Shown here piece after piece: positions 1 through 64,000 of a stretch of DNA of 64,000 nucleotides. The DNA comes from an uncultured Selenomonadales bacterium (GTDB lineage: Bacteria; Bacillota; Negativicutes; Selenomonadales; Selenomonadaceae), in contig OMWN01000067.1 in the NCBI GenBank assembly GCA_900314765.1, forward strand, positions 1 to 64,000, read 5' to 3'. The translations under genes were made by a program, and so were the position numbers. The stretch's first letter is position 1, and every line of letters starts with the position of its first letter. The notes under the pieces were generated by a model. That model saw only the letters and a list, made by a program, of their open reading frames with translations, did no database searches and had not been told where the DNA came from.

Positions 1-2
1 CC

Positions 3-83
3 ACAGGGGGCGGAGAGGGTCTTTACAAACTTATGAAATCTTTTTTATCGTATTGCGTTGAGAAGAAAGGTTTTATTTCTTGA
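3..83 (+). CDS. possible C-terminal tail of an upstream gene (partial)
   Basis: One forward frame is open from the window edge to a TGA at 81-83 and would give 26 residues beginning TGGGEGLYKLMKSF. The Gly-rich start followed by a mixed basic/hydrophobic tail looks like a normal protein end. It would converge on, and overlap by about 11 bases, the stop of the minus-strand TtcA-like gene. The piece is too short to identify, and the other two forward frames close earlier. This is a guess from composition only. Confidence 0.3.
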   Translation, partial: TGGGEGLYKLMKSFLSYCVEKKGFIS

Positions 84-852
84 AAAATGAATAGTACGTC
101 TCGCGCATCTCGTCGCGTGTCTTAGCCGCGGGCCAGAGCTCGCCGACGCTGCTTTCTCTCATCGCGGCGGCAAGATGGTCGTAGACGAGTGGGTCTTCGT
201 CGGTGAGCTTCTTTATCAGTTCTTTTATCGTCTGGCGCATTGTGTTGCCGTCGAGGGAGCACGGCGAGGGTATGGGCTTGACGCCGTGGTACTTCACGGC
301 CTCGCGCGTCTCGCTCTCGCGCAGATATACGAGCGGCCTTATGACCGTGAGCCCCGTTTTGTCGAGATACGTTTTCGGCGTGAATGTGCCGATTTGTCCG
401 GAGCAGAGCAGATTCATCACGAGCGTCTCGACCGCGTCGTCGTTGTGGTGCGCGTAGGCTATCTTGTTGCAGCCATGTTCGAGCGCGTAGCGATTTATCG
501 CGCCGCGTCTGAAAAAAGCGCAGGTGAAGCACGGATTCTTCCCGCCATTTTCCTCGATGATTTCTGCGATGTCTGTCTTTTGCACTTCATATGGAATCGA
601 AAGTTCCGCGCAAAATTCAGCAGCACGCGTCGTGTCGAACGTGTCGCTGAAGCATGGGTCGATCGTGAGAGCCATGAGCGAAAAATCTTTGTGCAGTCTC
701 TCGCGCATCATTGCCATCGAGTAGGCGAGGAGCAAGCTGTCCTTGCCGCCCGAGAGGCCAATCAATATCTTGTCGCCGTCGTCAATCAAATCGAATTCGA
801 CGATGGCGCGCATGATTTTGCTGAAATATATCTGCGGCAATTTGAATTTCAT
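73..852 (-). CDS. ttcA: TtcA-like tRNA 2-thiocytidine biosynthesis protein (PP-loop ATPase)
   Basis: Product of 259 aa in the PP-loop tRNA thiolation family. Members adenylate a tRNA cytidine and insert sulfur through a [4Fe-4S] cluster, giving s2C32 in TtcA. The PP-loop SGGKDS lies at residues 34-39, a CxxC (CFTC) at 108-111 followed by RRG, AHHNDD at 134-139, and a third Cys (C198 in SPCSLDG). This matches the three cluster-binding cysteines of TtcA, in a protein somewhat shorter than E. coli TtcA. I chose the ATG at 850-852 because AAGGGGA sits about 8 bases upstream; a frame open further upstream adds a non-family N-terminus without a ribosome site. It is transcribed divergently from the pyrophosphatase gene. 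The exact tRNA target is inferred. Confidence 0.85.
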   Translation of the reverse strand: MKFKLPQIYFSKIMRAIVEFDLIDDGDKILIGLSGGKDSLLLAYSMAMMRERLHKDFSLMALTIDPCFSDTFDTTRAAEFCAELSIPYEVQKTDIAEIIEENGGKNPCFTCAFFRRGAINRYALEHGCNKIAYAHHNDDAVETLVMNLLCSGQIGTFTPKTYLDKTGLTVIRPLVYLRESETREAVKYHGVKPIPSPCSLDGNTMRQTIKELIKKLTDEDPLVYDHLAAAMRESSVGELWPAAKTRDEMRETYYSFFKK

Positions 853-949
853 TGAAAAAATCCCCTTAAATAGTTTTGTTTCATCAAAAAATGTAGTAAA
901 ATAAAAAGCTGAATACAAAATACGATACAGATTTCGGAGGGAACTCTTA

Positions 950-2599
950 ATGAGCAACGCTAAACCAATTTATGTCATCGGCCACAGGAACCCGGACACG
1001 GACTCCATCTGCTCGGCCATCGCCTATACAAACCTGAAAAAAGCGGAGGGCACGAAGAATATTGTCGCGGCTCGCGCGGGGCAAATCAACGCCGAGACGA
1101 AGTACGCGCTCGAGTATTTCCACGTGGATCTTCCACTTATGGTATCTGACCTTTACCCGCGTGTCAAGGACATCATGCTCGACTGCGATACGGTTGTCAC
1201 GGAGAAGGACACGCTTCGCCATCTCGGCAAGGTCATGCAGGACAATCAGCTGCGTTCCGTGCCCGTCACGGACGACGACGGCCAGCTCACGGGCATAGTC
1301 ACTGTGAGTGACTTGGCGCAGAGGTATTTCGAGGAGCTGAATTTCCAGAATCTCGACGAGGCAAATGTGCCGCTTAAATCAGTCGTCTCCATCATCAACG
1401 GCACTGTTGTCGTGAAGGCCAATGAAAATTCCACAGTGCTCGGCAAGGTCATCATCGCGGCGGGCGGCAAATCGACGGTCGGCAAGCTGCTCTCGAAAGG
1501 TGACGTCGTGCTCGTCGGCGAGGGGCGTTTTGACTCGATGATGGAGAGCCTGCAACATGATATATCGTGTCTCATTGTCACGAATGATGGCATCGTGCCG
1601 GACGACATCATTGCTGAGGCGAAAGGTAAGGACGTCATGGTCGTGACGTCTCCGCTCGACACGTATACGGCCGCCCGCCTCATCAATCAGTGCGTCCCTG
1701 TCGGCCATATCATGAAGCGTCGCATGACGAGCTTCTCGAGCGAGGAGCTCCTCAGCAATATCAAAGGAACGATTGATTCGACGAATTATCGCAACTACCC
1801 TGTTGAGGAAAATGGCCGTCTCGTCGGACTCGTCAGCCGCGATAACCTCATGGTGCCGGAGCCCGAGAAAGTTATTCTCGTCGACCACAATGAGCGCACG
1901 CAGGCTGTCGAAGGCATAGAGAACGCGAAAATCATCGAAATCATAGACCACCATCGCCTCGGCGGCATGCAGACGGGCGACCCCATCTATATTCGCGAGG
2001 AGCCTGTGGGGTGCACAGCGACAATCATTGCGAATATGTATTGGCAGCGCGATGTCGAAATCGCAAAGCCAATCGCGGGCATACTGTTGTCGGCCATTAT
2101 TTCTGATACCGTCCTTTTCAAGTCCCCGACATGCACGGAGCTCGACAAGAAGGCGGCGGAAAAGCTCGCCAAAATCGCGGGCGTCGAGATAGGAAAGTAC
2201 GGCATGGACATGCTCAAGGCGGGCTCATCCATCAGCGACATGTCGCCGATGGACATTGCGAAGAACGACTGCAAGGAGTTCCGCATCGGCGAGTACAGGA
2301 TACTCGTCGCGCAGATTTCCGTCATGGACACGAAAGAGGCAATGGACGAGAAGCCGCAAATCATCGAGAGCATGGAAAAGATATGCGAGGAAGAAGGCTT
2401 CGACATGTGCCTCCTCATGGTCACGGACATACTCAAGGAGAGCACGGACCTCTTCTATGTCGGAGCGCCAAAGACGCTCATCGGCACGGCGTTCAGAAAA
2501 GACGCTTCGGGCGACTCAATATTCCTGCCGGGCGTCATGTCGAGGAAGAAGCAGATTATCCCGCAGCTCACTGAGGCCGTCAGCCAGATAACGAAATAA
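950..2599 (+). CDS. ppaC: manganese-dependent inorganic pyrophosphatase, CBS-DRTGG type (family II)
   Basis: Family II (DHH superfamily) pyrophosphatase, 549 aa, hydrolysing PPi to phosphate with Mn/Co in the cytoplasm. The N-terminal metal motif GHRNPDTDS is at about residues 11-19, and DHNE and DHHR come after the insert at about 312 and 335. The C-terminal DHHA2 domain fills about 410-545. Between the two halves of the DHH domain lie a CBS repeat (about 65-125), a DRTGG domain (about 140-235) and a second CBS repeat (about 250-305). In characterised CBS-PPases of clostridial type this insert binds AMP/ADP as inhibitors and diadenosine polyphosphates as activators. Length fits that subclass rather than the 310-aa canonical enzyme. 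GGAGGG precedes the ATG. A factor-independent terminator follows, so it is probably monocistronic. Confidence 0.95.
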   Translation: MSNAKPIYVIGHRNPDTDSICSAIAYTNLKKAEGTKNIVAARAGQINAETKYALEYFHVDLPLMVSDLYPRVKDIMLDCDTVVTEKDTLRHLGKVMQDNQLRSVPVTDDDGQLTGIVTVSDLAQRYFEELNFQNLDEANVPLKSVVSIINGTVVVKANENSTVLGKVIIAAGGKSTVGKLLSKGDVVLVGEGRFDSMMESLQHDISCLIVTNDGIVPDDIIAEAKGKDVMVVTSPLDTYTAARLINQCVPVGHIMKRRMTSFSSEELLSNIKGTIDSTNYRNYPVEENGRLVGLVSRDNLMVPEPEKVILVDHNERTQAVEGIENAKIIEIIDHHRLGGMQTGDPIYIREEPVGCTATIIANMYWQRDVEIAKPIAGILLSAIISDTVLFKSPTCTELDKKAAEKLAKIAGVEIGKYGMDMLKAGSSISDMSPMDIAKNDCKEFRIGEYRILVAQISVMDTKEAMDEKPQIIESMEKICEEEGFDMCLLMVTDILKESTDLFYVGAPKTLIGTAFRKDASGDSIFLPGVMSRKKQIIPQLTEAVSQITK

Positions 2600-2604
2600 A
2601 AATA

Positions 2605-2648
2605 AAGGAAACATTGATTAATTGAAGTGAAATAATAAGTGTTTCCTT
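2605..2648 (+). repeat. imperfect stem-loop element between ppaC and pcrA
   Basis: AAGGAAACA (2605-2613) is complementary to TGTTTCCTT (2640-2648), a 9-bp stem around an AT-rich loop. The 5' arm plus loop (2607-2626), read on the minus strand, is TTCAATTAATCAATGTTTCC. That is 18 of 20 identical to 16817-16836 and related to 12881-12900. It lies just upstream of the ppaC terminator. Its function is unknown. Confidence 0.4.
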
Positions 2649-2678
2649 AAAGGGCTGATCAATGCGACAGCCCTTTTT
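2649..2678 (+). terminator. rho-independent terminator after ppaC
   Basis: AAAGGGCTG (2649-2657) pairs with CAGCCCTTT (2668-2676) around a 10-base loop, and the stem runs into a T5 tract. It separates the pyrophosphatase gene from pcrA. Confidence 0.85.
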
Positions 2679-2714
2679 ATATGACAGAAAAATTTTTTTC
2701 AGGAGGATTACAGT

Positions 2715-5021
2715 TTGAATCCAATGACTTCAATGACTTCAAATATATCCTACGGGCTGAATGAAAAGCAAAAAGAAGCCGTGGAATGTCTCACGGGTCC
2801 ACTGCTGATAATGGCGGGCGCGGGCTCGGGCAAGACGAAGGTGCTCACGTGTCGCATCGCAAATCTTCTCGCGCATGACGTCATGCCATATCAGATACTG
2901 GCCATCACATTCACGAACAAGGCCGCCGCTGAAATGAAGGAGCGCGCTGAAAGGCTTATTGGCCCTGCGGCGAGGCAGGTCTGGATCAGCACGTTTCATT
3001 CGTTTTGTGCACGATTCTTGCGTCGCGAAATAGAAGTGACAGGGCATTACAAGAGCAATTTCGTCATATACGATGCGTCCGACAGCAAAACGGTCGTCAA
3101 GAATTGCATAAAGGAACTGAATCTCGATGAAAAGCAATATGTGCCGAACGCCATACAGAATGGTATTTCAAATGCGAAGAATCAGATGATTGACGCAGCT
3201 GATTTCGCGAAGATGTCCGGCAATTTCTATCAGCAAAAAGTCGCGGAGATTTACGCACTGTATGAGAAAAAGCTGGCGGAAAACAATGCGCTGGATTTTG
3301 ATGACCTCTTGCTGTTTGCCGTCGACATACTGAAAAATCATAAAGAAGTTCGCGACAAATATCAGTCGCGCTTCGAGTACATACTCGTTGACGAATATCA
3401 AGACACGAACGGCGCGCAGTACGAGCTCACGAAGCTTCTCGCGGCACGTCATCATAATATATGCGTCGTCGGCGATGCGGACCAGTCCATCTATGGGTGG
3501 CGTGGCGCCGACATCAGAAATATCATGAACTTCGAGAAGGACTACCCCGATGCGCGGACGATAAAGCTTGAGCAGAATTATCGCTCCACGAAGACGATAC
3601 TCGAGGCCGCGAACGCCGTCATTCAGAACAATCAAAACCGCAAGCCGAAGAATCTGTGGACGGAGAACGCGACGGGCGAAAAAATCACGACGTATCTAGC
3701 GCAGGACGAGCGCGGTGAGGCCGGCTACATTGCCGATGAAGTCTCAAAGCAGAAGATGATTTACAACGTGCCGTATGGCGACATGGCCGTCCTCTATAGG
3801 ACAAATGTGCAGTCGCGAGCGATAGAGGAAGGTCTCATCAAAGCGGGCATACCGTATACGATGGTCGGCGGGCTGAAGTTCTACGACCGCAAGGAAATAA
3901 AGGACATCATCGCGTATCTGAAGGTGATATTCAATCCGCTCGACACGGTGAGCCTTCTGCGCATCATAAACGTGCCGAAGCGTGGCATCGGCGCAACGAC
4001 CATAGAAAAGCTCAATGATTTCGCGACGGCAAATGATATGAGCCTTTTCGACGTCATATCGAGCCCCGACGGTCTCGCTGAGATAAAAGGTATTACTGCT
4101 CGTACACGAAAACCGTTGGAAGAGTTCGCAGAGCTCATTTTTGATCTTTTGTCGGAAATGGAGAGCGGCACGCTTTCTTCTTTTGTCGAGGATGTAATAG
4201 AGCGCTCAGGGTATAAGAAGGAGCTCGAAAAGGACAACAAAGTGGAGAATGAAGCGCGCATTGAGAATTTGAAGGAATTCATTGGCGTCGCGAAGGACTA
4301 TGAAAAAAGCGGCGAGACGCCTGACCTTGAAAATTTCCTTTCGCATATATCGCTCATTTCCGACATCGACAATGCGGACATGGAGGATGACCACGTCACG
4401 CTCATGACGCTTCATTCTGCCAAGGGACTGGAGTTCCCCGTCGTGTTCATGGCGGGCATGGAGGAGGGGCTTTTCCCTCACTCCCGCGCGCTTATGGATG
4501 ATGATGAGATGGAGGAGGAGCGCCGCGCCTGCTACGTCGGCATCACGCGCGCAAAGAGAAAGCTCTACATGACGCGCGCCAAAAATCGTATGATTTATGG
4601 CAAGACGTCAAGCTATATGCCGTCGCGCTTCTTGAGCGAAATTCCCGAGGAATATCTGGATGAGCAGGAGTCAAGCGCGTCATTCTCGTTTGAGGGCGGC
4701 TCGTCGTATGGCGGAATGCGCTCATCATACGGGAGCAGCTACGGCAGAAGCTACGACAGCGGATATGGCTCGCGTCAAAATAAAGCTGCAAGAGCGTCAG
4801 CGCCTGAGAAATCATCTGCCAGCAAAGGCGCGGCGTCTGTCATTCGCCCAGACATGAGCATCGATTGGCGCGTCGGCGACAAGGTGCATCATAACAAATG
4901 GGGCATCGGCACCATCGTGAAGGTCTCAGGCGAAGGCGATGAGCGTGAACTGCGCATTGCGTTCCCATCGCAGGGCATAAAGGCATTGATGCAGAAATAC
5001 GCGCCAATAGAAAAGGCATAG
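2715..5021 (+). CDS. pcrA: ATP-dependent DNA helicase PcrA (UvrD/Rep family)
   Basis: Superfamily 1A 3'-5' helicase of 768 aa, essential in Gram-positive-type bacteria for DNA repair and rolling-circle replication. Walker A GAGSGKT is at residues 35-41, Walker B DEYQDTN at about 225, QNYRST (motif IV) at about 285, and motifs V/VI are TLHSAKGLEF and YVGITRAKRKL in the last third. A Gly/Ser/Tyr-rich linker at about 655-705 leads to the conserved C-terminal domain (VGDKVHHNKWGIGTIV) that in PcrA contacts RNA polymerase. The start is TTG 2715-2717, fixed by AGGAGGA at 2701-2707. ligA follows 12 bases after the stop, the usual pcrA-ligA pair. Confidence 0.97.
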   Translation: MNPMTSMTSNISYGLNEKQKEAVECLTGPLLIMAGAGSGKTKVLTCRIANLLAHDVMPYQILAITFTNKAAAEMKERAERLIGPAARQVWISTFHSFCARFLRREIEVTGHYKSNFVIYDASDSKTVVKNCIKELNLDEKQYVPNAIQNGISNAKNQMIDAADFAKMSGNFYQQKVAEIYALYEKKLAENNALDFDDLLLFAVDILKNHKEVRDKYQSRFEYILVDEYQDTNGAQYELTKLLAARHHNICVVGDADQSIYGWRGADIRNIMNFEKDYPDARTIKLEQNYRSTKTILEAANAVIQNNQNRKPKNLWTENATGEKITTYLAQDERGEAGYIADEVSKQKMIYNVPYGDMAVLYRTNVQSRAIEEGLIKAGIPYTMVGGLKFYDRKEIKDIIAYLKVIFNPLDTVSLLRIINVPKRGIGATTIEKLNDFATANDMSLFDVISSPDGLAEIKGITARTRKPLEEFAELIFDLLSEMESGTLSSFVEDVIERSGYKKELEKDNKVENEARIENLKEFIGVAKDYEKSGETPDLENFLSHISLISDIDNADMEDDHVTLMTLHSAKGLEFPVVFMAGMEEGLFPHSRALMDDDEMEEERRACYVGITRAKRKLYMTRAKNRMIYGKTSSYMPSRFLSEIPEEYLDEQESSASFSFEGGSSYGGMRSSYGSSYGRSYDSGYGSRQNKAARASAPEKSSASKGAASVIRPDMSIDWRVGDKVHHNKWGIGTIVKVSGEGDERELRIAFPSQGIKALMQKYAPIEKA

Positions 5022-7052
<2,031 letters not shown>

Positions 7053-7165
7053 TGGCTGAAGTGCACGCTAAAATGATTGATGCGTGATTCTTTTTCTGAT
7101 TTATGGTAAAATCTATGTTTGTGAATATCTCATTTTGTCATTTTGATTAAACAGGCGGTGAAGAA

Positions 7166-7456
7166 ATGAAAGTTTCAAAAGAAGATATGGAAAATGTCGC
7201 ACAGCTCTCACGTCTGACGATAGCCGATGACGAGGCGGGCATGTACACGGAGCAGCTCAGCCATTTTCTTGACTACGTCGAGAACTTGAAGAGTGTCGAT
7301 ACCGATGGCGTTGAGCCGACGACATACGCTCTGCCTATCGAAAACGTATTTCGTGATGATGAGGTGAAGGCGTCACTTCCTCGCAAAGCCGCGCTGCAGA
7401 ACGCGCCGGAGGAAGAGGACGGCTACTTCAAGGTGCCACGCGTGCTTGAGGAATAA
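7166..7456 (+). CDS. gatC: Asp-tRNA(Asn)/Glu-tRNA(Gln) amidotransferase subunit C
   Basis: Product of 96 aa, the usual GatC length. GatC is the small subunit that wraps and stabilises the GatA-GatB interface in the enzyme amidating misacylated Glu-tRNA(Gln) and Asp-tRNA(Asn). The N-terminal helix carries the family pattern VAQLSRLTIADDE, and FRDDEV and FKVPRVLEE lie near the C-terminus. GGCGG precedes the ATG. First gene of a compact gatCAB operon. A TAAAAT at about 7109 could be its -10, but no good -35 is visible. Confidence 0.95.
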   Translation: MKVSKEDMENVAQLSRLTIADDEAGMYTEQLSHFLDYVENLKSVDTDGVEPTTYALPIENVFRDDEVKASLPRKAALQNAPEEEDGYFKVPRVLEE

Positions 7457-7471
7457 GGGGGAATATATACA

Positions 7472-8944
7472 TTGAAACTGTATGATAAGCCTGCACATGT
7501 TCTTCATGAAATGCTGGCAAAAAAGGAAATCTCATCGGTCGAGCTGACAAATGACGTCTTCTCGAGGCTCGATGATGTTGAAGGTGATGTCGGAGCATAT
7601 CTTCTCACGACGCGCGAGGACGCGATGAAGAATGCGGAGGCCGTAGACAAAAAAGTCGCCGCAGGCGAGGAAATACCATTTCTCGCGGGCATACCGGGAG
7701 CGATAAAGGACAATATCTGCACGAACGGCGTGAAGACGACGTGCGCGTCGAAAATATTGGAGAATTTTGTGCCGCCGTACGATGCAACGGTCATGACAAA
7801 GCTCAAGAAGAACAACACTGTCGTCGTTGGCAAGACGAATCTGGATGAATTCGCGATGGGCGGCTCGACGGAGAACTCCGCGTATCATGTGACGCACAAT
7901 CCGTGGAACACTGACTGCGTGCCGGGCGGCAGCTCGGGCGGCAGCGCTGCGGCTGTTGCGTCGGGCTCGGCTATATGGGCGCTCGGCTCTGACACGGGCG
8001 GCTCCATTCGTCAGCCTGCGTCGTTCTGCGGCGTTGTCGGCATGAAGCCAACGTATGGCCGCGTATCGCGCTACGGCCTCGTCGCCTATGCGTCGTCGCT
8101 TGATCAGATTGGGCCAATAGCGAGGGATGTGACGGACTGCGCAAACATATTGAACGTCATTGCGGGACACGATGACATGGATTCGACGTCGAGTGCTGCG
8201 GCCGTTCCCGACTACACGAAGTCACTCGTTGAAAATGTCAAGGGCCTAAAGATTGGCCTTCCTAAAGAATACTTCATCGACGGCATCGATGAGGATGTGG
8301 AAAAAGCTATCCGCACGGCCATTGATGATCTCAAGAATATGGGCGCCGAGGTCGTTGACATATCGCTGCCGCATACGCCGTACGCCATATCGACGTATTA
8401 TCTCATCGCGCCGGCCGAGGCGGCCACGAACCTCGAGCGTTACGACGGCGTGAGCTACGGTGAGCGCGTGAGCGGCATAGACGTTGTTGAGATGATGAAA
8501 AACACGCGCACGCAGAAATTTGGCACAGAGGTCAAGCGCCGTATCATGATTGGCAACTATGCGCTGTCGGCGGGCTACTACGACGCGTATTATCTCAAGG
8601 CGTTGAAAGTCAGAACGCTCATTCAGAAGGACTATACGGAGGCATTCAAGACGGTGGACGTCATTGCTTGCCCGACCGCTCCGACGCCTGCGTATAAAAT
8701 CGGCGCAATGATAAATGATCCGCTCAAGATGTATTTGCAGGATATTTGCACCGTGCCTATTAACCTCGCAGGGCTGCCGGGCATTTCGCTGCCGTGCGGC
8801 TTCAGCGAGAAGGGCATGCCGATAGGACTGCAGATCATCGGCAAGCCTCTCGATGAGGAGACCGTGATACGGGCAGCCTTCAGCTATGAGAGCACACACA
8901 GCTTTGCAGGCAAAATAGCAAATATGGGAGGCAAGGACGCATGA
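7472..8944 (+). CDS. gatA: Asp-tRNA(Asn)/Glu-tRNA(Gln) amidotransferase subunit A
   Basis: Amidase-signature enzyme of 490 aa that hydrolyses glutamine and channels ammonia to GatB. The Ser-cisSer-Lys triad is visible: Lys in AIKDN near residue 77, the Gly/Ser-rich PGGSSGGSAAAVASG at about 150-165, and the nucleophile region GSDTGGSIRQPASF just after. The start is TTG 7472, with AAGGGGGA a short distance upstream. The gene overlaps gatB by four bases (ATGA), indicating translational coupling. Confidence 0.96.
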   Translation: MKLYDKPAHVLHEMLAKKEISSVELTNDVFSRLDDVEGDVGAYLLTTREDAMKNAEAVDKKVAAGEEIPFLAGIPGAIKDNICTNGVKTTCASKILENFVPPYDATVMTKLKKNNTVVVGKTNLDEFAMGGSTENSAYHVTHNPWNTDCVPGGSSGGSAAAVASGSAIWALGSDTGGSIRQPASFCGVVGMKPTYGRVSRYGLVAYASSLDQIGPIARDVTDCANILNVIAGHDDMDSTSSAAAVPDYTKSLVENVKGLKIGLPKEYFIDGIDEDVEKAIRTAIDDLKNMGAEVVDISLPHTPYAISTYYLIAPAEAATNLERYDGVSYGERVSGIDVVEMMKNTRTQKFGTEVKRRIMIGNYALSAGYYDAYYLKALKVRTLIQKDYTEAFKTVDVIACPTAPTPAYKIGAMINDPLKMYLQDICTVPINLAGLPGISLPCGFSEKGMPIGLQIIGKPLDEETVIRAAFSYESTHSFAGKIANMGGKDA

Positions 8945-10380
8945 AATACGAAGCTGTAATAGGGCTTGAGATTCACAGTGAGCTCAAGACAAAGACGAAG
9001 ATTTTCTGTGGCTGCGCTACGGGATTTGGCGCTGAGCAGAACACGCATGTATGTCCTGTCTGCCTTGGCCTCCCCGGCGTGCTTCCCGTCGTCAATCGCC
9101 GTGTCGTCGAGTTCGCCATCAAGGCGGGTCTCGCGACAAACTGCACGATAAACAAGTACAGCAAATTTGACCGCAAGAACTACTATTATCCAGATTTGCC
9201 GAAAAATTTCCAGACGTCTCAATACGATTTGCCGATAGCGGAGCACGGATACGTCGATATTGACGTGGACGGTGAGAAGAAACGCATTCGCCTCACGCGC
9301 ATTCACATGGAGGAAGACGCCGGCAAGCTCGTGCATTCGGGCGCAACGATAAAGGATTCGGCAAGCTCGAACGTTGACTACAACCGCACGGGAGTGCCGC
9401 TGCTCGAGATCGTTTCGGAGCCAGACATGCGCACGGCTGAGGAAGCGCGCGCATACATGGAGAAAATCAAATCCATTCTCGAATATATCGATGTCTCAAA
9501 TTGCCGCATGGAGCAGGGCAATCTGCGCGCTGATGTCAACGTCTCGCTGCGTCCGGTCGGGCAGAAAGAGCTCGGCACACGCACTGAGATGAAAAACATC
9601 AACTCGTTCAAGTCTCTTGTCGAGGCAATCGACTATGAGATTGAGCGGCAGACGGAAGTTCTCGAAGATGGCGGTCATATCATCCAGGAGACGCGCACGT
9701 TCGACGCGGCAAAAGGCATCACGCTATCCATGCGCAGCAAAGAGGAAGCGCAGGATTATCGCTACATGCCGGAGCCAGATTTGCCACCTATTATCACGAC
9801 GGATGAGGAGATTGAGGCGTACAGGAAAGGATTGCCGGAGCTCCCAGATGCGCGCCGTGAGCGTCTTGAGACGAAGCTCGGACTGTCGTCGTACGATGCG
9901 GGCATCATCACGTCGTCGCGCGCGATGGCAGACTACTTTGATGATGTGCTGGCGACGGGCGCCGACGCAAAACTCATTGCCAACTGGATGATGGGAGACC
10001 TCGCGAAAAATTTGAACGCCGAGGGGAAAACGATAGAATATTCGCCGATAGAAGCGAAGCGCCTTGGCGACATGATAAACCTCATCACAAAGGGCACGAT
10101 TTCCTCAAAGATTGCGAAAGACGTCTTTGCGGAGATGTGGAAATCGAAGGACGCGCCGGAGAAAATCGTCAAGGACAAGGGCCTCGTGCAAATAACGGAC
10201 ACGAACGAACTCGACAGCGTGCTCGATGAAGTCATCACAGCAAATCCAAAGCCAGTGGCTGACTTCAAGAGCGGCAACAAGAAAGCAATCGGTGCGCTCG
10301 TCGGTCAGGTCATGAAAAAGACACACGGAAAAGCAAATCCAAAGCTCGTCAACGAGATGCTTCAGAAGAAGCTCTCATGA
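8941..10380 (+). CDS. gatB: Asp-tRNA(Asn)/Glu-tRNA(Gln) amidotransferase subunit B
   Basis: Product of 479 aa, full length. GatB phosphorylates the misacylated Glu/Asp on the tRNA and accepts ammonia from GatA. Family motifs include YEAVIGLEIHSEL at the N-terminus, the zinc cysteines CGC...CPVCLGLPG, and YYPDLPKNFQTSQYD. A helical and YqeY-like tail domain follows from about residue 330 (IEAYRKGLPELPDARRERL onward) and binds the tRNA elbow. Last gene of gatCAB; the ATG overlaps the gatA stop. Confidence 0.96.
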   Translation: MKYEAVIGLEIHSELKTKTKIFCGCATGFGAEQNTHVCPVCLGLPGVLPVVNRRVVEFAIKAGLATNCTINKYSKFDRKNYYYPDLPKNFQTSQYDLPIAEHGYVDIDVDGEKKRIRLTRIHMEEDAGKLVHSGATIKDSASSNVDYNRTGVPLLEIVSEPDMRTAEEARAYMEKIKSILEYIDVSNCRMEQGNLRADVNVSLRPVGQKELGTRTEMKNINSFKSLVEAIDYEIERQTEVLEDGGHIIQETRTFDAAKGITLSMRSKEEAQDYRYMPEPDLPPIITTDEEIEAYRKGLPELPDARRERLETKLGLSSYDAGIITSSRAMADYFDDVLATGADAKLIANWMMGDLAKNLNAEGKTIEYSPIEAKRLGDMINLITKGTISSKIAKDVFAEMWKSKDAPEKIVKDKGLVQITDTNELDSVLDEVITANPKPVADFKSGNKKAIGALVGQVMKKTHGKANPKLVNEMLQKKLS

Positions 10381-10422
10381 TGATGAGCGATAGTCGGTAT
10401 TTTGTATACATAAAAAATACGC

Positions 10423-10451
10423 TTGACATAATTTGCTTTACGATGTAACAT
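10423..10451 (+). promoter_or_regulatory. sigma-A type promoter for glnA
   Basis: TTGACA (10423-10428), a 17-base spacer and TAACAT (10446-10451). Transcription would begin near 10458, giving a leader of about 110 bases that runs straight into the hairpin at 10474-10522. Confidence 0.7.
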
Positions 10452-10466
10452 ACCATTATGGACAAA

Positions 10467-10522
10467 GGCAATGAAGCCAAACAATGAGCGATGTTCTTAT
10501 CGTGAAGTTGTTTGGCTTTTTG
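10467..10522 (+). promoter_or_regulatory. glnA leader attenuator (terminator hairpin with competing upstream hairpin)
   Basis: AGCCAAACAA (10474-10483) pairs perfectly with TTGTTTGGCT (10508-10517), followed by TTTT. It therefore looks like an intrinsic terminator between the promoter and the start codon. An overlapping small hairpin, GGC-AATGAA-GCC at 10467-10478, uses the same 5' arm and is mutually exclusive with the terminator. Its six-base loop has A at position 1 and G at position 4, the loop rule for ANTAR antiterminator protein targets, which are known on glutamine synthetase leaders in some Clostridia. The 3-bp stem is weak and no second ANTAR hairpin is obvious, so the regulator is unknown. 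Confidence 0.6.
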
Positions 10523-10569
10523 TATTTTCAAACCAGGGTTGATAATTTTAAAAAAGGGTGGTAATTACA

Positions 10570-12456
10570 ATGGAAGATTTGCTGTACAAAATTCCCGCTG
10601 AGACTCCAAAGGAAAAGATTTTGGCAATGCTCAAGGAGCATCCCGAGATCAAATTTGTTTCGCTTGTCGGCATTGACCTCGCTGGCAATGACACAGACGA
10701 GAAAATTCCTATTCGAATCTTTTTGAAGGATATAGATGATTTCTATGCTGGCACAGCCGTCCAGACAGATGGTTCATCTGTTGTGCTGCCAGGCATCGCC
10801 ACGCTGAATAACGCAAAGGTCGATATGCCAATAGACCCAAGCGTCAACTGGTTTGTCGATTACAACTATGAGAACTACGACGAGGAGACGGAAAAGCCTA
10901 TCGGCACGCTCCGTATTCCTTCGTTCCTCATTCACGAGGGCAAGAGAGTTGACTCCCGTGCCGTCCTTATGGATACGCTCGAATACGTCAAGAAGGAGCT
11001 CCTTGCTCTGCTGAAGTCGCATAAATCGATTTCCGGACTTGAGCACGTAAATACGGAAGATATTGCCGACATAGAATTCACATCGGCAACTGAGCTCGAG
11101 TTCTGGGTCAAGACGCCACTCGAGGAAGCGGACATCGCAGAAATGTCAGCATCGCAGGTCATGCAGGAGCAGTACTGGCAGAGGACCCGTGGCGCTGTGA
11201 GGACGGCTCTTGAGCAGAGCGTTATCCTCGCTGACAAATATGGACTGAAGGTCGAGATGGGCCATAAGGAAGTCGGCGGCATCAAGTCGCACATGGACGA
11301 GTCAGGCCAGATGTCACACGTCTGCGAGCAGATTGAAATGGATTGGTGCTTTGATGACGCGCTTCAGTCCACAGACAACGAGCTCCTAGTTCGCACGCTC
11401 GTCAAAGAAATCTTCCGTGAGAATGGCCTCGAGGTCACTTTCAAGGCAAAGCCAATGATTGGCGTAGCAGGAAACGGCGAGCATACACATATCGGCATGG
11501 CCGCACGCATGAAGGACGGCTCCATAGTGAACCTCTTCTCGGCGAAAGACATGGCAAAAGATTTCTTGAGTGCAGTCGGCTACGGCGCTATCATGGGTCT
11601 CTTGAAGAACTACGAGGTCATCAATCCGCTCGTCTCGGCGACGAATGACTCACTCAATCGTCTGAAGCCAGGCTTTGAGGCTCCTGTCTGCATCGTCACC
11701 TCGCTTGGCCATACACCAGCAGTTCCGTCTCGCAACAGAACAATCCTCGCTGGCCTCGTTCGCGATCTCAGTAATCCAATGGCAACACGTTTCGAGCTGC
11801 GCGCTTGCAATCCGTACACGAATACATACATCGCTCTCGCTGCCATATATTCGGCAGTGCTTGATGGCGTCAAGGTCGCCGTCGACAAGACGACAAGCGA
11901 GCTTCTCGATGAGCTCTCCAAGAAGCCAGGCGAAGCAGGCTTCTATCTCGAGAAAGATCGCGCATACAGAAGTGAGGATGATGTCTTCGAGGACTACACC
12001 GCTGAGGAGCGTGACCGTCTGTTCGGCGCACCTCCTGCAACCGTTTGGGAAAATCTCGAGAACCTCTCCAACTATCCAGAGAAGAAAGCAGTCATCACGG
12101 CTGGCGGCGCACTGAACGATGCAATTCTTCATTCGTTCGTCGAAGGCGCTTTGCTCCGTTGGAAGACTGAGCTTATTAGCCGCATCATTCCAGAGAACCG
12201 CAACATCGTTCGCAGTGCAAAAGAGATTGACGCAGACAACGTCACTGATCAGGACTCGTACAACTGGACGAAGATCAGCGGCATTCGCTCCTATCTCGCA
12301 AAAGACAGCATCGATGAGAAATCGCTGTTCACGCTGCTCACGAACGCGCTGAATGCTGGCGACTATGCAACGGCATCGGGACTGCAGGTCGAGATGTACG
12401 ACAAAGTCGAAGAGCTGAAACGCCTCTATGACGCATACAAGAAAAACATGATCTGA
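10570..12456 (+). CDS. glnA: glutamine synthetase, long atypical form
   Basis: Product of 628 aa, longer than type I GS (about 450-470) and shorter than most type III GlnN (about 700). It joins ammonia to glutamate using ATP. The grasp-like N-terminal part ends in TDGSSVVLPG; the catalytic domain shows ATELEFWV, the HKEVGG block, GNGEHTHIG (nucleotide/metal region) and PSRNRTILAG with FELRACNPYTNTYIALAA (glutamate-binding arginines). The last ~150 residues form a helical extension absent from short GS. The ATG at 10570 has AAGGGTGG at about 10554-10561; an in-frame GTG at 10558 overlaps that site. Monocistronic, with its own promoter, leader hairpin and terminator. Subtype assignment is uncertain. 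Confidence 0.88.
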   Translation: MEDLLYKIPAETPKEKILAMLKEHPEIKFVSLVGIDLAGNDTDEKIPIRIFLKDIDDFYAGTAVQTDGSSVVLPGIATLNNAKVDMPIDPSVNWFVDYNYENYDEETEKPIGTLRIPSFLIHEGKRVDSRAVLMDTLEYVKKELLALLKSHKSISGLEHVNTEDIADIEFTSATELEFWVKTPLEEADIAEMSASQVMQEQYWQRTRGAVRTALEQSVILADKYGLKVEMGHKEVGGIKSHMDESGQMSHVCEQIEMDWCFDDALQSTDNELLVRTLVKEIFRENGLEVTFKAKPMIGVAGNGEHTHIGMAARMKDGSIVNLFSAKDMAKDFLSAVGYGAIMGLLKNYEVINPLVSATNDSLNRLKPGFEAPVCIVTSLGHTPAVPSRNRTILAGLVRDLSNPMATRFELRACNPYTNTYIALAAIYSAVLDGVKVAVDKTTSELLDELSKKPGEAGFYLEKDRAYRSEDDVFEDYTAEERDRLFGAPPATVWENLENLSNYPEKKAVITAGGALNDAILHSFVEGALLRWKTELISRIIPENRNIVRSAKEIDADNVTDQDSYNWTKISGIRSYLAKDSIDEKSLFTLLTNALNAGDYATASGLQVEMYDKVEELKRLYDAYKKNMI

Positions 12457-12485
12457 TAGAATCAATTAGAATCAAAATGGAATCA

Positions 12486-12525
12486 AAAAAAGTCTCAGGC
12501 AGTGAAAACCGCTTGAGACTTTTTT
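12486..12525 (+). terminator. strong (probably bidirectional) terminator after glnA
   Basis: AAAAAAGTCTCA (12486-12497) pairs perfectly with TGAGACTTTTTT (12514-12525). A runs on one side and T runs on the other let it work in both directions, serving glnA and the convergent small gene at 12589-12849. Confidence 0.9.
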
Positions 12526-12588
12526 GTTGGCAAAAATTTTTCGCTTGCTGTGATGACAATGAGGCACGAAAATTTTGTGCGATGAATT

Positions 12589-12849
12589 TCAGTAGATGTG
12601 ATAAACTTTCCACGGAATCTGATCGACTCGTATCGACTTCAGAAAATCGACGATGTCTTTTCGTCCGTAGTAGTGAGGTGTGCCATCACCATCCTGCGAC
12701 ATGAGGATGATGGGCATGTTTGGAAAATAATGCGCTATCTCCTGACGAAAAGCCATCTGTCTCACCGTGTACTGCGTGACGATGGGCTTAACGGAAATGA
12801 TTGCGAACGTCACGCCTTGCTCTATGATTACTGCACCATGTACAACCAT
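12589..12849 (-). CDS. small hypothetical protein, 86 aa
   Basis: I do not recognise the family. The protein is 86 aa and not membrane-bound, with a central alternating hydrophobic stretch (VTFAIISVKPIV) and an aromatic C-terminus (PWKVYHIY). The reasons to call it real: an AAGGAG ribosome site 8 bases before the ATG at 12847-12849, a reading frame occupying a region with no plus-strand gene, and a shared bidirectional terminator with glnA. It is one of only four genes in the window on the minus strand. Composition resembles a soluble alpha/beta domain. It could be missed by annotation because it stands alone. Confidence 0.65.
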   Translation of the reverse strand: MVVHGAVIIEQGVTFAIISVKPIVTQYTVRQMAFRQEIAHYFPNMPIILMSQDGDGTPHYYGRKDIVDFLKSIRVDQIPWKVYHIY

Positions 12850-12880
12850 ACGCCCAGCTCCTTTTCTTTAAGATGACTGC

Positions 12881-12900
12881 TCCAATTAATCGGCGCTTTC
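12881..12900 (+). repeat. intergenic 20-base motif, copy related to 16817-16836
   Basis: TCCAATTAATCGGCGCTTTC matches the 16817-16836 motif at 16 of 20 positions. The stretch 12850-13048 around it holds no gene apart from the upstream region of the minus-strand hypothetical and the amaP promoter. Confidence 0.3.
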
Positions 12901-12966
12901 TTTATTCTATCACATGTCGTCAATCAAAGAGGACAATCATGGAAATTCTTCAAATTTATTCATTCC

Positions 12967-12995
12967 TTGTATATTTTATCATCGCATGATATAAT
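12967..12995 (+). promoter_or_regulatory. promoter for amaP-DUF2273-nusB
   Basis: TTGTAT (12967-12972), a 17-base spacer and a perfect TATAAT (12990-12995). The start codon of amaP is at 13049, giving a leader of about 45 bases with GAGAGGTG as ribosome site. Confidence 0.65.
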
Positions 12996-13048
12996 CCAAT
13001 TATCTGGTTATATTGCAGACATTCACGTATGAGAGAGGTGTGACCGTC

Positions 13049-13636
13049 ATGGGAATCATCAATCGTTTTCTTATGTTTGTTTATACATTGGCCATTGCGC
13101 TTTTGGCCATCGGTGTCATTGCGATTTGCGCGGGCTTCGTGCCGCCTGTCATTCTGGAAAATGAGATAAAGTTCATCATTTCTCGATGGGAGACGATAGC
13201 GGGAGCCGTCGTAGTCTTTATATGGAGCGTTCATCTTCTCGGGTGCAGCATATCGTCAAGTTCGAGCAGCGCGAAAAGCGAGAGCGAGGCTATCGTCCTG
13301 CACGGTGCGAATGGCGATGTGCGCGTGGCCGTGCCCGCTGTTTCGAGCCTCATTGAGAAAGCTGCCATGAGCGTGAGCGGAGTGGAAGAAGCAAAGGCAA
13401 AAATAAAAGCGACAAGAGCAAATGGAGCGAATGGGACCAGCGAGACGTCGGATGTCGCGATTTCGCTCAAGGTCGCTCTCGGCGTGGATCGCAATGTCGC
13501 TGTCGTTTCTGATGAAATACGAAGCGCGGTGGCTCATGGCATCAATGATGTGCTCGGCCTCGAGAAGTTTACGCTGGAAATTGATGTGCCGCAGATAGCG
13601 AAAATCGAGGAAGCTAAACGTCCTAGAGTGAAGTAA
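13049..13636 (+). CDS. amaP: alkaline shock response membrane anchor protein (AmaP-like)
   Basis: Product of 195 aa. Two hydrophobic segments (residues about 5-30 and 50-68) flank a short loop, and a soluble C-terminal Asp23/Gls24-like domain follows. In staphylococci AmaP anchors Asp23 to the cytoplasmic membrane and both respond to envelope stress. The ATG at 13049 follows GAGAGGTG; an upstream in-frame TTG at 13013 lacks a site. The next gene encodes DUF2273, the usual partner. A separate asp23 gene, normally adjacent, is not present here. Confidence 0.8.
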   Translation: MGIINRFLMFVYTLAIALLAIGVIAICAGFVPPVILENEIKFIISRWETIAGAVVVFIWSVHLLGCSISSSSSSAKSESEAIVLHGANGDVRVAVPAVSSLIEKAAMSVSGVEEAKAKIKATRANGANGTSETSDVAISLKVALGVDRNVAVVSDEIRSAVAHGINDVLGLEKFTLEIDVPQIAKIEEAKRPRVK

Positions 13637-13658
13637 AGAGCGGTGAGGTGAGGACGCG

Positions 13659-13943
13659 ATGATTGACAACGAAACAAGGCAATATTTATTGACGGTGTGG
13701 CGCGAGCATCGTGGCACCATCATAGGAGGGACGGCGGGTTTTCTCATTGCCGTGCTCATACTTGTTATTGGATTCTTTTACACGTTGTTCATTGCTTTCT
13801 GCGTTGGCATTGGTCTGTTCATCGGCAATGAGGTCGATAAAGGTGAATCAAAAGTAAAAGACCTTCTTAACGAGTTTCAAGCACGATTTGGCAGAGATTT
13901 AAACGATTACTATTACGATGAAAGGACGAAACATAATTTATGA
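13659..13943 (+). CDS. DUF2273 small integral membrane protein
   Basis: Product of 94 aa. Two closely spaced transmembrane segments with glycine-rich packing (IIGGTAGFLIAVLILVIGFFYTLFI, then CVGIGLFIGNEVDKG) span about residues 20-65, and a charged cytoplasmic tail ends in a Tyr-rich stretch. DUF2273 proteins are encoded beside AmaP/Asp23 in Firmicutes and are thought to belong to the same membrane-associated stress complex. GGTGAGG lies upstream of the ATG. The gene overlaps nusB by four bases. Confidence 0.85.
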   Translation: MIDNETRQYLLTVWREHRGTIIGGTAGFLIAVLILVIGFFYTLFIAFCVGIGLFIGNEVDKGESKVKDLLNEFQARFGRDLNDYYYDERTKHNL

Positions 13944-14383
13944 GCCGTAGAAAATCTCGTGAAGTCGCCATGCAGGCGCTTTTTCAGCTGGACATGAATC
14001 CAGCAGACAGTGAGGACGTCAACGCCGTGAACAGCGCGCTTGATGCGGCATGGAAGACGCACGAAAAAGAGAATGAGGTAAACGTCAAAGAGACAGACGA
14101 AACGAAGGACTATGAATATGCCAAGTTGCTGCTCAAAGGGACACTCGCGCATATTGAGGAAATAGATAAGGCAATATCGAGCGTCTCGAAAGATTGGAAG
14201 CTTAATCGCATGGCAGGCATCGACAGAGCCATCATAAGGCTTGCTTTTTTCGAGATACAGAATGTTGAAGGCGTCACTGCCGGCATAGCCATAAATGAGG
14301 CCGTCGAGCTTGCCAAGAAATTCGGCGCCGATAAATCAAAGCGCTTCGTGAATGGCGTGCTTGCTTCGTTGGTAAATAAATGA
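13940..14383 (+). CDS. nusB: transcription antitermination protein NusB
   Basis: Product of 147 aa with the NusB signature SRRKSREVAMQALFQLD at the N-terminus and AGIAINEAVELAKKFG plus FVNGVL near the end. NusB with NusE binds boxA RNA and supports processive rRNA transcription. Normal length for the family. The ATG overlaps the DUF2273 stop, and an intrinsic terminator follows, closing the amaP-DUF2273-nusB unit. Confidence 0.95.
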   Translation: MSRRKSREVAMQALFQLDMNPADSEDVNAVNSALDAAWKTHEKENEVNVKETDETKDYEYAKLLLKGTLAHIEEIDKAISSVSKDWKLNRMAGIDRAIIRLAFFEIQNVEGVTAGIAINEAVELAKKFGADKSKRFVNGVLASLVNK

Positions 14384-14390
14384 ATCCTTT

Positions 14391-14418
14391 ATGTCAGACG
14401 ATGTGTCTGACATTTTTA
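14391..14418 (+). terminator. rho-independent terminator after nusB
   Basis: ATGTCAGAC (14391-14399) pairs with GTCTGACAT (14405-14413) around a five-base loop, and a short T tract follows. It ends the amaP unit before xseA. Confidence 0.8.
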
Positions 14419-14464
14419 TCATAGGCATAGCGATATGATATATCGCGTTTTGGAGGTGGTTTCG

Positions 14465-15664
14465 GTGATACATAGCGTCAGTGACTTGACGAAATTCATA
14501 AAGAACATGTTTCAGTATGAGCCCATTCTCCAAAATGTCATGGTTCGTGGAGAAATTTCCAATTTGAAGACGTATACGTCGGGCCATGTGTATTTTACGT
14601 TGAAAGACAAAAATGCGGCTCTGAAATGCGTGATGTTCAAAAGCCGCGCGTCGACGCTCATTTTCCGCCCAGAGAATGGCATGCAGGTAATAGCCGATGG
14701 GCATGTTTCCGTCTATGAGACCGCTGGCGTCTATCAGCTGTACGTCGACAGGCTCATCCCCGATGGAGCGGGTGCACTGTCGCTCGCGTATGAGCAGCTG
14801 AAGGCAAAGCTCTCAGAGGAAGGGCTTTTCGATGATGAGTATAAAAAGGAACTGCCGCGCTTTCCCAAAACAATCGGCATCGTGACGTCGCCCTCTGGCG
14901 CGGTGCTTCACGATATACATCATGTGTCAAAGCGGCGAGACCCGAATATAAAGCTCGTCCTTTATCCTGTCAAGGTTCAGGGCGATGGAGCCGCTGAGGA
15001 AATCGCCCACGCGATAGAGTTCTTCAATGAAAAATATCCTGTTGATGTCTTGATTGTGGGGCGCGGTGGCGGCTCGATCGAGGACCTTTGGGCGTTCAAT
15101 GAGGAGATTGTCGCACGAGCGATATTCGCGTCGAAGATTCCTGTCATATCAGCCGTCGGTCACGAGACGGATTTCACATTGGCAGATTTCACGGCAGACG
15201 TGAGGGCAGCGACACCATCGCAGGCTGCGGAGCTCGCTGTTCCGAACAGGGAAGAACTTTTAAGTCTCGTGAGTGGACTTGAGTCAAGGCTCATCAGCAG
15301 CAAAAATTATTTTCTTAGAAGCGAACGCGGCAGACTCATAGACGTGATAGAGCGCTTCATGCGTCAGAGCCCGCAGAAACTGTTGGCAGACAACAGGCAG
15401 CATGTGGATGATTTGGCTCTGAGGCTGAAAGCATCTTCATCGCGACTGTTGACAAATAAAAAGACGAACCTCGACACGGCTATGGACAAATTGGAGCTTT
15501 TGAATCCAATTCGCGTGCTGCGTCGAGGCTACAGCATCGTATATGCGGAGGATGGCTCGATATTGAGACGCATAAATCAAGTTAAATCGGATGAGACGAT
15601 AACTGTGATGCTTGCGGATGGGAAGTTTAAGGCGCAGATTGTGAACGTGGGCGAGGAGGCATGA
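14465..15664 (+). CDS. xseA: exodeoxyribonuclease VII large subunit
   Basis: Product of 399 aa, full length. XseA has an N-terminal OB fold (HSVSDLTKFIKNMF through YQLYVDRLIPDG), a catalytic core with GIVTSPSGAVLHDI, VGRGGGSIEDLWAFN and SAVGHETDFTLADF, then a long coiled-coil and a C-terminal segment. With XseB it degrades single-stranded DNA to oligonucleotides. The start is GTG 14465, set by TGGAGGTGG at 14451-14459; the same frame is open further upstream but without family similarity. xseB follows three bases after the stop. Confidence 0.95.
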   Translation: MIHSVSDLTKFIKNMFQYEPILQNVMVRGEISNLKTYTSGHVYFTLKDKNAALKCVMFKSRASTLIFRPENGMQVIADGHVSVYETAGVYQLYVDRLIPDGAGALSLAYEQLKAKLSEEGLFDDEYKKELPRFPKTIGIVTSPSGAVLHDIHHVSKRRDPNIKLVLYPVKVQGDGAAEEIAHAIEFFNEKYPVDVLIVGRGGGSIEDLWAFNEEIVARAIFASKIPVISAVGHETDFTLADFTADVRAATPSQAAELAVPNREELLSLVSGLESRLISSKNYFLRSERGRLIDVIERFMRQSPQKLLADNRQHVDDLALRLKASSSRLLTNKKTNLDTAMDKLELLNPIRVLRRGYSIVYAEDGSILRRINQVKSDETITVMLADGKFKAQIVNVGEEA

Positions 15665-15667
15665 CAA

Positions 15668-15925
15668 ATGGCAAAAAAAGATGAAAATAAGGAAAATAGG
15701 GAACCATCATTCGAGGAGTCGCTGAGTGAGCTCGAGGATATTGTGACGGAACTGGAAAGCGGCGATGTGAATTTGCAGGAGCTCATGGAGAAATACAGCC
15801 GTGGTCTTGCGCTCTCACAGAAATGCATGAAATCACTGGACCGCGCTGAAAAGACGATGGACCTCATGCTGAAAGAGGAAAATGACGAGGTCCAAGAACT
15901 GAAACTTTCGATTGAGGGTGAATGA
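15668..15925 (+). CDS. xseB: exodeoxyribonuclease VII small subunit
   Basis: Product of 85 aa, mostly helical, with the family core FEESLSELEDIVTELESGDVNLQ and LMEKYSRGLALSQKC. Several XseB copies bind the coiled coil of XseA. Sits directly between xseA and ispA in one operon, as in many Firmicutes. Confidence 0.95.
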   Translation: MAKKDENKENREPSFEESLSELEDIVTELESGDVNLQELMEKYSRGLALSQKCMKSLDRAEKTMDLMLKEENDEVQELKLSIEGE

Positions 15926-15931
15926 TAATTG

Positions 15932-16807
15932 ATGCGCGAGGAATGGAAGAGACGGCGCGAGCTCGTGGAGAAAACGCTCGAGGCAGAGCTTGACGCGCCA
16001 CATATTCTTGACGAGACACTCGGAAAGTCCATGCTCTACAGCTTGATGGCGGGTGGCAAAAGGTTGCGACCGATGCTTCTCATGGCTTCGGCTGATGCCG
16101 TGGGCGGCAATGGCGACGACTATATAAAGGCCGCGTGCGCCCTCGAGATGATACATACATATTCGCTCATACATGATGACTTGCCTGCTATGGACAATGA
16201 TGATTACCGCCGTGGCAAGCTCACGAATCATAAGGTGTTTGGTGCGGGCATGGCGACGCTCGCAGGTGATGCGCTTCTCACGATGGCGTTTGAGGTGCTC
16301 TTGCGACAGAAAGGCGTCAGCGACAGTGCGAAGGTGAGAATCGTGCGCGAACTCAGCGTTGCGGCAGGGCCAAACGGCATGGTCGGCGGTCAGGCGATTG
16401 ACCTTGAGTCTGAGGGCAAGCGCATCGACTGTGAGACGCTTTACAAGATGCACATGGGAAAGACGGGCGCGTTGTTTCGTGCGGCGGTGCGCATGGGCGC
16501 GATACTCGCGGGCGCGGATGAGGATTCGCTTGCCGCGCTGACGCACTATGCGGAGCAGTTTGGCTTGGCATTTCAGATTACGGACGACATACTCGATGTC
16601 ACAGGCGATGAGGCGAAAATCGGAAAGCCCGTCGGCAGCGACGAGCGCAATCAAAAGTCAACGTATGTCACGCTGACTTCGCTTGACGAGGCGAAGAAAC
16701 TCGCGTCCGATGCCGTGACGGAAGCGAAAACAGCGCTTTTGCCGATGGGCGAGCGCGCCGCATTTTTATCAGAGCTTGCTGATTATCTGATTTCAAGAGA
16801 CCATTAA
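15932..16807 (+). CDS. ispA: geranyl/farnesyl diphosphate synthase
   Basis: Product of 291 aa in the trans-prenyltransferase family, condensing DMAPP/GPP with IPP to FPP, the precursor for undecaprenyl phosphate and quinones. The first aspartate-rich motif is DDLPAMDND at about residue 83-91 (short-chain FPP type, with two residues inserted between the aspartates) and the second is DDILDVTGD at about 216-224. GGKRLRP is near residue 45. Start ATG 15932 or the adjacent TTG 15929; GAGGGTGA at 15914-15921 serves either. Upstream of dxs, so isoprenoid supply genes are clustered. Confidence 0.94.
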   Translation: MREEWKRRRELVEKTLEAELDAPHILDETLGKSMLYSLMAGGKRLRPMLLMASADAVGGNGDDYIKAACALEMIHTYSLIHDDLPAMDNDDYRRGKLTNHKVFGAGMATLAGDALLTMAFEVLLRQKGVSDSAKVRIVRELSVAAGPNGMVGGQAIDLESEGKRIDCETLYKMHMGKTGALFRAAVRMGAILAGADEDSLAALTHYAEQFGLAFQITDDILDVTGDEAKIGKPVGSDERNQKSTYVTLTSLDEAKKLASDAVTEAKTALLPMGERAAFLSELADYLISRDH

Positions 16808-16852
16808 TGCTTCTGATTCAATTAATCAGCGTTTCCCTACAACATGAAGCAT
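16807..16852 (+). repeat. stem-loop with repeated 20-base motif between ispA and dxs
   Basis: ATGCTTC (16807-16813) pairs with GAAGCAT (16846-16852). Inside lies a smaller CTGATT/AATCAG stem (16813-16828). The core TTCAATTAATCAGCGTTTCC (16817-16836) recurs, inverted, at 2607-2626 with two mismatches. No T tract follows, so this is not a typical terminator. Confidence 0.4.
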
Positions 16853-16883
16853 CATAAATAATATGCCTTTGAGGATTAAAACA

Positions 16884-18773
16884 TTGGAAGAAAATGCTTT
16901 TTCATTGCTTAATCAAATAAATAGTCCAGATGACCTTCATCATCTCTCAAGTGATGAACTCGAAAGACTGGCTGCGGAACTCAGAGAGTACATCATAGAA
17001 TGTGTCTCGAAGACGGGCGGCCATCTCGCGCCGAGTCTCGGCGCCGTTGATCTCACTGTTGCGCTCTACAGTGTTTTCTCGCTTTCGTGCGATAAAGTTG
17101 TATGGGATGTGGGCCATCAGGCATACGCTCATAAAATTCTTACGGGTCGCCGTGAAGACTTCAAAAAACTGCGCCAAAAGGATGGCATAACGGGATTTCC
17201 GTGCCGTGCGGAGTCGTCGTATGACGCGTTTGGCGTGGGTCACGCGTCGACGTCAATATCTGCCGCGCTTGGCATGGCCATAGCGCGTGATTTGTCGGGC
17301 AGGGGCGAGCACATCATCGCTGTTATCGGCGATGGCGCGATGACGGGCGGAGAGTCGTTTGAGGCGCTCGATCAAGCGGGCGACCTCGGGAAAAATCTCA
17401 TCGTCATCCTCAACGACAACGGCCGAAGCATCGATTTCAATGTCGGCGCGATGTCAGGATATTTATCGCGCATACGCATCAGGCCAGAGTACAACAGGGC
17501 GAAAAAGGATATAAAGGAGCTTCTGTCGAATATCCCGCAGATTGGCGACAAGGTATTCAAGACGGCGGAGTTCATAAAAGAAGGCGTCAAGTCTGTCATC
17601 GTTCCCGGCGGTATTTTCGAGGAAATGGGCTTTAAATATATTGGCCCGATTGACGGTCACAATATACCGCTCATGCGAGAGGTGTTTGACGATGTTCGCC
17701 AAATGGATGGGCCGATTCTCGTGCATGTCCGCACGAAAAAAGGACGCGGCTATCTTCCAGCGGAACTTGCGCCCGACACGTTTCATGGCGTCGGTCCATT
17801 CGACTTGACAACGGGCAAGGTGAAATCGAATCCGTCTGCGCCAAAATCATATACATCTGTTTTCGGTGATACGCTGGTGAGGCTCGGCGAGGCGAATGAG
17901 GACATCGTGGCCATCACGGCGGCGATGCCGGGCGGCACAGGGCTGAAAGCATTCAGCGAGAGATTTCCCGACAGATTTTTCGATGTCGGCATAGCGGAGG
18001 AGCATGCCGTCACGCTCGCGGCGGGACTTGCAGCTGGCGGCAAGCGTCCCGTTGTCGCCATATATTCCACGTTTGCGCAGCGGGCGTACGATCAGCTCAT
18101 GCATGACGTGTGCCTGCAAAATCTTCCCGTCGTTCTTTGCCTCGACCGCGCAGGGCTCGTAGGCGCAGACGGGGCGACGCATCATGGCGCGTTTGATTTG
18201 TCGTATCTACGGCACATGCCAAACATGACTATCATGGCGCCAAAGGACGAAAATGAACTGCGTCTCATGCTGTTTACCGCGCTCATGCAGAGTGATCCAT
18301 GTGCCATACGCTATCCACGCGGCTCTGGTCTCGGCGTCTCATGTGATGGACCCATGACGGGGCTCGAAGTGGGCAAGGCGGAGATTATTCGCGAGAGCGA
18401 TGGCGGTGTCGCGCTCCTTGCGATAGGCACGATGGTGGACAATGCAGAAAAAGCTGCGGAACTTTTGTCTGTTGACGGCATAGACGCGACCGTCGTCAAC
18501 ATGCGATTTGAAAAGCCGCTCGACACGGAGTTGTTGATGAAGCTATCAGAGACGAAAAAAGTATTCGTGACGCTCGAGGAAAATGCGCTGATGGGCGGAT
18601 TTGGCTCGGCAGTGCTTGAGTTCCTCGCTGACAATGACATCGACATGAGAGTACTCCGTTTTGGCTTGCCCGACAGGTTCATCGGTCAGGGCACACAGAC
18701 GGAGCTCAGAGAAGAATGTGGACTCCTTCCCGCTCAGATAGCGGAAAAAATAAAACGATTCATTTCAAAATAG
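16884..18773 (+). CDS. dxs: 1-deoxy-D-xylulose-5-phosphate synthase
   Basis: Thiamine diphosphate enzyme that makes DXP from pyruvate and glyceraldehyde 3-phosphate, the first step of the MEP isoprenoid route. Visible motifs are INSPDDL at the N-terminus, GHQAYAHKILTGR, the TPP/Mg motif GDGAMTGGESFEALD, HVRTKKGRGYLPAE, and the pyrimidine-binding-domain block DVGIAEEHAVTLAAGLA. About 629 aa, standard. I prefer the TTG at 16884, preceded by GAGGA at 16871-16875; the ATG at 16863 gives 636 aa but has no clear ribosome site. tlyA follows closely. Confidence 0.96.
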   Translation: MEENAFSLLNQINSPDDLHHLSSDELERLAAELREYIIECVSKTGGHLAPSLGAVDLTVALYSVFSLSCDKVVWDVGHQAYAHKILTGRREDFKKLRQKDGITGFPCRAESSYDAFGVGHASTSISAALGMAIARDLSGRGEHIIAVIGDGAMTGGESFEALDQAGDLGKNLIVILNDNGRSIDFNVGAMSGYLSRIRIRPEYNRAKKDIKELLSNIPQIGDKVFKTAEFIKEGVKSVIVPGGIFEEMGFKYIGPIDGHNIPLMREVFDDVRQMDGPILVHVRTKKGRGYLPAELAPDTFHGVGPFDLTTGKVKSNPSAPKSYTSVFGDTLVRLGEANEDIVAITAAMPGGTGLKAFSERFPDRFFDVGIAEEHAVTLAAGLAAGGKRPVVAIYSTFAQRAYDQLMHDVCLQNLPVVLCLDRAGLVGADGATHHGAFDLSYLRHMPNMTIMAPKDENELRLMLFTALMQSDPCAIRYPRGSGLGVSCDGPMTGLEVGKAEIIRESDGGVALLAIGTMVDNAEKAAELLSVDGIDATVVNMRFEKPLDTELLMKLSETKKVFVTLEENALMGGFGSAVLEFLADNDIDMRVLRFGLPDRFIGQGTQTELREECGLLPAQIAEKIKRFISK

Positions 18774-18787
18774 GATGATGTTGTAAA

Positions 18788-19615
18788 TTGCCAAAGGAAG
18801 AAAAAACGAAAAAAGAACGGCTCGATATTCTTCTTGTGAAAAATGGGCTCATGGACAGCCGCGAGCGTGCGAAACGTGCAATCATGGCGGGCGAAGTCCT
18901 CGTCGATGAACAGAGAATCGACAAGGCGGGCACGCTCGTCAAAACCGATGCAAAAATTCGCCTTTTGGGCAATGACATGCCGTATGTGAGCCGTGGAGGG
19001 CTCAAACTCGAAAAGGCCATAAAAGAATTCGGCGTTGACCTCAACGGAAAAGTGATGGCCGACATCGGGGCATCGACGGGTGGCTTTACGGACTGCGCAC
19101 TGCAGAACGGCGCCGTGAAAGTCTACGCGATAGATGTCGGGTATGGCCAGCTCGCGTGGAAACTCAGAAGCGACAGCCGCGTCATTAACATGGAGCGAAC
19201 AAATATCAGATATGTCACGCCTGATGACATTGGTGAGCCGCTCGACTTCGCCTCAATCGATGTTGCGTTTATTTCTCTCACGAAAGTGCTTGGCGTGGCG
19301 AAAGAACTTCTGAAGGACAATGGCGAACTCATAGCGCTCATAAAGCCGCAGTTCGAGGCGGGACGTGAGAATGTCGGCAAAAAAGGCGTCGTAAAGGATC
19401 CGAAAATTCACGAGTCCGTCATAAAATCTGTCATCGAATTCAGCAGGTCCATCGGGTTCGTGCCGACGATGCTCACGTATTCACCCGTGAAAGGACCAGA
19501 GGGCAATATAGAGTACCTTGTGAGATTGAGCAAGGATGCGTCGAGCAAAGACAACATAAGCGAAAATCTTATTTTGGAGACCGTAAAAGAAGCGCATGCG
19601 GCACTCGATAAATGA
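18788..19615 (+). CDS. tlyA: TlyA family rRNA (cytidine-2'-O)-methyltransferase
   Basis: Product of 275 aa. An S4 RNA-binding domain (ERLDILLVKNGLMDSRERAKRAIMAGEVLVD) fills residues 10-65 and an FtsJ-like Rossmann methyltransferase follows, with SAM motif DIGASTGGFTDCAL at about 95. TlyA proteins 2'-O-methylate rRNA cytidines; older annotations call them hemolysins. The start is a TTG at 18788 with AGGATGATG upstream. It lies between dxs and nadK, a standard Firmicutes arrangement. Confidence 0.93.
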   Translation: MPKEEKTKKERLDILLVKNGLMDSRERAKRAIMAGEVLVDEQRIDKAGTLVKTDAKIRLLGNDMPYVSRGGLKLEKAIKEFGVDLNGKVMADIGASTGGFTDCALQNGAVKVYAIDVGYGQLAWKLRSDSRVINMERTNIRYVTPDDIGEPLDFASIDVAFISLTKVLGVAKELLKDNGELIALIKPQFEAGRENVGKKGVVKDPKIHESVIKSVIEFSRSIGFVPTMLTYSPVKGPEGNIEYLVRLSKDASSKDNISENLILETVKEAHAALDK

Positions 19616-19630
19616 AGGGGGATGCGAGAA

Positions 19631-20485
19631 ATGCTTTCAATCGCGGTATTTCCTAATATGGATAAAAAAGATGCACCTATGGTTTTAAAGCGCATCGTGA
19701 AATTTTTCAAAGGCAGGAATGATGTGGCACTCCTCATCCCTATGGAGGAAGCGCGATTCTTCAAATGCGAGGAATTCGGCGTGGAAAATATCGAGGACTC
19801 GCCGATAGACATGGCGCTCTCCATTGGCGGCGACGGCACATTGCTCGGAATATGCAGGAGACTATACGAGCGTGATATTCCCGTGTGCGGCATAAACATC
19901 GGCACGTTTGGTTTTCTCGCCGATATAGAGCTCCCAGAGCTCGAGAGCAAGCTCGAGAAAATCATAGAGGGACAATATTATATAGAGGAGCGCATGCTTG
20001 TATCGGGCTTCACGAAAAACGACAGCGATGATGAGCATTTCCTCGGACACGCCATCAATGACGTCGTCGTCACGGGCGGCGTCGCCCGCATGATACATCT
20101 TGATTTGACGGTGGACCGCTGTCGCGTCATGGACTATAAGGCTGACGGCATCATTGTCTCGACGTCCACGGGCTCGACGGCGTACTCGCTTTCAGCGGGC
20201 GGCCCCATCATCAACCCGAAAATAAAGGTGCTGCTCGTGACGCCGATTTGCCCGCATACGTTCAATGCGCGCCCGATGGTCATTGACGAAAATGATGAGG
20301 TGCGGATTCATATCATGGCAACGCCCGACGACGTCGTTGTGACATTTGATGGCCAAGAGAGTTTTCATTTGCAGCCCGACGACGAGATCATCGTGAGAAA
20401 GGCTCCGTTGCCCGCGAAGATTGTGAAGTTCGATGACAAGAACTACTATCAGACGATACGCACAAAGCTGCTGTACAATTCGTGA
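19631..20485 (+). CDS. nadK: NAD kinase
   Basis: Product of 284 aa that phosphorylates NAD to NADP. The catalytic GGDGT motif is at about residue 66-70, followed by GINIGTFGFLADIE, and the glycine-rich GSTAYSLSAGGPI occurs at about 180. Start ATG 19631 is chosen because AAGGGGG (19615-19621) is 9 bases upstream; the ATG at 19622 abuts that site. Confidence 0.95.
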   Translation: MLSIAVFPNMDKKDAPMVLKRIVKFFKGRNDVALLIPMEEARFFKCEEFGVENIEDSPIDMALSIGGDGTLLGICRRLYERDIPVCGINIGTFGFLADIELPELESKLEKIIEGQYYIEERMLVSGFTKNDSDDEHFLGHAINDVVVTGGVARMIHLDLTVDRCRVMDYKADGIIVSTSTGSTAYSLSAGGPIINPKIKVLLVTPICPHTFNARPMVIDENDEVRIHIMATPDDVVVTFDGQESFHLQPDDEIIVRKAPLPAKIVKFDDKNYYQTIRTKLLYNS

Positions 20486-20512
20486 GTTTATCATGAAGAA
20501 AATGGTGACAGA

Positions 20513-20968
20513 ATGAAGAAAATAGCCCGCCAAGCAATCATAAAAGAAATCATAGAAAATAATATCATTGAGACGCAGGAAGACCTCGCGACGGAACTCA
20601 AAAGCCGTCACATCGCTGTCACTCAGGCAACTGTCTCGCGCGACATAAAGGAAATGATGCTCGTCAAGGTGCCCGTGGGCGACGGCAGCTATAGGTATGC
20701 CTTCCCAAATGAAAAATCGCTGACGTTCTCGCAGGAGCGCATGGCCCGCATGTTTCAGGATGCCGTCATAGCCATAAATTTCAGTGAAAATCTCATCGTG
20801 CTGAAAACGCTGCCGGGCACGGCCAACGCTGTGGCATCGACAATAGACGGCGTCAAGTGGCCGGAAATCATCGGCACGGTCGCGGGCGACGACAACATCC
20901 TTATCGTCGTTAAGCCAAAGGAAAAAACGGCTGAAATCACTAAGAAAATTGAAAGCATGATAGGATAA
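20513..20968 (+). CDS. argR: arginine repressor ArgR/AhrC
   Basis: Product of 151 aa. N-terminal winged helix (RQAIIKEIIENNIIETQEDL, then the recognition helix in VTQATVSRDIKEM) and a C-terminal hexamerisation/arginine-binding domain with GTANAVASTIDG and GTVAGDDNILIV. ArgR controls arginine biosynthesis and catabolism genes. Here it sits in the conserved nadK-argR-recN order rather than beside arg genes. Confidence 0.95.
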   Translation: MKKIARQAIIKEIIENNIIETQEDLATELKSRHIAVTQATVSRDIKEMMLVKVPVGDGSYRYAFPNEKSLTFSQERMARMFQDAVIAINFSENLIVLKTLPGTANAVASTIDGVKWPEIIGTVAGDDNILIVVKPKEKTAEITKKIESMIG

Positions 20969-20980
20969 GGTGATTGAATA

Positions 20981-22711
20981 ATGCTGAAAACTCTCACGGT
21001 ATGGAACTTTGCTTTATTGGAGCATGTCGAAATAAATTTTAGTGAAGGCATGAATATCCTTACGGGCGAAACTGGAGCCGGCAAATCGATTCTCATCGAC
21101 GCTCTTGGCGCCGTGCTGGGTCATCGATTGACGGGCGACGCCATACGCACGGGCTGTGATTGGCTCAGGGTCGAGGCAATATTTGACATTGAGGGCGAGA
21201 TGGCTCTTCATGATGTGCTGCAGGAGCAAGCGATAGAGGACGAGAGCAATGACCTCATCATCACACGACAGATAACGAAAAAAGGAAAAAACGCGATACT
21301 CGTCAACGGCTGCCATGTGACGCTCTCCGTGCTCAAGAGCATCGGTGAATTTCTCGTGGACATTCACGGACAGCATGAGAACCTTGCGCTTTTAAGGGCA
21401 GAAAATCAATTTGCGTTGCTCGATAATTTCAATGATGAAATAAATCCCGCGAAAAAAGAATATCAAAAGATATATGAGGAAGCGTCGGACATCTCGAAAA
21501 AGCTGACGAAGCTGAAAGAGAAATCGAGCGACAGCTCGGAGCGTCTCGACATGCTCCATTGGCAAGAGCAGGAAATAGAGAATGCTCATCTCGAGGTCGG
21601 TGAGGACGAGACGCTCGAGGCGGAAATAAAAAAGCTTTCAAATGCGGAGCGCATAACAGAAAATCTCGGCAGGGCGTACGACCTGATGGAGGGCAATGAC
21701 GAGGTGCCGGGCGCGCTCGATGCCGTTTCGGAGATAAAGCAGCGCCTCGAAGTGATTTCAAAATATGATGACGCTCTCGAGTCGACGATTCCCATGCTCG
21801 AGGATGCCCTGTGTCAGCTCAAGGAAGCTTCATATAATATCAGGGATTATCAAGATGGCATGGATTTCGATGCCGAGCGTCTCGATGAGCTGCAAAATCG
21901 CATGGATACGATAGACCGCCTCTGCCGAAAATACGGTCCCACGATAGAGAAGGTGCTCGAGCGCTACAATCAAATAACGACAGAGCTTGATGAAATCGAA
22001 AATTATGATGAGGATATATCAAAGCTCACCAAGGCTCTTTCAGAGGCGCAGAAAAAAGCGAATGACGCGGCGGACAAGTTGACGACGCTCAGAAAGAAGG
22101 CGTCAAAGGCATTGGCCGACGCGATAACGGAGCAAGTCGTAGCGCTCGGCATGCCGGACGCGAAAATGGAATTCTCGATAAATGAAGCGCCGATGACATC
22201 GAATGGCAAGGACGCGCTCACGATTTTGTTTACCGCCAACGCGGGCGAAGCGGAAAAGCCACTCGCGAAGATTGCCTCCGGCGGTGAGCTCTCGCGCATC
22301 GCTCTCGCCATAAAAACGGTGGAGGCCATGTCGAACGATGCGTCGTCTGTGGGCAGCATGGTTTTCGATGAGATAGACACGGGCATCGGCGGCAAAACGG
22401 CGCAGATGGTGGCGGAGCGCATTGCGCTTGTCGCTCAATACAGGCAGGTGCTCTGCATCACGCACTTGCCGCAGATTGCATCGATGGCCGACGCCCATTT
22501 TTACATTGCGAAGACGACGGAAAACGGCAAGACGACGACGGCGATAGAAAAACTCGAAAAAGACGACCGCATAAGGGAGATTGCAAGAATGGCGTCTGGC
22601 GCAGACGCCACGAAGGCATCGCTGCTCAATGCGAGTGAAATGATAGAAAACGCAGACGCAAAGAAGAAAGCATTGAAAGCGAAGAACAAAAGAGGAAAAA
22701 AGCATGTATGA
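20981..22711 (+). CDS. recN: DNA repair protein RecN
   Basis: SMC-like ATPase of 576 aa that acts early in double-strand break repair. Walker A GETGAGKS at about residue 29-36, long coiled-coil arms from about 155 to 370, ABC signature SGGELSRIALAIK at about 435, and Walker B VFDEIDTGIGG at about 465, then HLPQIAS. A Lys-rich tail ends the protein and overlaps the start of the Nudix gene by eight bases. Confidence 0.95.
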   Translation: MLKTLTVWNFALLEHVEINFSEGMNILTGETGAGKSILIDALGAVLGHRLTGDAIRTGCDWLRVEAIFDIEGEMALHDVLQEQAIEDESNDLIITRQITKKGKNAILVNGCHVTLSVLKSIGEFLVDIHGQHENLALLRAENQFALLDNFNDEINPAKKEYQKIYEEASDISKKLTKLKEKSSDSSERLDMLHWQEQEIENAHLEVGEDETLEAEIKKLSNAERITENLGRAYDLMEGNDEVPGALDAVSEIKQRLEVISKYDDALESTIPMLEDALCQLKEASYNIRDYQDGMDFDAERLDELQNRMDTIDRLCRKYGPTIEKVLERYNQITTELDEIENYDEDISKLTKALSEAQKKANDAADKLTTLRKKASKALADAITEQVVALGMPDAKMEFSINEAPMTSNGKDALTILFTANAGEAEKPLAKIASGGELSRIALAIKTVEAMSNDASSVGSMVFDEIDTGIGGKTAQMVAERIALVAQYRQVLCITHLPQIASMADAHFYIAKTTENGKTTTAIEKLEKDDRIREIARMASGADATKASLLNASEMIENADAKKKALKAKNKRGKKHV

Positions 22712-23243
22712 AGATTTGATTGAAAAGAAGATAAGCGGCGAAGATATTTTTGATGGCCATCTGCTTCATGTGAAGCGCGACAAGGTCATGCTGCCAAACG
22801 GGCACGAAGCGACGCGTGAATGGATAAAGCATCCTGGCGCATCGGCCATTATCCCGATTTTTCCAGATGGGAATATTATCCTTGTAAGACAATATCGTTA
22901 TCCTGTCGACAGGGTGACGTTGGAAATCCCTGCAGGAAAGCTCGATGTCGTGGGGGAGGAGCCGCTCGATTGCGCGAAGCGTGAGCTGTCAGAGGAAACG
23001 GGCTACACGGCAACAAAATATGAAAAGCTGATAACGATAGCGACAACAGTTGGCTTCTCAAATGAATGGATTCATATTTTCGTTGCGAGCGGGCTCACGC
23101 CGGGCAAGCAGCATCCCGACGATGATGAGTTCATCAATACTGTGAAGATGCCGCTCGATGAGGCGTATGAGCTTGTGAAAGAGAATGAAATCGTAGATTC
23201 AAAGACCATCACAGCGGTGCTGATGCTGAAGATGAGACAATAA
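22704..23243 (+). CDS. Nudix hydrolase, ADP-ribose pyrophosphatase-like
   Basis: Product of 179 aa. The Nudix box GEEPLDCAKRELSEETGYT fits GX5EX7REUXEEXGU, and an RQYRYPV element just upstream is typical of NudF-type ADP-ribose pyrophosphatases, which cleave ADP-ribose to AMP and ribose 5-phosphate. GAGGAAA lies upstream of the ATG inside the recN tail. Substrate is inferred from family resemblance. Confidence 0.9.
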   Translation: MYEDLIEKKISGEDIFDGHLLHVKRDKVMLPNGHEATREWIKHPGASAIIPIFPDGNIILVRQYRYPVDRVTLEIPAGKLDVVGEEPLDCAKRELSEETGYTATKYEKLITIATTVGFSNEWIHIFVASGLTPGKQHPDDDEFINTVKMPLDEAYELVKENEIVDSKTITAVLMLKMRQ

Positions 23244-23258
23244 TAAAGGAGCAGATTT

Positions 23259-23894
23259 ATGTTTGGCTTTGATTTGATGTCCATGATTGCAGGACTGCCG
23301 GGGCTCATTATCGCGATGTCGATTCATGAGTATGCCCATGCGCGCGTCGCCGTGTCCATGGGAGACTTCACGCCGAAATTCACGGGGCGTCTCACACTGA
23401 ATCCGCTCGCGCACATCGACCCGATTGGTCTCATCATGCTTCTGATCATGCAGTTTGGCTGGGCAAAGCCCGTCATGATTAATCCGACGAATTTCCGTGA
23501 CCGCAAAAAAGGCGAAATACTCGTCGCGCTCGCGGGCCCAGCGTCGAACTTTATCGTTGCGTTTATCGCTATGGCTGTTCTTTCGCTGTACGGCGTTTTT
23601 TTCACGATGACATCGGGCGTTCGCTCTGTCTTTTGGCTGATTATCATATATAACATTAACTTCGGCATATTCAACCTCATCCCTATACCGCCGCTTGACG
23701 GCTCGCGTGTCCTCATGCAGCTATTGCCGTACGAGTATCAATACAAGCTCGCGAGCCTTGAGAGATACAGCTTTATTATCTTGATTGCCATCATGGCGAC
23801 GCCAATACTTGGTTATATTCTCATTCCGCTCGAGAAGCTTGTGCTTCATGTTTATATTTCAATTCTCAGCGGCGTGCTGGGCGTGATTCTTTGA
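23259..23894 (+). CDS. site-2 protease family (M50) membrane metalloprotease
   Basis: Product of 211 aa with four to six membrane segments. The zinc motif HEYAHA (HExxH) is at about residues 24-29 inside the first helices and the third ligand lies in NLIPIPPLDGSRVL at about 145. This is the small cytoplasm-facing S2P type without PDZ or CBS domains, often encoded beside scpAB in Firmicutes. Physiological substrate unknown. Confidence 0.9.
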   Translation: MFGFDLMSMIAGLPGLIIAMSIHEYAHARVAVSMGDFTPKFTGRLTLNPLAHIDPIGLIMLLIMQFGWAKPVMINPTNFRDRKKGEILVALAGPASNFIVAFIAMAVLSLYGVFFTMTSGVRSVFWLIIIYNINFGIFNLIPIPPLDGSRVLMQLLPYEYQYKLASLERYSFIILIAIMATPILGYILIPLEKLVLHVYISILSGVLGVIL

Positions 23895-23897
23895 TTT

Positions 23898-24758
23898 ATG
23901 GAAAGTGGTTTTGACTTGGCAGAGACGGACAGCATTTCTTTCATCGAAAATGGCGATGAGTACGATAAAGATGGCTATAAAGTTCATCTGAATGTATTCA
24001 GCGGGTCGATGGATCTTTTGATGCATCTCATAGAAAAAAATAAAATTGATATTTATGATTTGCCTGTTGCGGAGCTCACGCAGCAGTATCTCGATTATCT
24101 CGAGCAATTCAAGAAATTCAACATAGAGATTGCGAGTGAGTTCCTCGTCATGGCGGCGACGCTTCTCCTCATAAAATCGCGCATGATGCTGCCGAAGCCA
24201 TCGAAGGAGGACAACGAGGAGGAAGACCCGAGGCAGGAGCTTGTGGACAGGATACTCGAATACAGGCGCTTCAAGGAACTGACGAAGACGATGGCAGCGC
24301 TCGCCGAGCGAGAGAGCCACTACCTGTCGCGTGAGCCGATGGATATACCGATAAAACATCTGCCGCCTGAAAATCTCTCCATCGAGGCGCTCATCGACGC
24401 TTTTCACAACGTTGTGGCCGTTCATAGGGAACTCGCTATTCCGAATGAAATCGTCGCCCATGAAGAATTTCGCGTGCAAGATCAAATGCTCAGGATTCTT
24501 ACGTTGCTCGACGAGCACGGTGGAACGATATTTTTTAACGATATGTTTGAGGTAAAAGGCCGCAGCGCATGTATTGCGGCTTTTTTAGCACTATTGGAGC
24601 TCGTTCATCGGCGCACGATTACGGTGACGCAGAGCATGATTTTTTCACCTATTGTTGTCGCATTGCGCTCAAGCGCTATGAGCGATGTGAATGATATGAA
24701 TGATATAAATGATGGCATGGGTGAGGAAGGAGACGTATTTGATAAAAGCGAATCTTAA
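23898..24758 (+). CDS. scpA: segregation and condensation protein A
   Basis: Product of 286 aa. ScpA is the kleisin that bridges Smc heads together with ScpB dimers, for chromosome compaction and segregation. The N-terminal pattern GYKVHLNVFSGSMDLLMHLIEKNKIDIYDLPVA is diagnostic, followed by FLVMAATLLLIKSRMMLP, and the C-terminal winged helix is at about 190-265. An Asp/Met/Asn-rich tail (MSDVNDMNDINDG) is unusual in composition. Overlaps scpB by about 20 bases. Confidence 0.94.
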   Translation: MESGFDLAETDSISFIENGDEYDKDGYKVHLNVFSGSMDLLMHLIEKNKIDIYDLPVAELTQQYLDYLEQFKKFNIEIASEFLVMAATLLLIKSRMMLPKPSKEDNEEEDPRQELVDRILEYRRFKELTKTMAALAERESHYLSREPMDIPIKHLPPENLSIEALIDAFHNVVAVHRELAIPNEIVAHEEFRVQDQMLRILTLLDEHGGTIFFNDMFEVKGRSACIAAFLALLELVHRRTITVTQSMIFSPIVVALRSSAMSDVNDMNDINDGMGEEGDVFDKSES

Positions 24759-25344
24759 GGCGCCGCTCGAAGCTGTTCTTTTCGCGAGCGGCAATCCCGT
24801 TCCCGACGAGCAGCTCATAGAGATACTGAATATAGATAAAAATGAACTCGACGAACTGATTGCGTATGAGCAAAACACGCTTTCGGAGCATGAGAGCGGG
24901 CTGATGATAAAGAAGGTCGCGGGCGGATGGCAGATGGTGACGCGACCATCGTGCTTTGAATATGTTGAAAAAATGGCGAGGACTGTTGACAGCAAATTGT
25001 CGAAGGCGGCCATGGAGACGCTTTCGATTGTGGCGTTCAGACAGCCCATCACGAAGCAGGAAATAGAAAGCATACGCGGCGTCAGCACGGAGCGGATTCT
25101 TTCCACATTGCTTTCGCGAGATCTTATATGCGAGGCGGGCAGGAAAAAAGCCATCGGTCGTCCTATTCTCTACGGCACGACAAACACATTTCTGCGCGTC
25201 TTTGGTCTCAATGCACTGAGCGATCTTCCAAAATTTGCGGAAATTGGTGACGATACAAAGATGGATAGCGTTGCTGACGTCGATGAAAATCACGAAGCGG
25301 ATGACAAAGGAAAAAGTAATGTAAAACAGGAAGGTAATGATTAA
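24739..25344 (+). CDS. scpB: segregation and condensation protein B
   Basis: Product of 201 aa with two winged-helix domains: APLEAVLFASGNPVP at the start, and KAAMETLSIVAFRQPITKQEIESIRGV followed by LLSRDLICEAGRKKAIGRPILYGTT in the second. The Asp/Lys-rich C-terminal tail is dispensable in other family members. Start TTG 24739 has AAGGAG 6 bases upstream; the in-frame ATG at 24709 lies deeper in scpA and lacks a site. Confidence 0.94.
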   Translation: MIKANLKAPLEAVLFASGNPVPDEQLIEILNIDKNELDELIAYEQNTLSEHESGLMIKKVAGGWQMVTRPSCFEYVEKMARTVDSKLSKAAMETLSIVAFRQPITKQEIESIRGVSTERILSTLLSRDLICEAGRKKAIGRPILYGTTNTFLRVFGLNALSDLPKFAEIGDDTKMDSVADVDENHEADDKGKSNVKQEGND

Positions 25345-25547
25345 TGTTTTTTATTGTTGATGACGAAACAATGATTCTTTATGCCGTGGCTGCGGTTCTC
25401 TCGATAGCGGCATTTTTGATGATGTATCGCGAGGGGAAAAAGAGAAAGAAAGCCGATGAGGCTGATAAGAGGGCACTGGAGCAACAGATTGAGGAAGAAA
25501 AGAAAGAACTCGAATACAAAAAGACGCATCACAAGAGACGTCATTGA
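25344..25547 (+). CDS. small single-pass membrane protein, 67 aa
   Basis: Unrecognised. Residues about 10-27 (MILYAVAAVLSIAAFLMM) form one membrane helix and the rest is a highly charged Lys/Glu coiled-coil-like tail ending in THHKRRH. The ATG overlaps the last base of the scpB stop, and AGGAAGG lies upstream, so it is cotranslated with scpB. The layout suggests an anchored cytoplasmic helix, but no function can be assigned. Confidence 0.7.
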   Translation: MFFIVDDETMILYAVAAVLSIAAFLMMYREGKKRKKADEADKRALEQQIEEEKKELEYKKTHHKRRH

Positions 25548-25599
25548 TGCGTGATTATCGCTTTGCTTGTTAATGATTGGTTGAACAGGAGAAAATGAA

Positions 25600-28113
25600 T
25601 TGATTGAACTATTGGCACCTGCCGGCACGAAGGATGCGCTCATAGCCGCCGTCGAAAATGGCGCGAACACCATTTATCTTGCGGGAAATATGTTTGGCGC
25701 GCGCGCCTATGCGGACAATTTCGACAATGAGGCGCTGCGCGAGGCCATACGATTTGCGCACTTGAGAAATGTGTCTATTCATGTGACGGTGAACACGATC
25801 GTGGATGACAGTGAGATACCGTCGCTGATTAAATATTTGCGCTTCCTGTATGAGGCAGGGACTGACGCTATTCTCGTGCAGGACCTCGGCGTGGCGAAGC
25901 TTGCCCATGAGGTAGTGCCAGATATGCCGCTTCATGCCAGCACGCAGATGACGGTTCATAATCTTGCGGGCGTAAAGGCTTTGACTGAGATGGGCTTTAC
26001 GCGCGTCGTGCTGTCACGTGAGCTTTCGATTGAGGAAATAAAATATATCTGTGAGAACAGCGACGTCGAGATAGAAGTGTTCGCGCACGGCGCGCTCTGC
26101 GTGTGCTACTCGGGACAGTGCCTCATGAGCAGCATGATAGGTGGCCGCTCAGGTAATCGCGGAAAGTGCGCTCAGCCGTGTCGATTGCCGTACACGCTCA
26201 TTGACGAAGACGAACATGATGTACTCAAAGGCAAAGCGGGGCAGTATCTGCTCTCGCCACGCGATTTGAACACGCTCGAGCTCATCCCTGAGCTTATGGA
26301 TGCAGGCGTTGCTTCGCTCAAAATCGAGGGCCGCATGAAAAAGCCAGAGTATGTGGCCGTCGTTGTGGATGTTTATCGCAGAGCCATTGACAAGGCGATG
26401 CGCGAAAAGGGCAACTATGCGATCTCCGATGAGGACAACAGCAGCATTTCGCAGATTTTCAACAGGGATTTCACGACGGCGTATCTGAAGGGATACCCAG
26501 GTCGCGATTTCATGAGCGACAGGCGGCCAAACAACAGAGGGCTGCTCGTGGCGCGTGTCGTGAAGTATCGGGCGGACAAAAAGCGCGTCTTTATCAAGTG
26601 CTCGCAGGAAATCCACGAAGGCGATGAAGTCGAGTTTTGGGTGAAGGTCGGCGGGCGGCTGACGCTCACCATACACGACATGAAAAATAAAAGCGGCAAG
26701 ACGGTGACGACGGCCAGCGTGGGCGAGACGGTGTCGTTGCCGCTCGAGGAAATGGTTCATGAGCATGACAGACTGTTTCGCGTGTATGATGCTCACCTCA
26801 TGCAAAGAGCTCAAAGCACATATAAAAGTGGCGCTCCCGTGCTTCGCGTACCGATAATCGTAGAGGCAAAGGCAAAACTGGGGGAGCCATTTGCGCTGAA
26901 AATGACGTCGGCTGACGGCTATACTGCTGAGGCGTCGTCTGAATTCATCGTCGAAAAAGCAAAGAATCGACCAATTTCAGAGGACACTGTAAAGAAGCAA
27001 ATGAATCGTCTTGGAACAACCGTATACGAAGCGACAGAATTCAAAATCGTCATCGACGATAATGCCATAGTGCCCGTGAGCGTTTTGAATGATGTTCGGC
27101 GCAAAGTGACGGACGCGCTCGACAAGGCGCGACTCGAAAAATACAAAAGGCCCGCCATAATCGTAAAAGAGAGCAGTAGTCACGTCATTGAACAGGCTGA
27201 CAAGCAAAAAAAGAAAAAGAAAACGCGTCGTGCGAAAATCATGGTTGCGGTCGACTCACTCGATATGGCGCGAACGGCCATCGATGCTGGCGCCGATGGC
27301 ATACTGTTTGGTGGAGACTCGTATCATCACAAGGTCATATGCTTGAAAGAATACGAGATGGCGCTCGAAATGGCTCACAGGAATAACAGAATAATCCATT
27401 TCAATACGCCGCGCATCGTTCGTTATCCTTATGTCGAATTCATGGAAAAGCTGCTTTCATCATTCAATGATATGCGGCCTGACGGCATCAACGTGCATAA
27501 CATAGGCACGCTCTATATGGCAAGGGAAAAGACGAATATACCAATTCAAAGCGACTTTTCGCTCATCGCATTCAACGATATTGCGATTGATGAACTGCGC
27601 GCGCTCGGCGTATCGCGGGCAACGCTCTCGCCAGAGCTGAACTTCGGGCAAATCGAAAAAATCGCGGCGAAAAGCTCGTTGCCATTGGAGTGCATCGTGT
27701 ATGGACGCATAGAGCTGATGGTATCGGCTTATTGCGCTATGGGAACATTCATTGGACATGATAGCGGCAAAGAAAAATGTACCGCTCCATGCACAAAGGA
27801 CAGCTACGCGCTGAAGGACAGAATGGGAGCGAAATTTCCGCTTGTCACAGACGGCTTTTGCAATATGCACGTGCTGAATTCAAAGACGCTCAGCATGTTG
27901 CCGCATGCGGCGAGGTTTTCGTCAATCGGCATCGACATGATACGCATCGACGCGAGATTCATGAAGGAAGAAGAACTCGCTCGTATCATATCGGCATATC
28001 GCGATTTTCTTAATCTCGGCGGCGCGGAGCTGACGGAGAGGCAAAAAAAATTCGCAGAGAAAATTGAGGGAACGGAAATCACGCGCGGCCATTATTTCCG
28101 TGGCGTTGTGTAA
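25600..28113 (+). CDS. U32 family protein with DUF3656, RlhA-like
   Basis: Product of 837 aa. The N-terminal U32 domain begins LLAPAGTKDALIAAVENGANTIYLA and holds the U32 signature with conserved cysteines (EVFAHGALCVCYSGQCLMSSMIGGRSGNRG). A DUF3656 region follows at about 390-510, and a second U32-like half lies at about 540-830. Proteins of this architecture include E. coli RlhA, which hydroxylates 23S rRNA C2501; older annotation is collagenase-like peptidase. The TTG start is supported by AGGAGAAA. Enzyme activity here is inferred. A shorter U32 paralogue lies at 51803. Confidence 0.88.
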   Translation: MIELLAPAGTKDALIAAVENGANTIYLAGNMFGARAYADNFDNEALREAIRFAHLRNVSIHVTVNTIVDDSEIPSLIKYLRFLYEAGTDAILVQDLGVAKLAHEVVPDMPLHASTQMTVHNLAGVKALTEMGFTRVVLSRELSIEEIKYICENSDVEIEVFAHGALCVCYSGQCLMSSMIGGRSGNRGKCAQPCRLPYTLIDEDEHDVLKGKAGQYLLSPRDLNTLELIPELMDAGVASLKIEGRMKKPEYVAVVVDVYRRAIDKAMREKGNYAISDEDNSSISQIFNRDFTTAYLKGYPGRDFMSDRRPNNRGLLVARVVKYRADKKRVFIKCSQEIHEGDEVEFWVKVGGRLTLTIHDMKNKSGKTVTTASVGETVSLPLEEMVHEHDRLFRVYDAHLMQRAQSTYKSGAPVLRVPIIVEAKAKLGEPFALKMTSADGYTAEASSEFIVEKAKNRPISEDTVKKQMNRLGTTVYEATEFKIVIDDNAIVPVSVLNDVRRKVTDALDKARLEKYKRPAIIVKESSSHVIEQADKQKKKKKTRRAKIMVAVDSLDMARTAIDAGADGILFGGDSYHHKVICLKEYEMALEMAHRNNRIIHFNTPRIVRYPYVEFMEKLLSSFNDMRPDGINVHNIGTLYMAREKTNIPIQSDFSLIAFNDIAIDELRALGVSRATLSPELNFGQIEKIAAKSSLPLECIVYGRIELMVSAYCAMGTFIGHDSGKEKCTAPCTKDSYALKDRMGAKFPLVTDGFCNMHVLNSKTLSMLPHAARFSSIGIDMIRIDARFMKEEELARIISAYRDFLNLGGAELTERQKKFAEKIEGTEITRGHYFRGVV

Positions 28114-28152
28114 TAAAATTTTGCAGTAAACTTATTATTTTGGAGAGAAAGC

Positions 28153-30519
28153 ATGAATCAAGATTCTTTGAAGATACTGGAATATGACAAGGTAAAAGCG
28201 ATGCTCGCCGAAAGGACGACGACGCTCATTGGGCGAGAAAAGGCCACATCGCTCTTGCCGACAGATGAATACGAGGATATTCAGGAACTGCTCGACGAGA
28301 CGGACGAGGCCATGAAAATCATTTGCTCCGTTAATCCACCGATGGGCGGGTTCAGAGACATTCGCTCTGCTGTCAAGAAAACGCAGTTGGGGCTCATACT
28401 TGAGCTGAATGATTTCGTTGACATCATGAGCACGCTCTATGCCATACGCCAGATGAAAAAATTCTTCAAAGAAATCGAGCTGTCTGTACCTGTCCTGCGC
28501 GGTTGGGCGCACGACATCGAGATACTGGGACAGCTTGAGAAAAATCTTGAGAATGCCATCGATGAGCACGGAAATCTCCGTGACGATGCCACGATGGAGC
28601 TTTCGCGCATCAGACGCGAGCTCAAATCATCACAGCGTCGCATAAAGGAATCACTGTCAAAGGTGCTTCATGATGCGGACAATCAGAAATATTTTCAGGA
28701 AGCAATCGTTACCATACGCGAAAATCGCTACGTCATCCCCGTGAAGTCCGAGTACAGACAAAAAATACCGGGCATCATACACGACCAATCGTCGACGGGC
28801 GCGACGGTGTTCATCGAGCCGATGAGCGTCGTGGAGCTCAACAACGACATAAAGCAGCTCGAGCTTCAAGAGGAGCACGAGGTCGCGCGCATCATGCAAT
28901 CACTTTCGACGCAAATATCGAGAAACAGCGAAGCGCTTTTGGCGGATTTGGAAATATTCGGCAGACTCGACTTCGTATTTGCACGCGCAAAGCTGGCTGA
29001 CGACATGCACGCAGTGAGGCCGATTGTAAACGACAATGGCGAGACGCATCTCGTGAAGGCGCGCCATCCGCTCATACCTGCGGGCAGGGTGGTGCCCATT
29101 GACATTTCACTCGGCGAGACATTTCGCATGATGCTCGTCACGGGACCGAACACGGGCGGCAAGACCGTCAGCATGAAGACGCTCGGACTTCTTTCTTTGA
29201 TGGCGCAGTCGGGGCTGTTCATTCCCGCCGCTGTCGATTCGCGTATTGGTGTGTACAAAAATATTTACGCCGACATCGGCGACGAGCAGAGCATAGAGCA
29301 AAGCCTATCGACGTTTTCCGCGCACATGAAGCGCATCGTCGGCATACTCGATGTCATCACGAGCGACGACCTTCTTCTGCTTGATGAGATAGGTGCGGGC
29401 ACAGACCCAGAGGAAGGCGCCGCGCTCGCGATGGCAATACTCGAAAATCTCTACAAGCGAAATGTCAGCACCGTGGCAACGACGCATTACTCGGAGCTCA
29501 AAACATTCGCCTATGAAAATGAAGGCATCGAAAACGCCTGCGTTGAATTTGATACGAAGTCACTGAGGCCGACGTATCGCTTGCTCATCGGCATCCCCGG
29601 CGCGAGCAACGCGTTTGCCATCAGCTCGCGGCTCGGCCTGTCGGATACGCTCATTGACAGAGCGAGGGAACTCATACAGCAGGACCACGCGAGATTTGAA
29701 GTCATCGTCAATGGCCTCGAGAAAGAAAAATCGTCGTATGAGAAACTCAATGATGAGCTCGACATCAAAAAGCGCAGCATAGAGGCACTTGAGGCAAAGC
29801 TCGAGGCGGAGCGCGACGAGATAAAGAAGCGCAAAGAAAAAATCATCAATGATGCGCATCGCGAGGGCACGGACATCATACGCAGAGCAAAGCGCGAGGC
29901 CGATGATGTCATCAAAGAGCTAAAGGCAGAGTTCAATGACCACGGCATTCGAAAAAGGCAACAAGTCATAAGCGACTCGCGCAGTCGTCTCGACAAAGCT
30001 GTGAGCGGCATGAGCTTCATCAATGGCGATGATGATGCGTACAGCGAGGTGGTAAATCTTGACACGCTCGCAGTTGGTGACAAGGTGTACGTCACATCGC
30101 TTGGACAAAAAGGCACGGTAGAGAGCATAAAAGGTCAGAACCTTACGATAGATTTGGGAAACTTAAGGACGACGGTGAAAGCTGAGAATTGCAGATTTGT
30201 CGCGAAGAAGAGCAAAGTCACGCATGCTATGCCGCGCAGGTCGACGAGCGCCATCTTGAACAAGATGTCAAACGTGAGGCGCGAGATAGACATACGCGGC
30301 ATGCTCGTGGACGAGGGTGAGCAGGCCGTCGGCAAATTTCTCGACGACGCGCTTCTCGCAGGACTCAAGGATGTGCTCATCATTCACGGCAAAGGGACGG
30401 GCGCGCTCAGAAAAGGCATTCACGAATATTTGAAGCGTCAGCCATACGTCAAGAGCTTCGCATTTGCAGACATCGACGAGGGCGGCACAGGCGCCACGGT
30501 TGTCAATCTGAAAAAGTGA
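28153..30519 (+). CDS. mutS2: endonuclease MutS2
   Basis: Product of 788 aa, full length. Lacks the MutS mismatch-recognition domain, and has core and clamp helices, an ABC ATPase with GPNTGGKTVSMKTLG (about residue 334) and LLLDEIGAGTDPEEG, then a coiled coil, a KOW-like linker and a C-terminal Smr domain starting IDIRGMLVDEGEQA with the HGKGTGALRKG loop. MutS2 limits recombination and, in B. subtilis, also rescues collided ribosomes. TGGAGAG precedes the ATG. Confidence 0.96.
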   Translation: MNQDSLKILEYDKVKAMLAERTTTLIGREKATSLLPTDEYEDIQELLDETDEAMKIICSVNPPMGGFRDIRSAVKKTQLGLILELNDFVDIMSTLYAIRQMKKFFKEIELSVPVLRGWAHDIEILGQLEKNLENAIDEHGNLRDDATMELSRIRRELKSSQRRIKESLSKVLHDADNQKYFQEAIVTIRENRYVIPVKSEYRQKIPGIIHDQSSTGATVFIEPMSVVELNNDIKQLELQEEHEVARIMQSLSTQISRNSEALLADLEIFGRLDFVFARAKLADDMHAVRPIVNDNGETHLVKARHPLIPAGRVVPIDISLGETFRMMLVTGPNTGGKTVSMKTLGLLSLMAQSGLFIPAAVDSRIGVYKNIYADIGDEQSIEQSLSTFSAHMKRIVGILDVITSDDLLLLDEIGAGTDPEEGAALAMAILENLYKRNVSTVATTHYSELKTFAYENEGIENACVEFDTKSLRPTYRLLIGIPGASNAFAISSRLGLSDTLIDRARELIQQDHARFEVIVNGLEKEKSSYEKLNDELDIKKRSIEALEAKLEAERDEIKKRKEKIINDAHREGTDIIRRAKREADDVIKELKAEFNDHGIRKRQQVISDSRSRLDKAVSGMSFINGDDDAYSEVVNLDTLAVGDKVYVTSLGQKGTVESIKGQNLTIDLGNLRTTVKAENCRFVAKKSKVTHAMPRRSTSAILNKMSNVRREIDIRGMLVDEGEQAVGKFLDDALLAGLKDVLIIHGKGTGALRKGIHEYLKRQPYVKSFAFADIDEGGTGATVVNLKK

Positions 30520-30586
30520 TTTCCACTTAATTCATAATTGTGATAGAATAGATAAGAATTTCGTGTAAAGGAGAAGCTCAATCTCA

Positions 30587-32779
30587 ATGGACAATCATAA
30601 AACAAATGACGCAAGGCGGAGGCGGCCCACTGCGTCAAAGCGTCCGAAGAAAAAATCGGGAACGCATTGGGGACGCATCGTATTAGGCTTTGTCATCGTC
30701 GCGCTTGTCATGCTGACAGGCATAGGTTGCGGCTTTCTGACGGCCAGCATAAATACGAAGCCGGACCTTGAGGGCGGCATGCAGCCGTCTGCCTCATCGC
30801 AGATTTACGATGTGAACGGCAATGAGATTGCCAACATTCATGCGACGGAGAATCGTGTGCCTGTGAAAATTTCGCAGATTCCGAAAAATTTGCAAAATGC
30901 CTTCATCGCCGTCGAGGATGCGCGCTTTTATGAACATTCGGGCATAGACCCGCGTGGCATCCTGCGTGCAATCGTGGCCAACATATCGAACCAAGGCATT
31001 GCTGAGGGCGGCTCTACCATCACGCAGCAGCTCGCGAAGAACGCGTATCTCACGCAGGAGCGCACACTGAGGCGCAAAGTGCAGGAGATGTTCCTCGCTT
31101 TGCAGCTCGAAAAGCAATACACAAAACAGGAAATTCTTGAAATGTATCTCAATCAGATATATTTCGGACAGGGCGCTTACGGCGTGGAGGCCGCCGCGAA
31201 AACGTATTTCGGCAAGGACGTGAAGGACCTCGACCTCAATGAGTGCGCCATGCTCGCCGGCATACCGAAGAGCCCGAACTATTATTCCCCGTTCAACAAC
31301 ATAGAGGCAGCACAGGAGCGCAAGGCTACCGTGCTCGACCAGATGGTGAAGTATCACTATATCTCTGACAGCGAGGCCATGAAGCTGAAAAAAGCCGATA
31401 TACACCTCGTCAAGCCGCAGGCGACAAGCAATGTTGAGACAGCCTCGTATTTCATCGAGTATGTCACGCAGCTGCTCATCGACAAATATGGCGCCGATGC
31501 TGTGTATAAAAATGGCCTGAAGATTTATACATCCATTGACATGGACATGCAGAAGGCGGCAGAGGCGGCCATGAAGGATTTGCCGCTCTTCGAAACGGAC
31601 GAGAATGGCATACAGCAGCCGCAGGGCGCTCTCGTCGCCATTGACCCGCACAATGGTCAGATAAAGGCGATGGTCGGCGGCCGCGGCACGGATCAGTTCA
31701 ACAGAGCCACGATGGCAGAGCGTCAGCCCGGGTCGGCGTTCAAGCCGTTTGTCTTCGTCGCTGCGCTCGAAAATAAATTCGTGCCGTCAACAGTCATCGA
31801 GGATAGCCCCGTCAAGGTCGGCGATTGGGAGCCAGAGAACTACAACCGCGATTACAACGGCAAGGTGACGCTTCGCTACGTGGCGGAGCAGTCGCTCAAT
31901 GTGCCGACCGTGAAAATCGCGCAGAAAATTGGCATAGACAAGCCGATTTATTATGCGCAGGAAATGGGCATAAGCACGTTCGTGCTTGATGGCCCTCAAA
32001 ACGACAGAAACCTCGCGACGGCGCTCGGCGGTCTGACGCGCGGCGTGACGCCGCTCGAGCTCACGAGCGCATATTGCACGTTTGCAAATAAAGGCGTGCA
32101 TGTCGAGCCTGTCGCCATTCTCAAGGTGCTCGATCGCAATGGCAAAATCCTCGAGCAAGCAAATCCGAAACAGAGGAATGTTGTCAGCGAGGCAAGCGCC
32201 GCGGCACTGACCGACATGCTTCAAGGCGTTGTCATTCGCGGCACGGGCACGGGCGCGAATATCGGACGGCCTGCCGCTGGCAAGACGGGCACGACGAGTG
32301 ACTATCGCGATGCGTGGTTCGTGGGCTATATACCGGACCTCGTCGCGGGTGTTTGGGTCGGCTGTGATGACAATGATGATTTGGATGGCATGACGGGCGG
32401 CAATCTCCCTGCGACGATATGGCACGACTTCATGATGGGAGCCGCGAGCGAAATACCGCCGCGCGCGTTCGAGGGCGCCGCGAACTTCAGCGGTGACAAA
32501 ATCGATGAGCTTGTAGAAGATAACAAAAATAAGAAGAACGACAAGAATAACAAAAACAACAAGAAAGACGACAAGAAGCGTCAAAATGAGACACCGCGCG
32601 CAGGAACGAGCACGAGTACGAGGCCAGATACGGAGAACGAGAGAAAGCAGCAGGAGGCAAATGAGCGCGTGACGCCGGCCGCTGTGCCAGATGATGAGCC
32701 GGATACGCCGGCAAGCGTGCCATCGGCGCCGTCGGCCGTGCCGAGCATGAGCGCGCCCAGTGGAAAAGGCAAAAATTAA
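30587..32779 (+). CDS. class A penicillin-binding protein 1A (bifunctional)
   Basis: Product of 730 aa. A basic cytoplasmic N-terminus and one membrane helix (about 25-50) are followed by the GT51 glycosyltransferase (VEDARFYEHSGIDPRGI, GGSTITQQLAKN, QEILEMYLNQIYFGQGAYGVEAAA). The transpeptidase domain has SxxK in PGSAFKPF, SxN in EQSLNVPT and KTGTTSDYRDAWFVGY. After about residue 640 comes a low-complexity Asn/Lys/Asp tract and a Pro/Ser/Ala tail. It polymerises and crosslinks peptidoglycan outside the membrane. GTGATAGAAT at 30541-30549 resembles an extended -10. Confidence 0.95.
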   Translation: MDNHKTNDARRRRPTASKRPKKKSGTHWGRIVLGFVIVALVMLTGIGCGFLTASINTKPDLEGGMQPSASSQIYDVNGNEIANIHATENRVPVKISQIPKNLQNAFIAVEDARFYEHSGIDPRGILRAIVANISNQGIAEGGSTITQQLAKNAYLTQERTLRRKVQEMFLALQLEKQYTKQEILEMYLNQIYFGQGAYGVEAAAKTYFGKDVKDLDLNECAMLAGIPKSPNYYSPFNNIEAAQERKATVLDQMVKYHYISDSEAMKLKKADIHLVKPQATSNVETASYFIEYVTQLLIDKYGADAVYKNGLKIYTSIDMDMQKAAEAAMKDLPLFETDENGIQQPQGALVAIDPHNGQIKAMVGGRGTDQFNRATMAERQPGSAFKPFVFVAALENKFVPSTVIEDSPVKVGDWEPENYNRDYNGKVTLRYVAEQSLNVPTVKIAQKIGIDKPIYYAQEMGISTFVLDGPQNDRNLATALGGLTRGVTPLELTSAYCTFANKGVHVEPVAILKVLDRNGKILEQANPKQRNVVSEASAAALTDMLQGVVIRGTGTGANIGRPAAGKTGTTSDYRDAWFVGYIPDLVAGVWVGCDDNDDLDGMTGGNLPATIWHDFMMGAASEIPPRAFEGAANFSGDKIDELVEDNKNKKNDKNNKNNKKDDKKRQNETPRAGTSTSTRPDTENERKQQEANERVTPAAVPDDEPDTPASVPSAPSAVPSMSAPSGKGKN

Positions 32780-32818
32780 AATAATTTGTATTTCATAAAA
32801 TCAAAAGGAGCAAGATTG

Positions 32819-34051
32819 ATGAGTGTAGAGACAAAAAATGCGTATGATGTTTTGAAGGAGCGTGGCTTCATCGCTCAATGCACGAATGAGGACGAAGTAA
32901 GAAAGCTCCTCGACAAAGAGAAAATTACATTCTATATCGGCTTTGACCCGACGGCGGACAGCCTTCATGCGGGGCACTTCATCGCGCTGATGGCAATGGC
33001 GCACATGCAGCGCGCTGGTCATCGTCCTATATGCCTCGTGGGCGGCGGCACAGGCACGGTCGGTGACCCATCGGGCCGCACGGACATGCGCAAGATGATG
33101 ACGGATGAAATCATTGAGCACAACTGCAACTGCTTCAAAAAGCAGATGTCGCGTTTTCTCGATTTCAGTGATGGCAAAGCGCTCATCATCAACAACGGCG
33201 AATGGCTGAGAAAACTGAACTACATCGACCTCTTGCGCGAAGTGGGCGCACATTTCACTGTCAACCGCATGCTTGCCGCTGAATGTTACAAGCAGCGCTG
33301 GGAGCGCGGGCTCACGTTCCTCGAGTTTAACTACATGGTCATGCAGGCGTATGACTTCCTCGAGCTCCACAGGAGAGTCGGGTGCGTCATGCAGATGGGC
33401 GGCGATGACCAGTGGTCCAACATCATCGCGGGAGTTGAGCTTGTTCGCCGCAAGGAAGAAGGCGATGTTTTCGGCGCGACGTTCAACCTTCTGACGAAAA
33501 GTGACGGCAAAAAAATGGGCAAGACGGCGAGCGGCGCGCTTTGGCTCGACCCCGAGAAGACGTCGCCGTATGATTTCTACCAGTACTGGCGCAATGTCGA
33601 TGATGCTGACGTCGAGAAATGCCTTGCGCTGTTGACGTTCTTGCCTATGAATGAGGTCCACAGGCTCGGCAGCCTAAAAGATGCAGAGATCAACGAAGCG
33701 AAAAAAGTGCTCGCGTATGAGGTGACGAAGCTCGTTCACGGCGAGGAAGAAGCCGAGAAAGCAAAAAAAGCGGCGGAGTCTCTGTTCGGCGGCAAAGGCG
33801 ATACGGAAAATATGCCGACGATAGAGCTCGATGCTTCTGCCATCGGTACAAAGCTCATCGATGTCCTCACGAAAAGCAACATATTCGCATCGAAGAGTGA
33901 AGGCCGTCGACTCATGCAGCAAAATGGTCTGTCACTCAATGACGCGAAGATTTCCGACATCGAGTATGTGATTGACGACAAAGACTTCAAAGATAATGTT
34001 GCCATCGTCAAGAAAGGCAAGAAAAAATATTATCGACTCAAAATAAAATGA
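32819..34051 (+). CDS. tyrS: tyrosyl-tRNA synthetase
   Basis: Product of 410 aa, class I synthetase. HIGH-like motif HAGHF at about residue 44-48, KMSKS-like motif KMGKT at about 232-236, and a C-terminal S4 RNA-binding domain at about 345-405 ([16 protein letters not shown]). The ATG at 32819 follows AAAGGAG by 8 bases; an in-frame start at 32786 has no ribosome site. It is likely cotranscribed with the PBP gene, since no terminator or promoter is obvious between them. It has no T-box of its own. Confidence 0.95.
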
Positions 34052-34061
34052 GAATAAATTC

Positions 34062-34090
34062 TTGACAAGTTTACAGTTAAGCTGTATTAT
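34062..34090 (+). promoter_or_regulatory. trp operon promoter
   Basis: TTGACA (34062-34067), a 17-base spacer and TATTAT (34085-34090), very close to consensus. Transcription would begin near 34097, right at the T-box leader. Confidence 0.85.
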
Positions 34091-34096
34091 ATGTGC

Positions 34097-34415
34097 ATAA
34101 TTTAAATAAGTGCAAATCAGTGAGCAGGAAAAGTAGCTTTGTTGATTTCGTTCAGCGAGCTGGTGACCGCGAGAGCGATGGTGTGATGACCAGTCGAATA
34201 GATGAAGTGAATGGCCCTGCGAGAGTCCTTTGAAAGTCGCGTCAAATGATGCGGTGAGTAGATGGGAACGGTTGCCTCCGTTACAGGGCTAGGATATGTT
34301 AGTATCCGAAACGAGGAGACTTGAAATTCGCGCATCAGCGGATTGATTGAAGTCTCGAATTAGGGTGGCACCACGATAATATCGTCCCGGCAGTTAAACT
34401 GTCGGGACTTTTTAT
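34097..34415 (+). promoter_or_regulatory. T-box leader, predicted tRNA(Trp)-responsive
   Basis: Classic T-box layout. The GAGCAGGAAAAGTAG start of stem I is at about 34122, an apical loop region follows, and GAATGG near 34209-34214 offers UGG (34212-34214) as specifier codon. The conserved T-box AGGGTGGCACCACG is at 34362-34375, and a terminator follows. Uncharged tRNA(Trp) would pair with the specifier and antiterminator bulge and allow readthrough into trpFCBAEG. The specifier is chosen by position and downstream genes, not by a fold calculation. Confidence 0.92.
34384..34413 (+). terminator. T-box attenuator terminator
   Basis: GTCCCGGCAGT (34384-34394) pairs with ACTGTCGGGAC (34398-34408) with one G-U, followed by TTTTT. 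The 5' arm overlaps the antiterminator segment after the T-box sequence. Confidence 0.9.
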
Positions 34416-34447
34416 TTTATCAATTTTTTTTGCGAGGCGAAGTTATC

Positions 34448-35065
34448 ATGACAAAAGTGAAAATTTGCGGCATCAAGACGCTCGATGCTGCAAAGACCGC
34501 TGAAAAATATGGAGCAGATTTTATAGGTTTCATATTTTGGCGCAAAAGCCATCGATATATTTCACCTGACGGAGCAAAAAAAATCGCATCGAAAATTCAT
34601 GACAGCGCAACAGTGGGCGTTTTCGTTGATGAGGACATCGACGAGGTCAATCGCATCGCTGAGATGGTCGGACTTGACTACGTTCAGCTTCATGGCCACG
34701 AGGACAGCAAATACGCGATGAGTCTTAAGCGGCCTGTCATAAAGGCGTACAGATTTGGCGACAACTTCAATGAAGATGAGGCAAACGCATTCCCTGCGCA
34801 GTACATATTGATTGACAGCTTTCAAAAGGGCAAGATGGGCGGGACAGGCAAGCCATTCCGATGGAGTCAGTCAGCGGAGGCAATAAAGAAAATAAAAAAG
34901 CCCGTCATCATGGCGGGCGGCATATCGAAGGATAATGTCGAGGAAGCAATCAGCACTGTTCATCCGATGGGCGTCGATGTATCGGGAAGCCTTGAAGTCA
35001 ATGGAGAGAAATCGCCGGAGCTCATAAAAGAGTTTTTGAGCATGGTCAAAGAAAATAATTTGTAA
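34448..35065 (+). CDS. trpF: phosphoribosylanthranilate isomerase
   Basis: Product of 205 aa, a TIM barrel catalysing the Amadori rearrangement of PRA to CdRP, the third step of tryptophan synthesis. The N-terminal catalytic Cys is in VKICGIKT, and VGVFVDED, VQLHGHED and AGGISKDN are family blocks; SFQKGKMGGTGKPF binds phosphate. ATG 34448 has GAGGCG upstream. It is the first gene of the operon, an unusual position for trpF. Confidence 0.94.
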   Translation: MTKVKICGIKTLDAAKTAEKYGADFIGFIFWRKSHRYISPDGAKKIASKIHDSATVGVFVDEDIDEVNRIAEMVGLDYVQLHGHEDSKYAMSLKRPVIKAYRFGDNFNEDEANAFPAQYILIDSFQKGKMGGTGKPFRWSQSAEAIKKIKKPVIMAGGISKDNVEEAISTVHPMGVDVSGSLEVNGEKSPELIKEFLSMVKENNL

Positions 35066-35086
35066 ACAATATGAGGAGCAATCAAA

Positions 35087-35881
35087 ATGAAAAATATATT
35101 AGCAGAAATCGTTGAAGAGAAAAAAATCATCGTGAAGAAAGCAAAAGAGGAAATGCCGCTGGCAGAAATAAGAAAACAAATCGTGCCAGCAAATTTTGGA
35201 TTGTCGCACAAGCTCAGGACGGAGGAGTTCAGCCTCATCGCTGAATGCAAGCTGCAGTCCCCATCGAAGGGCAGGCTCTGCGACAGGTACACGATTGAGG
35301 AGCTCGTCAGCATATACGAGCAAAACGGTGCAAGCGCGCTTTCAGTGCACACGGACCCACATTTCCTCGGGAAGAACGAAGACCTCAAGGCCATCAAAAA
35401 AATCACAAGCCTTCCCATCATGCGCAAGGATTTCATCATCGACGAATATCAAATCTACGAGTCGCGCATGCTCGGCGCCAACGCGATACTGCTCATAGCG
35501 AGAATACTCACGGAAAACGAGCTTCATTCGTTCCTCTATAAAGCATGGAGCCTCGGCATGGACGTCATCATAGAGGTGCACGATGAGGACGACATGAAGA
35601 AAGCGCTTGGCACCCCTGCCGAATTCATCGGCATAAACAATCGCAATCTCATAACATTTGAGACATCGATAGAAAATACGTTGCCGTTGCTGAGCATGGT
35701 TGATGACAAAAGGACAATCATCAGCGAAAGCGGCATCTCAAGCTGCGATGATTGCGTGAGGCTGAGGAACGCGGGCTGCGATGGCATATTGGTCGGCGAA
35801 GGGCTCGTAAAGGCCGCCGACGTGGCACGTCAGACAAGACTCTTCTCAAATCCCGTCGTTGAAGATAAAAAAATCGCATAA
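35087..35881 (+). CDS. trpC: indole-3-glycerol phosphate synthase
   Basis: Product of 264 aa, a TIM barrel that closes CdRP to indole-3-glycerol phosphate. The substrate-binding ECKLQSPSKG block (usually ExKxxSPSKG), the catalytic Lys in MRKDFIIDEYQIYESR, and ISESGISS with a phosphate-binding GCDGILVGEGLV are all present. GAGGAG precedes the ATG. Follows trpF by 21 bases. Confidence 0.94.
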   Translation: MKNILAEIVEEKKIIVKKAKEEMPLAEIRKQIVPANFGLSHKLRTEEFSLIAECKLQSPSKGRLCDRYTIEELVSIYEQNGASALSVHTDPHFLGKNEDLKAIKKITSLPIMRKDFIIDEYQIYESRMLGANAILLIARILTENELHSFLYKAWSLGMDVIIEVHDEDDMKKALGTPAEFIGINNRNLITFETSIENTLPLLSMVDDKRTIISESGISSCDDCVRLRNAGCDGILVGEGLVKAADVARQTRLFSNPVVEDKKIA

Positions 35882-35925
35882 GCAAATTCATATAAATTTA
35901 CTAATAAATTGGGAGGAAATTTAAG

Positions 35926-37110
35926 ATGACAAAAGGACGGTTTGGAAAATATGGTGGACAATATGTGCCGGAGACGGTGATGCCCGTGCTCAAAGAGCTC
36001 GAGGCCGCATATAACAAATATAAGGACGACGAGGACTTCAAAAAAGAGTTCCGCGATTATCTCATGAAGTATGCAGGGCGTCCGACGCTTCTCTATTATG
36101 CGAAAGGCCTCACGGATTATTATGGCAAAGCGAAAATATACCTTAAGCGTGAGGACCTCCTTCACACGGGCGCGCACAAAATAAACAACGCAATCGGGCA
36201 GGCGCTCCTCGCAAAGCGCATGGGAAAGAAGAAAGTCATCGCCGAAACGGGCGCAGGGCAGCACGGCGTGGCGACGGCAACGGTCGCGGCGCTCTTCGGG
36301 CTCGAGTGCCACGTGTTCATGGGCACGATGGACATAGAGCGGCAAAAGCTGAATGTGTTCAGAATGAAGCTCTTGGGCGCGCAGGTCATCCCCGTTTCGA
36401 GCGGAACGGGCACGTTGAAGGACGCGACGAGCGAGGCGATACGCTATTGGGCGTCGCACATCGAGGACACGCATTACATCATCGGCTCAGCGGTCGGGCC
36501 GCATCCATATCCGATGATGGTGCGCGATTTCCAGTCGTGCATTGGCAGTGAAATAAAGGAGCAAATAAAATCGGAAACGGGCGGCAGGCTCGATTATCTG
36601 CTCGCCTGCGTCGGCGGCGGAAGCAATGCCATTGGCACATTCTACGATTTCAGAGACGATAAGACGGTGAAAAAATTCGGCGTCGAGGCGGGCGGCAAGA
36701 GCGACAAGACAGGAGAAAATGCCAAGACACTGTCCGGCACGGGAGAGCCGGGCGTGCTGCACGGCGCATACAGCTACGTGCTGCAGACGCCCGAAGGTCA
36801 AATCGTTGAGGCGTACTCCATATCGGCGGGACTCGATTATCCGGGCGTCGGCCCAGAGCACTCATATTTCAAAGACGCGGGCATCGTCAACTATGTTTCG
36901 GTCACGGATCAAGAAGCGCTGGACGCTTTTCAGCGACTCTCACGCATAGAGGGCATCATACCGGCACTCGAGAGCTCACACGCGCTCGCATATCTTGAAA
37001 AGCTGATGCCAAAGACGAAAAAAGATGAAGTCGTCGTCGTGACGCTGTCGGGTCGCGGCGACAAAGACGTGCAGATGGTAGCAAAGGCACTGGGGGAGGA
37101 AATAGAATGA
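35926..37110 (+). CDS. trpB: tryptophan synthase beta chain
   Basis: Product of 394 aa, TrpB1 type. PLP Lys in [13 protein letters not shown] at about residue 85, [11 protein letters not shown], and the phosphate-binding GGGSNAIG at about 230. It condenses indole with serine in the alpha2beta2 complex. The ATG follows GGGAGGAAA. The stop overlaps the trpA start by four bases (ATGA), fitting stoichiometric coupling. Confidence 0.96.
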
Positions 37111-37889
37111 CACGCTTGGAGAAAACATTTGAGGACTTAAAAAACGCTCATAAAAAAGGGCTCATCATATACATCATGGCAGGAGCGCCAGACATGGAGA
37201 CGGCGATTGAGGCCGTCAAGGCAGCCGAAAAGGCGGGCGCTAATGCCATAGAACTCGGCTTGCCATTCTCTGATCCTCTCGCCGATGGTCCCGTCATACA
37301 GGAGGCGGGCATAAAGTCCATAAGAAATGGCACGTCGCTCAAATCCATTCTCGAGCTCGTGAAGGAAATCCGTACGTTCAGTGCCATTCCTTTGATTGGA
37401 ATGGGCTACATAAACAATGTCATGAAATACGGCGAAGAAAATTTCGTTAAGGATTTCAAGGCGGCGGGACTCGACGGCGCCATCATACCGGATGTCCCAC
37501 ACGAGGAAAGCGATGATCTGCGGAAAATCTGCAAGGAGAATGACTTCAACTTCATCGAATTTGTCACGCCGGGCACAACAGAAGACCGCATCAAGGAAAT
37601 TTGCACGTCCGCGAACGGCTTCATATATGCCGTTTCCGTCAACGGTGTCACCGGCGTGCGCGACCTTGATTATGCGCAGATAGGAAAAGTGACGGAGCGT
37701 GTCGAGAAAGAGACGGATGTGCCTGTGGCGATAGGCTTTGGAATCGGCTCACCAAAGGCCGCCGAGAATGCGGCGAAATATGCTGACGCCATCATCGTTG
37801 GCAGTGCCGTCGTGAGGCGACTGTTGGATGGCAAGCTGAGCGAAGTGGCGCCGTTCATCAAATCGCTGCGCGACGCAATAGACAAATGA
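37107..37889 (+). CDS. trpA: tryptophan synthase alpha chain
   Basis: Product of 260 aa. It cleaves indole-3-glycerol phosphate to indole, passed to TrpB. Catalytic Glu in [17 protein letters not shown] (about residue 47), catalytic Asp in the [11 protein letters not shown] block, and [10 protein letters not shown] near the C-terminus for phosphate binding. The ATG overlaps trpB. Confidence 0.96.
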
Positions 37890-37907
37890 CGTGTGGAGGG
37901 CAAATCA

Positions 37908-39425
37908 ATGCATGATATAAGAAGCAAACTCCACCCGACACTCGACGAATTCGAAGTGCTTGCCGAAACATCAAATATCATTGCCATTTCGACGGAAATC
38001 ACGACAGACCTCGATACGCCTGTATCGACGTACTATAAACTCGTCGGCGACAATAAGGGATTTATCCTCGAATCCGTCGACACGACGCATCAGCAGTTCG
38101 GCAGGTATTCATTCATCGGTGCGGATCCGTTTGTGAGACTTCAGATTTTCAAAAATCGTCTGATGATAAACGAAAACGATCTCATGAAGTGCATAGACGG
38201 CAATCCCGTCGATACAATAAACAAATACATATCGTCGTTCATTCCATCGCAGCTCATTGACGAGCTGCCGCTTGCCAATGGCGGCCTCGTCGGATATTTT
38301 AACTTTGAAATTGCCGCGACGTTCGACAGGGTGCGTGGCGTCGATATTGGCGAGGATGAGCTTTTAGGCGAGTTCATGATGTGTCGGACGATGATCATAT
38401 TCGACGCGCTGAAAAACAGTGCCCATGTGATTTGCCTCGCAAAAGTGAGCGACAGCGATGAAGCTGACGACGTATATGAGACCACAGTGCACAGGATGGA
38501 GTCGATTCGCGATAAATTTTTGAGCGCGATACCGCGAAAAGACAGCAGCGCACAAAAGCGAAAAGAAAAAGTCGATTTCATGAAACGATACGCCCATGCG
38601 CCGGAGGGCGTCATTGATGCCATAAGAAAAGCAAAGGAATACATATACGCCGGCGATATTTTCCAAGTCGTGCCATCGTTTCGATTTACGGAAAAAATCA
38701 CGAAGCCCGCTTTTCATTTCTATCGTCGCCTGCGTCAAGTCAATCCATCGCCGTATATGTTTTACTTGAATTTCGGCAATACGAAGCTCGTCGGCGCATC
38801 GCCGGAGCGGCTCATAAAAGTGTCAGACGGCATGGTCTACACATACCCGATTGCGGGCACGAGGCGACGCGGCAAAAACGAGGCGGAGGACATCGCACTC
38901 GCTGACGATTTGAAGAACGATGAGAAGGAATGTGCCGAGCACTCCATGCTCGTTGATTTGGCGAGAAACGACATCGGGCGCGTGTCGGAGCCGGGCACGG
39001 TGCACGTGACGAAGTTCCGCTCCATAGAAAAATTCAGCCATGTCATACACATGGTATCGGAAGTGGTCGGCAAGCTGAAAGACGGTCTCACGCCAATGGA
39101 TGTGTTCAAATTCGCGTTCCCTGCAGGCACGGTGAGCGGCGCGCCGAAGCTCCGCGCCATGGAGATCATAAACGAGTTAGAGCCTGTGCGCCGTGGAAGC
39201 TACGCGGGCTCTGTCGGCTACATTGATTTCTGTGGCAATATGGATGTGTGCATCACGCTGAGGACGATGCGCATCGAAAATGATGAAAACGCGTATATTC
39301 AGTCCGGCGCCGGCATCGTCGCTGACTCGATACCCGAGCATGAGTATCAGGAGTTCCTCCAAAAATCAAAAGCGCTTTTCGAAGTCGTAGAGGAGGTAGA
39401 GAACGATGTCGTTGCTTTTAATTGA
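37908..39425 (+). CDS. trpE: anthranilate synthase component I
   Basis: Product of 505 aa. It forms anthranilate from chorismate using ammonia from TrpG. The N-terminal ILES block (about residue 48, in GFILESVDTT) is part of the tryptophan feedback site. The chorismate domain has PIAGTRRRGKNEAED, ECAEHSMLVDLARNDIGRV and AGTVSGAPKLRAME. ATG 37908 has TGGAGGG 7 bases upstream; an in-frame GTG at 37893 precedes that site. Overlaps trpG by 20 bases. Placed near the operon end, opposite to the usual order. Confidence 0.96.
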   Translation: MHDIRSKLHPTLDEFEVLAETSNIIAISTEITTDLDTPVSTYYKLVGDNKGFILESVDTTHQQFGRYSFIGADPFVRLQIFKNRLMINENDLMKCIDGNPVDTINKYISSFIPSQLIDELPLANGGLVGYFNFEIAATFDRVRGVDIGEDELLGEFMMCRTMIIFDALKNSAHVICLAKVSDSDEADDVYETTVHRMESIRDKFLSAIPRKDSSAQKRKEKVDFMKRYAHAPEGVIDAIRKAKEYIYAGDIFQVVPSFRFTEKITKPAFHFYRRLRQVNPSPYMFYLNFGNTKLVGASPERLIKVSDGMVYTYPIAGTRRRGKNEAEDIALADDLKNDEKECAEHSMLVDLARNDIGRVSEPGTVHVTKFRSIEKFSHVIHMVSEVVGKLKDGLTPMDVFKFAFPAGTVSGAPKLRAMEIINELEPVRRGSYAGSVGYIDFCGNMDVCITLRTMRIENDENAYIQSGAGIVADSIPEHEYQEFLQKSKALFEVVEEVENDVVAFN

Positions 39426-39978
39426 CAACTATGATTCCTTCACATACAACGTCTATCAGTTGCTATCCGAGATTGGCGCCGACGTCGAAGTCACGAGGAA
39501 CGACAAGATGACCGTGCAGGAAATTCGCAGCCATCACTATCAAGGCATCATCATATCGCCGGGGCCAGGCGTACCGAGCGACGCAGGCATCACAGAGGAC
39601 GTCATACGTGATATGAAGGGTGAGATTCCAATCCTCGGCATCTGTCTCGGCCATCAGGCAATCGGCGAAGTATTCGGTGGGAAAATCGTCCGCGCAAAAA
39701 ATATCGTCCATGGCAAGGCGTCAAAGATTAAGCATCATGGCAAAGGCATTTACGCGGGGCTGCCAAATGATTTTGAGGCCGCCCGCTACCATTCGCTCAT
39801 CATAGAGCGCGCATCGCTCCCCGCATGCCTCGAGATAACGGCTGAACTCGATGATGGTACCATCATGGGCGTCAGGCACAAGGAATACAATGTGGAGGGC
39901 ATACAGTTTCATCCCGAATCGATTCTTACGCCGAATGGCAAACAGCTCATGAAGAATTTTTTGAACGCGCTGCAATAG
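39406..39978 (+). CDS. trpG: anthranilate synthase component II (glutamine amidotransferase)
   Basis: Product of 190 aa, class I glutamine amidotransferase: nucleophile Cys in LGICLGHQAIGEVFGG at about residue 79, and the His-Glu pair in IQFHPESILT at about 170. The N-terminus MSLLLIDNYDSFTYN is typical of TrpG/PabA, so it might also serve p-aminobenzoate synthesis. It ends directly after the GATase domain, so there is no TrpD fusion. Last gene of the operon before a strong terminator. Confidence 0.95.
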   Translation: MSLLLIDNYDSFTYNVYQLLSEIGADVEVTRNDKMTVQEIRSHHYQGIIISPGPGVPSDAGITEDVIRDMKGEIPILGICLGHQAIGEVFGGKIVRAKNIVHGKASKIKHHGKGIYAGLPNDFEAARYHSLIIERASLPACLEITAELDDGTIMGVRHKEYNVEGIQFHPESILTPNGKQLMKNFLNALQ

Positions 39979-40009
39979 CATCATACAATGACAAATGATG
40001 TTTGTTTTC

Positions 40010-40042
40010 ACACTGCGACAAAAATCGCAGTGTATTTTTTTT
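40010..40042 (+). terminator. rho-independent terminator of the trp operon
   Basis: ACACTGCGA (40010-40018) pairs with TCGCAGTGT (40025-40033), with a CAAAAA loop and a T8 tract. Confidence 0.93.
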
Positions 40043-40102
40043 GAAAATTTTTTGGTACAATAGTCGTTGAATGAGCTGAACGAATTGAGGCGAACGACAA
40101 AC

Positions 40103-42166
40103 ATGAATCTGACGGATGACATATCGTGCGTCAAGGGCATCGGACCGAAGAGAGCCGCCGCGCTGAAGCGTCTCGGCATCGCGAATGTCTACGATATGAT
40201 CACGTACTACCCGAGGACGTATATAGACCAGAGCAAAATCACGAAGCTCGACGAGCTCAAGGCAGGCGACAATGCCACGGTGATGGGCTACATCACGAAC
40301 GTGAGCGAGCGAGCGGCGAGGCGCAACATTTCCATATTGAACGTCATCATAAGCGACGGCACAGGATTTCTCTCAATCGTGTTTTTCAATCAATCTTTTC
40401 TCAAAAAGAATCTGATTTCCGGCAAAAAAATTTTGGCTACGGGCAAAATAGACTACGCCTACAGGAGCAGCAATACTTTCCAGATGAGCAGCATCAGCCT
40501 CTTTGAAATCATGGACGCTGACGGCGCCACGCGTCACGGTGTCATTCCCGTCTATTCGGCCACGGCGTCGCTCAATCAGAAATTTTTCCGCAAAGCGATT
40601 CAACAAATTTTAGATGATGTGCCGCATTTTGATGAAGTGACGCCAGAGAGCATACGAAAAATATATGGCCTCATGGGGCGCGACGATGCCATGCGCGAGA
40701 TACATTTCCCCAAAAGCATCGAAGCGCTGAAAAAAGCGCGTGAGCGTCTCGCGTTCGACGAACTCTACATCATACAGTGTGGGCTTTTGATCATACGCAA
40801 AAAAAATGAGACGGAGGCGCACGGCATACGCCATCTCATGAACAGTCGACTCGTGAACAAAATATATGCGTCTTTGCCATTTGCGCTGACACAGGACCAA
40901 GAGCGCACGTGGCGAGAAATCGTCTCCGACATGGAGAAGGCGACGCCGATGCGTAGGCTCGTGCAGGGCGACGTCGGCTCGGGCAAGACCGTCATCGCGC
41001 TTTTGGCGCTTGTGAAGACGGTGGAGAACGGCTATCAAGGCGTGCTGATGGCGCCAACGGAGATATTGGCGCGCCAACATTTTGACACGTTTACGGAAAT
41101 GCTGAAGGGGACTGGCATACGTCTCGGCTTTTTGTCGGGTCATCTTTCCGCAAAAGAGCATCAGACTATGATTGACGCTGTCGCATCACACGACGTTGAC
41201 GTCATCATCGGCACGCATGCGCTCATACAGGATAAAGTGCGCTACGATGCGCTCGGGCTTGTCGTCACGGATGAGCAGCACAGATTTGGCATTGACCAGC
41301 GCGCGACGCTCACAAAAAAAGGCACCACGGATGTGATGCCGGACCTTCTCGTCATGACGGCGACACCAATACCGCGGACGATGGCGCTGACCGTCTACGG
41401 CGACCTCTCCGTGTCGCGCATAGAGAGCATGCCGCCGGGGCGCAAGCCCATACGCACTTTTGTGCGCACAAAGGACAGACGGCGGCTCATCTATGAATAT
41501 GTTCATAAAGAAATCGCGTCGGGACGGCAGGCGTATGTTGTTTGCCCGCTCATCGAGGACAGCGAAAACAGCGGCTTGCTTTCCGCCGAGGCCATATACG
41601 CAGAGCTGTCGGGCGGCATATTCCACGATGTGAAATGCGGGCTCGTTCATGGCAAACTCAAAAGCAAAGACAAGGAAGCGGTGATGGCATCGTTCTACAA
41701 CGGCGAGACGAAGCTCCTCGTCGCGACGACTGTCATCGAAGTAGGCGTCAATGTACCGAATGCCACCATCATGGTCGTTGAAAATGCGGAGCGGTTCGGC
41801 CTGTCGCAGCTTCATCAGCTGAGGGGACGCATCGGTCGCGGTGAGTATCGTTCGTTTTGCATACTCGTCATGGGGCATGAGACGGCCATCGCGCGGGAGC
41901 GGCTCTCCATAATGGAGCGCGTATCGAGCGGGTTTGAGCTCGCCGAGGAAGACCTGCGGCTCAGAGGGCCAGGACAATTTTTTGGCTCCATGCAGCATGG
42001 CATCGGCGACCTCAAAATCGCCAATGTGCTTCGCGATACTGATATACTCATGAAGGCGCGCGAGGCGGCGAAAGTCACCATAAGCGACGCGGCGACGCTG
42101 TCATTCATGAAGAAGCTATTGTCGCTGAAATACAAGGAGCATTTCGAGCACATCAATGACACTTAA
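40103..42166 (+). CDS. recG: ATP-dependent DNA helicase RecG
   Basis: Product of 687 aa. N-terminal wedge/OB domain (CVKGIGPKRAAALKRLG, then GYITNVSER) for fork binding, Walker A GDVGSGKTVIALLALV at about 290, DEQH box in VVTDEQHRFG at about 393, and the C-terminal helicase half with QLRGRIGRGEY and the RecG tail RGPGQFFGSMQHG. It reverses stalled forks and branch-migrates junctions. I use ATG 40103 for the family N-terminus MNLTDDISCVKG; GAGG at 40087 is a modest site, and an in-frame TTG at 40067 is less likely. Confidence 0.95.
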   Translation: MNLTDDISCVKGIGPKRAAALKRLGIANVYDMITYYPRTYIDQSKITKLDELKAGDNATVMGYITNVSERAARRNISILNVIISDGTGFLSIVFFNQSFLKKNLISGKKILATGKIDYAYRSSNTFQMSSISLFEIMDADGATRHGVIPVYSATASLNQKFFRKAIQQILDDVPHFDEVTPESIRKIYGLMGRDDAMREIHFPKSIEALKKARERLAFDELYIIQCGLLIIRKKNETEAHGIRHLMNSRLVNKIYASLPFALTQDQERTWREIVSDMEKATPMRRLVQGDVGSGKTVIALLALVKTVENGYQGVLMAPTEILARQHFDTFTEMLKGTGIRLGFLSGHLSAKEHQTMIDAVASHDVDVIIGTHALIQDKVRYDALGLVVTDEQHRFGIDQRATLTKKGTTDVMPDLLVMTATPIPRTMALTVYGDLSVSRIESMPPGRKPIRTFVRTKDRRRLIYEYVHKEIASGRQAYVVCPLIEDSENSGLLSAEAIYAELSGGIFHDVKCGLVHGKLKSKDKEAVMASFYNGETKLLVATTVIEVGVNVPNATIMVVENAERFGLSQLHQLRGRIGRGEYRSFCILVMGHETAIARERLSIMERVSSGFELAEEDLRLRGPGQFFGSMQHGIGDLKIANVLRDTDILMKAREAAKVTISDAATLSFMKKLLSLKYKEHFEHINDT

Positions 42167-42269
42167 AAATGATTTGAAATACGTTGAAATATGTCGAGAC
42201 GTTTAAACTCCCTTTTTATTTTCATTCGCTGGTGTTATTGTGAATGGAAATTTTTAAGGGAGCGATATT

Positions 42270-42989
42270 TTGAAGCCAGAAAGAATCGTGCAGATTACGG
42301 CATTTGTCTTGCTTATCGCCGTGTTTGCTGTCATATATTTTACGCATCCAGATTTTTTCATAGAAATTTGCCATGCGACGACGTGCGGCGACATCGACAA
42401 GCTCGTCACATATATCAATTCGTTTGGCGTCTGGGCCGTCGTCATCAGCTTTGTCATTGACGTGCTCATAAATGCTGCGGGCTGTCTGCCCTCGATATTC
42501 ATGTCGACGGCGAACGGCATCATATTCGGCGTCGTCGGCGGTGTCATCGTCTCGTGGCTCGCGGAAACGACGGGCGTCATCATCAGCTTTCTCCTCATGC
42601 GTACCGTGCTCCGCGACACGGCGGAAAAGATTATCCGCAAGAGCAAATATTTGACGAAGCTCGATGAATTCAGCGGCAAGGATGGCTTCAAGCTCATGCT
42701 GATTGCGCGAACGATACCGTATTTCCCATCGGGCATACTCACGGCCCTCGGCGCCGTCAGCCGCATCAGCGTGAAGGACTACGCTCTTTCTAATCTCATC
42801 GGCAAATTTCCATCAACGGCGCTAGAGGTCATCATCGGCCATGACGTCGTGCTGCTTGAAGAAAATATGGTGCGACTGACGCTCGTCGTCATTGGTGCGA
42901 CAGTTGTCTACGGCGCGCTTTGGTATTATCAAAAGAAAAAAACCAAGCGCGAAAAAGACGCAGAAAAAGATACAGAATCTGCATGTTAA
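42270..42989 (+). CDS. TVP38/TMEM64 (VTT-domain) membrane protein
   Basis: Product of 239 aa with about five to six membrane segments. The VTT/SNARE-associated core is recognisable as CLPSIFMSTANGIIFGVVGGVIVSW followed by the FKLMLIARTIPYFPSGILTALGAVSRIS block, where R and P are conserved. DedA/VTT proteins act in lipid scrambling or recycling, including undecaprenyl phosphate in some members. TTG 42270 follows AAGGGA. The charged tail is Lys/Glu-rich. Substrate unknown. Confidence 0.85.
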   Translation: MKPERIVQITAFVLLIAVFAVIYFTHPDFFIEICHATTCGDIDKLVTYINSFGVWAVVISFVIDVLINAAGCLPSIFMSTANGIIFGVVGGVIVSWLAETTGVIISFLLMRTVLRDTAEKIIRKSKYLTKLDEFSGKDGFKLMLIARTIPYFPSGILTALGAVSRISVKDYALSNLIGKFPSTALEVIIGHDVVLLEENMVRLTLVVIGATVVYGALWYYQKKKTKREKDAEKDTESAC

Positions 42990-43004
42990 TATGTTAACTA
43001 ACGC

Positions 43005-43033
43005 TTGCTTTTGCATAGGAAATAACATAAAAT
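43005..43033 (+). promoter_or_regulatory. putative dapB-asd promoter
   Basis: TTGCTT (43005-43010), a 17-base spacer and TAAAAT (43028-43033), about 60 bases before the dapB start. Moderate match. Confidence 0.5.
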
Positions 43034-43096
43034 GTAAAGATATATTGTGATATATTATAAAAAGTTTTGAATTAATCATCGATGGGGGAGATAACA

Positions 43097-43885
43097 TTGA
43101 CAAAAGTGCTTGTGAATGGTGCGTGCGGCCGCATGGGACAGGCCGTGGTCAAAGCGGTGCTTTCTGATGATGAGCTCGAGCTCGTGGGCGCTGTCGATCT
43201 AAGAGGCGGCATGGACGCGGGCGAGCTGGTAGGACTGCCAAAAGCTGGCGTCACAGTGACGACAGATTTAGTGAAGACATTCGACGACGCGAAGCCAGAG
43301 GTAATGGTTGACTTCACGCGCCCAGACGTCGTCCTTGGCAATGCGCTGACAGCGCTGAAAAATGGCGTTTCGCCAGTCATCGGCACGACAGGCCTCTCAT
43401 CGGATGATAAGGAGAAAATAAAAAAGCTCGCAGAAGAAACGGGAACGCCGGCATTCATAGCGCCGAACTTCGCCATCGGTGCGGTGCTCATGATGGTCAT
43501 GGCGAGAGAAGCGGCGAAATATCTGCCTGACGTCGAAATCATAGAGCTCCATCACGACAAGAAGCTCGATGCGCCATCGGGTACGGCGATACAGACGGCC
43601 GAGATGATAGGCGAGGTGCGCAGAAAGCACAAGCAGGGTCATCCCGATGAAAAAGAAAAGCTCGCGGGCGCGCGTGGTGCCGATATAGATGGCATCCGCA
43701 TACACAGCGTGAGGCTCCCAGGATACGTCGCTCATCAGGAAGTCATATTTGGCGGGCTCGGTCAGACGCTCACCATTCGTCACGACTCGATGGATCGCGA
43801 ATCATTCATGCCGGGTGTCGTGATTGCCTGCAAAAAGATACGCAGCCTCAAAGGTCTCACGGTTGGACTCGAAAAATTGCTTTGA
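43097..43885 (+). CDS. dapB: 4-hydroxy-tetrahydrodipicolinate reductase
   Basis: Product of 262 aa. NAD(P)H motif NGACGRMGQ at residue 7-15, GTTGLSSDD, catalytic His pair in EIIELHHDKKLDAPSGTA, and C-terminal FGGLGQTLTIRHDSMDRESF. It supplies the diaminopimelate/lysine branch, feeding peptidoglycan. The start is TTG 43097, set by GGGGGAG six bases upstream; the ATG at 43082 precedes and overlaps that site. asd follows after a spacer carrying a GC-rich hairpin pair. Confidence 0.95.
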   Translation: MTKVLVNGACGRMGQAVVKAVLSDDELELVGAVDLRGGMDAGELVGLPKAGVTVTTDLVKTFDDAKPEVMVDFTRPDVVLGNALTALKNGVSPVIGTTGLSSDDKEKIKKLAEETGTPAFIAPNFAIGAVLMMVMAREAAKYLPDVEIIELHHDKKLDAPSGTAIQTAEMIGEVRRKHKQGHPDEKEKLAGARGADIDGIRIHSVRLPGYVAHQEVIFGGLGQTLTIRHDSMDRESFMPGVVIACKKIRSLKGLTVGLEKLL

Positions 43886-43933
43886 TAATATATTCATGAA
43901 TTTGTGAAATCGCAGTGTCCAGTCACCCCACCA

Positions 43934-43970
43934 CCGCGCGTTGCGCGGTCCCCCGCTCCTCAAGGGGCGG
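43934..43970 (+). repeat. GC-rich double-hairpin intergenic element
   Basis: CCGCGC-GTT-GCGCGG (43934-43948) and CCGCTCC-TCAA-GGGGCGG (43953-43970) form two adjacent tight hairpins inside an otherwise AT-rich spacer between dapB and asd. The composition is unlike its flanks. There is no T tract. It resembles dispersed REP-like elements; only one copy is seen in this window. Confidence 0.5.
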
Positions 43971-44030
43971 ACAAATGATGGATCATAAATATATTGCAAA
44001 TTCAAATTAAACGATAGAAAGGTGAAACTC

Positions 44031-45062
44031 ATGAAGAAATATAATGTCGCCATACTCGGTGCGACGGGCGCCGTCGGCCAGGAGTTCATAAAGCTCATAG
44101 AGGAGCGCAATTTCCCATACGCAGACCTAAAGCTCCTCGCATCGAAGCGCTCCGCAGGCACGAAGCTGAAAGTAAATGGCAAGGAATACGTCGTTGAGGA
44201 AGCGACGGACGATTCGTTTGAGGGCGTGCAGATTGCGCTGTTCGCGGGCGGCTCCATCAGCAAGCATTTCGCTCCGGTTGCTGTGAAGGCGGGCGCCGTC
44301 GTCATCGACAATTCCAGCACGTTCCGCATGGATCCCGAAGTCCCTCTCATCGTGCCTGAGGTCAATCCTGAGGCCATAAAGCAGCACAGGGGCATCATCG
44401 CGAATCCGAACTGCTCGACCATCATAATGGTCATGGCGCTTAAGCCGCTCTATGACATATCGAAAATCAAGCGCATCGTCGTGTCCACGTATCAGGCTGT
44501 GTCGGGCGGCGGCAAAGAGGCAATGGCAGAGCTTGAGACGCAGGTCGATGACATCGTGAACGGCCGCCCGGTAAAGGCTGAGGTATTGCCTGTTGCAAGC
44601 ATGGAAAAGCACTATCAGATCGCATTCAATCTCATACCGCAGATTGACGTTTTCAAAGAAAACCTCTATACAAAAGAGGAAATGAAGATGATAGACGAGA
44701 CGAAGAAAATCATGGCGGATCAGACCATGCGCATCACGGCGACGACCGTGCGCGTGCCTGTATACAGGAGCCACGCCGAATCCGTCAATGTCGAGTTTGA
44801 GGGAGATGTCAGCGTCGAGGCCGCGAAAAAGGCGCTTGACGCGTTCCCAGGCGTCATCGTGCGCGACAATCCGGACGAGCAGGTCTACCCGATGCCGCTG
44901 TTCACATCGAGCAAAAACGATGTGGAAGTCGGCCGCATAAGAAAAGATTACTCCATAGAGCATGGCCTCAATTTCTGGGTATGCGGCGACCAAATCAGGA
45001 AGGGCGCAGCACTCAACGCTCTGCAGATTGCGGAATACATGATTGAGCACGACATGTTCTGA
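44031..45062 (+). CDS. asd: aspartate-semialdehyde dehydrogenase
   Basis: Product of 343 aa that reduces aspartyl phosphate to aspartate semialdehyde, upstream of lysine/DAP, threonine and methionine. NADP motif [13 protein letters not shown] at residue 6-18, catalytic Cys in [11 protein letters not shown] at about residue 126, then [12 protein letters not shown] and [18 protein letters not shown] 44031 has AAAGGTG upstream. Pairs functionally with dapB. Confidence 0.95.
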
Positions 45063-45094
45063 TTAGACTCTCATATTGCAAAGGGGGAACTTTC

Positions 45095-45352
45095 ATGGTA
45101 AGCGATGAAACGATGATGTTTCACATTGGCTCGGATGAGAACAAGGCGCAAAATATCATCAAGAAAGTCTGCAAGGCAATGCAGGACAAAGGCTATAATC
45201 CCATAAACCAGCTTGTCGGCTACATCCTCTCAGGTGACCCCGCTTATATCACAAGTCACAATGACGCCCGCAACATGATAAGGACGCTCGAGCGCGATGA
45301 ACTTTTGGAGGAGCTCGTCAGGGCGTATCTTGAGCAAATAAAAAATGACTGA
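45095..45352 (+). CDS. ireB: IreB family regulatory phosphoprotein (UPF0297)
   Basis: Product of 85 aa, the exact family length. Sequence blocks [40 protein letters not shown] and [22 protein letters not shown] are diagnostic. In Enterococcus IreB is phosphorylated by the PASTA kinase IreK and tunes cephalosporin tolerance. AAAGGGGG precedes the ATG. The 3' end overlaps ruvX by eight bases. First gene of the conserved ireB-ruvX-DUF1292 trio. Confidence 0.95.
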
Positions 45353-45797
45353 CACGATGAACATGATAGCCACAGGCGGCACAAAAAGAATCATGGGCCT
45401 CGACGTCGGCGACAGGACAGTGGGCATAGCCGTGAGCGATGCGCTCATGATGACGGCGCAGGGCGTGACGACGATTCGCCGCATGACGATGGAAAAGGAT
45501 TTGGCTACGCTGAAAGGGCTCATTGATGAATACGAGACAAACACGCTCGTATTCGGTTGGCCGAAGAATATGAACGGCACAGAGGGCGAACGATGCGAAA
45601 TTGTCAAATCATTTTCAGATGAAGTGAAAAAGATCGCGCCCAACGCAAAGATGATTTTTTGGGACGAGCGTCTCTCGACTGTAGCGGCAGCGAAAAGCCT
45701 CATTGCAGCCGACGTCAGCAGGAGAAAGCGCAAGAAGGTCATTGACAAAATGGCAGCGGTGTTCATATTGCAGGGCTATCTCAATAGCCTCGTATAA
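45345..45797 (+). CDS. ruvX: Holliday junction resolvase-like / pre-16S rRNA nuclease
   Basis: Product of 150 aa of the YqgF/RuvX RNase H fold. [23 protein letters not shown] at the start gives the first catalytic Asp, [16 protein letters not shown] the middle block, and [10 protein letters not shown] plus [15 protein letters not shown] the C-terminal active-site blocks. E. coli YqgF processes 16S rRNA 5' ends. The frame starts inside ireB; an internal ATG at 45360 is also possible. Confidence 0.93.
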
Positions 45798-45817
45798 AAA
45801 TATCAAAGGAGAAGAAA

Positions 45818-46177
45818 ATGTCAGAAAAAGAAAAGAAAAACCAAATCGAAGATGTCGACAATATCGATGATGACGAAGTCATAGTCGTCATGAAAGACGA
45901 GGATGGCAATGAGCTCTATTTTGCAGAAGAAATGAGACTTCTCGTCAATGACGATGAATATGCGCTGCTTGTGCCGACTGTTTCGGACGAGGAAGCAGCT
46001 GAGCATGCGCATGGCGATGAAGAATGTGAATGCGACGATGACGACGCGGCATTCTTCGCGAAAATCGTCAAAGACGAAAATGGCGAAGAAGAATACATCG
46101 AGCCAAACGACGAAGAATTCAAAGCTGTCTGCGCGGCGTATGATGAACTTGTCGATGACGAGGACAGCCAAGAGTAA
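45818..46177 (+). CDS. DUF1292 family acidic protein (YrzB-like)
   Basis: Product of 119 aa, strongly acidic. The family core EVIVVMKDEDGNELYFAEEMRLLVNDDEYALLVP is at residues about 20-55, and a His/Cys/Asp-rich stretch (HAHGDEECECDDDD) at about 66-80 could bind metal. AAAGGAGAAG precedes the ATG. It completes the ireB-ruvX-DUF1292 trio and is followed by a strong terminator. Function unknown. Confidence 0.9.
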   Translation: MSEKEKKNQIEDVDNIDDDEVIVVMKDEDGNELYFAEEMRLLVNDDEYALLVPTVSDEEAAEHAHGDEECECDDDDAAFFAKIVKDENGEEEYIEPNDEEFKAVCAAYDELVDDEDSQE

Positions 46178-46206
46178 AGCGCTCACTCAATAACACAGCG
46201 AATATG

Positions 46207-46256
46207 AAAGCCCCCAATGGGTCGGAAATATACCGATGCCGTTGGGGGCTTTTTTA
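46207..46256 (+). terminator. strong terminator after DUF1292 gene
   Basis: AGCCCCCAA (46209-46217) pairs perfectly with TTGGGGGCT (46242-46250) and runs into T6. It marks the left boundary of the AT-rich cassette. Confidence 0.92.
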
Positions 46257-46476
46257 GTAAAATTTTGTATATCATGACGCCGTCAGGGCGTGAAAATTTA
46301 TATTTGAAAATTTTTATTATAAAGCAGGAATTAGCGTAGTGACGGCGAAATTATATAGTGTGGTCATTGTTGTGATGGTGAATAATTGATTTTACAAAGA
46401 GAGTGAAACGTTAATAGTACGATAGTTAGGAATCTTGTATTAGCTTAAGATAAACATTATGGGGGATGATTTGTGC
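46257..46476. other. AT-rich spacer, left edge of the O-acetylation cassette
   Basis: No gene is supported here. A small hairpin ACGCC-GTCA-GGGCGT lies near 46277-46291. The remainder is low-GC, and no clear promoter for the acyltransferase gene was found, although one must exist because a terminator lies upstream. Confidence 0.4.
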
Positions 46477-47516
46477 ATGAACAAAAGAATAGACGCGTTT
46501 GATATTTTGAAAGGGTTTGGAATAATATGTGTCATACTTGGGCATATGCCTGGTGATGCGTTTTTCGTGAAGGTAATAAGACATTCAGTGTTTTCGTTTC
46601 ACATGCCTTTATTTTTCCTTATAAGTGGTTATTTCCTTTCAATGAAGCATGATTATAAGGATTTTATTATTGATAAGGCCCAAAAGCTGTTGATACCTTA
46701 TTATTCGACATGTGCTGTTATCTGTGCGTTGTCTGTGCCTGTCAGCATTCTGCTGAATCAGTCTGCAAAGAACAATTTGATAAAATGGATAGGTGGTACT
46801 ATTTATGCAGGCGGTTCAGGTAGCATACACGCTGTCACCTTCATGCCAACATTTATTGGCGCAATATGGTTTCTTTGGGCATTGTTTTGGGCGTTTGCAA
46901 TAGTTAGAGCACTTTTTGATAAATTATCAGTAAATAAAGCTTTTGTTATTACGCTTATAATGTGGTTCGTGGGATGGCAGTCATCTCAAATTTTTTGGTT
47001 GCCGCTTGATATTCAAGCGGGTCTTATGGCGACGATTTATCTTTGCATAGGGTACATTGTAAGACAAAAGGATATTTTATCGAAGAAGCCAATGATGCCT
47101 TTAATTTTGTGCGGAATTGTCCTCTGGGGGGGTGCGTGTGTTTCTCAGGAATGTCAATAGTAAGAGGATACTTTAAAACGGGAATTGTGAACGTTATAGC
47201 ATCGCTTGTAGCGGTGTATATATTTTTTATGATATCAAAATGGTTTGATGAACATGTGCCGCAGACAATGACATTTCTAAAGTGGTTTGGACGAAACACG
47301 CTCATAGTACTTTGTATGCATATAATAGAATCTGACTTGTTGCCTTGGTATATGGCTCAAAACTACCTAAGTGAGATGCATGTTCCTTCTGCTATCATAT
47401 ATATAATTATCTTTGCCATGAAAATAATCATTGCAAGCCTTGGTATTTTGGTTATAAACAAATTTTCTGTTTTAAGATTTTTATTCAAAGGCGAAAAATA
47501 TAGTACTGGTAATTAA
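46477..47516 (+). pseudogene. integral membrane acyltransferase, frameshifted at a G7 run (candidate phase-off allele)
   Basis: The first frame (46477-47160) starts MNKRIDAFDILKGFGIICVI and has FSFHMPLFFLISGYF, the signature of acyltransferase-3 / fucose 4-O-acetylase-like membrane enzymes that O-acetylate surface glycans. It hits a stop 28 bases past a G7 run at 47126-47132. The -1 relative frame continues smoothly from that run through SIVRGYFKTG and several membrane helices to 47516. With eight (or five) Gs the two halves join into about 346 aa with no other defect. GGGGGA lies 10 bases before the ATG. Either an off phase, a decayed gene or a sequencing error in the run. Confidence 0.8.
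47126..47132 (+). repeat. G7 homopolymer at the frameshift point
   Basis: Seven consecutive Gs form the exact junction where the two acyltransferase frames meet. Adding one G restores the full frame (codons TGG GGG GGG TGC). Confidence 0.9.
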
Positions 47517-47560
47517 AGTACAGAGGAATTCATTTCGTTAGTAAATATATTTGAAGGGAT

Positions 47561-47591
47561 GCCATTCATAACGTTATGCATAGATGATGGC
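47561..47591. terminator. possible bidirectional terminator between convergent genes
   Basis: GCCAT (47561-47565) pairs with ATGGC (47587-47591) and encloses the perfect palindrome CATAACGTTATG (47567-47578). It lies between the convergent acyltransferase and MBOAT genes. T/A tracts are short, so efficiency is doubtful. Confidence 0.35.
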
Positions 47592-47685
47592 TTTTATACT
47601 GATTTAGTTCAAATTACTTTGATAATATCTATAAGATATGTACATTTAGAAATTCAGGGTGCAATATTAGTAAACCTTAAAAATG

Positions 47686-49086
47686 CTAAAAATTGAAATA
47701 AATGAACGGATTATATGTTGAGCTCATTGTAACGACTATAGAAAGCAGAAATATAACCGTTGCCAATAATGGCTCGCAAATATTCATTGCCTTTGTATTG
47801 TTTAGCCGATTTTTTAACATTGGAACAATCGGCGTAGAAAGAATGACCCCTAGTATCCAAACCGTTCTTCCGTTATATATGTAGTACCAAGCAGTACTGT
47901 CGAATAGTCCTGTACTACCGACGCCGATCATTGTGCCAATATAATTCATTGCATGATTGATGTCGGGTGAGCGGAACAAAGTCCAACCAATTATTATTGC
48001 CAAAAGAGCGTAGATGTGTGCTAATACGCCAATTTTTTCGGGGAAATTGGTAATTTTTTCCATCATCAATAGCACAAAATAAAATAGACCCCATAAAACG
48101 AAAGTCCAATTTGCGCCATGCCATAAGCCTGTCAGCGTCCATACTACAAACAAATTAAGGATCCAGCGTACTTTTGACACCCTGTTGCCACCCATCGGAA
48201 TATATACATAGTCGCGAAACCATGTGCCGAGCGATATATGCCATCTACGCCAGAATTCCGTAGCGCTTCGCGATATATAGGGATAGTTAAAATTTTCAGT
48301 GAAATGGAACCCAAACATTTTCCCAAGACCTATAGCCATATCGGAGTAACCAGAAAAATCAAAATATATCTGCAATGTATACGCAACAGCGCCAAGCCAT
48401 GCCGTAGCAACAGATAAGGATGTATTCGCGTCGAATATGTTATCAGCAATTTGTGCAATAAAATTTGCGAGGAGTACCTTTTTTGCCAGTCCGTATATGA
48501 ATCGCATCATGCCATCGGAGAAATCGTGAATATTCTCGTTACGAGCTGCTATCTGCTTTTCTATTTCGTCATAACGGACGATGGGGCCAGCAATGAGCTG
48601 AGGGAAAAGTGCGATATAGAGACCAACATTCAGCATATTTTTTTGAGGCGATGCTTTTCCATAGTAAATATCGAAAATATACGAAAGTATTTGAAATGTA
48701 AAAAAAGATATACCTATAGGAAGACTTATGCTCAAAAATGAGAAATCTCTTCCAAGTAATAACCCTAACTCATGCGCAGTGAATGTGAGATATTTAAAAA
48801 CAAACAAAAGACCTACGTTGAAGACTACACCAGTAACAAACCATTTTCGCCGTACCGCATTACTATGGCCTGATATTTCACCGACATGGAGCCCAATAAA
48901 CCAGCCTACAATTATCGAAAAAACCATCAAGAACACAAATATCGGTTCGCCCCATGCATAAAAAAAGAGACTCATGAAAAGAAGCAGTCTGTTGCGAAAT
49001 GTGCGAGATTTAAAAAAGGGTTGATAATAAGCTAATAACGTAATGGGTAAGAAAAGAAACAGAAATACCGTCGAAGAGAATACCAA
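47686..49086 (-). CDS. MBOAT family O-acyltransferase (AlgI/DltB-like)
   Basis: Product of 466 aa with about ten membrane helices. The N-terminus FSSTVFLFLFLPITLLAYY and internal YISRSATEFWRRWHISLGTWFRDYVYIPMGG are AlgI-type, and the catalytic His is in LTGLWHGANWTFVLWG. MBOAT proteins of this type move acetyl groups across the membrane to modify polysaccharides. TTG start at 49086 has AGGGG upstream. It lies 32 bases downstream of the DHHW gene in the same minus-strand operon. Low GC relative to the core genes around it. Confidence 0.9.
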   Translation of the reverse strand: MVFSSTVFLFLFLPITLLAYYQPFFKSRTFRNRLLLFMSLFFYAWGEPIFVFLMVFSIIVGWFIGLHVGEISGHSNAVRRKWFVTGVVFNVGLLFVFKYLTFTAHELGLLLGRDFSFLSISLPIGISFFTFQILSYIFDIYYGKASPQKNMLNVGLYIALFPQLIAGPIVRYDEIEKQIAARNENIHDFSDGMMRFIYGLAKKVLLANFIAQIADNIFDANTSLSVATAWLGAVAYTLQIYFDFSGYSDMAIGLGKMFGFHFTENFNYPYISRSATEFWRRWHISLGTWFRDYVYIPMGGNRVSKVRWILNLFVVWTLTGLWHGANWTFVLWGLFYFVLLMMEKITNFPEKIGVLAHIYALLAIIIGWTLFRSPDINHAMNYIGTMIGVGSTGLFDSTAWYYIYNGRTVWILGVILSTPIVPMLKNRLNNTKAMNICEPLLATVIFLLSIVVTMSSTYNPFIYFNF

Positions 49087-49118
49087 TAAGATCAGCCCCT
49101 ACTGTATGTGGAATTTAA

Positions 49119-50534
49119 TTATCTGAAATCAAAAAATGCTGTATGACTATTGTTTTTGTTCTCGGCAGTCAAATTCTCAATATTGTATAAAACTATTACT
49201 GTGTCAGGCTGTTCACTTTTTATATACGATAGAAGGCTGCCAGTGAAGTACCTTAAATCAATTCCTTGGATTTTTTCCATTCCAAGTATGAGAAAAGGCA
49301 TCGCGGTCAAAGCAAAAGAATCTTTTACTATGAGTGCTTTTTTCCCATCCGCTTTAAGCCTGTTTTCCATTGATGTCAAAGCGTTATCGCCGTATGAATA
49401 TGTCCAATACGAAAGGTTATTTAATCGACTCATATCATATACAACAGAAAAATCACCATCCTTGGATACGCTAAGTGATGGTATAGAGATGTGTATTGCT
49501 GTTTGAAATTTTGGGTAATACAGAGAAAAGTCATCCTTTGTTGTCATGGCAAGTGTCACTTTTTTGCCACGGCTTCCAAGGAAATTGGACGGATATGTGG
49601 TTTTGTCATATCTTATGGGGTCTAAAAGTGAAATGTCTGCGTCATATCCATAATGATTGTTCATGTAATCGAGAATTTTAGACGATGCCCATCGTGCCGT
49701 TGACGCTGTCCAATGATGATCCGTTTTATAAAATAACTGGTGTTGCTCAAATCCTGCAGTCTCTATTTCATCTCTGATGTCAATAACGTCGACACCGTAT
49801 TCTCGTAGGCCTGTTACAAATTCATCGCCGTTTTGATTTGAGAAATCAAGCTTTCCTGCGTAATCAGTTTCCGAGCGGGCTATCTTCGATGGTGCTAGCA
49901 CCATGAGAAAATTTATGCCACTCTCATGGCATTTGTCGCTGAGAGATTTTACGGCGTTTATTTTCCATGATGTATCAACGCGTGGATTGAATGACACAAG
50001 CTGTCCATCAGGCATTACCACAACACTGTTATATTCTTTTGTACGCGATATATCCCAGCATATAGTTTTTTTATAAAGATTGTAGCACTTTACACTGACC
50101 ATATAATTCCAGAAATATATATTTGTCCAATCTCCAATTTTCTTTTCGATGCCCGTGATTCTATTTTTTGTAGAATGGCAATGCGTCACAAACTCATTGA
50201 ACTTTTGTACCTCTGTACTGGTGCTTTTGTTGCTCTTCGTTTTGTTTTCTGTTGCAGAGTACTCGAATGGATATAATTTTGCCCAGTCGATATGTATCTC
50301 ATTTTTGCCACTGTCTGTTATAGCTCCGCCCAATTCTCTTAATTCGTCGCTGTCGTAGAGTATAGCTTTTGTAAGTGGGTTATAAATGTGAAGTTTTTTC
50401 ACAATCACATTCATTGTTATCGAACGCAACATTACAATTAAAAATGACATTATGAGTAGACAAGCGCAAAAAATCATCATCTTATCTTTTATCGTTGTCT
50501 TGTTATTAAAGTGTGATAGCGAAATAAATGTCAA
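49119..50534 (-). CDS. DHHW/AlgJ-like SGNH-fold O-acetylation protein
   Basis: Product of 471 aa. An N-terminal signal anchor (MMIFCACLLIMSFLIVMLRSI, near residues 19-38) precedes an extracytoplasmic domain. The YKTDHHWTASTARW motif is the DHHW/AlgX-AlgJ hallmark, and VKDSFALTAMPF near the end carries the GDS-like Ser block. Such proteins receive acetyl from a partner MBOAT and transfer it to exported glycans (alginate AlgI/AlgJ; PatA/PatB have a comparable division of labour). TTG at 50532-50534 has AGGAG at 50543-50547, 8 bases upstream; the GTG at 50543 overlaps that site. Confidence 0.85.
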   Translation of the reverse strand: MTFISLSHFNNKTTIKDKMMIFCACLLIMSFLIVMLRSITMNVIVKKLHIYNPLTKAILYDSDELRELGGAITDSGKNEIHIDWAKLYPFEYSATENKTKSNKSTSTEVQKFNEFVTHCHSTKNRITGIEKKIGDWTNIYFWNYMVSVKCYNLYKKTICWDISRTKEYNSVVVMPDGQLVSFNPRVDTSWKINAVKSLSDKCHESGINFLMVLAPSKIARSETDYAGKLDFSNQNGDEFVTGLREYGVDVIDIRDEIETAGFEQHQLFYKTDHHWTASTARWASSKILDYMNNHYGYDADISLLDPIRYDKTTYPSNFLGSRGKKVTLAMTTKDDFSLYYPKFQTAIHISIPSLSVSKDGDFSVVYDMSRLNNLSYWTYSYGDNALTSMENRLKADGKKALIVKDSFALTAMPFLILGMEKIQGIDLRYFTGSLLSYIKSEQPDTVIVLYNIENLTAENKNNSHTAFFDFR

Positions 50535-50564
50535 AAATCTCACTCCTATGATAGATTTTTAATA

Positions 50565-50593
50565 ATCATACCATGCCTGTCCCCCCCCCGCAA
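50565..50593 (-). promoter_or_regulatory. putative phase-variable promoter of the DHHW-MBOAT operon
   Basis: Read on the minus strand: TTGCGG (50593-50588), a 17-base spacer, and an extended -10 TGG-TATGAT (TATGAT at 50570-50565). Seven of the nine Gs of the run lie in the spacer and the other two in the -35. Gain or loss of one G changes the spacing to 18 or 16. Predicted transcription start is about 50558, giving a leader of about 25 bases to the TTG start. The -35 is weak (3 of 6), which an extended -10 can offset. Confidence 0.55.
50581..50589. repeat. C9/G9 homopolymer upstream of the DHHW-MBOAT operon
   Basis: Nine Cs on the plus strand (nine Gs in the operon's sense), the longest G/C run I noticed in the window. 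It lies inside AT-rich intergenic DNA between divergent genes. Confidence 0.95.
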
Positions 50594-50640
50594 GACAAAT
50601 GCTCACTAGATCTATGATTTGTTTAAAAAAATAAAATTAT

Positions 50641-50667
50641 TTGTTTTTTCGTCAAACTTGCTATAAT
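50641..50667 (+). promoter_or_regulatory. possible mltG promoter
   Basis: Perfect TATAAT at 50662-50667, 42 bases before the mltG start. The best -35 (TTGTTT, 50641-50646) has only a 15-base spacer, so the -35 is uncertain. Confidence 0.45.
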
Positions 50668-50708
50668 ATTAAGATATGGTTATTTATGAATTGAGGAGGC
50701 GGGTTTGA

Positions 50709-51800
50709 TTGCCAGATTGGCTAATGAGGCAGATTGAGAAACTCTCTGACTATATCGGCGCTTTTGAGGTGCCCAGCGGCACGTTGAAGCGCAATGCTGT
50801 TATCGGCGGTGTCGTTGTCGTCATTTTCGTGTTGGGCGTCGGCGTTTCTTTGGGGCTGAGTGGTTCGGGTACGTCGGCGAATCGTGCGACAAAGCAAGTG
50901 GATGCGGATGCGCCGATTTATCTTCGCATAGAGCCGGGCATGACGGCGAGTAGCATTGGGCTGATGCTCTCTGACCACGATGTCATAGACAGCCGCTTTT
51001 GCTTTTGGCTTTTGTCGAAGCTCAATGGTGCGGATGATAAATTCAAGACGGGCATGTATCGCTTTGAGCGCAACATGAATACGCGCGATGTGCTGAATAT
51101 CATCATCAATGGTGAGACGTCGCCTATTCGCTTCACCATACCCGAGGGATTCAATGTCAACGAGATAGCAGCACGGCTCGATGAGCAGGGCATAACTTCG
51201 GCTGACGATTTCAAAAAGTCTGCCAAAAAGTTTGCGCCGTATCGCTATATGGTGGATGAGCCAAATGCGAATTACCGCGCAGAGGGTTTCCTATTCCCAG
51301 ATACATACGAAATCGATGATAATCTCCCTGCCATTTCCATTTTGCAGATGATGGCGAGGAATTTTGACAATCGATTGACTGAGGAAATGCGTGAGCGCGC
51401 GGCGTCGGAGGGACTCTCCGTATATGAGCTCGTCACGCTCGCCTCACTTGTGGAGAAGGAAGCGCGCTTCGATGAGGACAGGCCCATCATTGCACAGGTG
51501 TTTTTGAAGCGCCTCAAGATGGACATGCCGCTCCAGTCGGACACCACCATTCAGTATTTGCTGGATGCGCCAAAAGAGGATGTATCGTATGAGGACACGG
51601 AGATTGAGTCGCCATATAACACGTATCAGCATATAGGTCTCCCGCCGGGGCCAATCGCAAATCCCGGCATGGATGCCATAGAGGCCGTGCTGTATCCTGC
51701 CAATACGGATTATTTGTATTTCGTTGCCGACCGTCAGGGGCACAATCACTATTCGCGTACATACGATGAGCATCTGGAAATTGTCGACCGTGTGAGATAA
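50709..51800 (+). CDS. mltG: endolytic murein transglycosylase MltG (YceG-like)
   Basis: Product of 363 aa. One membrane helix at about 29-50, then a LysM-like subdomain (YLRIEPGMTASSIGLMLSDHDVI) and the YceG catalytic domain with ASLVEKEARFDEDRPIIAQVFLKRL; the Glu in VEKEA is the catalytic residue. MltG cleaves nascent glycan strands in the periplasm and sets their length. TTG 50709 follows GAGGCGGG. In many Firmicutes this gene follows DUF1292 directly; here the cassette separates them. Confidence 0.93.
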   Translation: MPDWLMRQIEKLSDYIGAFEVPSGTLKRNAVIGGVVVVIFVLGVGVSLGLSGSGTSANRATKQVDADAPIYLRIEPGMTASSIGLMLSDHDVIDSRFCFWLLSKLNGADDKFKTGMYRFERNMNTRDVLNIIINGETSPIRFTIPEGFNVNEIAARLDEQGITSADDFKKSAKKFAPYRYMVDEPNANYRAEGFLFPDTYEIDDNLPAISILQMMARNFDNRLTEEMRERAASEGLSVYELVTLASLVEKEARFDEDRPIIAQVFLKRLKMDMPLQSDTTIQYLLDAPKEDVSYEDTEIESPYNTYQHIGLPPGPIANPGMDAIEAVLYPANTDYLYFVADRQGHNHYSRTYDEHLEIVDRVR

Positions 51801-51802
51801 TC

Positions 51803-53026
51803 ATGAAAAAAGCAGAATTACTTTCGCCTGCGGGCAATATGGAAAAATTAAAAATGGCCATTCTCTACGGCGCGGATGCCGTGTACTTAGGCGGCACTTC
51901 GTTTGGCCTGCGCACGCTCGCGGGAAATTTCACGAATGAGGAAATGGACGCAGCCGTGCGGTTTGCGCATGAACGTGGCAAAAAGGTCTATGTCACCGTG
52001 AATATTTACCCACGCAATGATGACCTTGATGCTTTGCCAGACTATCTGTCATTTTTGTCTGATATAGATGTGGACGGTATTCTCGTCGCCGACCTTGGAA
52101 TTTTCATGACGGCGAGAAAAGTCGTGCCGAATATGCCAATCCATATCAGCACGCAGGCGAACAACACGAATATAGCGACCGTAAATGCGTGGCGTGAGCT
52201 CGGGGCGTCGCGCGTCGTCCTCGCCCGCGAGCTTTCGATGCACGAAATAAAGGAAATTCGTGACGCAACGCGTACGGAGCTCGAAATGTTCGTTCATGGT
52301 GCCATGTGCATCTCGTACTCGGGGCGCTGTCTCATATCGAGCTTTTTGACGGGGCGAGATGCCAATCGTGGAAATTGCGCGCAGGCATGCAGATGGCGCT
52401 ATGCGCTCATGGAAGAGACGCGAGAGGGAGAATATTTCCCTATAGAAGAGGACGCGCGCGGCACGTATTTCTTTAATTCAAAGGACCTTTGCCTCATCAA
52501 TCACATAGATGATATACTCGGCGCGGGCATTGACAGCCTCAAAATAGAGGGCCGCATGAAGAGCATCCACTATGTTGCGAGCGTCACAAAAGTCTACCGC
52601 GAGGCCATAGACGCTTATTATGATGACTCAGAACACTTTAAAGTAAAAAAAGAATGGCTCGATGAACTCGAAAAGGTCTCGCACAGGCCGTATACGACGG
52701 GATTCATGTATGGACAGCCAACGCATGACGACCAGATATATGGCACATCGTCTTATGTGCAGACATCTGATTTCGTCGGACTCGTGCTCTCGTATGACGC
52801 AAAAACACACGTTGCGACGGTGGAGCAACGAAACAATATGAAGGCTGGACAAGAGATAGAAGTGTTCCAGCCGAAAGGGAAAACATTCAGGCAGATAATT
52901 CACGACATGCACGATGATGCGGGAAATGCAATCGATGTGGCGCCTCATCCGCAGCAGATTTTGACAATGCAGATGGATGCGCCGGTTGAACCGTATTCGG
53001 TACTGAGGCGAGATGTTAAGCAATAG
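51803..53026 (+). CDS. U32 family peptidase / tRNA hydroxylation protein TrhP-like
   Basis: Product of 407 aa with a single U32 domain: ELLSPAGNMEKLKMAILYGADAVYLGG at the N-terminus and the signature ELEMFVHGAMCISYSGRCLISSFLTGRDANRGNCAQACRW (four cysteines) at about 150-195, then SLKIEGRMKS. Proteins of this kind (B. subtilis YrrN/YrrO, E. coli TrhP) act in 5-hydroxyuridine formation at tRNA position 34. It sits after mltG as yrrN/O do in Bacillus. Annotated elsewhere as collagenase-like protease. Confidence 0.9.
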   Translation: MKKAELLSPAGNMEKLKMAILYGADAVYLGGTSFGLRTLAGNFTNEEMDAAVRFAHERGKKVYVTVNIYPRNDDLDALPDYLSFLSDIDVDGILVADLGIFMTARKVVPNMPIHISTQANNTNIATVNAWRELGASRVVLARELSMHEIKEIRDATRTELEMFVHGAMCISYSGRCLISSFLTGRDANRGNCAQACRWRYALMEETREGEYFPIEEDARGTYFFNSKDLCLINHIDDILGAGIDSLKIEGRMKSIHYVASVTKVYREAIDAYYDDSEHFKVKKEWLDELEKVSHRPYTTGFMYGQPTHDDQIYGTSSYVQTSDFVGLVLSYDAKTHVATVEQRNNMKAGQEIEVFQPKGKTFRQIIHDMHDDAGNAIDVAPHPQQILTMQMDAPVEPYSVLRRDVKQ

Positions 53027-53037
53027 GAGAGATGATG

Positions 53038-53328
53038 ATGGCTGACAGTGAAAATATCGTTCGCTACAAGGGCACGGCGACGGGACGCGTGCAGGGTGTA
53101 GGCTTTCGTGCATTCGTGCAAAAGCATGCCATAAAGCGCGGCATAAAAGGTTGGGTGCGAAACATGAGCGATGGCTCCGTCACGATGGAGGCCGAGGGCG
53201 ACAAAACGTCGCTCGAGGCGCTTCGCGACGACATCATGAAGGGCAATCTGTTCATAAAAGTGAAGGCGCTTTCATGGGAAGAAATGCCGATAAAGTGCGA
53301 CGAAGATGATTTTGTGATTTTAAAGTGA
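53038..53328 (+). CDS. acylphosphatase
   Basis: Product of 96 aa that hydrolyses acyl phosphates. The active-site block GRVQGVGFRAFVQKHA gives the phosphate-binding Arg and VRNMSDGSV the catalytic Asn. Of three tandem ATGs (53032, 53035, 53038) the last is spaced 7 bases from AGGAGA. Short cytosolic ferredoxin-like fold. Confidence 0.93.
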   Translation: MADSENIVRYKGTATGRVQGVGFRAFVQKHAIKRGIKGWVRNMSDGSVTMEAEGDKTSLEALRDDIMKGNLFIKVKALSWEEMPIKCDEDDFVILK

Positions 53329-53338
53329 GGCGGCTTTT

Positions 53339-53797
53339 ATGTGGAAGATACTCGTTATTCACGGACCAAATCTTAATCTTTTGGGCACGCGCGAGCCGGA
53401 AATTTACGGCAGCATGACGCTTGACAAGATAAATTCCATCATAGAAAAGCGGGCGACCGAGGCGGGGATTTCGGTCGACTTTCAGCAGACGAATTATGAG
53501 GGCGCCATGGTCGAGCTCATTCAGTCGGCGGGCGCTCAAGGCTACGCTTTCATCATACTGAATGCGGCGGCCTTTACGCACTACAGCATCGCCGTGCGTG
53601 ACGCCATCGCGGCCATCGATGTGCCTGTCATAGAGGTGCATTTGTCGAATATCCATCAGCGCGAGGAGTTCCGTCACATGTCGGTCATCGCGCCAGTGGC
53701 GCTCGGGCAAATTTGTGGTTTTGGCGTTGACAGCTACATGGCGGCGCTCGAGGTCATCATCAGAAGGTTAAAAGGTGAGGAAGATGATATGGATTGA
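53339..53797 (+). CDS. aroQ: type II 3-dehydroquinate dehydratase
   Basis: Product of 152 aa of the shikimate pathway. GPNLNLLGTREPEIYG carries the catalytic Tyr/Arg loop, NAAAFTHYSIAVRDAI the Asn/His region and EVHLSNIHQREEFRHMS the catalytic His block. It supplies chorismate and hence the trp operon elsewhere in this window. It overlaps the next gene by four bases. Confidence 0.95.
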   Translation: MWKILVIHGPNLNLLGTREPEIYGSMTLDKINSIIEKRATEAGISVDFQQTNYEGAMVELIQSAGAQGYAFIILNAAAFTHYSIAVRDAIAAIDVPVIEVHLSNIHQREEFRHMSVIAPVALGQICGFGVDSYMAALEVIIRRLKGEEDDMD

Positions 53798-54867
53798 TTA
53801 AGGACAGACTTATACATCTGCGCGAATTTTTGAAGGAGAAAAAAGCAGACGCGATTGTCATAAACAAGGAGGTCAATCTCCATTATTTCAGCGGATTTCG
53901 CGGCGACGACACGCTCTTGATTATTTCGGATAAGAAAGCGCTTCTCGTGACGGATTTCAGATATACGGAGCAGGCAGAGAGCCAAGCGCCAGAGTATGAG
54001 ATAGTGGAGCAAAAGAAGGGCCTGTGGCAAAAAGCGGCGGAGTGCATAAAGCAGAACGGCTGGAAAAACATCGCGTTCGAGGGCAACGCGTTGATTTATG
54101 ACGATTATGCGAGGCTCGCAAAGCTGCTTGACAATGAAAGCATCAATATCCCTGTCAACCTGAGTGCGCTCAGGGTCATAAAAGAAGCAGAGGAAATCGA
54201 GCTTATAAGAAAAGCTGTGAAAATCAGCGATGATGCGTTCAGTGAAATCGTAAAGTTCATAAAACCCGGCGTCAGCGAAAATGAGGTCGCGGCGGAGCTT
54301 GAGACAACGATGAGGCGCATGGGCTCGGAAAAGCCAGCGTTCACGACGATTGTCGCCTCAGGGAAGCGTGGCAGTCTCCCTCACGGTGTTGCAACAGAAA
54401 AGTTGATTGTTGACGGAGAATTTGTTACAATGGATTTTGGTGCTGTTTACCAAGGGTATCATTCCGACATCACGCGCACCGTCGTTGTCGGACATGCCGA
54501 TGAAAAGCATCGTGCCATCTATGACACAGTCCTTCGTGCACAGCTTCATGGCGTGCGGGAAGTAAAGCCCGGCGCCGCAGGGAAATATGTCGACGCTGTC
54601 GTGCGCAAGGACTTGTCGGATGCAGGCTATGGTGAAAATTTTGGTCATGGGCTGGGGCATAGCCTCGGACTTGAGATACATGAGGAACCGAGGCTTTCAC
54701 CGTCAAGCACGTGCGAGCATCTTAAGTCGAATATGCTTGTCACTGTCGAGCCCGGCGTATACATCGCGGGCTGGGGCGGACTTCGCATTGAGGACACAGT
54801 GCTCGTGACCGATGATGGCTGTGAGCCTTTGACAAAAAGCAGCAAAGAATTAATAGAGATTTTATAA
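53794..54867 (+). CDS. M24 family aminopeptidase (Xaa-Pro dipeptidase type)
   Basis: Product of 357 aa with a creatinase-like N-terminal domain (about 1-125) and a pita-bread catalytic domain. Metal ligands are visible as MDFGAVYQGYHSDITRTVVVG (two Asp), HGLGHSLGLEIHEEP (His), TVEPGVYI (Glu) and RIEDTVLV (Glu). The TTG start lies within the aroQ stop. It sits before efp, an order typical of Firmicutes aroQ-pepP-efp. Confidence 0.93.
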   Translation: MIKDRLIHLREFLKEKKADAIVINKEVNLHYFSGFRGDDTLLIISDKKALLVTDFRYTEQAESQAPEYEIVEQKKGLWQKAAECIKQNGWKNIAFEGNALIYDDYARLAKLLDNESINIPVNLSALRVIKEAEEIELIRKAVKISDDAFSEIVKFIKPGVSENEVAAELETTMRRMGSEKPAFTTIVASGKRGSLPHGVATEKLIVDGEFVTMDFGAVYQGYHSDITRTVVVGHADEKHRAIYDTVLRAQLHGVREVKPGAAGKYVDAVVRKDLSDAGYGENFGHGLGHSLGLEIHEEPRLSPSSTCEHLKSNMLVTVEPGVYIAGWGGLRIEDTVLVTDDGCEPLTKSSKELIEIL

Positions 54868-54890
54868 TTTAAATTAAGGGGAGAAATTTC

Positions 54891-55448
54891 ATGATTTCAA
54901 GCACAGATTTCAGGACAGGACTTACGATTGAGATTGACGGCGGCGTATGGCAGATTGTTGAGTTCCAGCATGTCAAGCCAGGCAAAGGCGCGGCTTTCGT
55001 TCGCACGAAGATAAAGAACGTCGAGACGGGCGCCGTTATCGAGCGTACATTCAACCCGAACGAGAAAATGCCAGCGGCTCACCTTGATACGCGCAAGATG
55101 CAGTATCTCTATGAGGCTGATGACATGTACACGTTCATGGACACGGAGACGTACGAGCAGATCGAGCTCAACAAGGAGCAGCTCGGCACCGCGCTCAACT
55201 ACCTCAAAGAGGAAATGGAAGTCAGCGTTCAGTCGTTCAAGGGCCGCATCATCGGCCTCACGCTGCCGAATGCCGTCGAGCTCAAAGTGACGGAGTGCGA
55301 GCCGAGCGTCAAGGGCAACACGGCGACGGGCGCAACGAAGATGGCAAAGGTCGAGACGGGCTACGAGGTGCGTGTGCCGCTCTTCGTCAACGAGGGCGAT
55401 GTGCTCCGCATCGATACGCGTACGGGCAACTACATCGAGCGCGCTTAA
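54891..55448 (+). CDS. efp: elongation factor P
   Basis: Product of 185 aa, three beta-barrel domains. It relieves ribosome stalling at polyproline. The modified loop is HVKPGKGAAFVRTK, with the tip Lys at about residue 32, the 5-aminopentanolylated Lys in B. subtilis EF-P. The C-terminal EGDVLRIDTRTGNYIERA is diagnostic. GGGGAGAAA precedes the ATG. A terminator follows. Confidence 0.96.
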   Translation: MISSTDFRTGLTIEIDGGVWQIVEFQHVKPGKGAAFVRTKIKNVETGAVIERTFNPNEKMPAAHLDTRKMQYLYEADDMYTFMDTETYEQIELNKEQLGTALNYLKEEMEVSVQSFKGRIIGLTLPNAVELKVTECEPSVKGNTATGATKMAKVETGYEVRVPLFVNEGDVLRIDTRTGNYIERA

Positions 55449-55475
55449 ATTCCGCACTTAATTTCATAAAAAATC

Positions 55476-55517
55476 ACACCTGCCAAGATAAAATGCTTGA
55501 CAGGTGTATTTTTTTTT
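55476..55517 (+). terminator. rho-independent terminator after efp
   Basis: ACACCTG-C-CAAG (55476-55487) pairs with CTTG-A-CAGGTGT (55496-55507) with a single mismatch, and a T9 tract follows. Its 3' arm contains the -35 of the next promoter. Confidence 0.88.
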
Positions 55518-55525
55518 GCTATATT
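55497..55525 (+). promoter_or_regulatory. promoter of the ylxM-ffh-rpsP operon, nested in the efp terminator
   Basis: TTGACA (55497-55502), a 17-base spacer consisting largely of the terminator T tract, and TATATT (55520-55525). Near-consensus and correctly placed for ylxM at 55595. An inverted repeat CAAGTA-AAA-TACTTG follows in the leader at about 55542-55557. Confidence 0.75.
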
Positions 55526-55594
55526 AACCATTGTTGTGTGTCAAGTAAAAATACTTGTCAGCGCATCGGCTTGATATGAAATGGTGGGAGAGCA

Positions 55595-55939
55595 TTGCTG
55601 GACGAACTTTTGCACAATACGGATTTGTTTCTGCTCTATGGCACTCTTCTGACTGACAAGCAAAGGGAATGTCTTTCGATGCATCTTCTCGACGATTTTT
55701 CGATGTCAGAAATCGGCGAAGACATGGGCATCTCGAGGCAAGCTGCATACGATTTGATACGTCGTTCCATCAAATCGATGGAAGAATATGAGGCAAAACT
55801 CGGATTTCTCAAGAAAAGAAAGCAAGTCGAAGACATCTTGGAGAGCGTTTATGACGATGTCAATAAGCTCGATGGTGTAGACGCTGAGATGAAGAAATCT
55901 CTTTTAAATCGTTTGGATACATGCATAAAGCACGACTAG
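55595..55939 (+). CDS. ylxM: YlxM family DNA-binding/SRP-associated protein
   Basis: Product of 114 aa. A sigma-like helix-turn-helix (LLTDKQRECLSMHLLDDFSMSEIGEDMGISRQAAYDLIRRSIKSM) fills residues about 17-65 and helices follow. YlxM is encoded upstream of ffh across Firmicutes and in Streptococcus modulates SRP GTPase activity. The TTG start has GGTGGGAGAG upstream. The stop is 9 bases before ffh. Confidence 0.93.
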   Translation: MLDELLHNTDLFLLYGTLLTDKQRECLSMHLLDDFSMSEIGEDMGISRQAAYDLIRRSIKSMEEYEAKLGFLKKRKQVEDILESVYDDVNKLDGVDAEMKKSLLNRLDTCIKHD

Positions 55940-55948
55940 GAGGACACA

Positions 55949-57310
<1,362 letters not shown>

Positions 57311-57355
57311 TTCATTTGTAAAATAATTCATATCACTTTAAGGAGGTGATTTTCG

Positions 57356-57628
57356 ATGGCAGTTAAAATTCGTTTGAACCGCATGGGCGCAAAGAAGCAT
57401 CCTTTCTATCGCATCGTTGTTGCTGATTCACGTTCACCGCGCGACGGTCGCTTCATTGAGATCATTGGCAATTATGATTCCACGAAGGAGCCAGCCGTAA
57501 TCAACGTTGATGAGGACAAGGCTCTCGATTGGCTCAAGAAAGGCGCACAGCCGACGGACACCGTTCGTTCTCTTCTGAGCAAGAAGGGCATCATGGCTAA
57601 GTTCGATGCAGCAAAGCGCTCGAAGTAA
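57356..57628 (+). CDS. rpsP: 30S ribosomal protein S16
   Basis: Product of 90 aa, the standard length, with [33 protein letters not shown] diagnostic. The ribosome site is a perfect AAGGAGGTGAT, the strongest in the window, fitting a highly expressed ribosomal protein. Located between ffh and khpA as in most Firmicutes. Confidence 0.97.
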
Positions 57629-57647
57629 TGAGAAAGAGGACACTCAC

Positions 57648-57875
57648 ATGAAAGAGATTGTTGAGATTATAGCCAAGGCTCTTGTCGACCATCCTGAGAA
57701 CGTCGTCGTTGACGAAAAAGAAGAAGATGGAGCAACGCTTTTGGAGCTTCATGTGGCTCAGGACGACATGGGCAAGGTCATTGGAAAACAGGGCCGCATT
57801 GCAAAAGCAATACGCACTGTCGTCAAAGCAGCTGCAACTCGTGAAAACAAAAAAGTAACAGTGGAAATAGTATGA
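57648..57875 (+). CDS. khpA: KH-domain RNA-binding protein KhpA
   Basis: Product of 75 aa. A single KH domain with the GxxG loop in VIGKQGRIAKAIRTVVKAAA. KhpA pairs with KhpB (EloR/Jag) and affects cell elongation and RNA regulation. ATG 57648 follows AGAGGAC; an in-frame start further upstream lies inside rpsP and is ignored. A 23-codon ORF overlaps its stop. Confidence 0.94.
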   Translation: MKEIVEIIAKALVDHPENVVVDEKEEDGATLLELHVAQDDMGKVIGKQGRIAKAIRTVVKAAATRENKKVTVEIV

Positions 57876-57943
57876 ATGTAGGCGGTGTGATTCCTTTGGG
57901 GATTATAGCCGCCATTTTATTATATTTCAATAACACCTTTTAG
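57872..57943 (+). CDS. candidate 23-aa hydrophobic micropeptide
   Basis: ATG overlaps the khpA stop (ATGA) and the frame runs 23 codons to a TAG at 57941 that itself begins the ylqD ribosome site TAGGAGGC. The peptide begins MNVGGVIPLGIIAAILLYF and ends NNTF, one likely membrane helix. The same DNA also contains a GGCGG/CCGCC inverted repeat (57880-57913), so it may be an RNA structure instead. No own strong ribosome site, so translation would depend on coupling to khpA. Confidence 0.45.
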   Translation: MNVGGVIPLGIIAAILLYFNNTF

Positions 57944-57954
57944 GAGGCAACATA

Positions 57955-58362
57955 ATGGACAATATCACTGTAAAGCTTCCGGTCACCGTGAAGGCAAAGC
58001 TCACAGAGAAACTGAAGAAACATATCATAGAGGATCTGACGAACAGGATCACGCAGACAGATCTTCAGCTTCAGCAACTCGACATCGAGGAGAAGCGCGC
58101 CATTGAGACGCAGGCGCAGAATGATTTGCAGCGCCTGCAGGCGATAAGGCAGCATTTCGGCGTGGAAAGGCAAAAGGGACAGGCTTTCAAGGCACAGGCA
58201 GAGCAGAAGCTCGCCGACACGAAGAAGCTCGCCATCGGGGCAGAAATCGTCCAGGGCACGCTCGAGAGGCTCGCTATCATGAAGGTTGGCGACGATATGC
58301 GTGAGCTGATGAACGTAGAGGTCCTTGTAGAAGATGACAAGATTATCGCAATCCGCAGCTGA
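57955..58362 (+). CDS. ylqD: YlqD family protein
   Basis: Product of 135 aa. An N-terminal segment MDNITVKLPVTVKAKLTE is followed by a long heptad-like helix (about 25-85, Gln/Leu/Glu-rich) and a small C-terminal beta part ending VEVLVEDDKIIAIRS. YlqD is a conserved Firmicutes protein of unknown role encoded between khpA and rimM. AGGAGG precedes the ATG. Overlaps rimM by 29 bases. Confidence 0.88.
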   Translation: MDNITVKLPVTVKAKLTEKLKKHIIEDLTNRITQTDLQLQQLDIEEKRAIETQAQNDLQRLQAIRQHFGVERQKGQAFKAQAEQKLADTKKLAIGAEIVQGTLERLAIMKVGDDMRELMNVEVLVEDDKIIAIRS

Positions 58363-58852
58363 TCGCCATATCATCATCGGCCGCATCGGTGCGGCTCATG
58401 GCATACGCGGCGAGGTGCGTGTCAATCCGATGACAGATTTTCCCGAGAGATTTCATGACATGACAGCGGTCTATGTCGACAATGCGCTGCTTGAGATTGA
58501 ATCGGTTCGCTATCACGGCGACAAGATTCTCATGAAGTTCAAAGGCTACGAGACGCGCAATGACGCTGAAACGCTCAAGGGAAAAATGCTTTCCGTGCCA
58601 CGCTCAGAGGCCATGCCTTTGAATGAAGGCGAGTACTATACGTTCGACATCATCGGTCTCGATGTCGTTGATGTGGATGGCAATGCGCTCGGCAAAGTCA
58701 CGAATGTGCTGGAGACGGGCAGCAACGATGTGTATGTCGTGAAATCCGATGAAGGTAAGGAAATCCTCGTGCCGGCGCTCAAAGCGGTCGTGAAGGAAAT
58801 AAACATCGATGAGTCGAGAATGGTCGTTGATTTGCCGGAAGTGATTGAATGA
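58334..58852 (+). CDS. rimM: 16S rRNA processing protein RimM
   Basis: Product of 172 aa. N-terminal RimM barrel (IIIGRIGAAHGIRGEVRVNPMTDFPERF) and a C-terminal PRC barrel (YYTFDIIGLDVVDVDGNALGKVTNVLETGSNDVYVV). It binds S19 and assists 30S maturation. No start codon lies between ATG 58334 and the conserved domain, so the overlap with ylqD seems real. Overlaps trmD by four bases. Confidence 0.94.
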   Translation: MTRLSQSAADRHIIIGRIGAAHGIRGEVRVNPMTDFPERFHDMTAVYVDNALLEIESVRYHGDKILMKFKGYETRNDAETLKGKMLSVPRSEAMPLNEGEYYTFDIIGLDVVDVDGNALGKVTNVLETGSNDVYVVKSDEGKEILVPALKAVVKEINIDESRMVVDLPEVIE

Positions 58853-59592
58853 TGCGCATCGATATTTTGTCTCTGTTCCCCGCCATGTTTGACGGCCCTT
58901 TCGGCGACAGCATAACGAAGAGAGCCATTGAAAATGGCATCATAGACATCCACATCACGAATCCGCGTGACTACACGGACGACAAGCATCACCAGGTCGA
59001 CGACTCGCCGTTTGGCGGTGGCAGCGGCATGGTGATGAAGCCTGAGCCGATGTTTCGCGCTGTGAATGACGTTCTAGCCAAAACAAATATAAAGAATCGT
59101 CGCATACTTCTGATGAGCCCGACGGGCAAGACATTCACGCAGGAGAAAGCGAAAGAGCTTGCGTCATACGATCAGCTCATTTTTATATGCGGTCACTACG
59201 AAGGCTTCGACGCGCGCATCGTCGAGCACATTCCAGACGAGGAAATCTCCATTGGCGATTACGTGCTGACAGGTGGCGAGCTCCCCGCGATGGTGATAGT
59301 GGATGCGGTCTCACGCATGCTCCCAGGCGTGCTCGGCTCGGAGGAGTCAGCGCCGACGGATTCGTTCTACGATGGGCTCTTGGAATATCCGCAGTATACG
59401 CGCCCACGTGAATACGAGGGCATGAAGGTGCCAGACATCCTCATATCGGGCGACCATGCGAAGATAGATGCGTGGCGGCGAAAGGAAGCTCTGCGCGTCA
59501 CGCTTTTGAAGCGGCCAGAGCTTTTGGAGACGGCGAATTTATCAGAGAAAGACAAAAAAATATTGGATGAGCTTCGAGAGAGCATCGAATAA
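58849..59592 (+). CDS. trmD: tRNA (guanine-N1-)-methyltransferase TrmD
   Basis: Product of 247 aa, a SPOUT enzyme with a deep trefoil knot that makes m1G37. DILSLFPAMFDGPFGDSI starts it, LMSPTGKTFTQEKAKELA and CGHYEGFDARIVEHIPDEEISIGDYVLTGGELPAM form the SAM knot, and a helical C-terminal domain follows. Last gene of the ylxM-trmD operon, closed by a terminator. Confidence 0.96.
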   Translation: MMRIDILSLFPAMFDGPFGDSITKRAIENGIIDIHITNPRDYTDDKHHQVDDSPFGGGSGMVMKPEPMFRAVNDVLAKTNIKNRRILLMSPTGKTFTQEKAKELASYDQLIFICGHYEGFDARIVEHIPDEEISIGDYVLTGGELPAMVIVDAVSRMLPGVLGSEESAPTDSFYDGLLEYPQYTRPREYEGMKVPDILISGDHAKIDAWRRKEALRVTLLKRPELLETANLSEKDKKILDELRESIE

Positions 59593-59615
59593 AGCATCAT
59601 CAAAAAATTCTTACT

Positions 59616-59646
59616 GCGTCATCATTTATGTGATGGCGTTTTTTAT
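59616..59646 (+). terminator. rho-independent terminator after trmD
   Basis: CGTCATCA (59617-59624) pairs with TGATGGCG (59631-59638) with one G-U, followed by TTTTTT. Confidence 0.85.
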
Positions 59647-59673
59647 TGGCAAATTTTTTCAGTTGTCGATTTT

Positions 59674-59702
59674 TTGACGCATTTTAAAAAATTCATTATA
59701 AT
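59674..59702 (+). promoter_or_regulatory. promoter of the 3D-domain gene
   Basis: TTGACG (59674-59679), a 17-base spacer and a perfect TATAAT (59697-59702), 60 bases before the start codon. Near-consensus sigma-A promoter. Confidence 0.8.
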
Positions 59703-59761
59703 ATCAAATGTTAACGCGTAAATTTCATTATTGAACACAATGAATATAAGGGGTGAATGGA

Positions 59762-60379
59762 GTGACAAAAAGAAATCTGATTTTATTTATCACCGCTTTT
59801 ATGACTGCCTTGATGATAACGGGTACATCATTCGCGAACGGCATCATGGCGAAAGAAGGCATGCGCGGCGAAAGTGTCAAAAAAGTGCAGACACTGCTCT
59901 TCGAGCAGGGGTATCTCAGCAGCAAGAGCGACATTGATGGCATTTGTGGCAAAAAAAGTGTAGCCGCTATCAAAAGTTTTCAGAAGGACCACGGGCTTCA
60001 TGTCGATGGTGTATGCGGAGATGAAACATACAACGAACTTAAAAAGAATCATAAGGGACACAAGCATGACGCGTCTGAAAAGAATCCCCATAAGGGAGAG
60101 GCCGTCTACGTCGAGGCCACGGGCTACAGCGCGCATGACCCCGGCAACAATCCAAACACGGCCAGCGGCACTCCGGTGCGTCATGGCGTGATAGCTGTCG
60201 ATCCGTCATTCATCCCGCTTGGCAGCCGCGTCTACATTCCTGGCTACGGTGAAGCCGTCGCTGAGGATATCGGCTGGGCGATTCAGGGCAACTGCATAGA
60301 CGTTGCTTTCGACACGCACGAGGAGGCTTTGGCCTTTGGCCGACAGGAAATAGAAATATATATAATAGAGTATGCTTGA
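59762..60379 (+). CDS. secreted peptidoglycan-binding 3D-domain protein
   Basis: Product of 205 aa. A signal peptide (LILFITAFMTALMITGTSFANG, ending about residue 27) precedes a PG_binding_1 repeat (MRGESVKKVQTLLFEQGYL to VDGVCGDETYNELKK). A Lys/His linker leads to a 3D domain (ATGYSAHDPG, GVIAVDPSFIPLGSRVYIPGYG, AEDIGWAIQGNCIDVAF) with the conserved Asp trio. Related to Rpf/MltA-type cell-wall lytic proteins such as YocH and YuiC. GTG 59762 has AAGGGG 8 bases upstream. The stop overlaps the promoter of the riboswitch. Confidence 0.9.
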   Translation: MTKRNLILFITAFMTALMITGTSFANGIMAKEGMRGESVKKVQTLLFEQGYLSSKSDIDGICGKKSVAAIKSFQKDHGLHVDGVCGDETYNELKKNHKGHKHDASEKNPHKGEAVYVEATGYSAHDPGNNPNTASGTPVRHGVIAVDPSFIPLGSRVYIPGYGEAVAEDIGWAIQGNCIDVAFDTHEEALAFGRQEIEIYIIEYA

Positions 60380-60403
60380 CAAAAATTGTCAACCTATGAT
60401 AAA
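60376..60403 (+). promoter_or_regulatory. promoter of the riboswitch-controlled antiporter gene
   Basis: TTGACA (60376-60381), a 16-base spacer and GATAAA (60398-60403). The -35 overlaps the TGA of the preceding gene. Transcription would begin near 60410, just ahead of the aptamer. Confidence 0.6.
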
Positions 60404-60410
60404 TTAAACG

Positions 60411-60558
60411 TACTAAAGGGGAGTAGCCCTGAAGGCCGTGTGCCAACATACATGTTCATTTGCGATGCATTTGTTCTGGCAGCGGCGTTGAGCTTGCGAT
60501 AAGAGCTTAATGGTCAGACTTTTAGTGTGGTTTTTTGCCGCGCTGAGAGTCTTTTTTT
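60411..60558 (+). promoter_or_regulatory. yybP-ykoY family (Mn2+-sensing) riboswitch
   Basis: AAAGGGGAGTAGCC at 60415-60428 is the hallmark L1 strand of the yybP-ykoY motif. It is followed by paired helices and an intrinsic terminator, with a cation transporter gene immediately downstream. Family members sense Mn2+ at the L1-L3 pocket and turn on exporters. Only the first conserved strand, the layout and the gene context were used; I did not fold the full aptamer. Confidence 0.8.
60514..60558 (+). terminator. riboswitch expression-platform terminator
   Basis: AGACT plus TTAGTGTGG (60516-60530) pairs with CCGCGCTGA plus AGTCT (60538-60552) with several G-U pairs, followed by a T7 tract. It lies between aptamer and start codon, as expected for transcriptional control. 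Confidence 0.85.
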
Positions 60559-60605
60559 ATAGCTTGGCGCGGAAATCAATTATAATTTTGAGGAGCGTGC
60601 AAAAA

Positions 60606-61634
60606 ATGAATTCAATCGTATCTTTTCTCATCGCGTTCGGCGTGCTTGTCGTAGGCTTTGTATTGCTTATCAAGGGCGCTGATGCCTTTGTTGACGGCAG
60701 CTCGGCCATAGCAAAGAGGCTTCGCGTACCGTCGCTCGTCATCGGACTCACTATCGTCGCAATGGGCACAAGCCTGCCGGAGCTCGCGGTCAGCGTGACG
60801 GCGTCAATGGCGGGCAACAACGAAATCGCCATAAGCAATGTCACGGGCTCGAATATTTTCAATCTCATGGTGGTCTGCGGCATATCGGCGCTTTTTGTGC
60901 CGCTGAAAGTTTCGCGCGAGAGCTTGACGCACGAATTCCCATTTTCCGTTTTTTGCGCCATCTTGATGGCGGCCTTTGGCGCAACGGGTGCCACCATAAA
61001 CGAGGGCATCGGCTCCATAGGGCGCATCGAGGGCATCGTGCTGCTTTTCTTTTTTGCCCTGTTCCTACTGTATACGGTTTCGACGGCGATAAAAGCGCGC
61101 AAGATCGGCGGCAATGAGGAGGAAGACGAGGGCGAGGGGCTCTCGATGTGGAACAGTATCGTGATGATTGTGCTCGGCATGGTCGCCATAAAGTTTGGCG
61201 GTGACTTCGTCGTAGGCGGCGACGCAGCACTCATGGGGCAAGAATTTTCGTACGGCGCCATAGCGCTTGCCCGCATGTTCGGCATGAGTGACACGCTCAT
61301 TGGCCTCACGATTGTCGCTGTCGGCACGAGCCTGCCTGAGCTCGTGACCTCCATCGTGGCTGCGAAGAAAAATGAAGTCGATATGGCCGTCGGCAACGTC
61401 ATCGGCTCAAATATTTTCAATATTCTCTTCATACTTGGTGTTGCGACCGTCATCACGCCCGTTGATTTCGTTTTCGATAATCTCGTCGACACGATTGTCC
61501 TTGTCGTGTTCAGTGTACTGGTCTGGGGCTTCACGTGGACAAAGGAGACTCTCGTGCGCTGGGAAGGTGTCGTCATGATTATCTGCTATATCGCGTTCGT
61601 TGGCTATGCAATATTCAGAGTCTACGCCGCATGA
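60606..61634 (+). CDS. CaCA family cation/Na+ antiporter (YrbG-like)
   Basis: Product of 342 aa with about ten membrane helices. The two inverted alpha repeats are clear: GTSLPELAVSVTAS with GNVTGSNIFNL-type ending near residue 55-85, and GTSLPELVTSIVAAKKNEVDMAVGNVIGSNIFNI near 240-275. An acidic cytoplasmic loop (GNEEEDEGEG) separates them. The family exchanges Ca2+ or other cations for Na+/H+. The upstream Mn2+ riboswitch suggests Mn2+ export. ATG 60606 follows GAGGAGCG; an in-frame start at 60510 would lie inside the terminator. Confidence 0.9.
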   Translation: MNSIVSFLIAFGVLVVGFVLLIKGADAFVDGSSAIAKRLRVPSLVIGLTIVAMGTSLPELAVSVTASMAGNNEIAISNVTGSNIFNLMVVCGISALFVPLKVSRESLTHEFPFSVFCAILMAAFGATGATINEGIGSIGRIEGIVLLFFFALFLLYTVSTAIKARKIGGNEEEDEGEGLSMWNSIVMIVLGMVAIKFGGDFVVGGDAALMGQEFSYGAIALARMFGMSDTLIGLTIVAVGTSLPELVTSIVAAKKNEVDMAVGNVIGSNIFNILFILGVATVITPVDFVFDNLVDTIVLVVFSVLVWGFTWTKETLVRWEGVVMIICYIAFVGYAIFRVYAA

Positions 61635-61686
61635 TATATTTTTCTTGAAACGTCACGTTTATGGATATGTTTTCTGAGGTGTGCGC

Positions 61687-64000
61687 ATGAAAATCGCTGA
61701 AGTATATGTGAATATTCCTGTAAAAAGCATATCGAAGTCGTATACGTATAAAGTGCCCGACGAGCTCTCCATGATTGACCGTGGCTGGCGCGTTGTCGTG
61801 CCGTTCGGTGGCCGCAGGGTTGAGGGCTTCGTGCTCGGAACGAAGAATATCGCCGATGGCGACGTCGCTCAGCTGGGGTACGCAATAAAAAATATTTGCT
61901 CAGCCGTTGATGAAGAGGCGTGGTTTACGCCGCCCATGATAGAGGCGTCGCAATGGTTTTCAGATTTTTACCTTTGCTCGTTGGCTGAGGCCATGCGCCT
62001 TTTCATGCCCGGCAAAAGCGGCATAAAAATCAGGGTTTGCTATGTCGCGAATGAGGGAAAAGCAAGCGAAGTTAGCGCATCTGAGCTATACGGTTTGATT
62101 TATGACACAGTCAAGAAAAATGGCGAAATGACGGCGGGCGAGATAAAAAATGCGCTGCCAAATCTTTTTGAGCGCCCAGCAGATTACGACAACGCTATTG
62201 ATGGAATGATACGCCGTCATTATTTGAACAAAGAATATGTCACGGAAAAGCGTGAGCGTGCTCAATATGAGGAGGCGTATGCGCTCAAGGCCGCGCTGAC
62301 AAGCGAGGTGCTCAGCGCATACAGCCGCCGCCCTGCGCAGAGAAAAATGCTCGAAATGTTGTCAAGCGGCGGAGCATTGTCAAAGGCAGCGCTGAAGGCT
62401 CAAGGTGTCTCAATGGCAACGATAAAAAATGTATTGGCTGACGGGCTCGTCGCTGTCACGAAAAAGCGCATTTACCGCGACAGCTACAAATCGATGCACT
62501 CGGGTCTCCAATCGACGGCGCCACTCACAGATGAGCAAAAGCAAGCGCTTGAGAAAATCAACACGGCCATAGACAAAGGCGCGACAACATCGTTTCTGCT
62601 TCATGGCGTTACGGGAAGCGGCAAAACGCGCGTCTATATAGAGGCCGTCAGCAAGGTCATCGAAAACGGAAAGCAGGCCATCGTGCTTGTACCAGAAATT
62701 GGGCTGACAGGGCAGCTTGTGCGCTCGTTCAAGACGTTTTTCCCCGATGACATCATCACCATACACAGCAAGCTGACGCTCTCGGAGAGAAATGATGCAT
62801 ACGCGCGCATACGACGAAGGGAGAAAAATATCATCATCGGCGCTCGCTCAGCGCTGTTCACGCCTGTCACCGACCTCGGAATCATCGTGATGGACGAGGA
62901 GCAGGATTTGTCATACAAGCAGGACGAGGCGCCTCGCTATGATGCTCATGTTGTTGCGGAGGAGCTTGCGCGTATCCATCGTGCCGTGCTGATTTTGGGC
63001 AGCGCGACGCCATCACTTGAAACATATCATCGCGCGCAGAGCGGTCAGATGATGCTTTTGAAAATGCCGCATCGCATAGGCATAAAGCCGATGCCCGATG
63101 TCGAGCATGTGGACATGCGCGAAGAACTAAAGCATGGCAATCGTCACGTCTTGTCAACGAAACTTCAAACGCTCATCCGCGACACGATAAAAAAGCATGA
63201 GCAGGTCATCCTCATGCTCAATCGCCGAGGATTTTCAACGTTCGTGATGTGTCGTTCATGCGGCTTCGTCATGAAATGCGGCTCGTGCGGGTTGCCGCTT
63301 GTCTATCATAAGCAAGGCTATCTCGCGTGTCATCACTGCGATGAAAAAGCGGCTGTGCCATCTGTATGTCCGCAGTGTGGCAGCACATTCATAAAATATT
63401 TTGGCACGGGCACAGAAAAGCTCGAGAACGAGCTCAAGGAAATCATCCCCGAAGCGCGCGTCATTCGCCTCGACCGCGATACGACGTCACGAAAGTTTGC
63501 CCACACGGAGATACTCGACGCATTCAGACGCGGCGAATACGATGTGCTCCTCGGCACGCAGATGGTGGCAAAGGGCCATGACATACCGAACGTCACAGCG
63601 GTCGGCATACTGAGCGCCGATTCATCGCTCAACATGCCGGATTTCCGCGCGGCAGAAAGATGCTTCATGCTCATAACACAGACGGCGGGCAGGGCAGGCA
63701 GAGGCGACAAAAAAGGCCACGTCGTCGTCCAGTGTTACAATCCAGAGCACTATGCCGTTGTTGCGGCTATCCATCAAGATTATGATGAATTCTATCGTCA
63801 GGAAATCGTCATGCGGCGCTGTTTGTTTTTTCCACCGTTTTGCCGCATCGTGAAGCTCACGTTTCTCAGCGAGAAAGAAGACGAGGCAAGGGGCAATGCG
63901 ATAGCCATAAAAGAAAGATTCATGAGCGCATTGCCGCATGACGCGGACAATGGCGAGACAAAGCATCAAATCATCGGACCAGCACCAGCCACGATTGCGC
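61687..64000 (+). CDS. priA: primosomal protein N' (helicase PriA), 3' end beyond the window
   Basis: Open from ATG 61687 to the window edge, 771 codons visible. It restarts stalled replication forks as a 3'-5' helicase. The N-terminal DNA-binding domain begins KIAEVYVNIPVKSISKSYTYKVP; Walker A is GVTGSGKT; the DEAH-like box is VMDEEQDLSYKQDEAPRY. The zinc region has four CxxC pairs (CRSCGFVMKCGSCG, CHHCDEK, CPQCGS) inserted in the helicase core, followed by GTEKLENELKEIIP. GAGGTG lies six bases before the ATG. Only the C-terminal part is missing. Confidence 0.95.
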   Translation, partial: MKIAEVYVNIPVKSISKSYTYKVPDELSMIDRGWRVVVPFGGRRVEGFVLGTKNIADGDVAQLGYAIKNICSAVDEEAWFTPPMIEASQWFSDFYLCSLAEAMRLFMPGKSGIKIRVCYVANEGKASEVSASELYGLIYDTVKKNGEMTAGEIKNALPNLFERPADYDNAIDGMIRRHYLNKEYVTEKRERAQYEEAYALKAALTSEVLSAYSRRPAQRKMLEMLSSGGALSKAALKAQGVSMATIKNVLADGLVAVTKKRIYRDSYKSMHSGLQSTAPLTDEQKQALEKINTAIDKGATTSFLLHGVTGSGKTRVYIEAVSKVIENGKQAIVLVPEIGLTGQLVRSFKTFFPDDIITIHSKLTLSERNDAYARIRRREKNIIIGARSALFTPVTDLGIIVMDEEQDLSYKQDEAPRYDAHVVAEELARIHRAVLILGSATPSLETYHRAQSGQMMLLKMPHRIGIKPMPDVEHVDMREELKHGNRHVLSTKLQTLIRDTIKKHEQVILMLNRRGFSTFVMCRSCGFVMKCGSCGLPLVYHKQGYLACHHCDEKAAVPSVCPQCGSTFIKYFGTGTEKLENELKEIIPEARVIRLDRDTTSRKFAHTEILDAFRRGEYDVLLGTQMVAKGHDIPNVTAVGILSADSSLNMPDFRAAERCFMLITQTAGRAGRGDKKGHVVVQCYNPEHYAVVAAIHQDYDEFYRQEIVMRRCLFFPPFCRIVKLTFLSEKEDEARGNAIAIKERFMSALPHDADNGETKHQIIGPAPATIA

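Follow-up and report, generated by a model that had tools for sequence, protein, structure and literature searches.

The stretch of DNA analyzed here (the window, 64,000 nucleotides) is contig C90 of a draft genome of 2.33 Mb in 103 contigs. It contains a 4.4-kb cassette in which an acyltransferase gene faces a convergent operon encoding a DHHW/AlgX-type protein and an MBOAT protein, with one G run inside the acyltransferase gene and another one upstream of the operon. This gene layout had been put forward in an original prediction and is upheld by Pfam matches and coordinates. The features of the locus are listed below.

45818..46177, + strand: DUF1292 gene (PF06949, E=3e-9), left flank of the insertion
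46207..46252, + strand: intrinsic terminator of the RuvX-DUF1292 operon (inverted repeat I3), left edge of the cassette
46486..47160, + strand: Acyl_transf_3 acyltransferase (PF01757, E=1.3e-22), frame open into the tract, 224 aa in the assembled state
47126..47132, + strand: G7 tract, putative translational switch, out of frame in the assembled state according to frame analysis
47133..47516, + strand: remainder of the acyltransferase, an open stretch in another frame, with its stop at 47516
47686..49086, - strand: MBOAT O-acyltransferase (PF03062, E=3e-29), 466 aa, TTG start, second gene of the operon
49119..50543, - strand: DHHW/AlgX-type SGNH acyltransferase partner (PF14286, PF16822), first gene of the operon
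50565..50597, - strand: poly-G spacer promoter, TGTCTTGC-G9-ACAGGCATGG-TATGAT, a recurrent element
50581..50589, - strand: G9 tract in the promoter spacer, with 17 bp from TTGCGG to TATGAT in the assembled state
50709..51800, + strand: mltG (YceG; PF02618, E=4e-89), right flank of the insertion

The left edge of the cassette is marked by the strong terminator at 46207..46252, which folds with -33.2 kcal/mol (z=-6.6) and is followed by a T run. GC content is 37% inside the 4.4-kb cassette versus ~51% around it. Since DUF1292 and mltG are direct neighbors without the cassette in several other genera, the cassette is an insertion. It is absent from the same-genus genome G001, where a different gene lies upstream of mltG.

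The two products of the operon resemble characterized acyl-transfer proteins. For the MBOAT protein, the nearest solved structure is DltB (E=4e-19). For its partner, which matches the DHHW and ALGX families in Pfam with E=4e-13 and 2.5e-12, it is PatB1 of Bacillus cereus (E=1e-7), with which the TDHHW and KDSFA motifs align. The two genes are adjacent, the alignment of the MBOAT protein contains the WHG histidine (as WHGANW), and its partner displays the D-H-W and S motifs of SGNH proteins, all of which are expected of an MBOAT-SGNH pair. Because their nearest solved relatives are PatB1 and DltB, these proteins are likely to form an envelope acyl-transfer pair. On the evidence of protein families, they would transfer O-acetyl groups to an envelope glycan, and the genes of the cassette would probably acetylate surface sugars. 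The true start of the DHHW gene may be a TTG near 50534, because the GTG has its Shine-Dalgarno sequence too near to it. The DHHW protein gave distant matches only in the named genome collection (Treponema and Clostridia, with at most 37% identity), and a plasmid search with the MBOAT protein returned no match above 60% identity. In genus g21 (L223-L231), MBOAT and DHHW are found in one frame with a single TGA between them, and this open frame of 922-987 aa is kept in nine genomes; it may reflect either a fusion by readthrough or a coincidence of ancestry.

The frame of the acyltransferase gene stops 28 nt past G7, while the other frame is open to 47516. The size of the product depends on tract length modulo 3, with 224 aa at G7, 343 aa at G8 and 342 aa at G5. 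The predicted frames are thus interrupted exactly at G7 and continuous at the other tract lengths, so that, as judged from its reading frames, the gene would be OFF (truncated) at the assembled length. A tract of seven G is short for high-rate slippage. The best homologues in the family show ~30% identity over most of the length, with no close orthologue among them.

Long G/C runs are scarce in the window. Only two runs of at least six are present in 64 kb, G7 at 47126-47132 on the + strand and G9 at 50581-50589 on the - strand (C9 on the + strand). Counts by exact length fall from 686 runs of three to 86 of four, 12 of five and none of six, followed by one of seven and one of nine, both of which lie within the 4.4-kb cassette. 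With the window modelled as an order-2 Markov chain, 0.5 runs of at least seven and 0.01 runs of at least nine are expected; when the composition of the cassette alone was simulated, two runs of at least seven occurred in 1.5% of the simulations. Both runs are present where the original prediction had placed them. It had noticed no further long G/C homopolymer in the window, which is also correct, with 0 other runs of at least six. Elsewhere in the window, a T-box leader (RF00230, 102 bits) is found at 34111-34392 on the + strand.

Upstream of the DHHW gene, the sequence reads TTTGTCTTGC-G9-ACAGGCATGG-TATGAT, in which G9 stands between TTGCGG and TGGTATGAT, i.e., within the spacer of a putative promoter. 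The -35-like hexamer TTGCGG is weak, with three of six consensus positions, and a consensus promoter scan was uninformative, with 19 matches versus 19.8 expected and the DHHW promoter site not among them. If TTGC(GG) is taken as the -35 element, spacing is 17 bp in the window and ranges from 15 to 19 bp for G7 to G11. The 15-mer GCATTTGTCTTGCGG adjoins only two tracts in this genome, the G9 of the window and a G11 upstream of a flagellin gene. An invertible promoter (inverton) was considered and rejected, since no inverted repeat pair brackets 50565-50602.

Comparison between genomes revealed that this promoter is a recurrent element, with wwTGTCTTGC-G(7-11)-ACAnnnRTGnTATAAT as consensus. Of 189 genomes of the family, 18 contain the strict pattern, with 27 sites between them, versus 0 for a reversed-pattern control. 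Three additional families within the class have the element as well, often as G7-TACA. Conservation extends to bases outside the search pattern, including TG before TCTTGC (26-27 of 27 sites) and, at most sites, RTG ahead of the -10. Tract length, which was tallied over 38 distinct loose elements, is G7 in 11, G8 in 16, G9 in eight, G10 in one, and G11 in two. The products of the genes downstream are for the most part exported or related to the envelope, among them flagellin, DHHW, three MBOATs, ShlB, a Bac_transf sugar transferase and signal-peptide proteins. A strong N-terminal hydrophobic segment is present in 21 of these 27 products but in 13 of the 56 ORFs of the window (Fisher P=3e-6). 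In five other genomes (L221, L237, L263, L264, and L265), the MBOAT-DHHW operon lies behind this element or one of its variants, and so does the Acyl_transf_3 homologue L211. Two promoters with identical flanks differ in tract length (G7 in L115, G8 in L116), which is one pair, at another gene than that of the window, while the related pair L106/L109 has the same length (G8/G8). The genes behind the near-identical elements of L115, L116, and L126 share their first ~80 codons, after which those of L115 and L116 diverge abruptly, which suggests recombination within a gene family.

Poly-G tracts in coding and in promoter positions are also found in other genera. In two syntenic orthologous acyltransferases of another genus with a common tract position, G9 truncates the product to 112 aa (L198), while G7 leaves a frame of 353 aa open (L204); these ON/OFF orthologue states concern a different acyltransferase from that of the window. 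In sister genus g11, we found a distinct promoter architecture with perfect hexamers, in which TTGACA is followed by up to 12 nt, G(7-16) and TATAAT. Among 66 genomes, 25 have it (e.g., L276-L286 and L295-L304), at 48 sites in all (0 in the control), with spacers of 13-26 bp, most of them 17 and 19-20 bp. Since this sister genus independently places poly-G between perfect TTGACA and TATAAT hexamers, it is natural to read the tract of the window as part of a spacer. Several Acyl_transf_3 genes of g11 (L188, L189, L191, L196, L199, L203, and L209) have a G9 on conserved W-G-G-(V/A) codons near residue 58, a different site from the window G7, and in L190 these residues are kept while the tract is broken. 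These comparisons back two proposals of the original prediction: the translational tract in the acyltransferase, through the frame break at G7 together with the comparative frame data, and the transcriptional tract in the DHHW-MBOAT promoter, through recurrence of the element across genomes. On the point by which it had proposed to be judged, whether the homologous loci of relatives have runs, the outcome is divided, since five of the 22 other MBOAT/DHHW loci inspected have the promoter tract or a variant of it and 17 lack it.

The window cassette is part of a wider set of poly-G tracts in its own genome, where runs of G are found at ~30 sites when at least seven long, nine when at least eight, and four when at least nine. 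The eight other tracts of at least G8 are nearly all at or in genes for glycans, flagellins or surface proteins. The G11 mentioned above (L002 7077-7087, C71:37076-37086) lies in TTTGTCTTGC-G11-ACAAAGGATG-TATAAT upstream of a gene for a 598-aa flagellin, which is probably phase-variable and would have its promoter design in common with the acylation operon. Three genes are frameshifted at a G8, namely a second MBOAT in its 5' coding part (L004 6404-6411, C16), which is then followed by a second DHHW gene, a family-8 glycosyltransferase (GT8; L009 4255-4262, C99), and a long repetitive surface protein (L007 4611-4618, C94). Together with the window acyltransferase, this makes four genes whose frame breaks exactly at G7 or G8 and becomes whole when the tract length differs by one. 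A fifth gene with a tract, for a membrane protein, is whole at G7. Other tracts are placed differently. At 2.1 kb from the MBOAT G8, a G7 (L004 4292-4298, C16) separates TTTACG from TATTAT upstream of a gene for an exported protein. Another G9 (L001 4607-4615, C23) follows a TATAAT box and makes up one hairpin arm in the 5' leader of a gene for a second flagellin (918 aa); it may act on the structure of this leader and not on the spacing of a promoter. A G9 that abuts the Shine-Dalgarno sequence of an NDP-sugar epimerase in a polysaccharide cluster (L003 6407-6415, C74) is possibly a translation-initiation switch. Several G7 runs were set aside because they are part of a dispersed hairpin repeat, CCTCCCCAATGGGGGGGCAAACATGCC. 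A dispersed intergenic hairpin repeat, CCTCCCCAATGGGGGGGCAAACATGCCAGTGGCATGTTTGC, is found in C94, C31, C57, C58, C64, C67, and C80 (L007, L014, L016-L019, and L022) and gives rise to several G7 runs of this genome. Two claims of the original prediction have to be revised in view of this set. The presence of both tracts in one cassette is less striking than supposed, since the same genome holds many such tracts elsewhere, and the four acetylation states it had proposed are too few, given the promoter copy before the flagellin gene and the G8 in the second MBOAT paired with a second DHHW. For the acylation genes alone, counting the second MBOAT locus, there would be at least eight states if the tracts are independent.

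Comparison between genomes gives good support to phase variation by poly-G slippage: tracts, frames, a conserved variable-spacer promoter and an exported-gene bias are directly apparent, and related genomes differ in tract length and in frame. We consider it most likely that the two G runs of the cassette switch its genes on and off at random. In the acyltransferase gene, the length of G7 would shift by slipped-strand mispairing and, depending on its value modulo 3, yield either the 343-aa enzyme or a truncated product, the latter being the predicted OFF state of the assembly. G9 would sit in the spacer of a sigma-A promoter that has TTGC(GG) as its -35-like hexamer and TGnTATGAT as an extended -10. 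The addition or removal of a G would change spacing within the 15-19 bp range, moving DHHW-MBOAT transcription up or down, and the operon is predicted to be ON at the assembled 17 bp. We infer that slippage occurs within one population or clone and that transcription of this operon depends on spacing. The low-GC cassette would then be, in our view with good confidence, a module for surface acylation that has been acquired and has two contingency switches of the simple-sequence type (G7 and G9), and its promoter would be one copy of a class-wide module found before many surface genes. Spacing alone gives no account of the strictly conserved TGTC box. A broader proposal, which we regard as tentative and rather doubtful, is that TGTCTTGC-Gn-ACAnnnRTGnTATAAT is a Negativicutes module copied or re-evolved before unrelated surface genes (for flagellin, acylation operons, two-partner secretion and exported proteins) and read with a dedicated TGTCTT-box factor, so that one stochastic tunable-spacer system would govern the cell surface.

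The conserved box is also what a fixed operator would predict, in which some regulator of surface genes binds TGTC...GACA half-sites round a G-rich center, expression is deterministic, and poly-G is recognized rather than mutable. TGTC indeed hardly varies, a GACA mirrors it in most cases, G7-T preserves the modal distance in other families, as do A-G7 variants, and a few members have the same length with mixed sequence, e.g., GATGAGGAG. However, the length ranges from 7 to 11 and differs in the L115/L116 pair despite identical flanks, many members have lost the right arm (TACA, GCAG, GACG), sister-genus promoters have poly-G without TGTC, and coding tracts of this very genome act as frameshift switches, all of which makes a fixed operator unlikely. 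A looser form of it, in which a NadR-like regulator reads spacing in addition to slippage, is possible, and there is a precedent in NadR at nadA, a regulator that reads spacing (PMC2791445).

Slippage of the two cassette tracts has also to be weighed against more trivial origins. The acyltransferase might be decaying or mis-assembled, with the break at G7 reflecting a pseudogene or a homopolymer sequencing error, a view that is favored by this being a single genome, a draft in 103 contigs, and by the lack of a close orthologue. We find it improbable, even more so than a fixed operator, because both frames of the gene are open with their sole break at the tract, three more genes of this genome break exactly at G8, and an acyltransferase in an independent genome is likewise broken at its tract (L198). 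A general homopolymer error is unlikely, since 19 A/T runs of at least seven sit inside intact ORFs of the window. As for G runs that would have arisen by chance, without function, in a low-complexity acquired region, the frequency of such pairs in the cassette-composition simulations is not extreme when taken alone. Chance could explain G7 by itself, but it is contradicted for G9, whose promoter context recurs across genera and before homologous operons with 0 control matches, and we give it very little credence for the cassette as a whole.

These findings suggest that a large group of animal-associated anaerobes, the diderm Firmicutes, might have a contingency system based on poly-G that compares with the ones in Neisseria and Campylobacter. 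If so, a standardized phase-variable promoter recognizable by sequence would allow a genome-wide catalogue of switching surface genes, and its natural series would be material for how spacer length tunes transcription. Literature searches that combined phase variation with Negativicutes, Selenomonas or Veillonella, or used the sequence of the element, yielded no description of SSR phase variation in these organisms. The family-wide promoter module is likewise absent from the literature searched, whereas the slippage mechanism is of a known kind, similar to those of porA and oafA, since spacer homopolymers, phase-variable lipooligosaccharide acetylation and poly-G tracts for flagellin glycans are all on record.

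In Neisseria, porA, fetA, and opc have a homopolymer between their -35 and -10 (PMC2791445, citing van der Ende 1995). The window promoter resembles them in having a spacer homopolymer before a surface gene, whose length would set the spacing of the hexamers. It differs in its conserved box (TGTCTTGC ... ACAnnnRTGn), which is common to unrelated genes, genera and families, in its host lineage, which is a diderm Firmicutes class as judged by gene content and relatives, and in that switching is here predicted from sequence. Phase-variable O-acetylation of lipooligosaccharide is known for oafA of Haemophilus influenzae (reviewed in PMC11868660). The oafA product is an Acyl_transf_3-type acetyltransferase, and the window acyltransferase is alike in its type and in that a coding repeat would turn it ON or OFF. 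While oafA has a tetranucleotide repeat as its switch, the repeat here is a G tract, and an unrelated acylation pair under a promoter tract is adjacent to it. Campylobacter jejuni has a poly-G phasome, including Cj1295 of the flagellin glycan (PMC3068675; PMC6321876). Genome-wide G tracts in genes for surface glycans and the flagellum, and switching by frameshift, are features in common with that phasome. Campylobacter tracts are mainly intragenic, whereas many of the tracts described here are in promoter spacers of one design. Finally, an MBOAT protein with a DHHW/AlgX-domain partner in one operon is the arrangement of PatA/PatB, AlgI/AlgJ-AlgX, and DltB/DltD, from which the window operon departs in having the DHHW gene first and a promoter with a poly-G tract.
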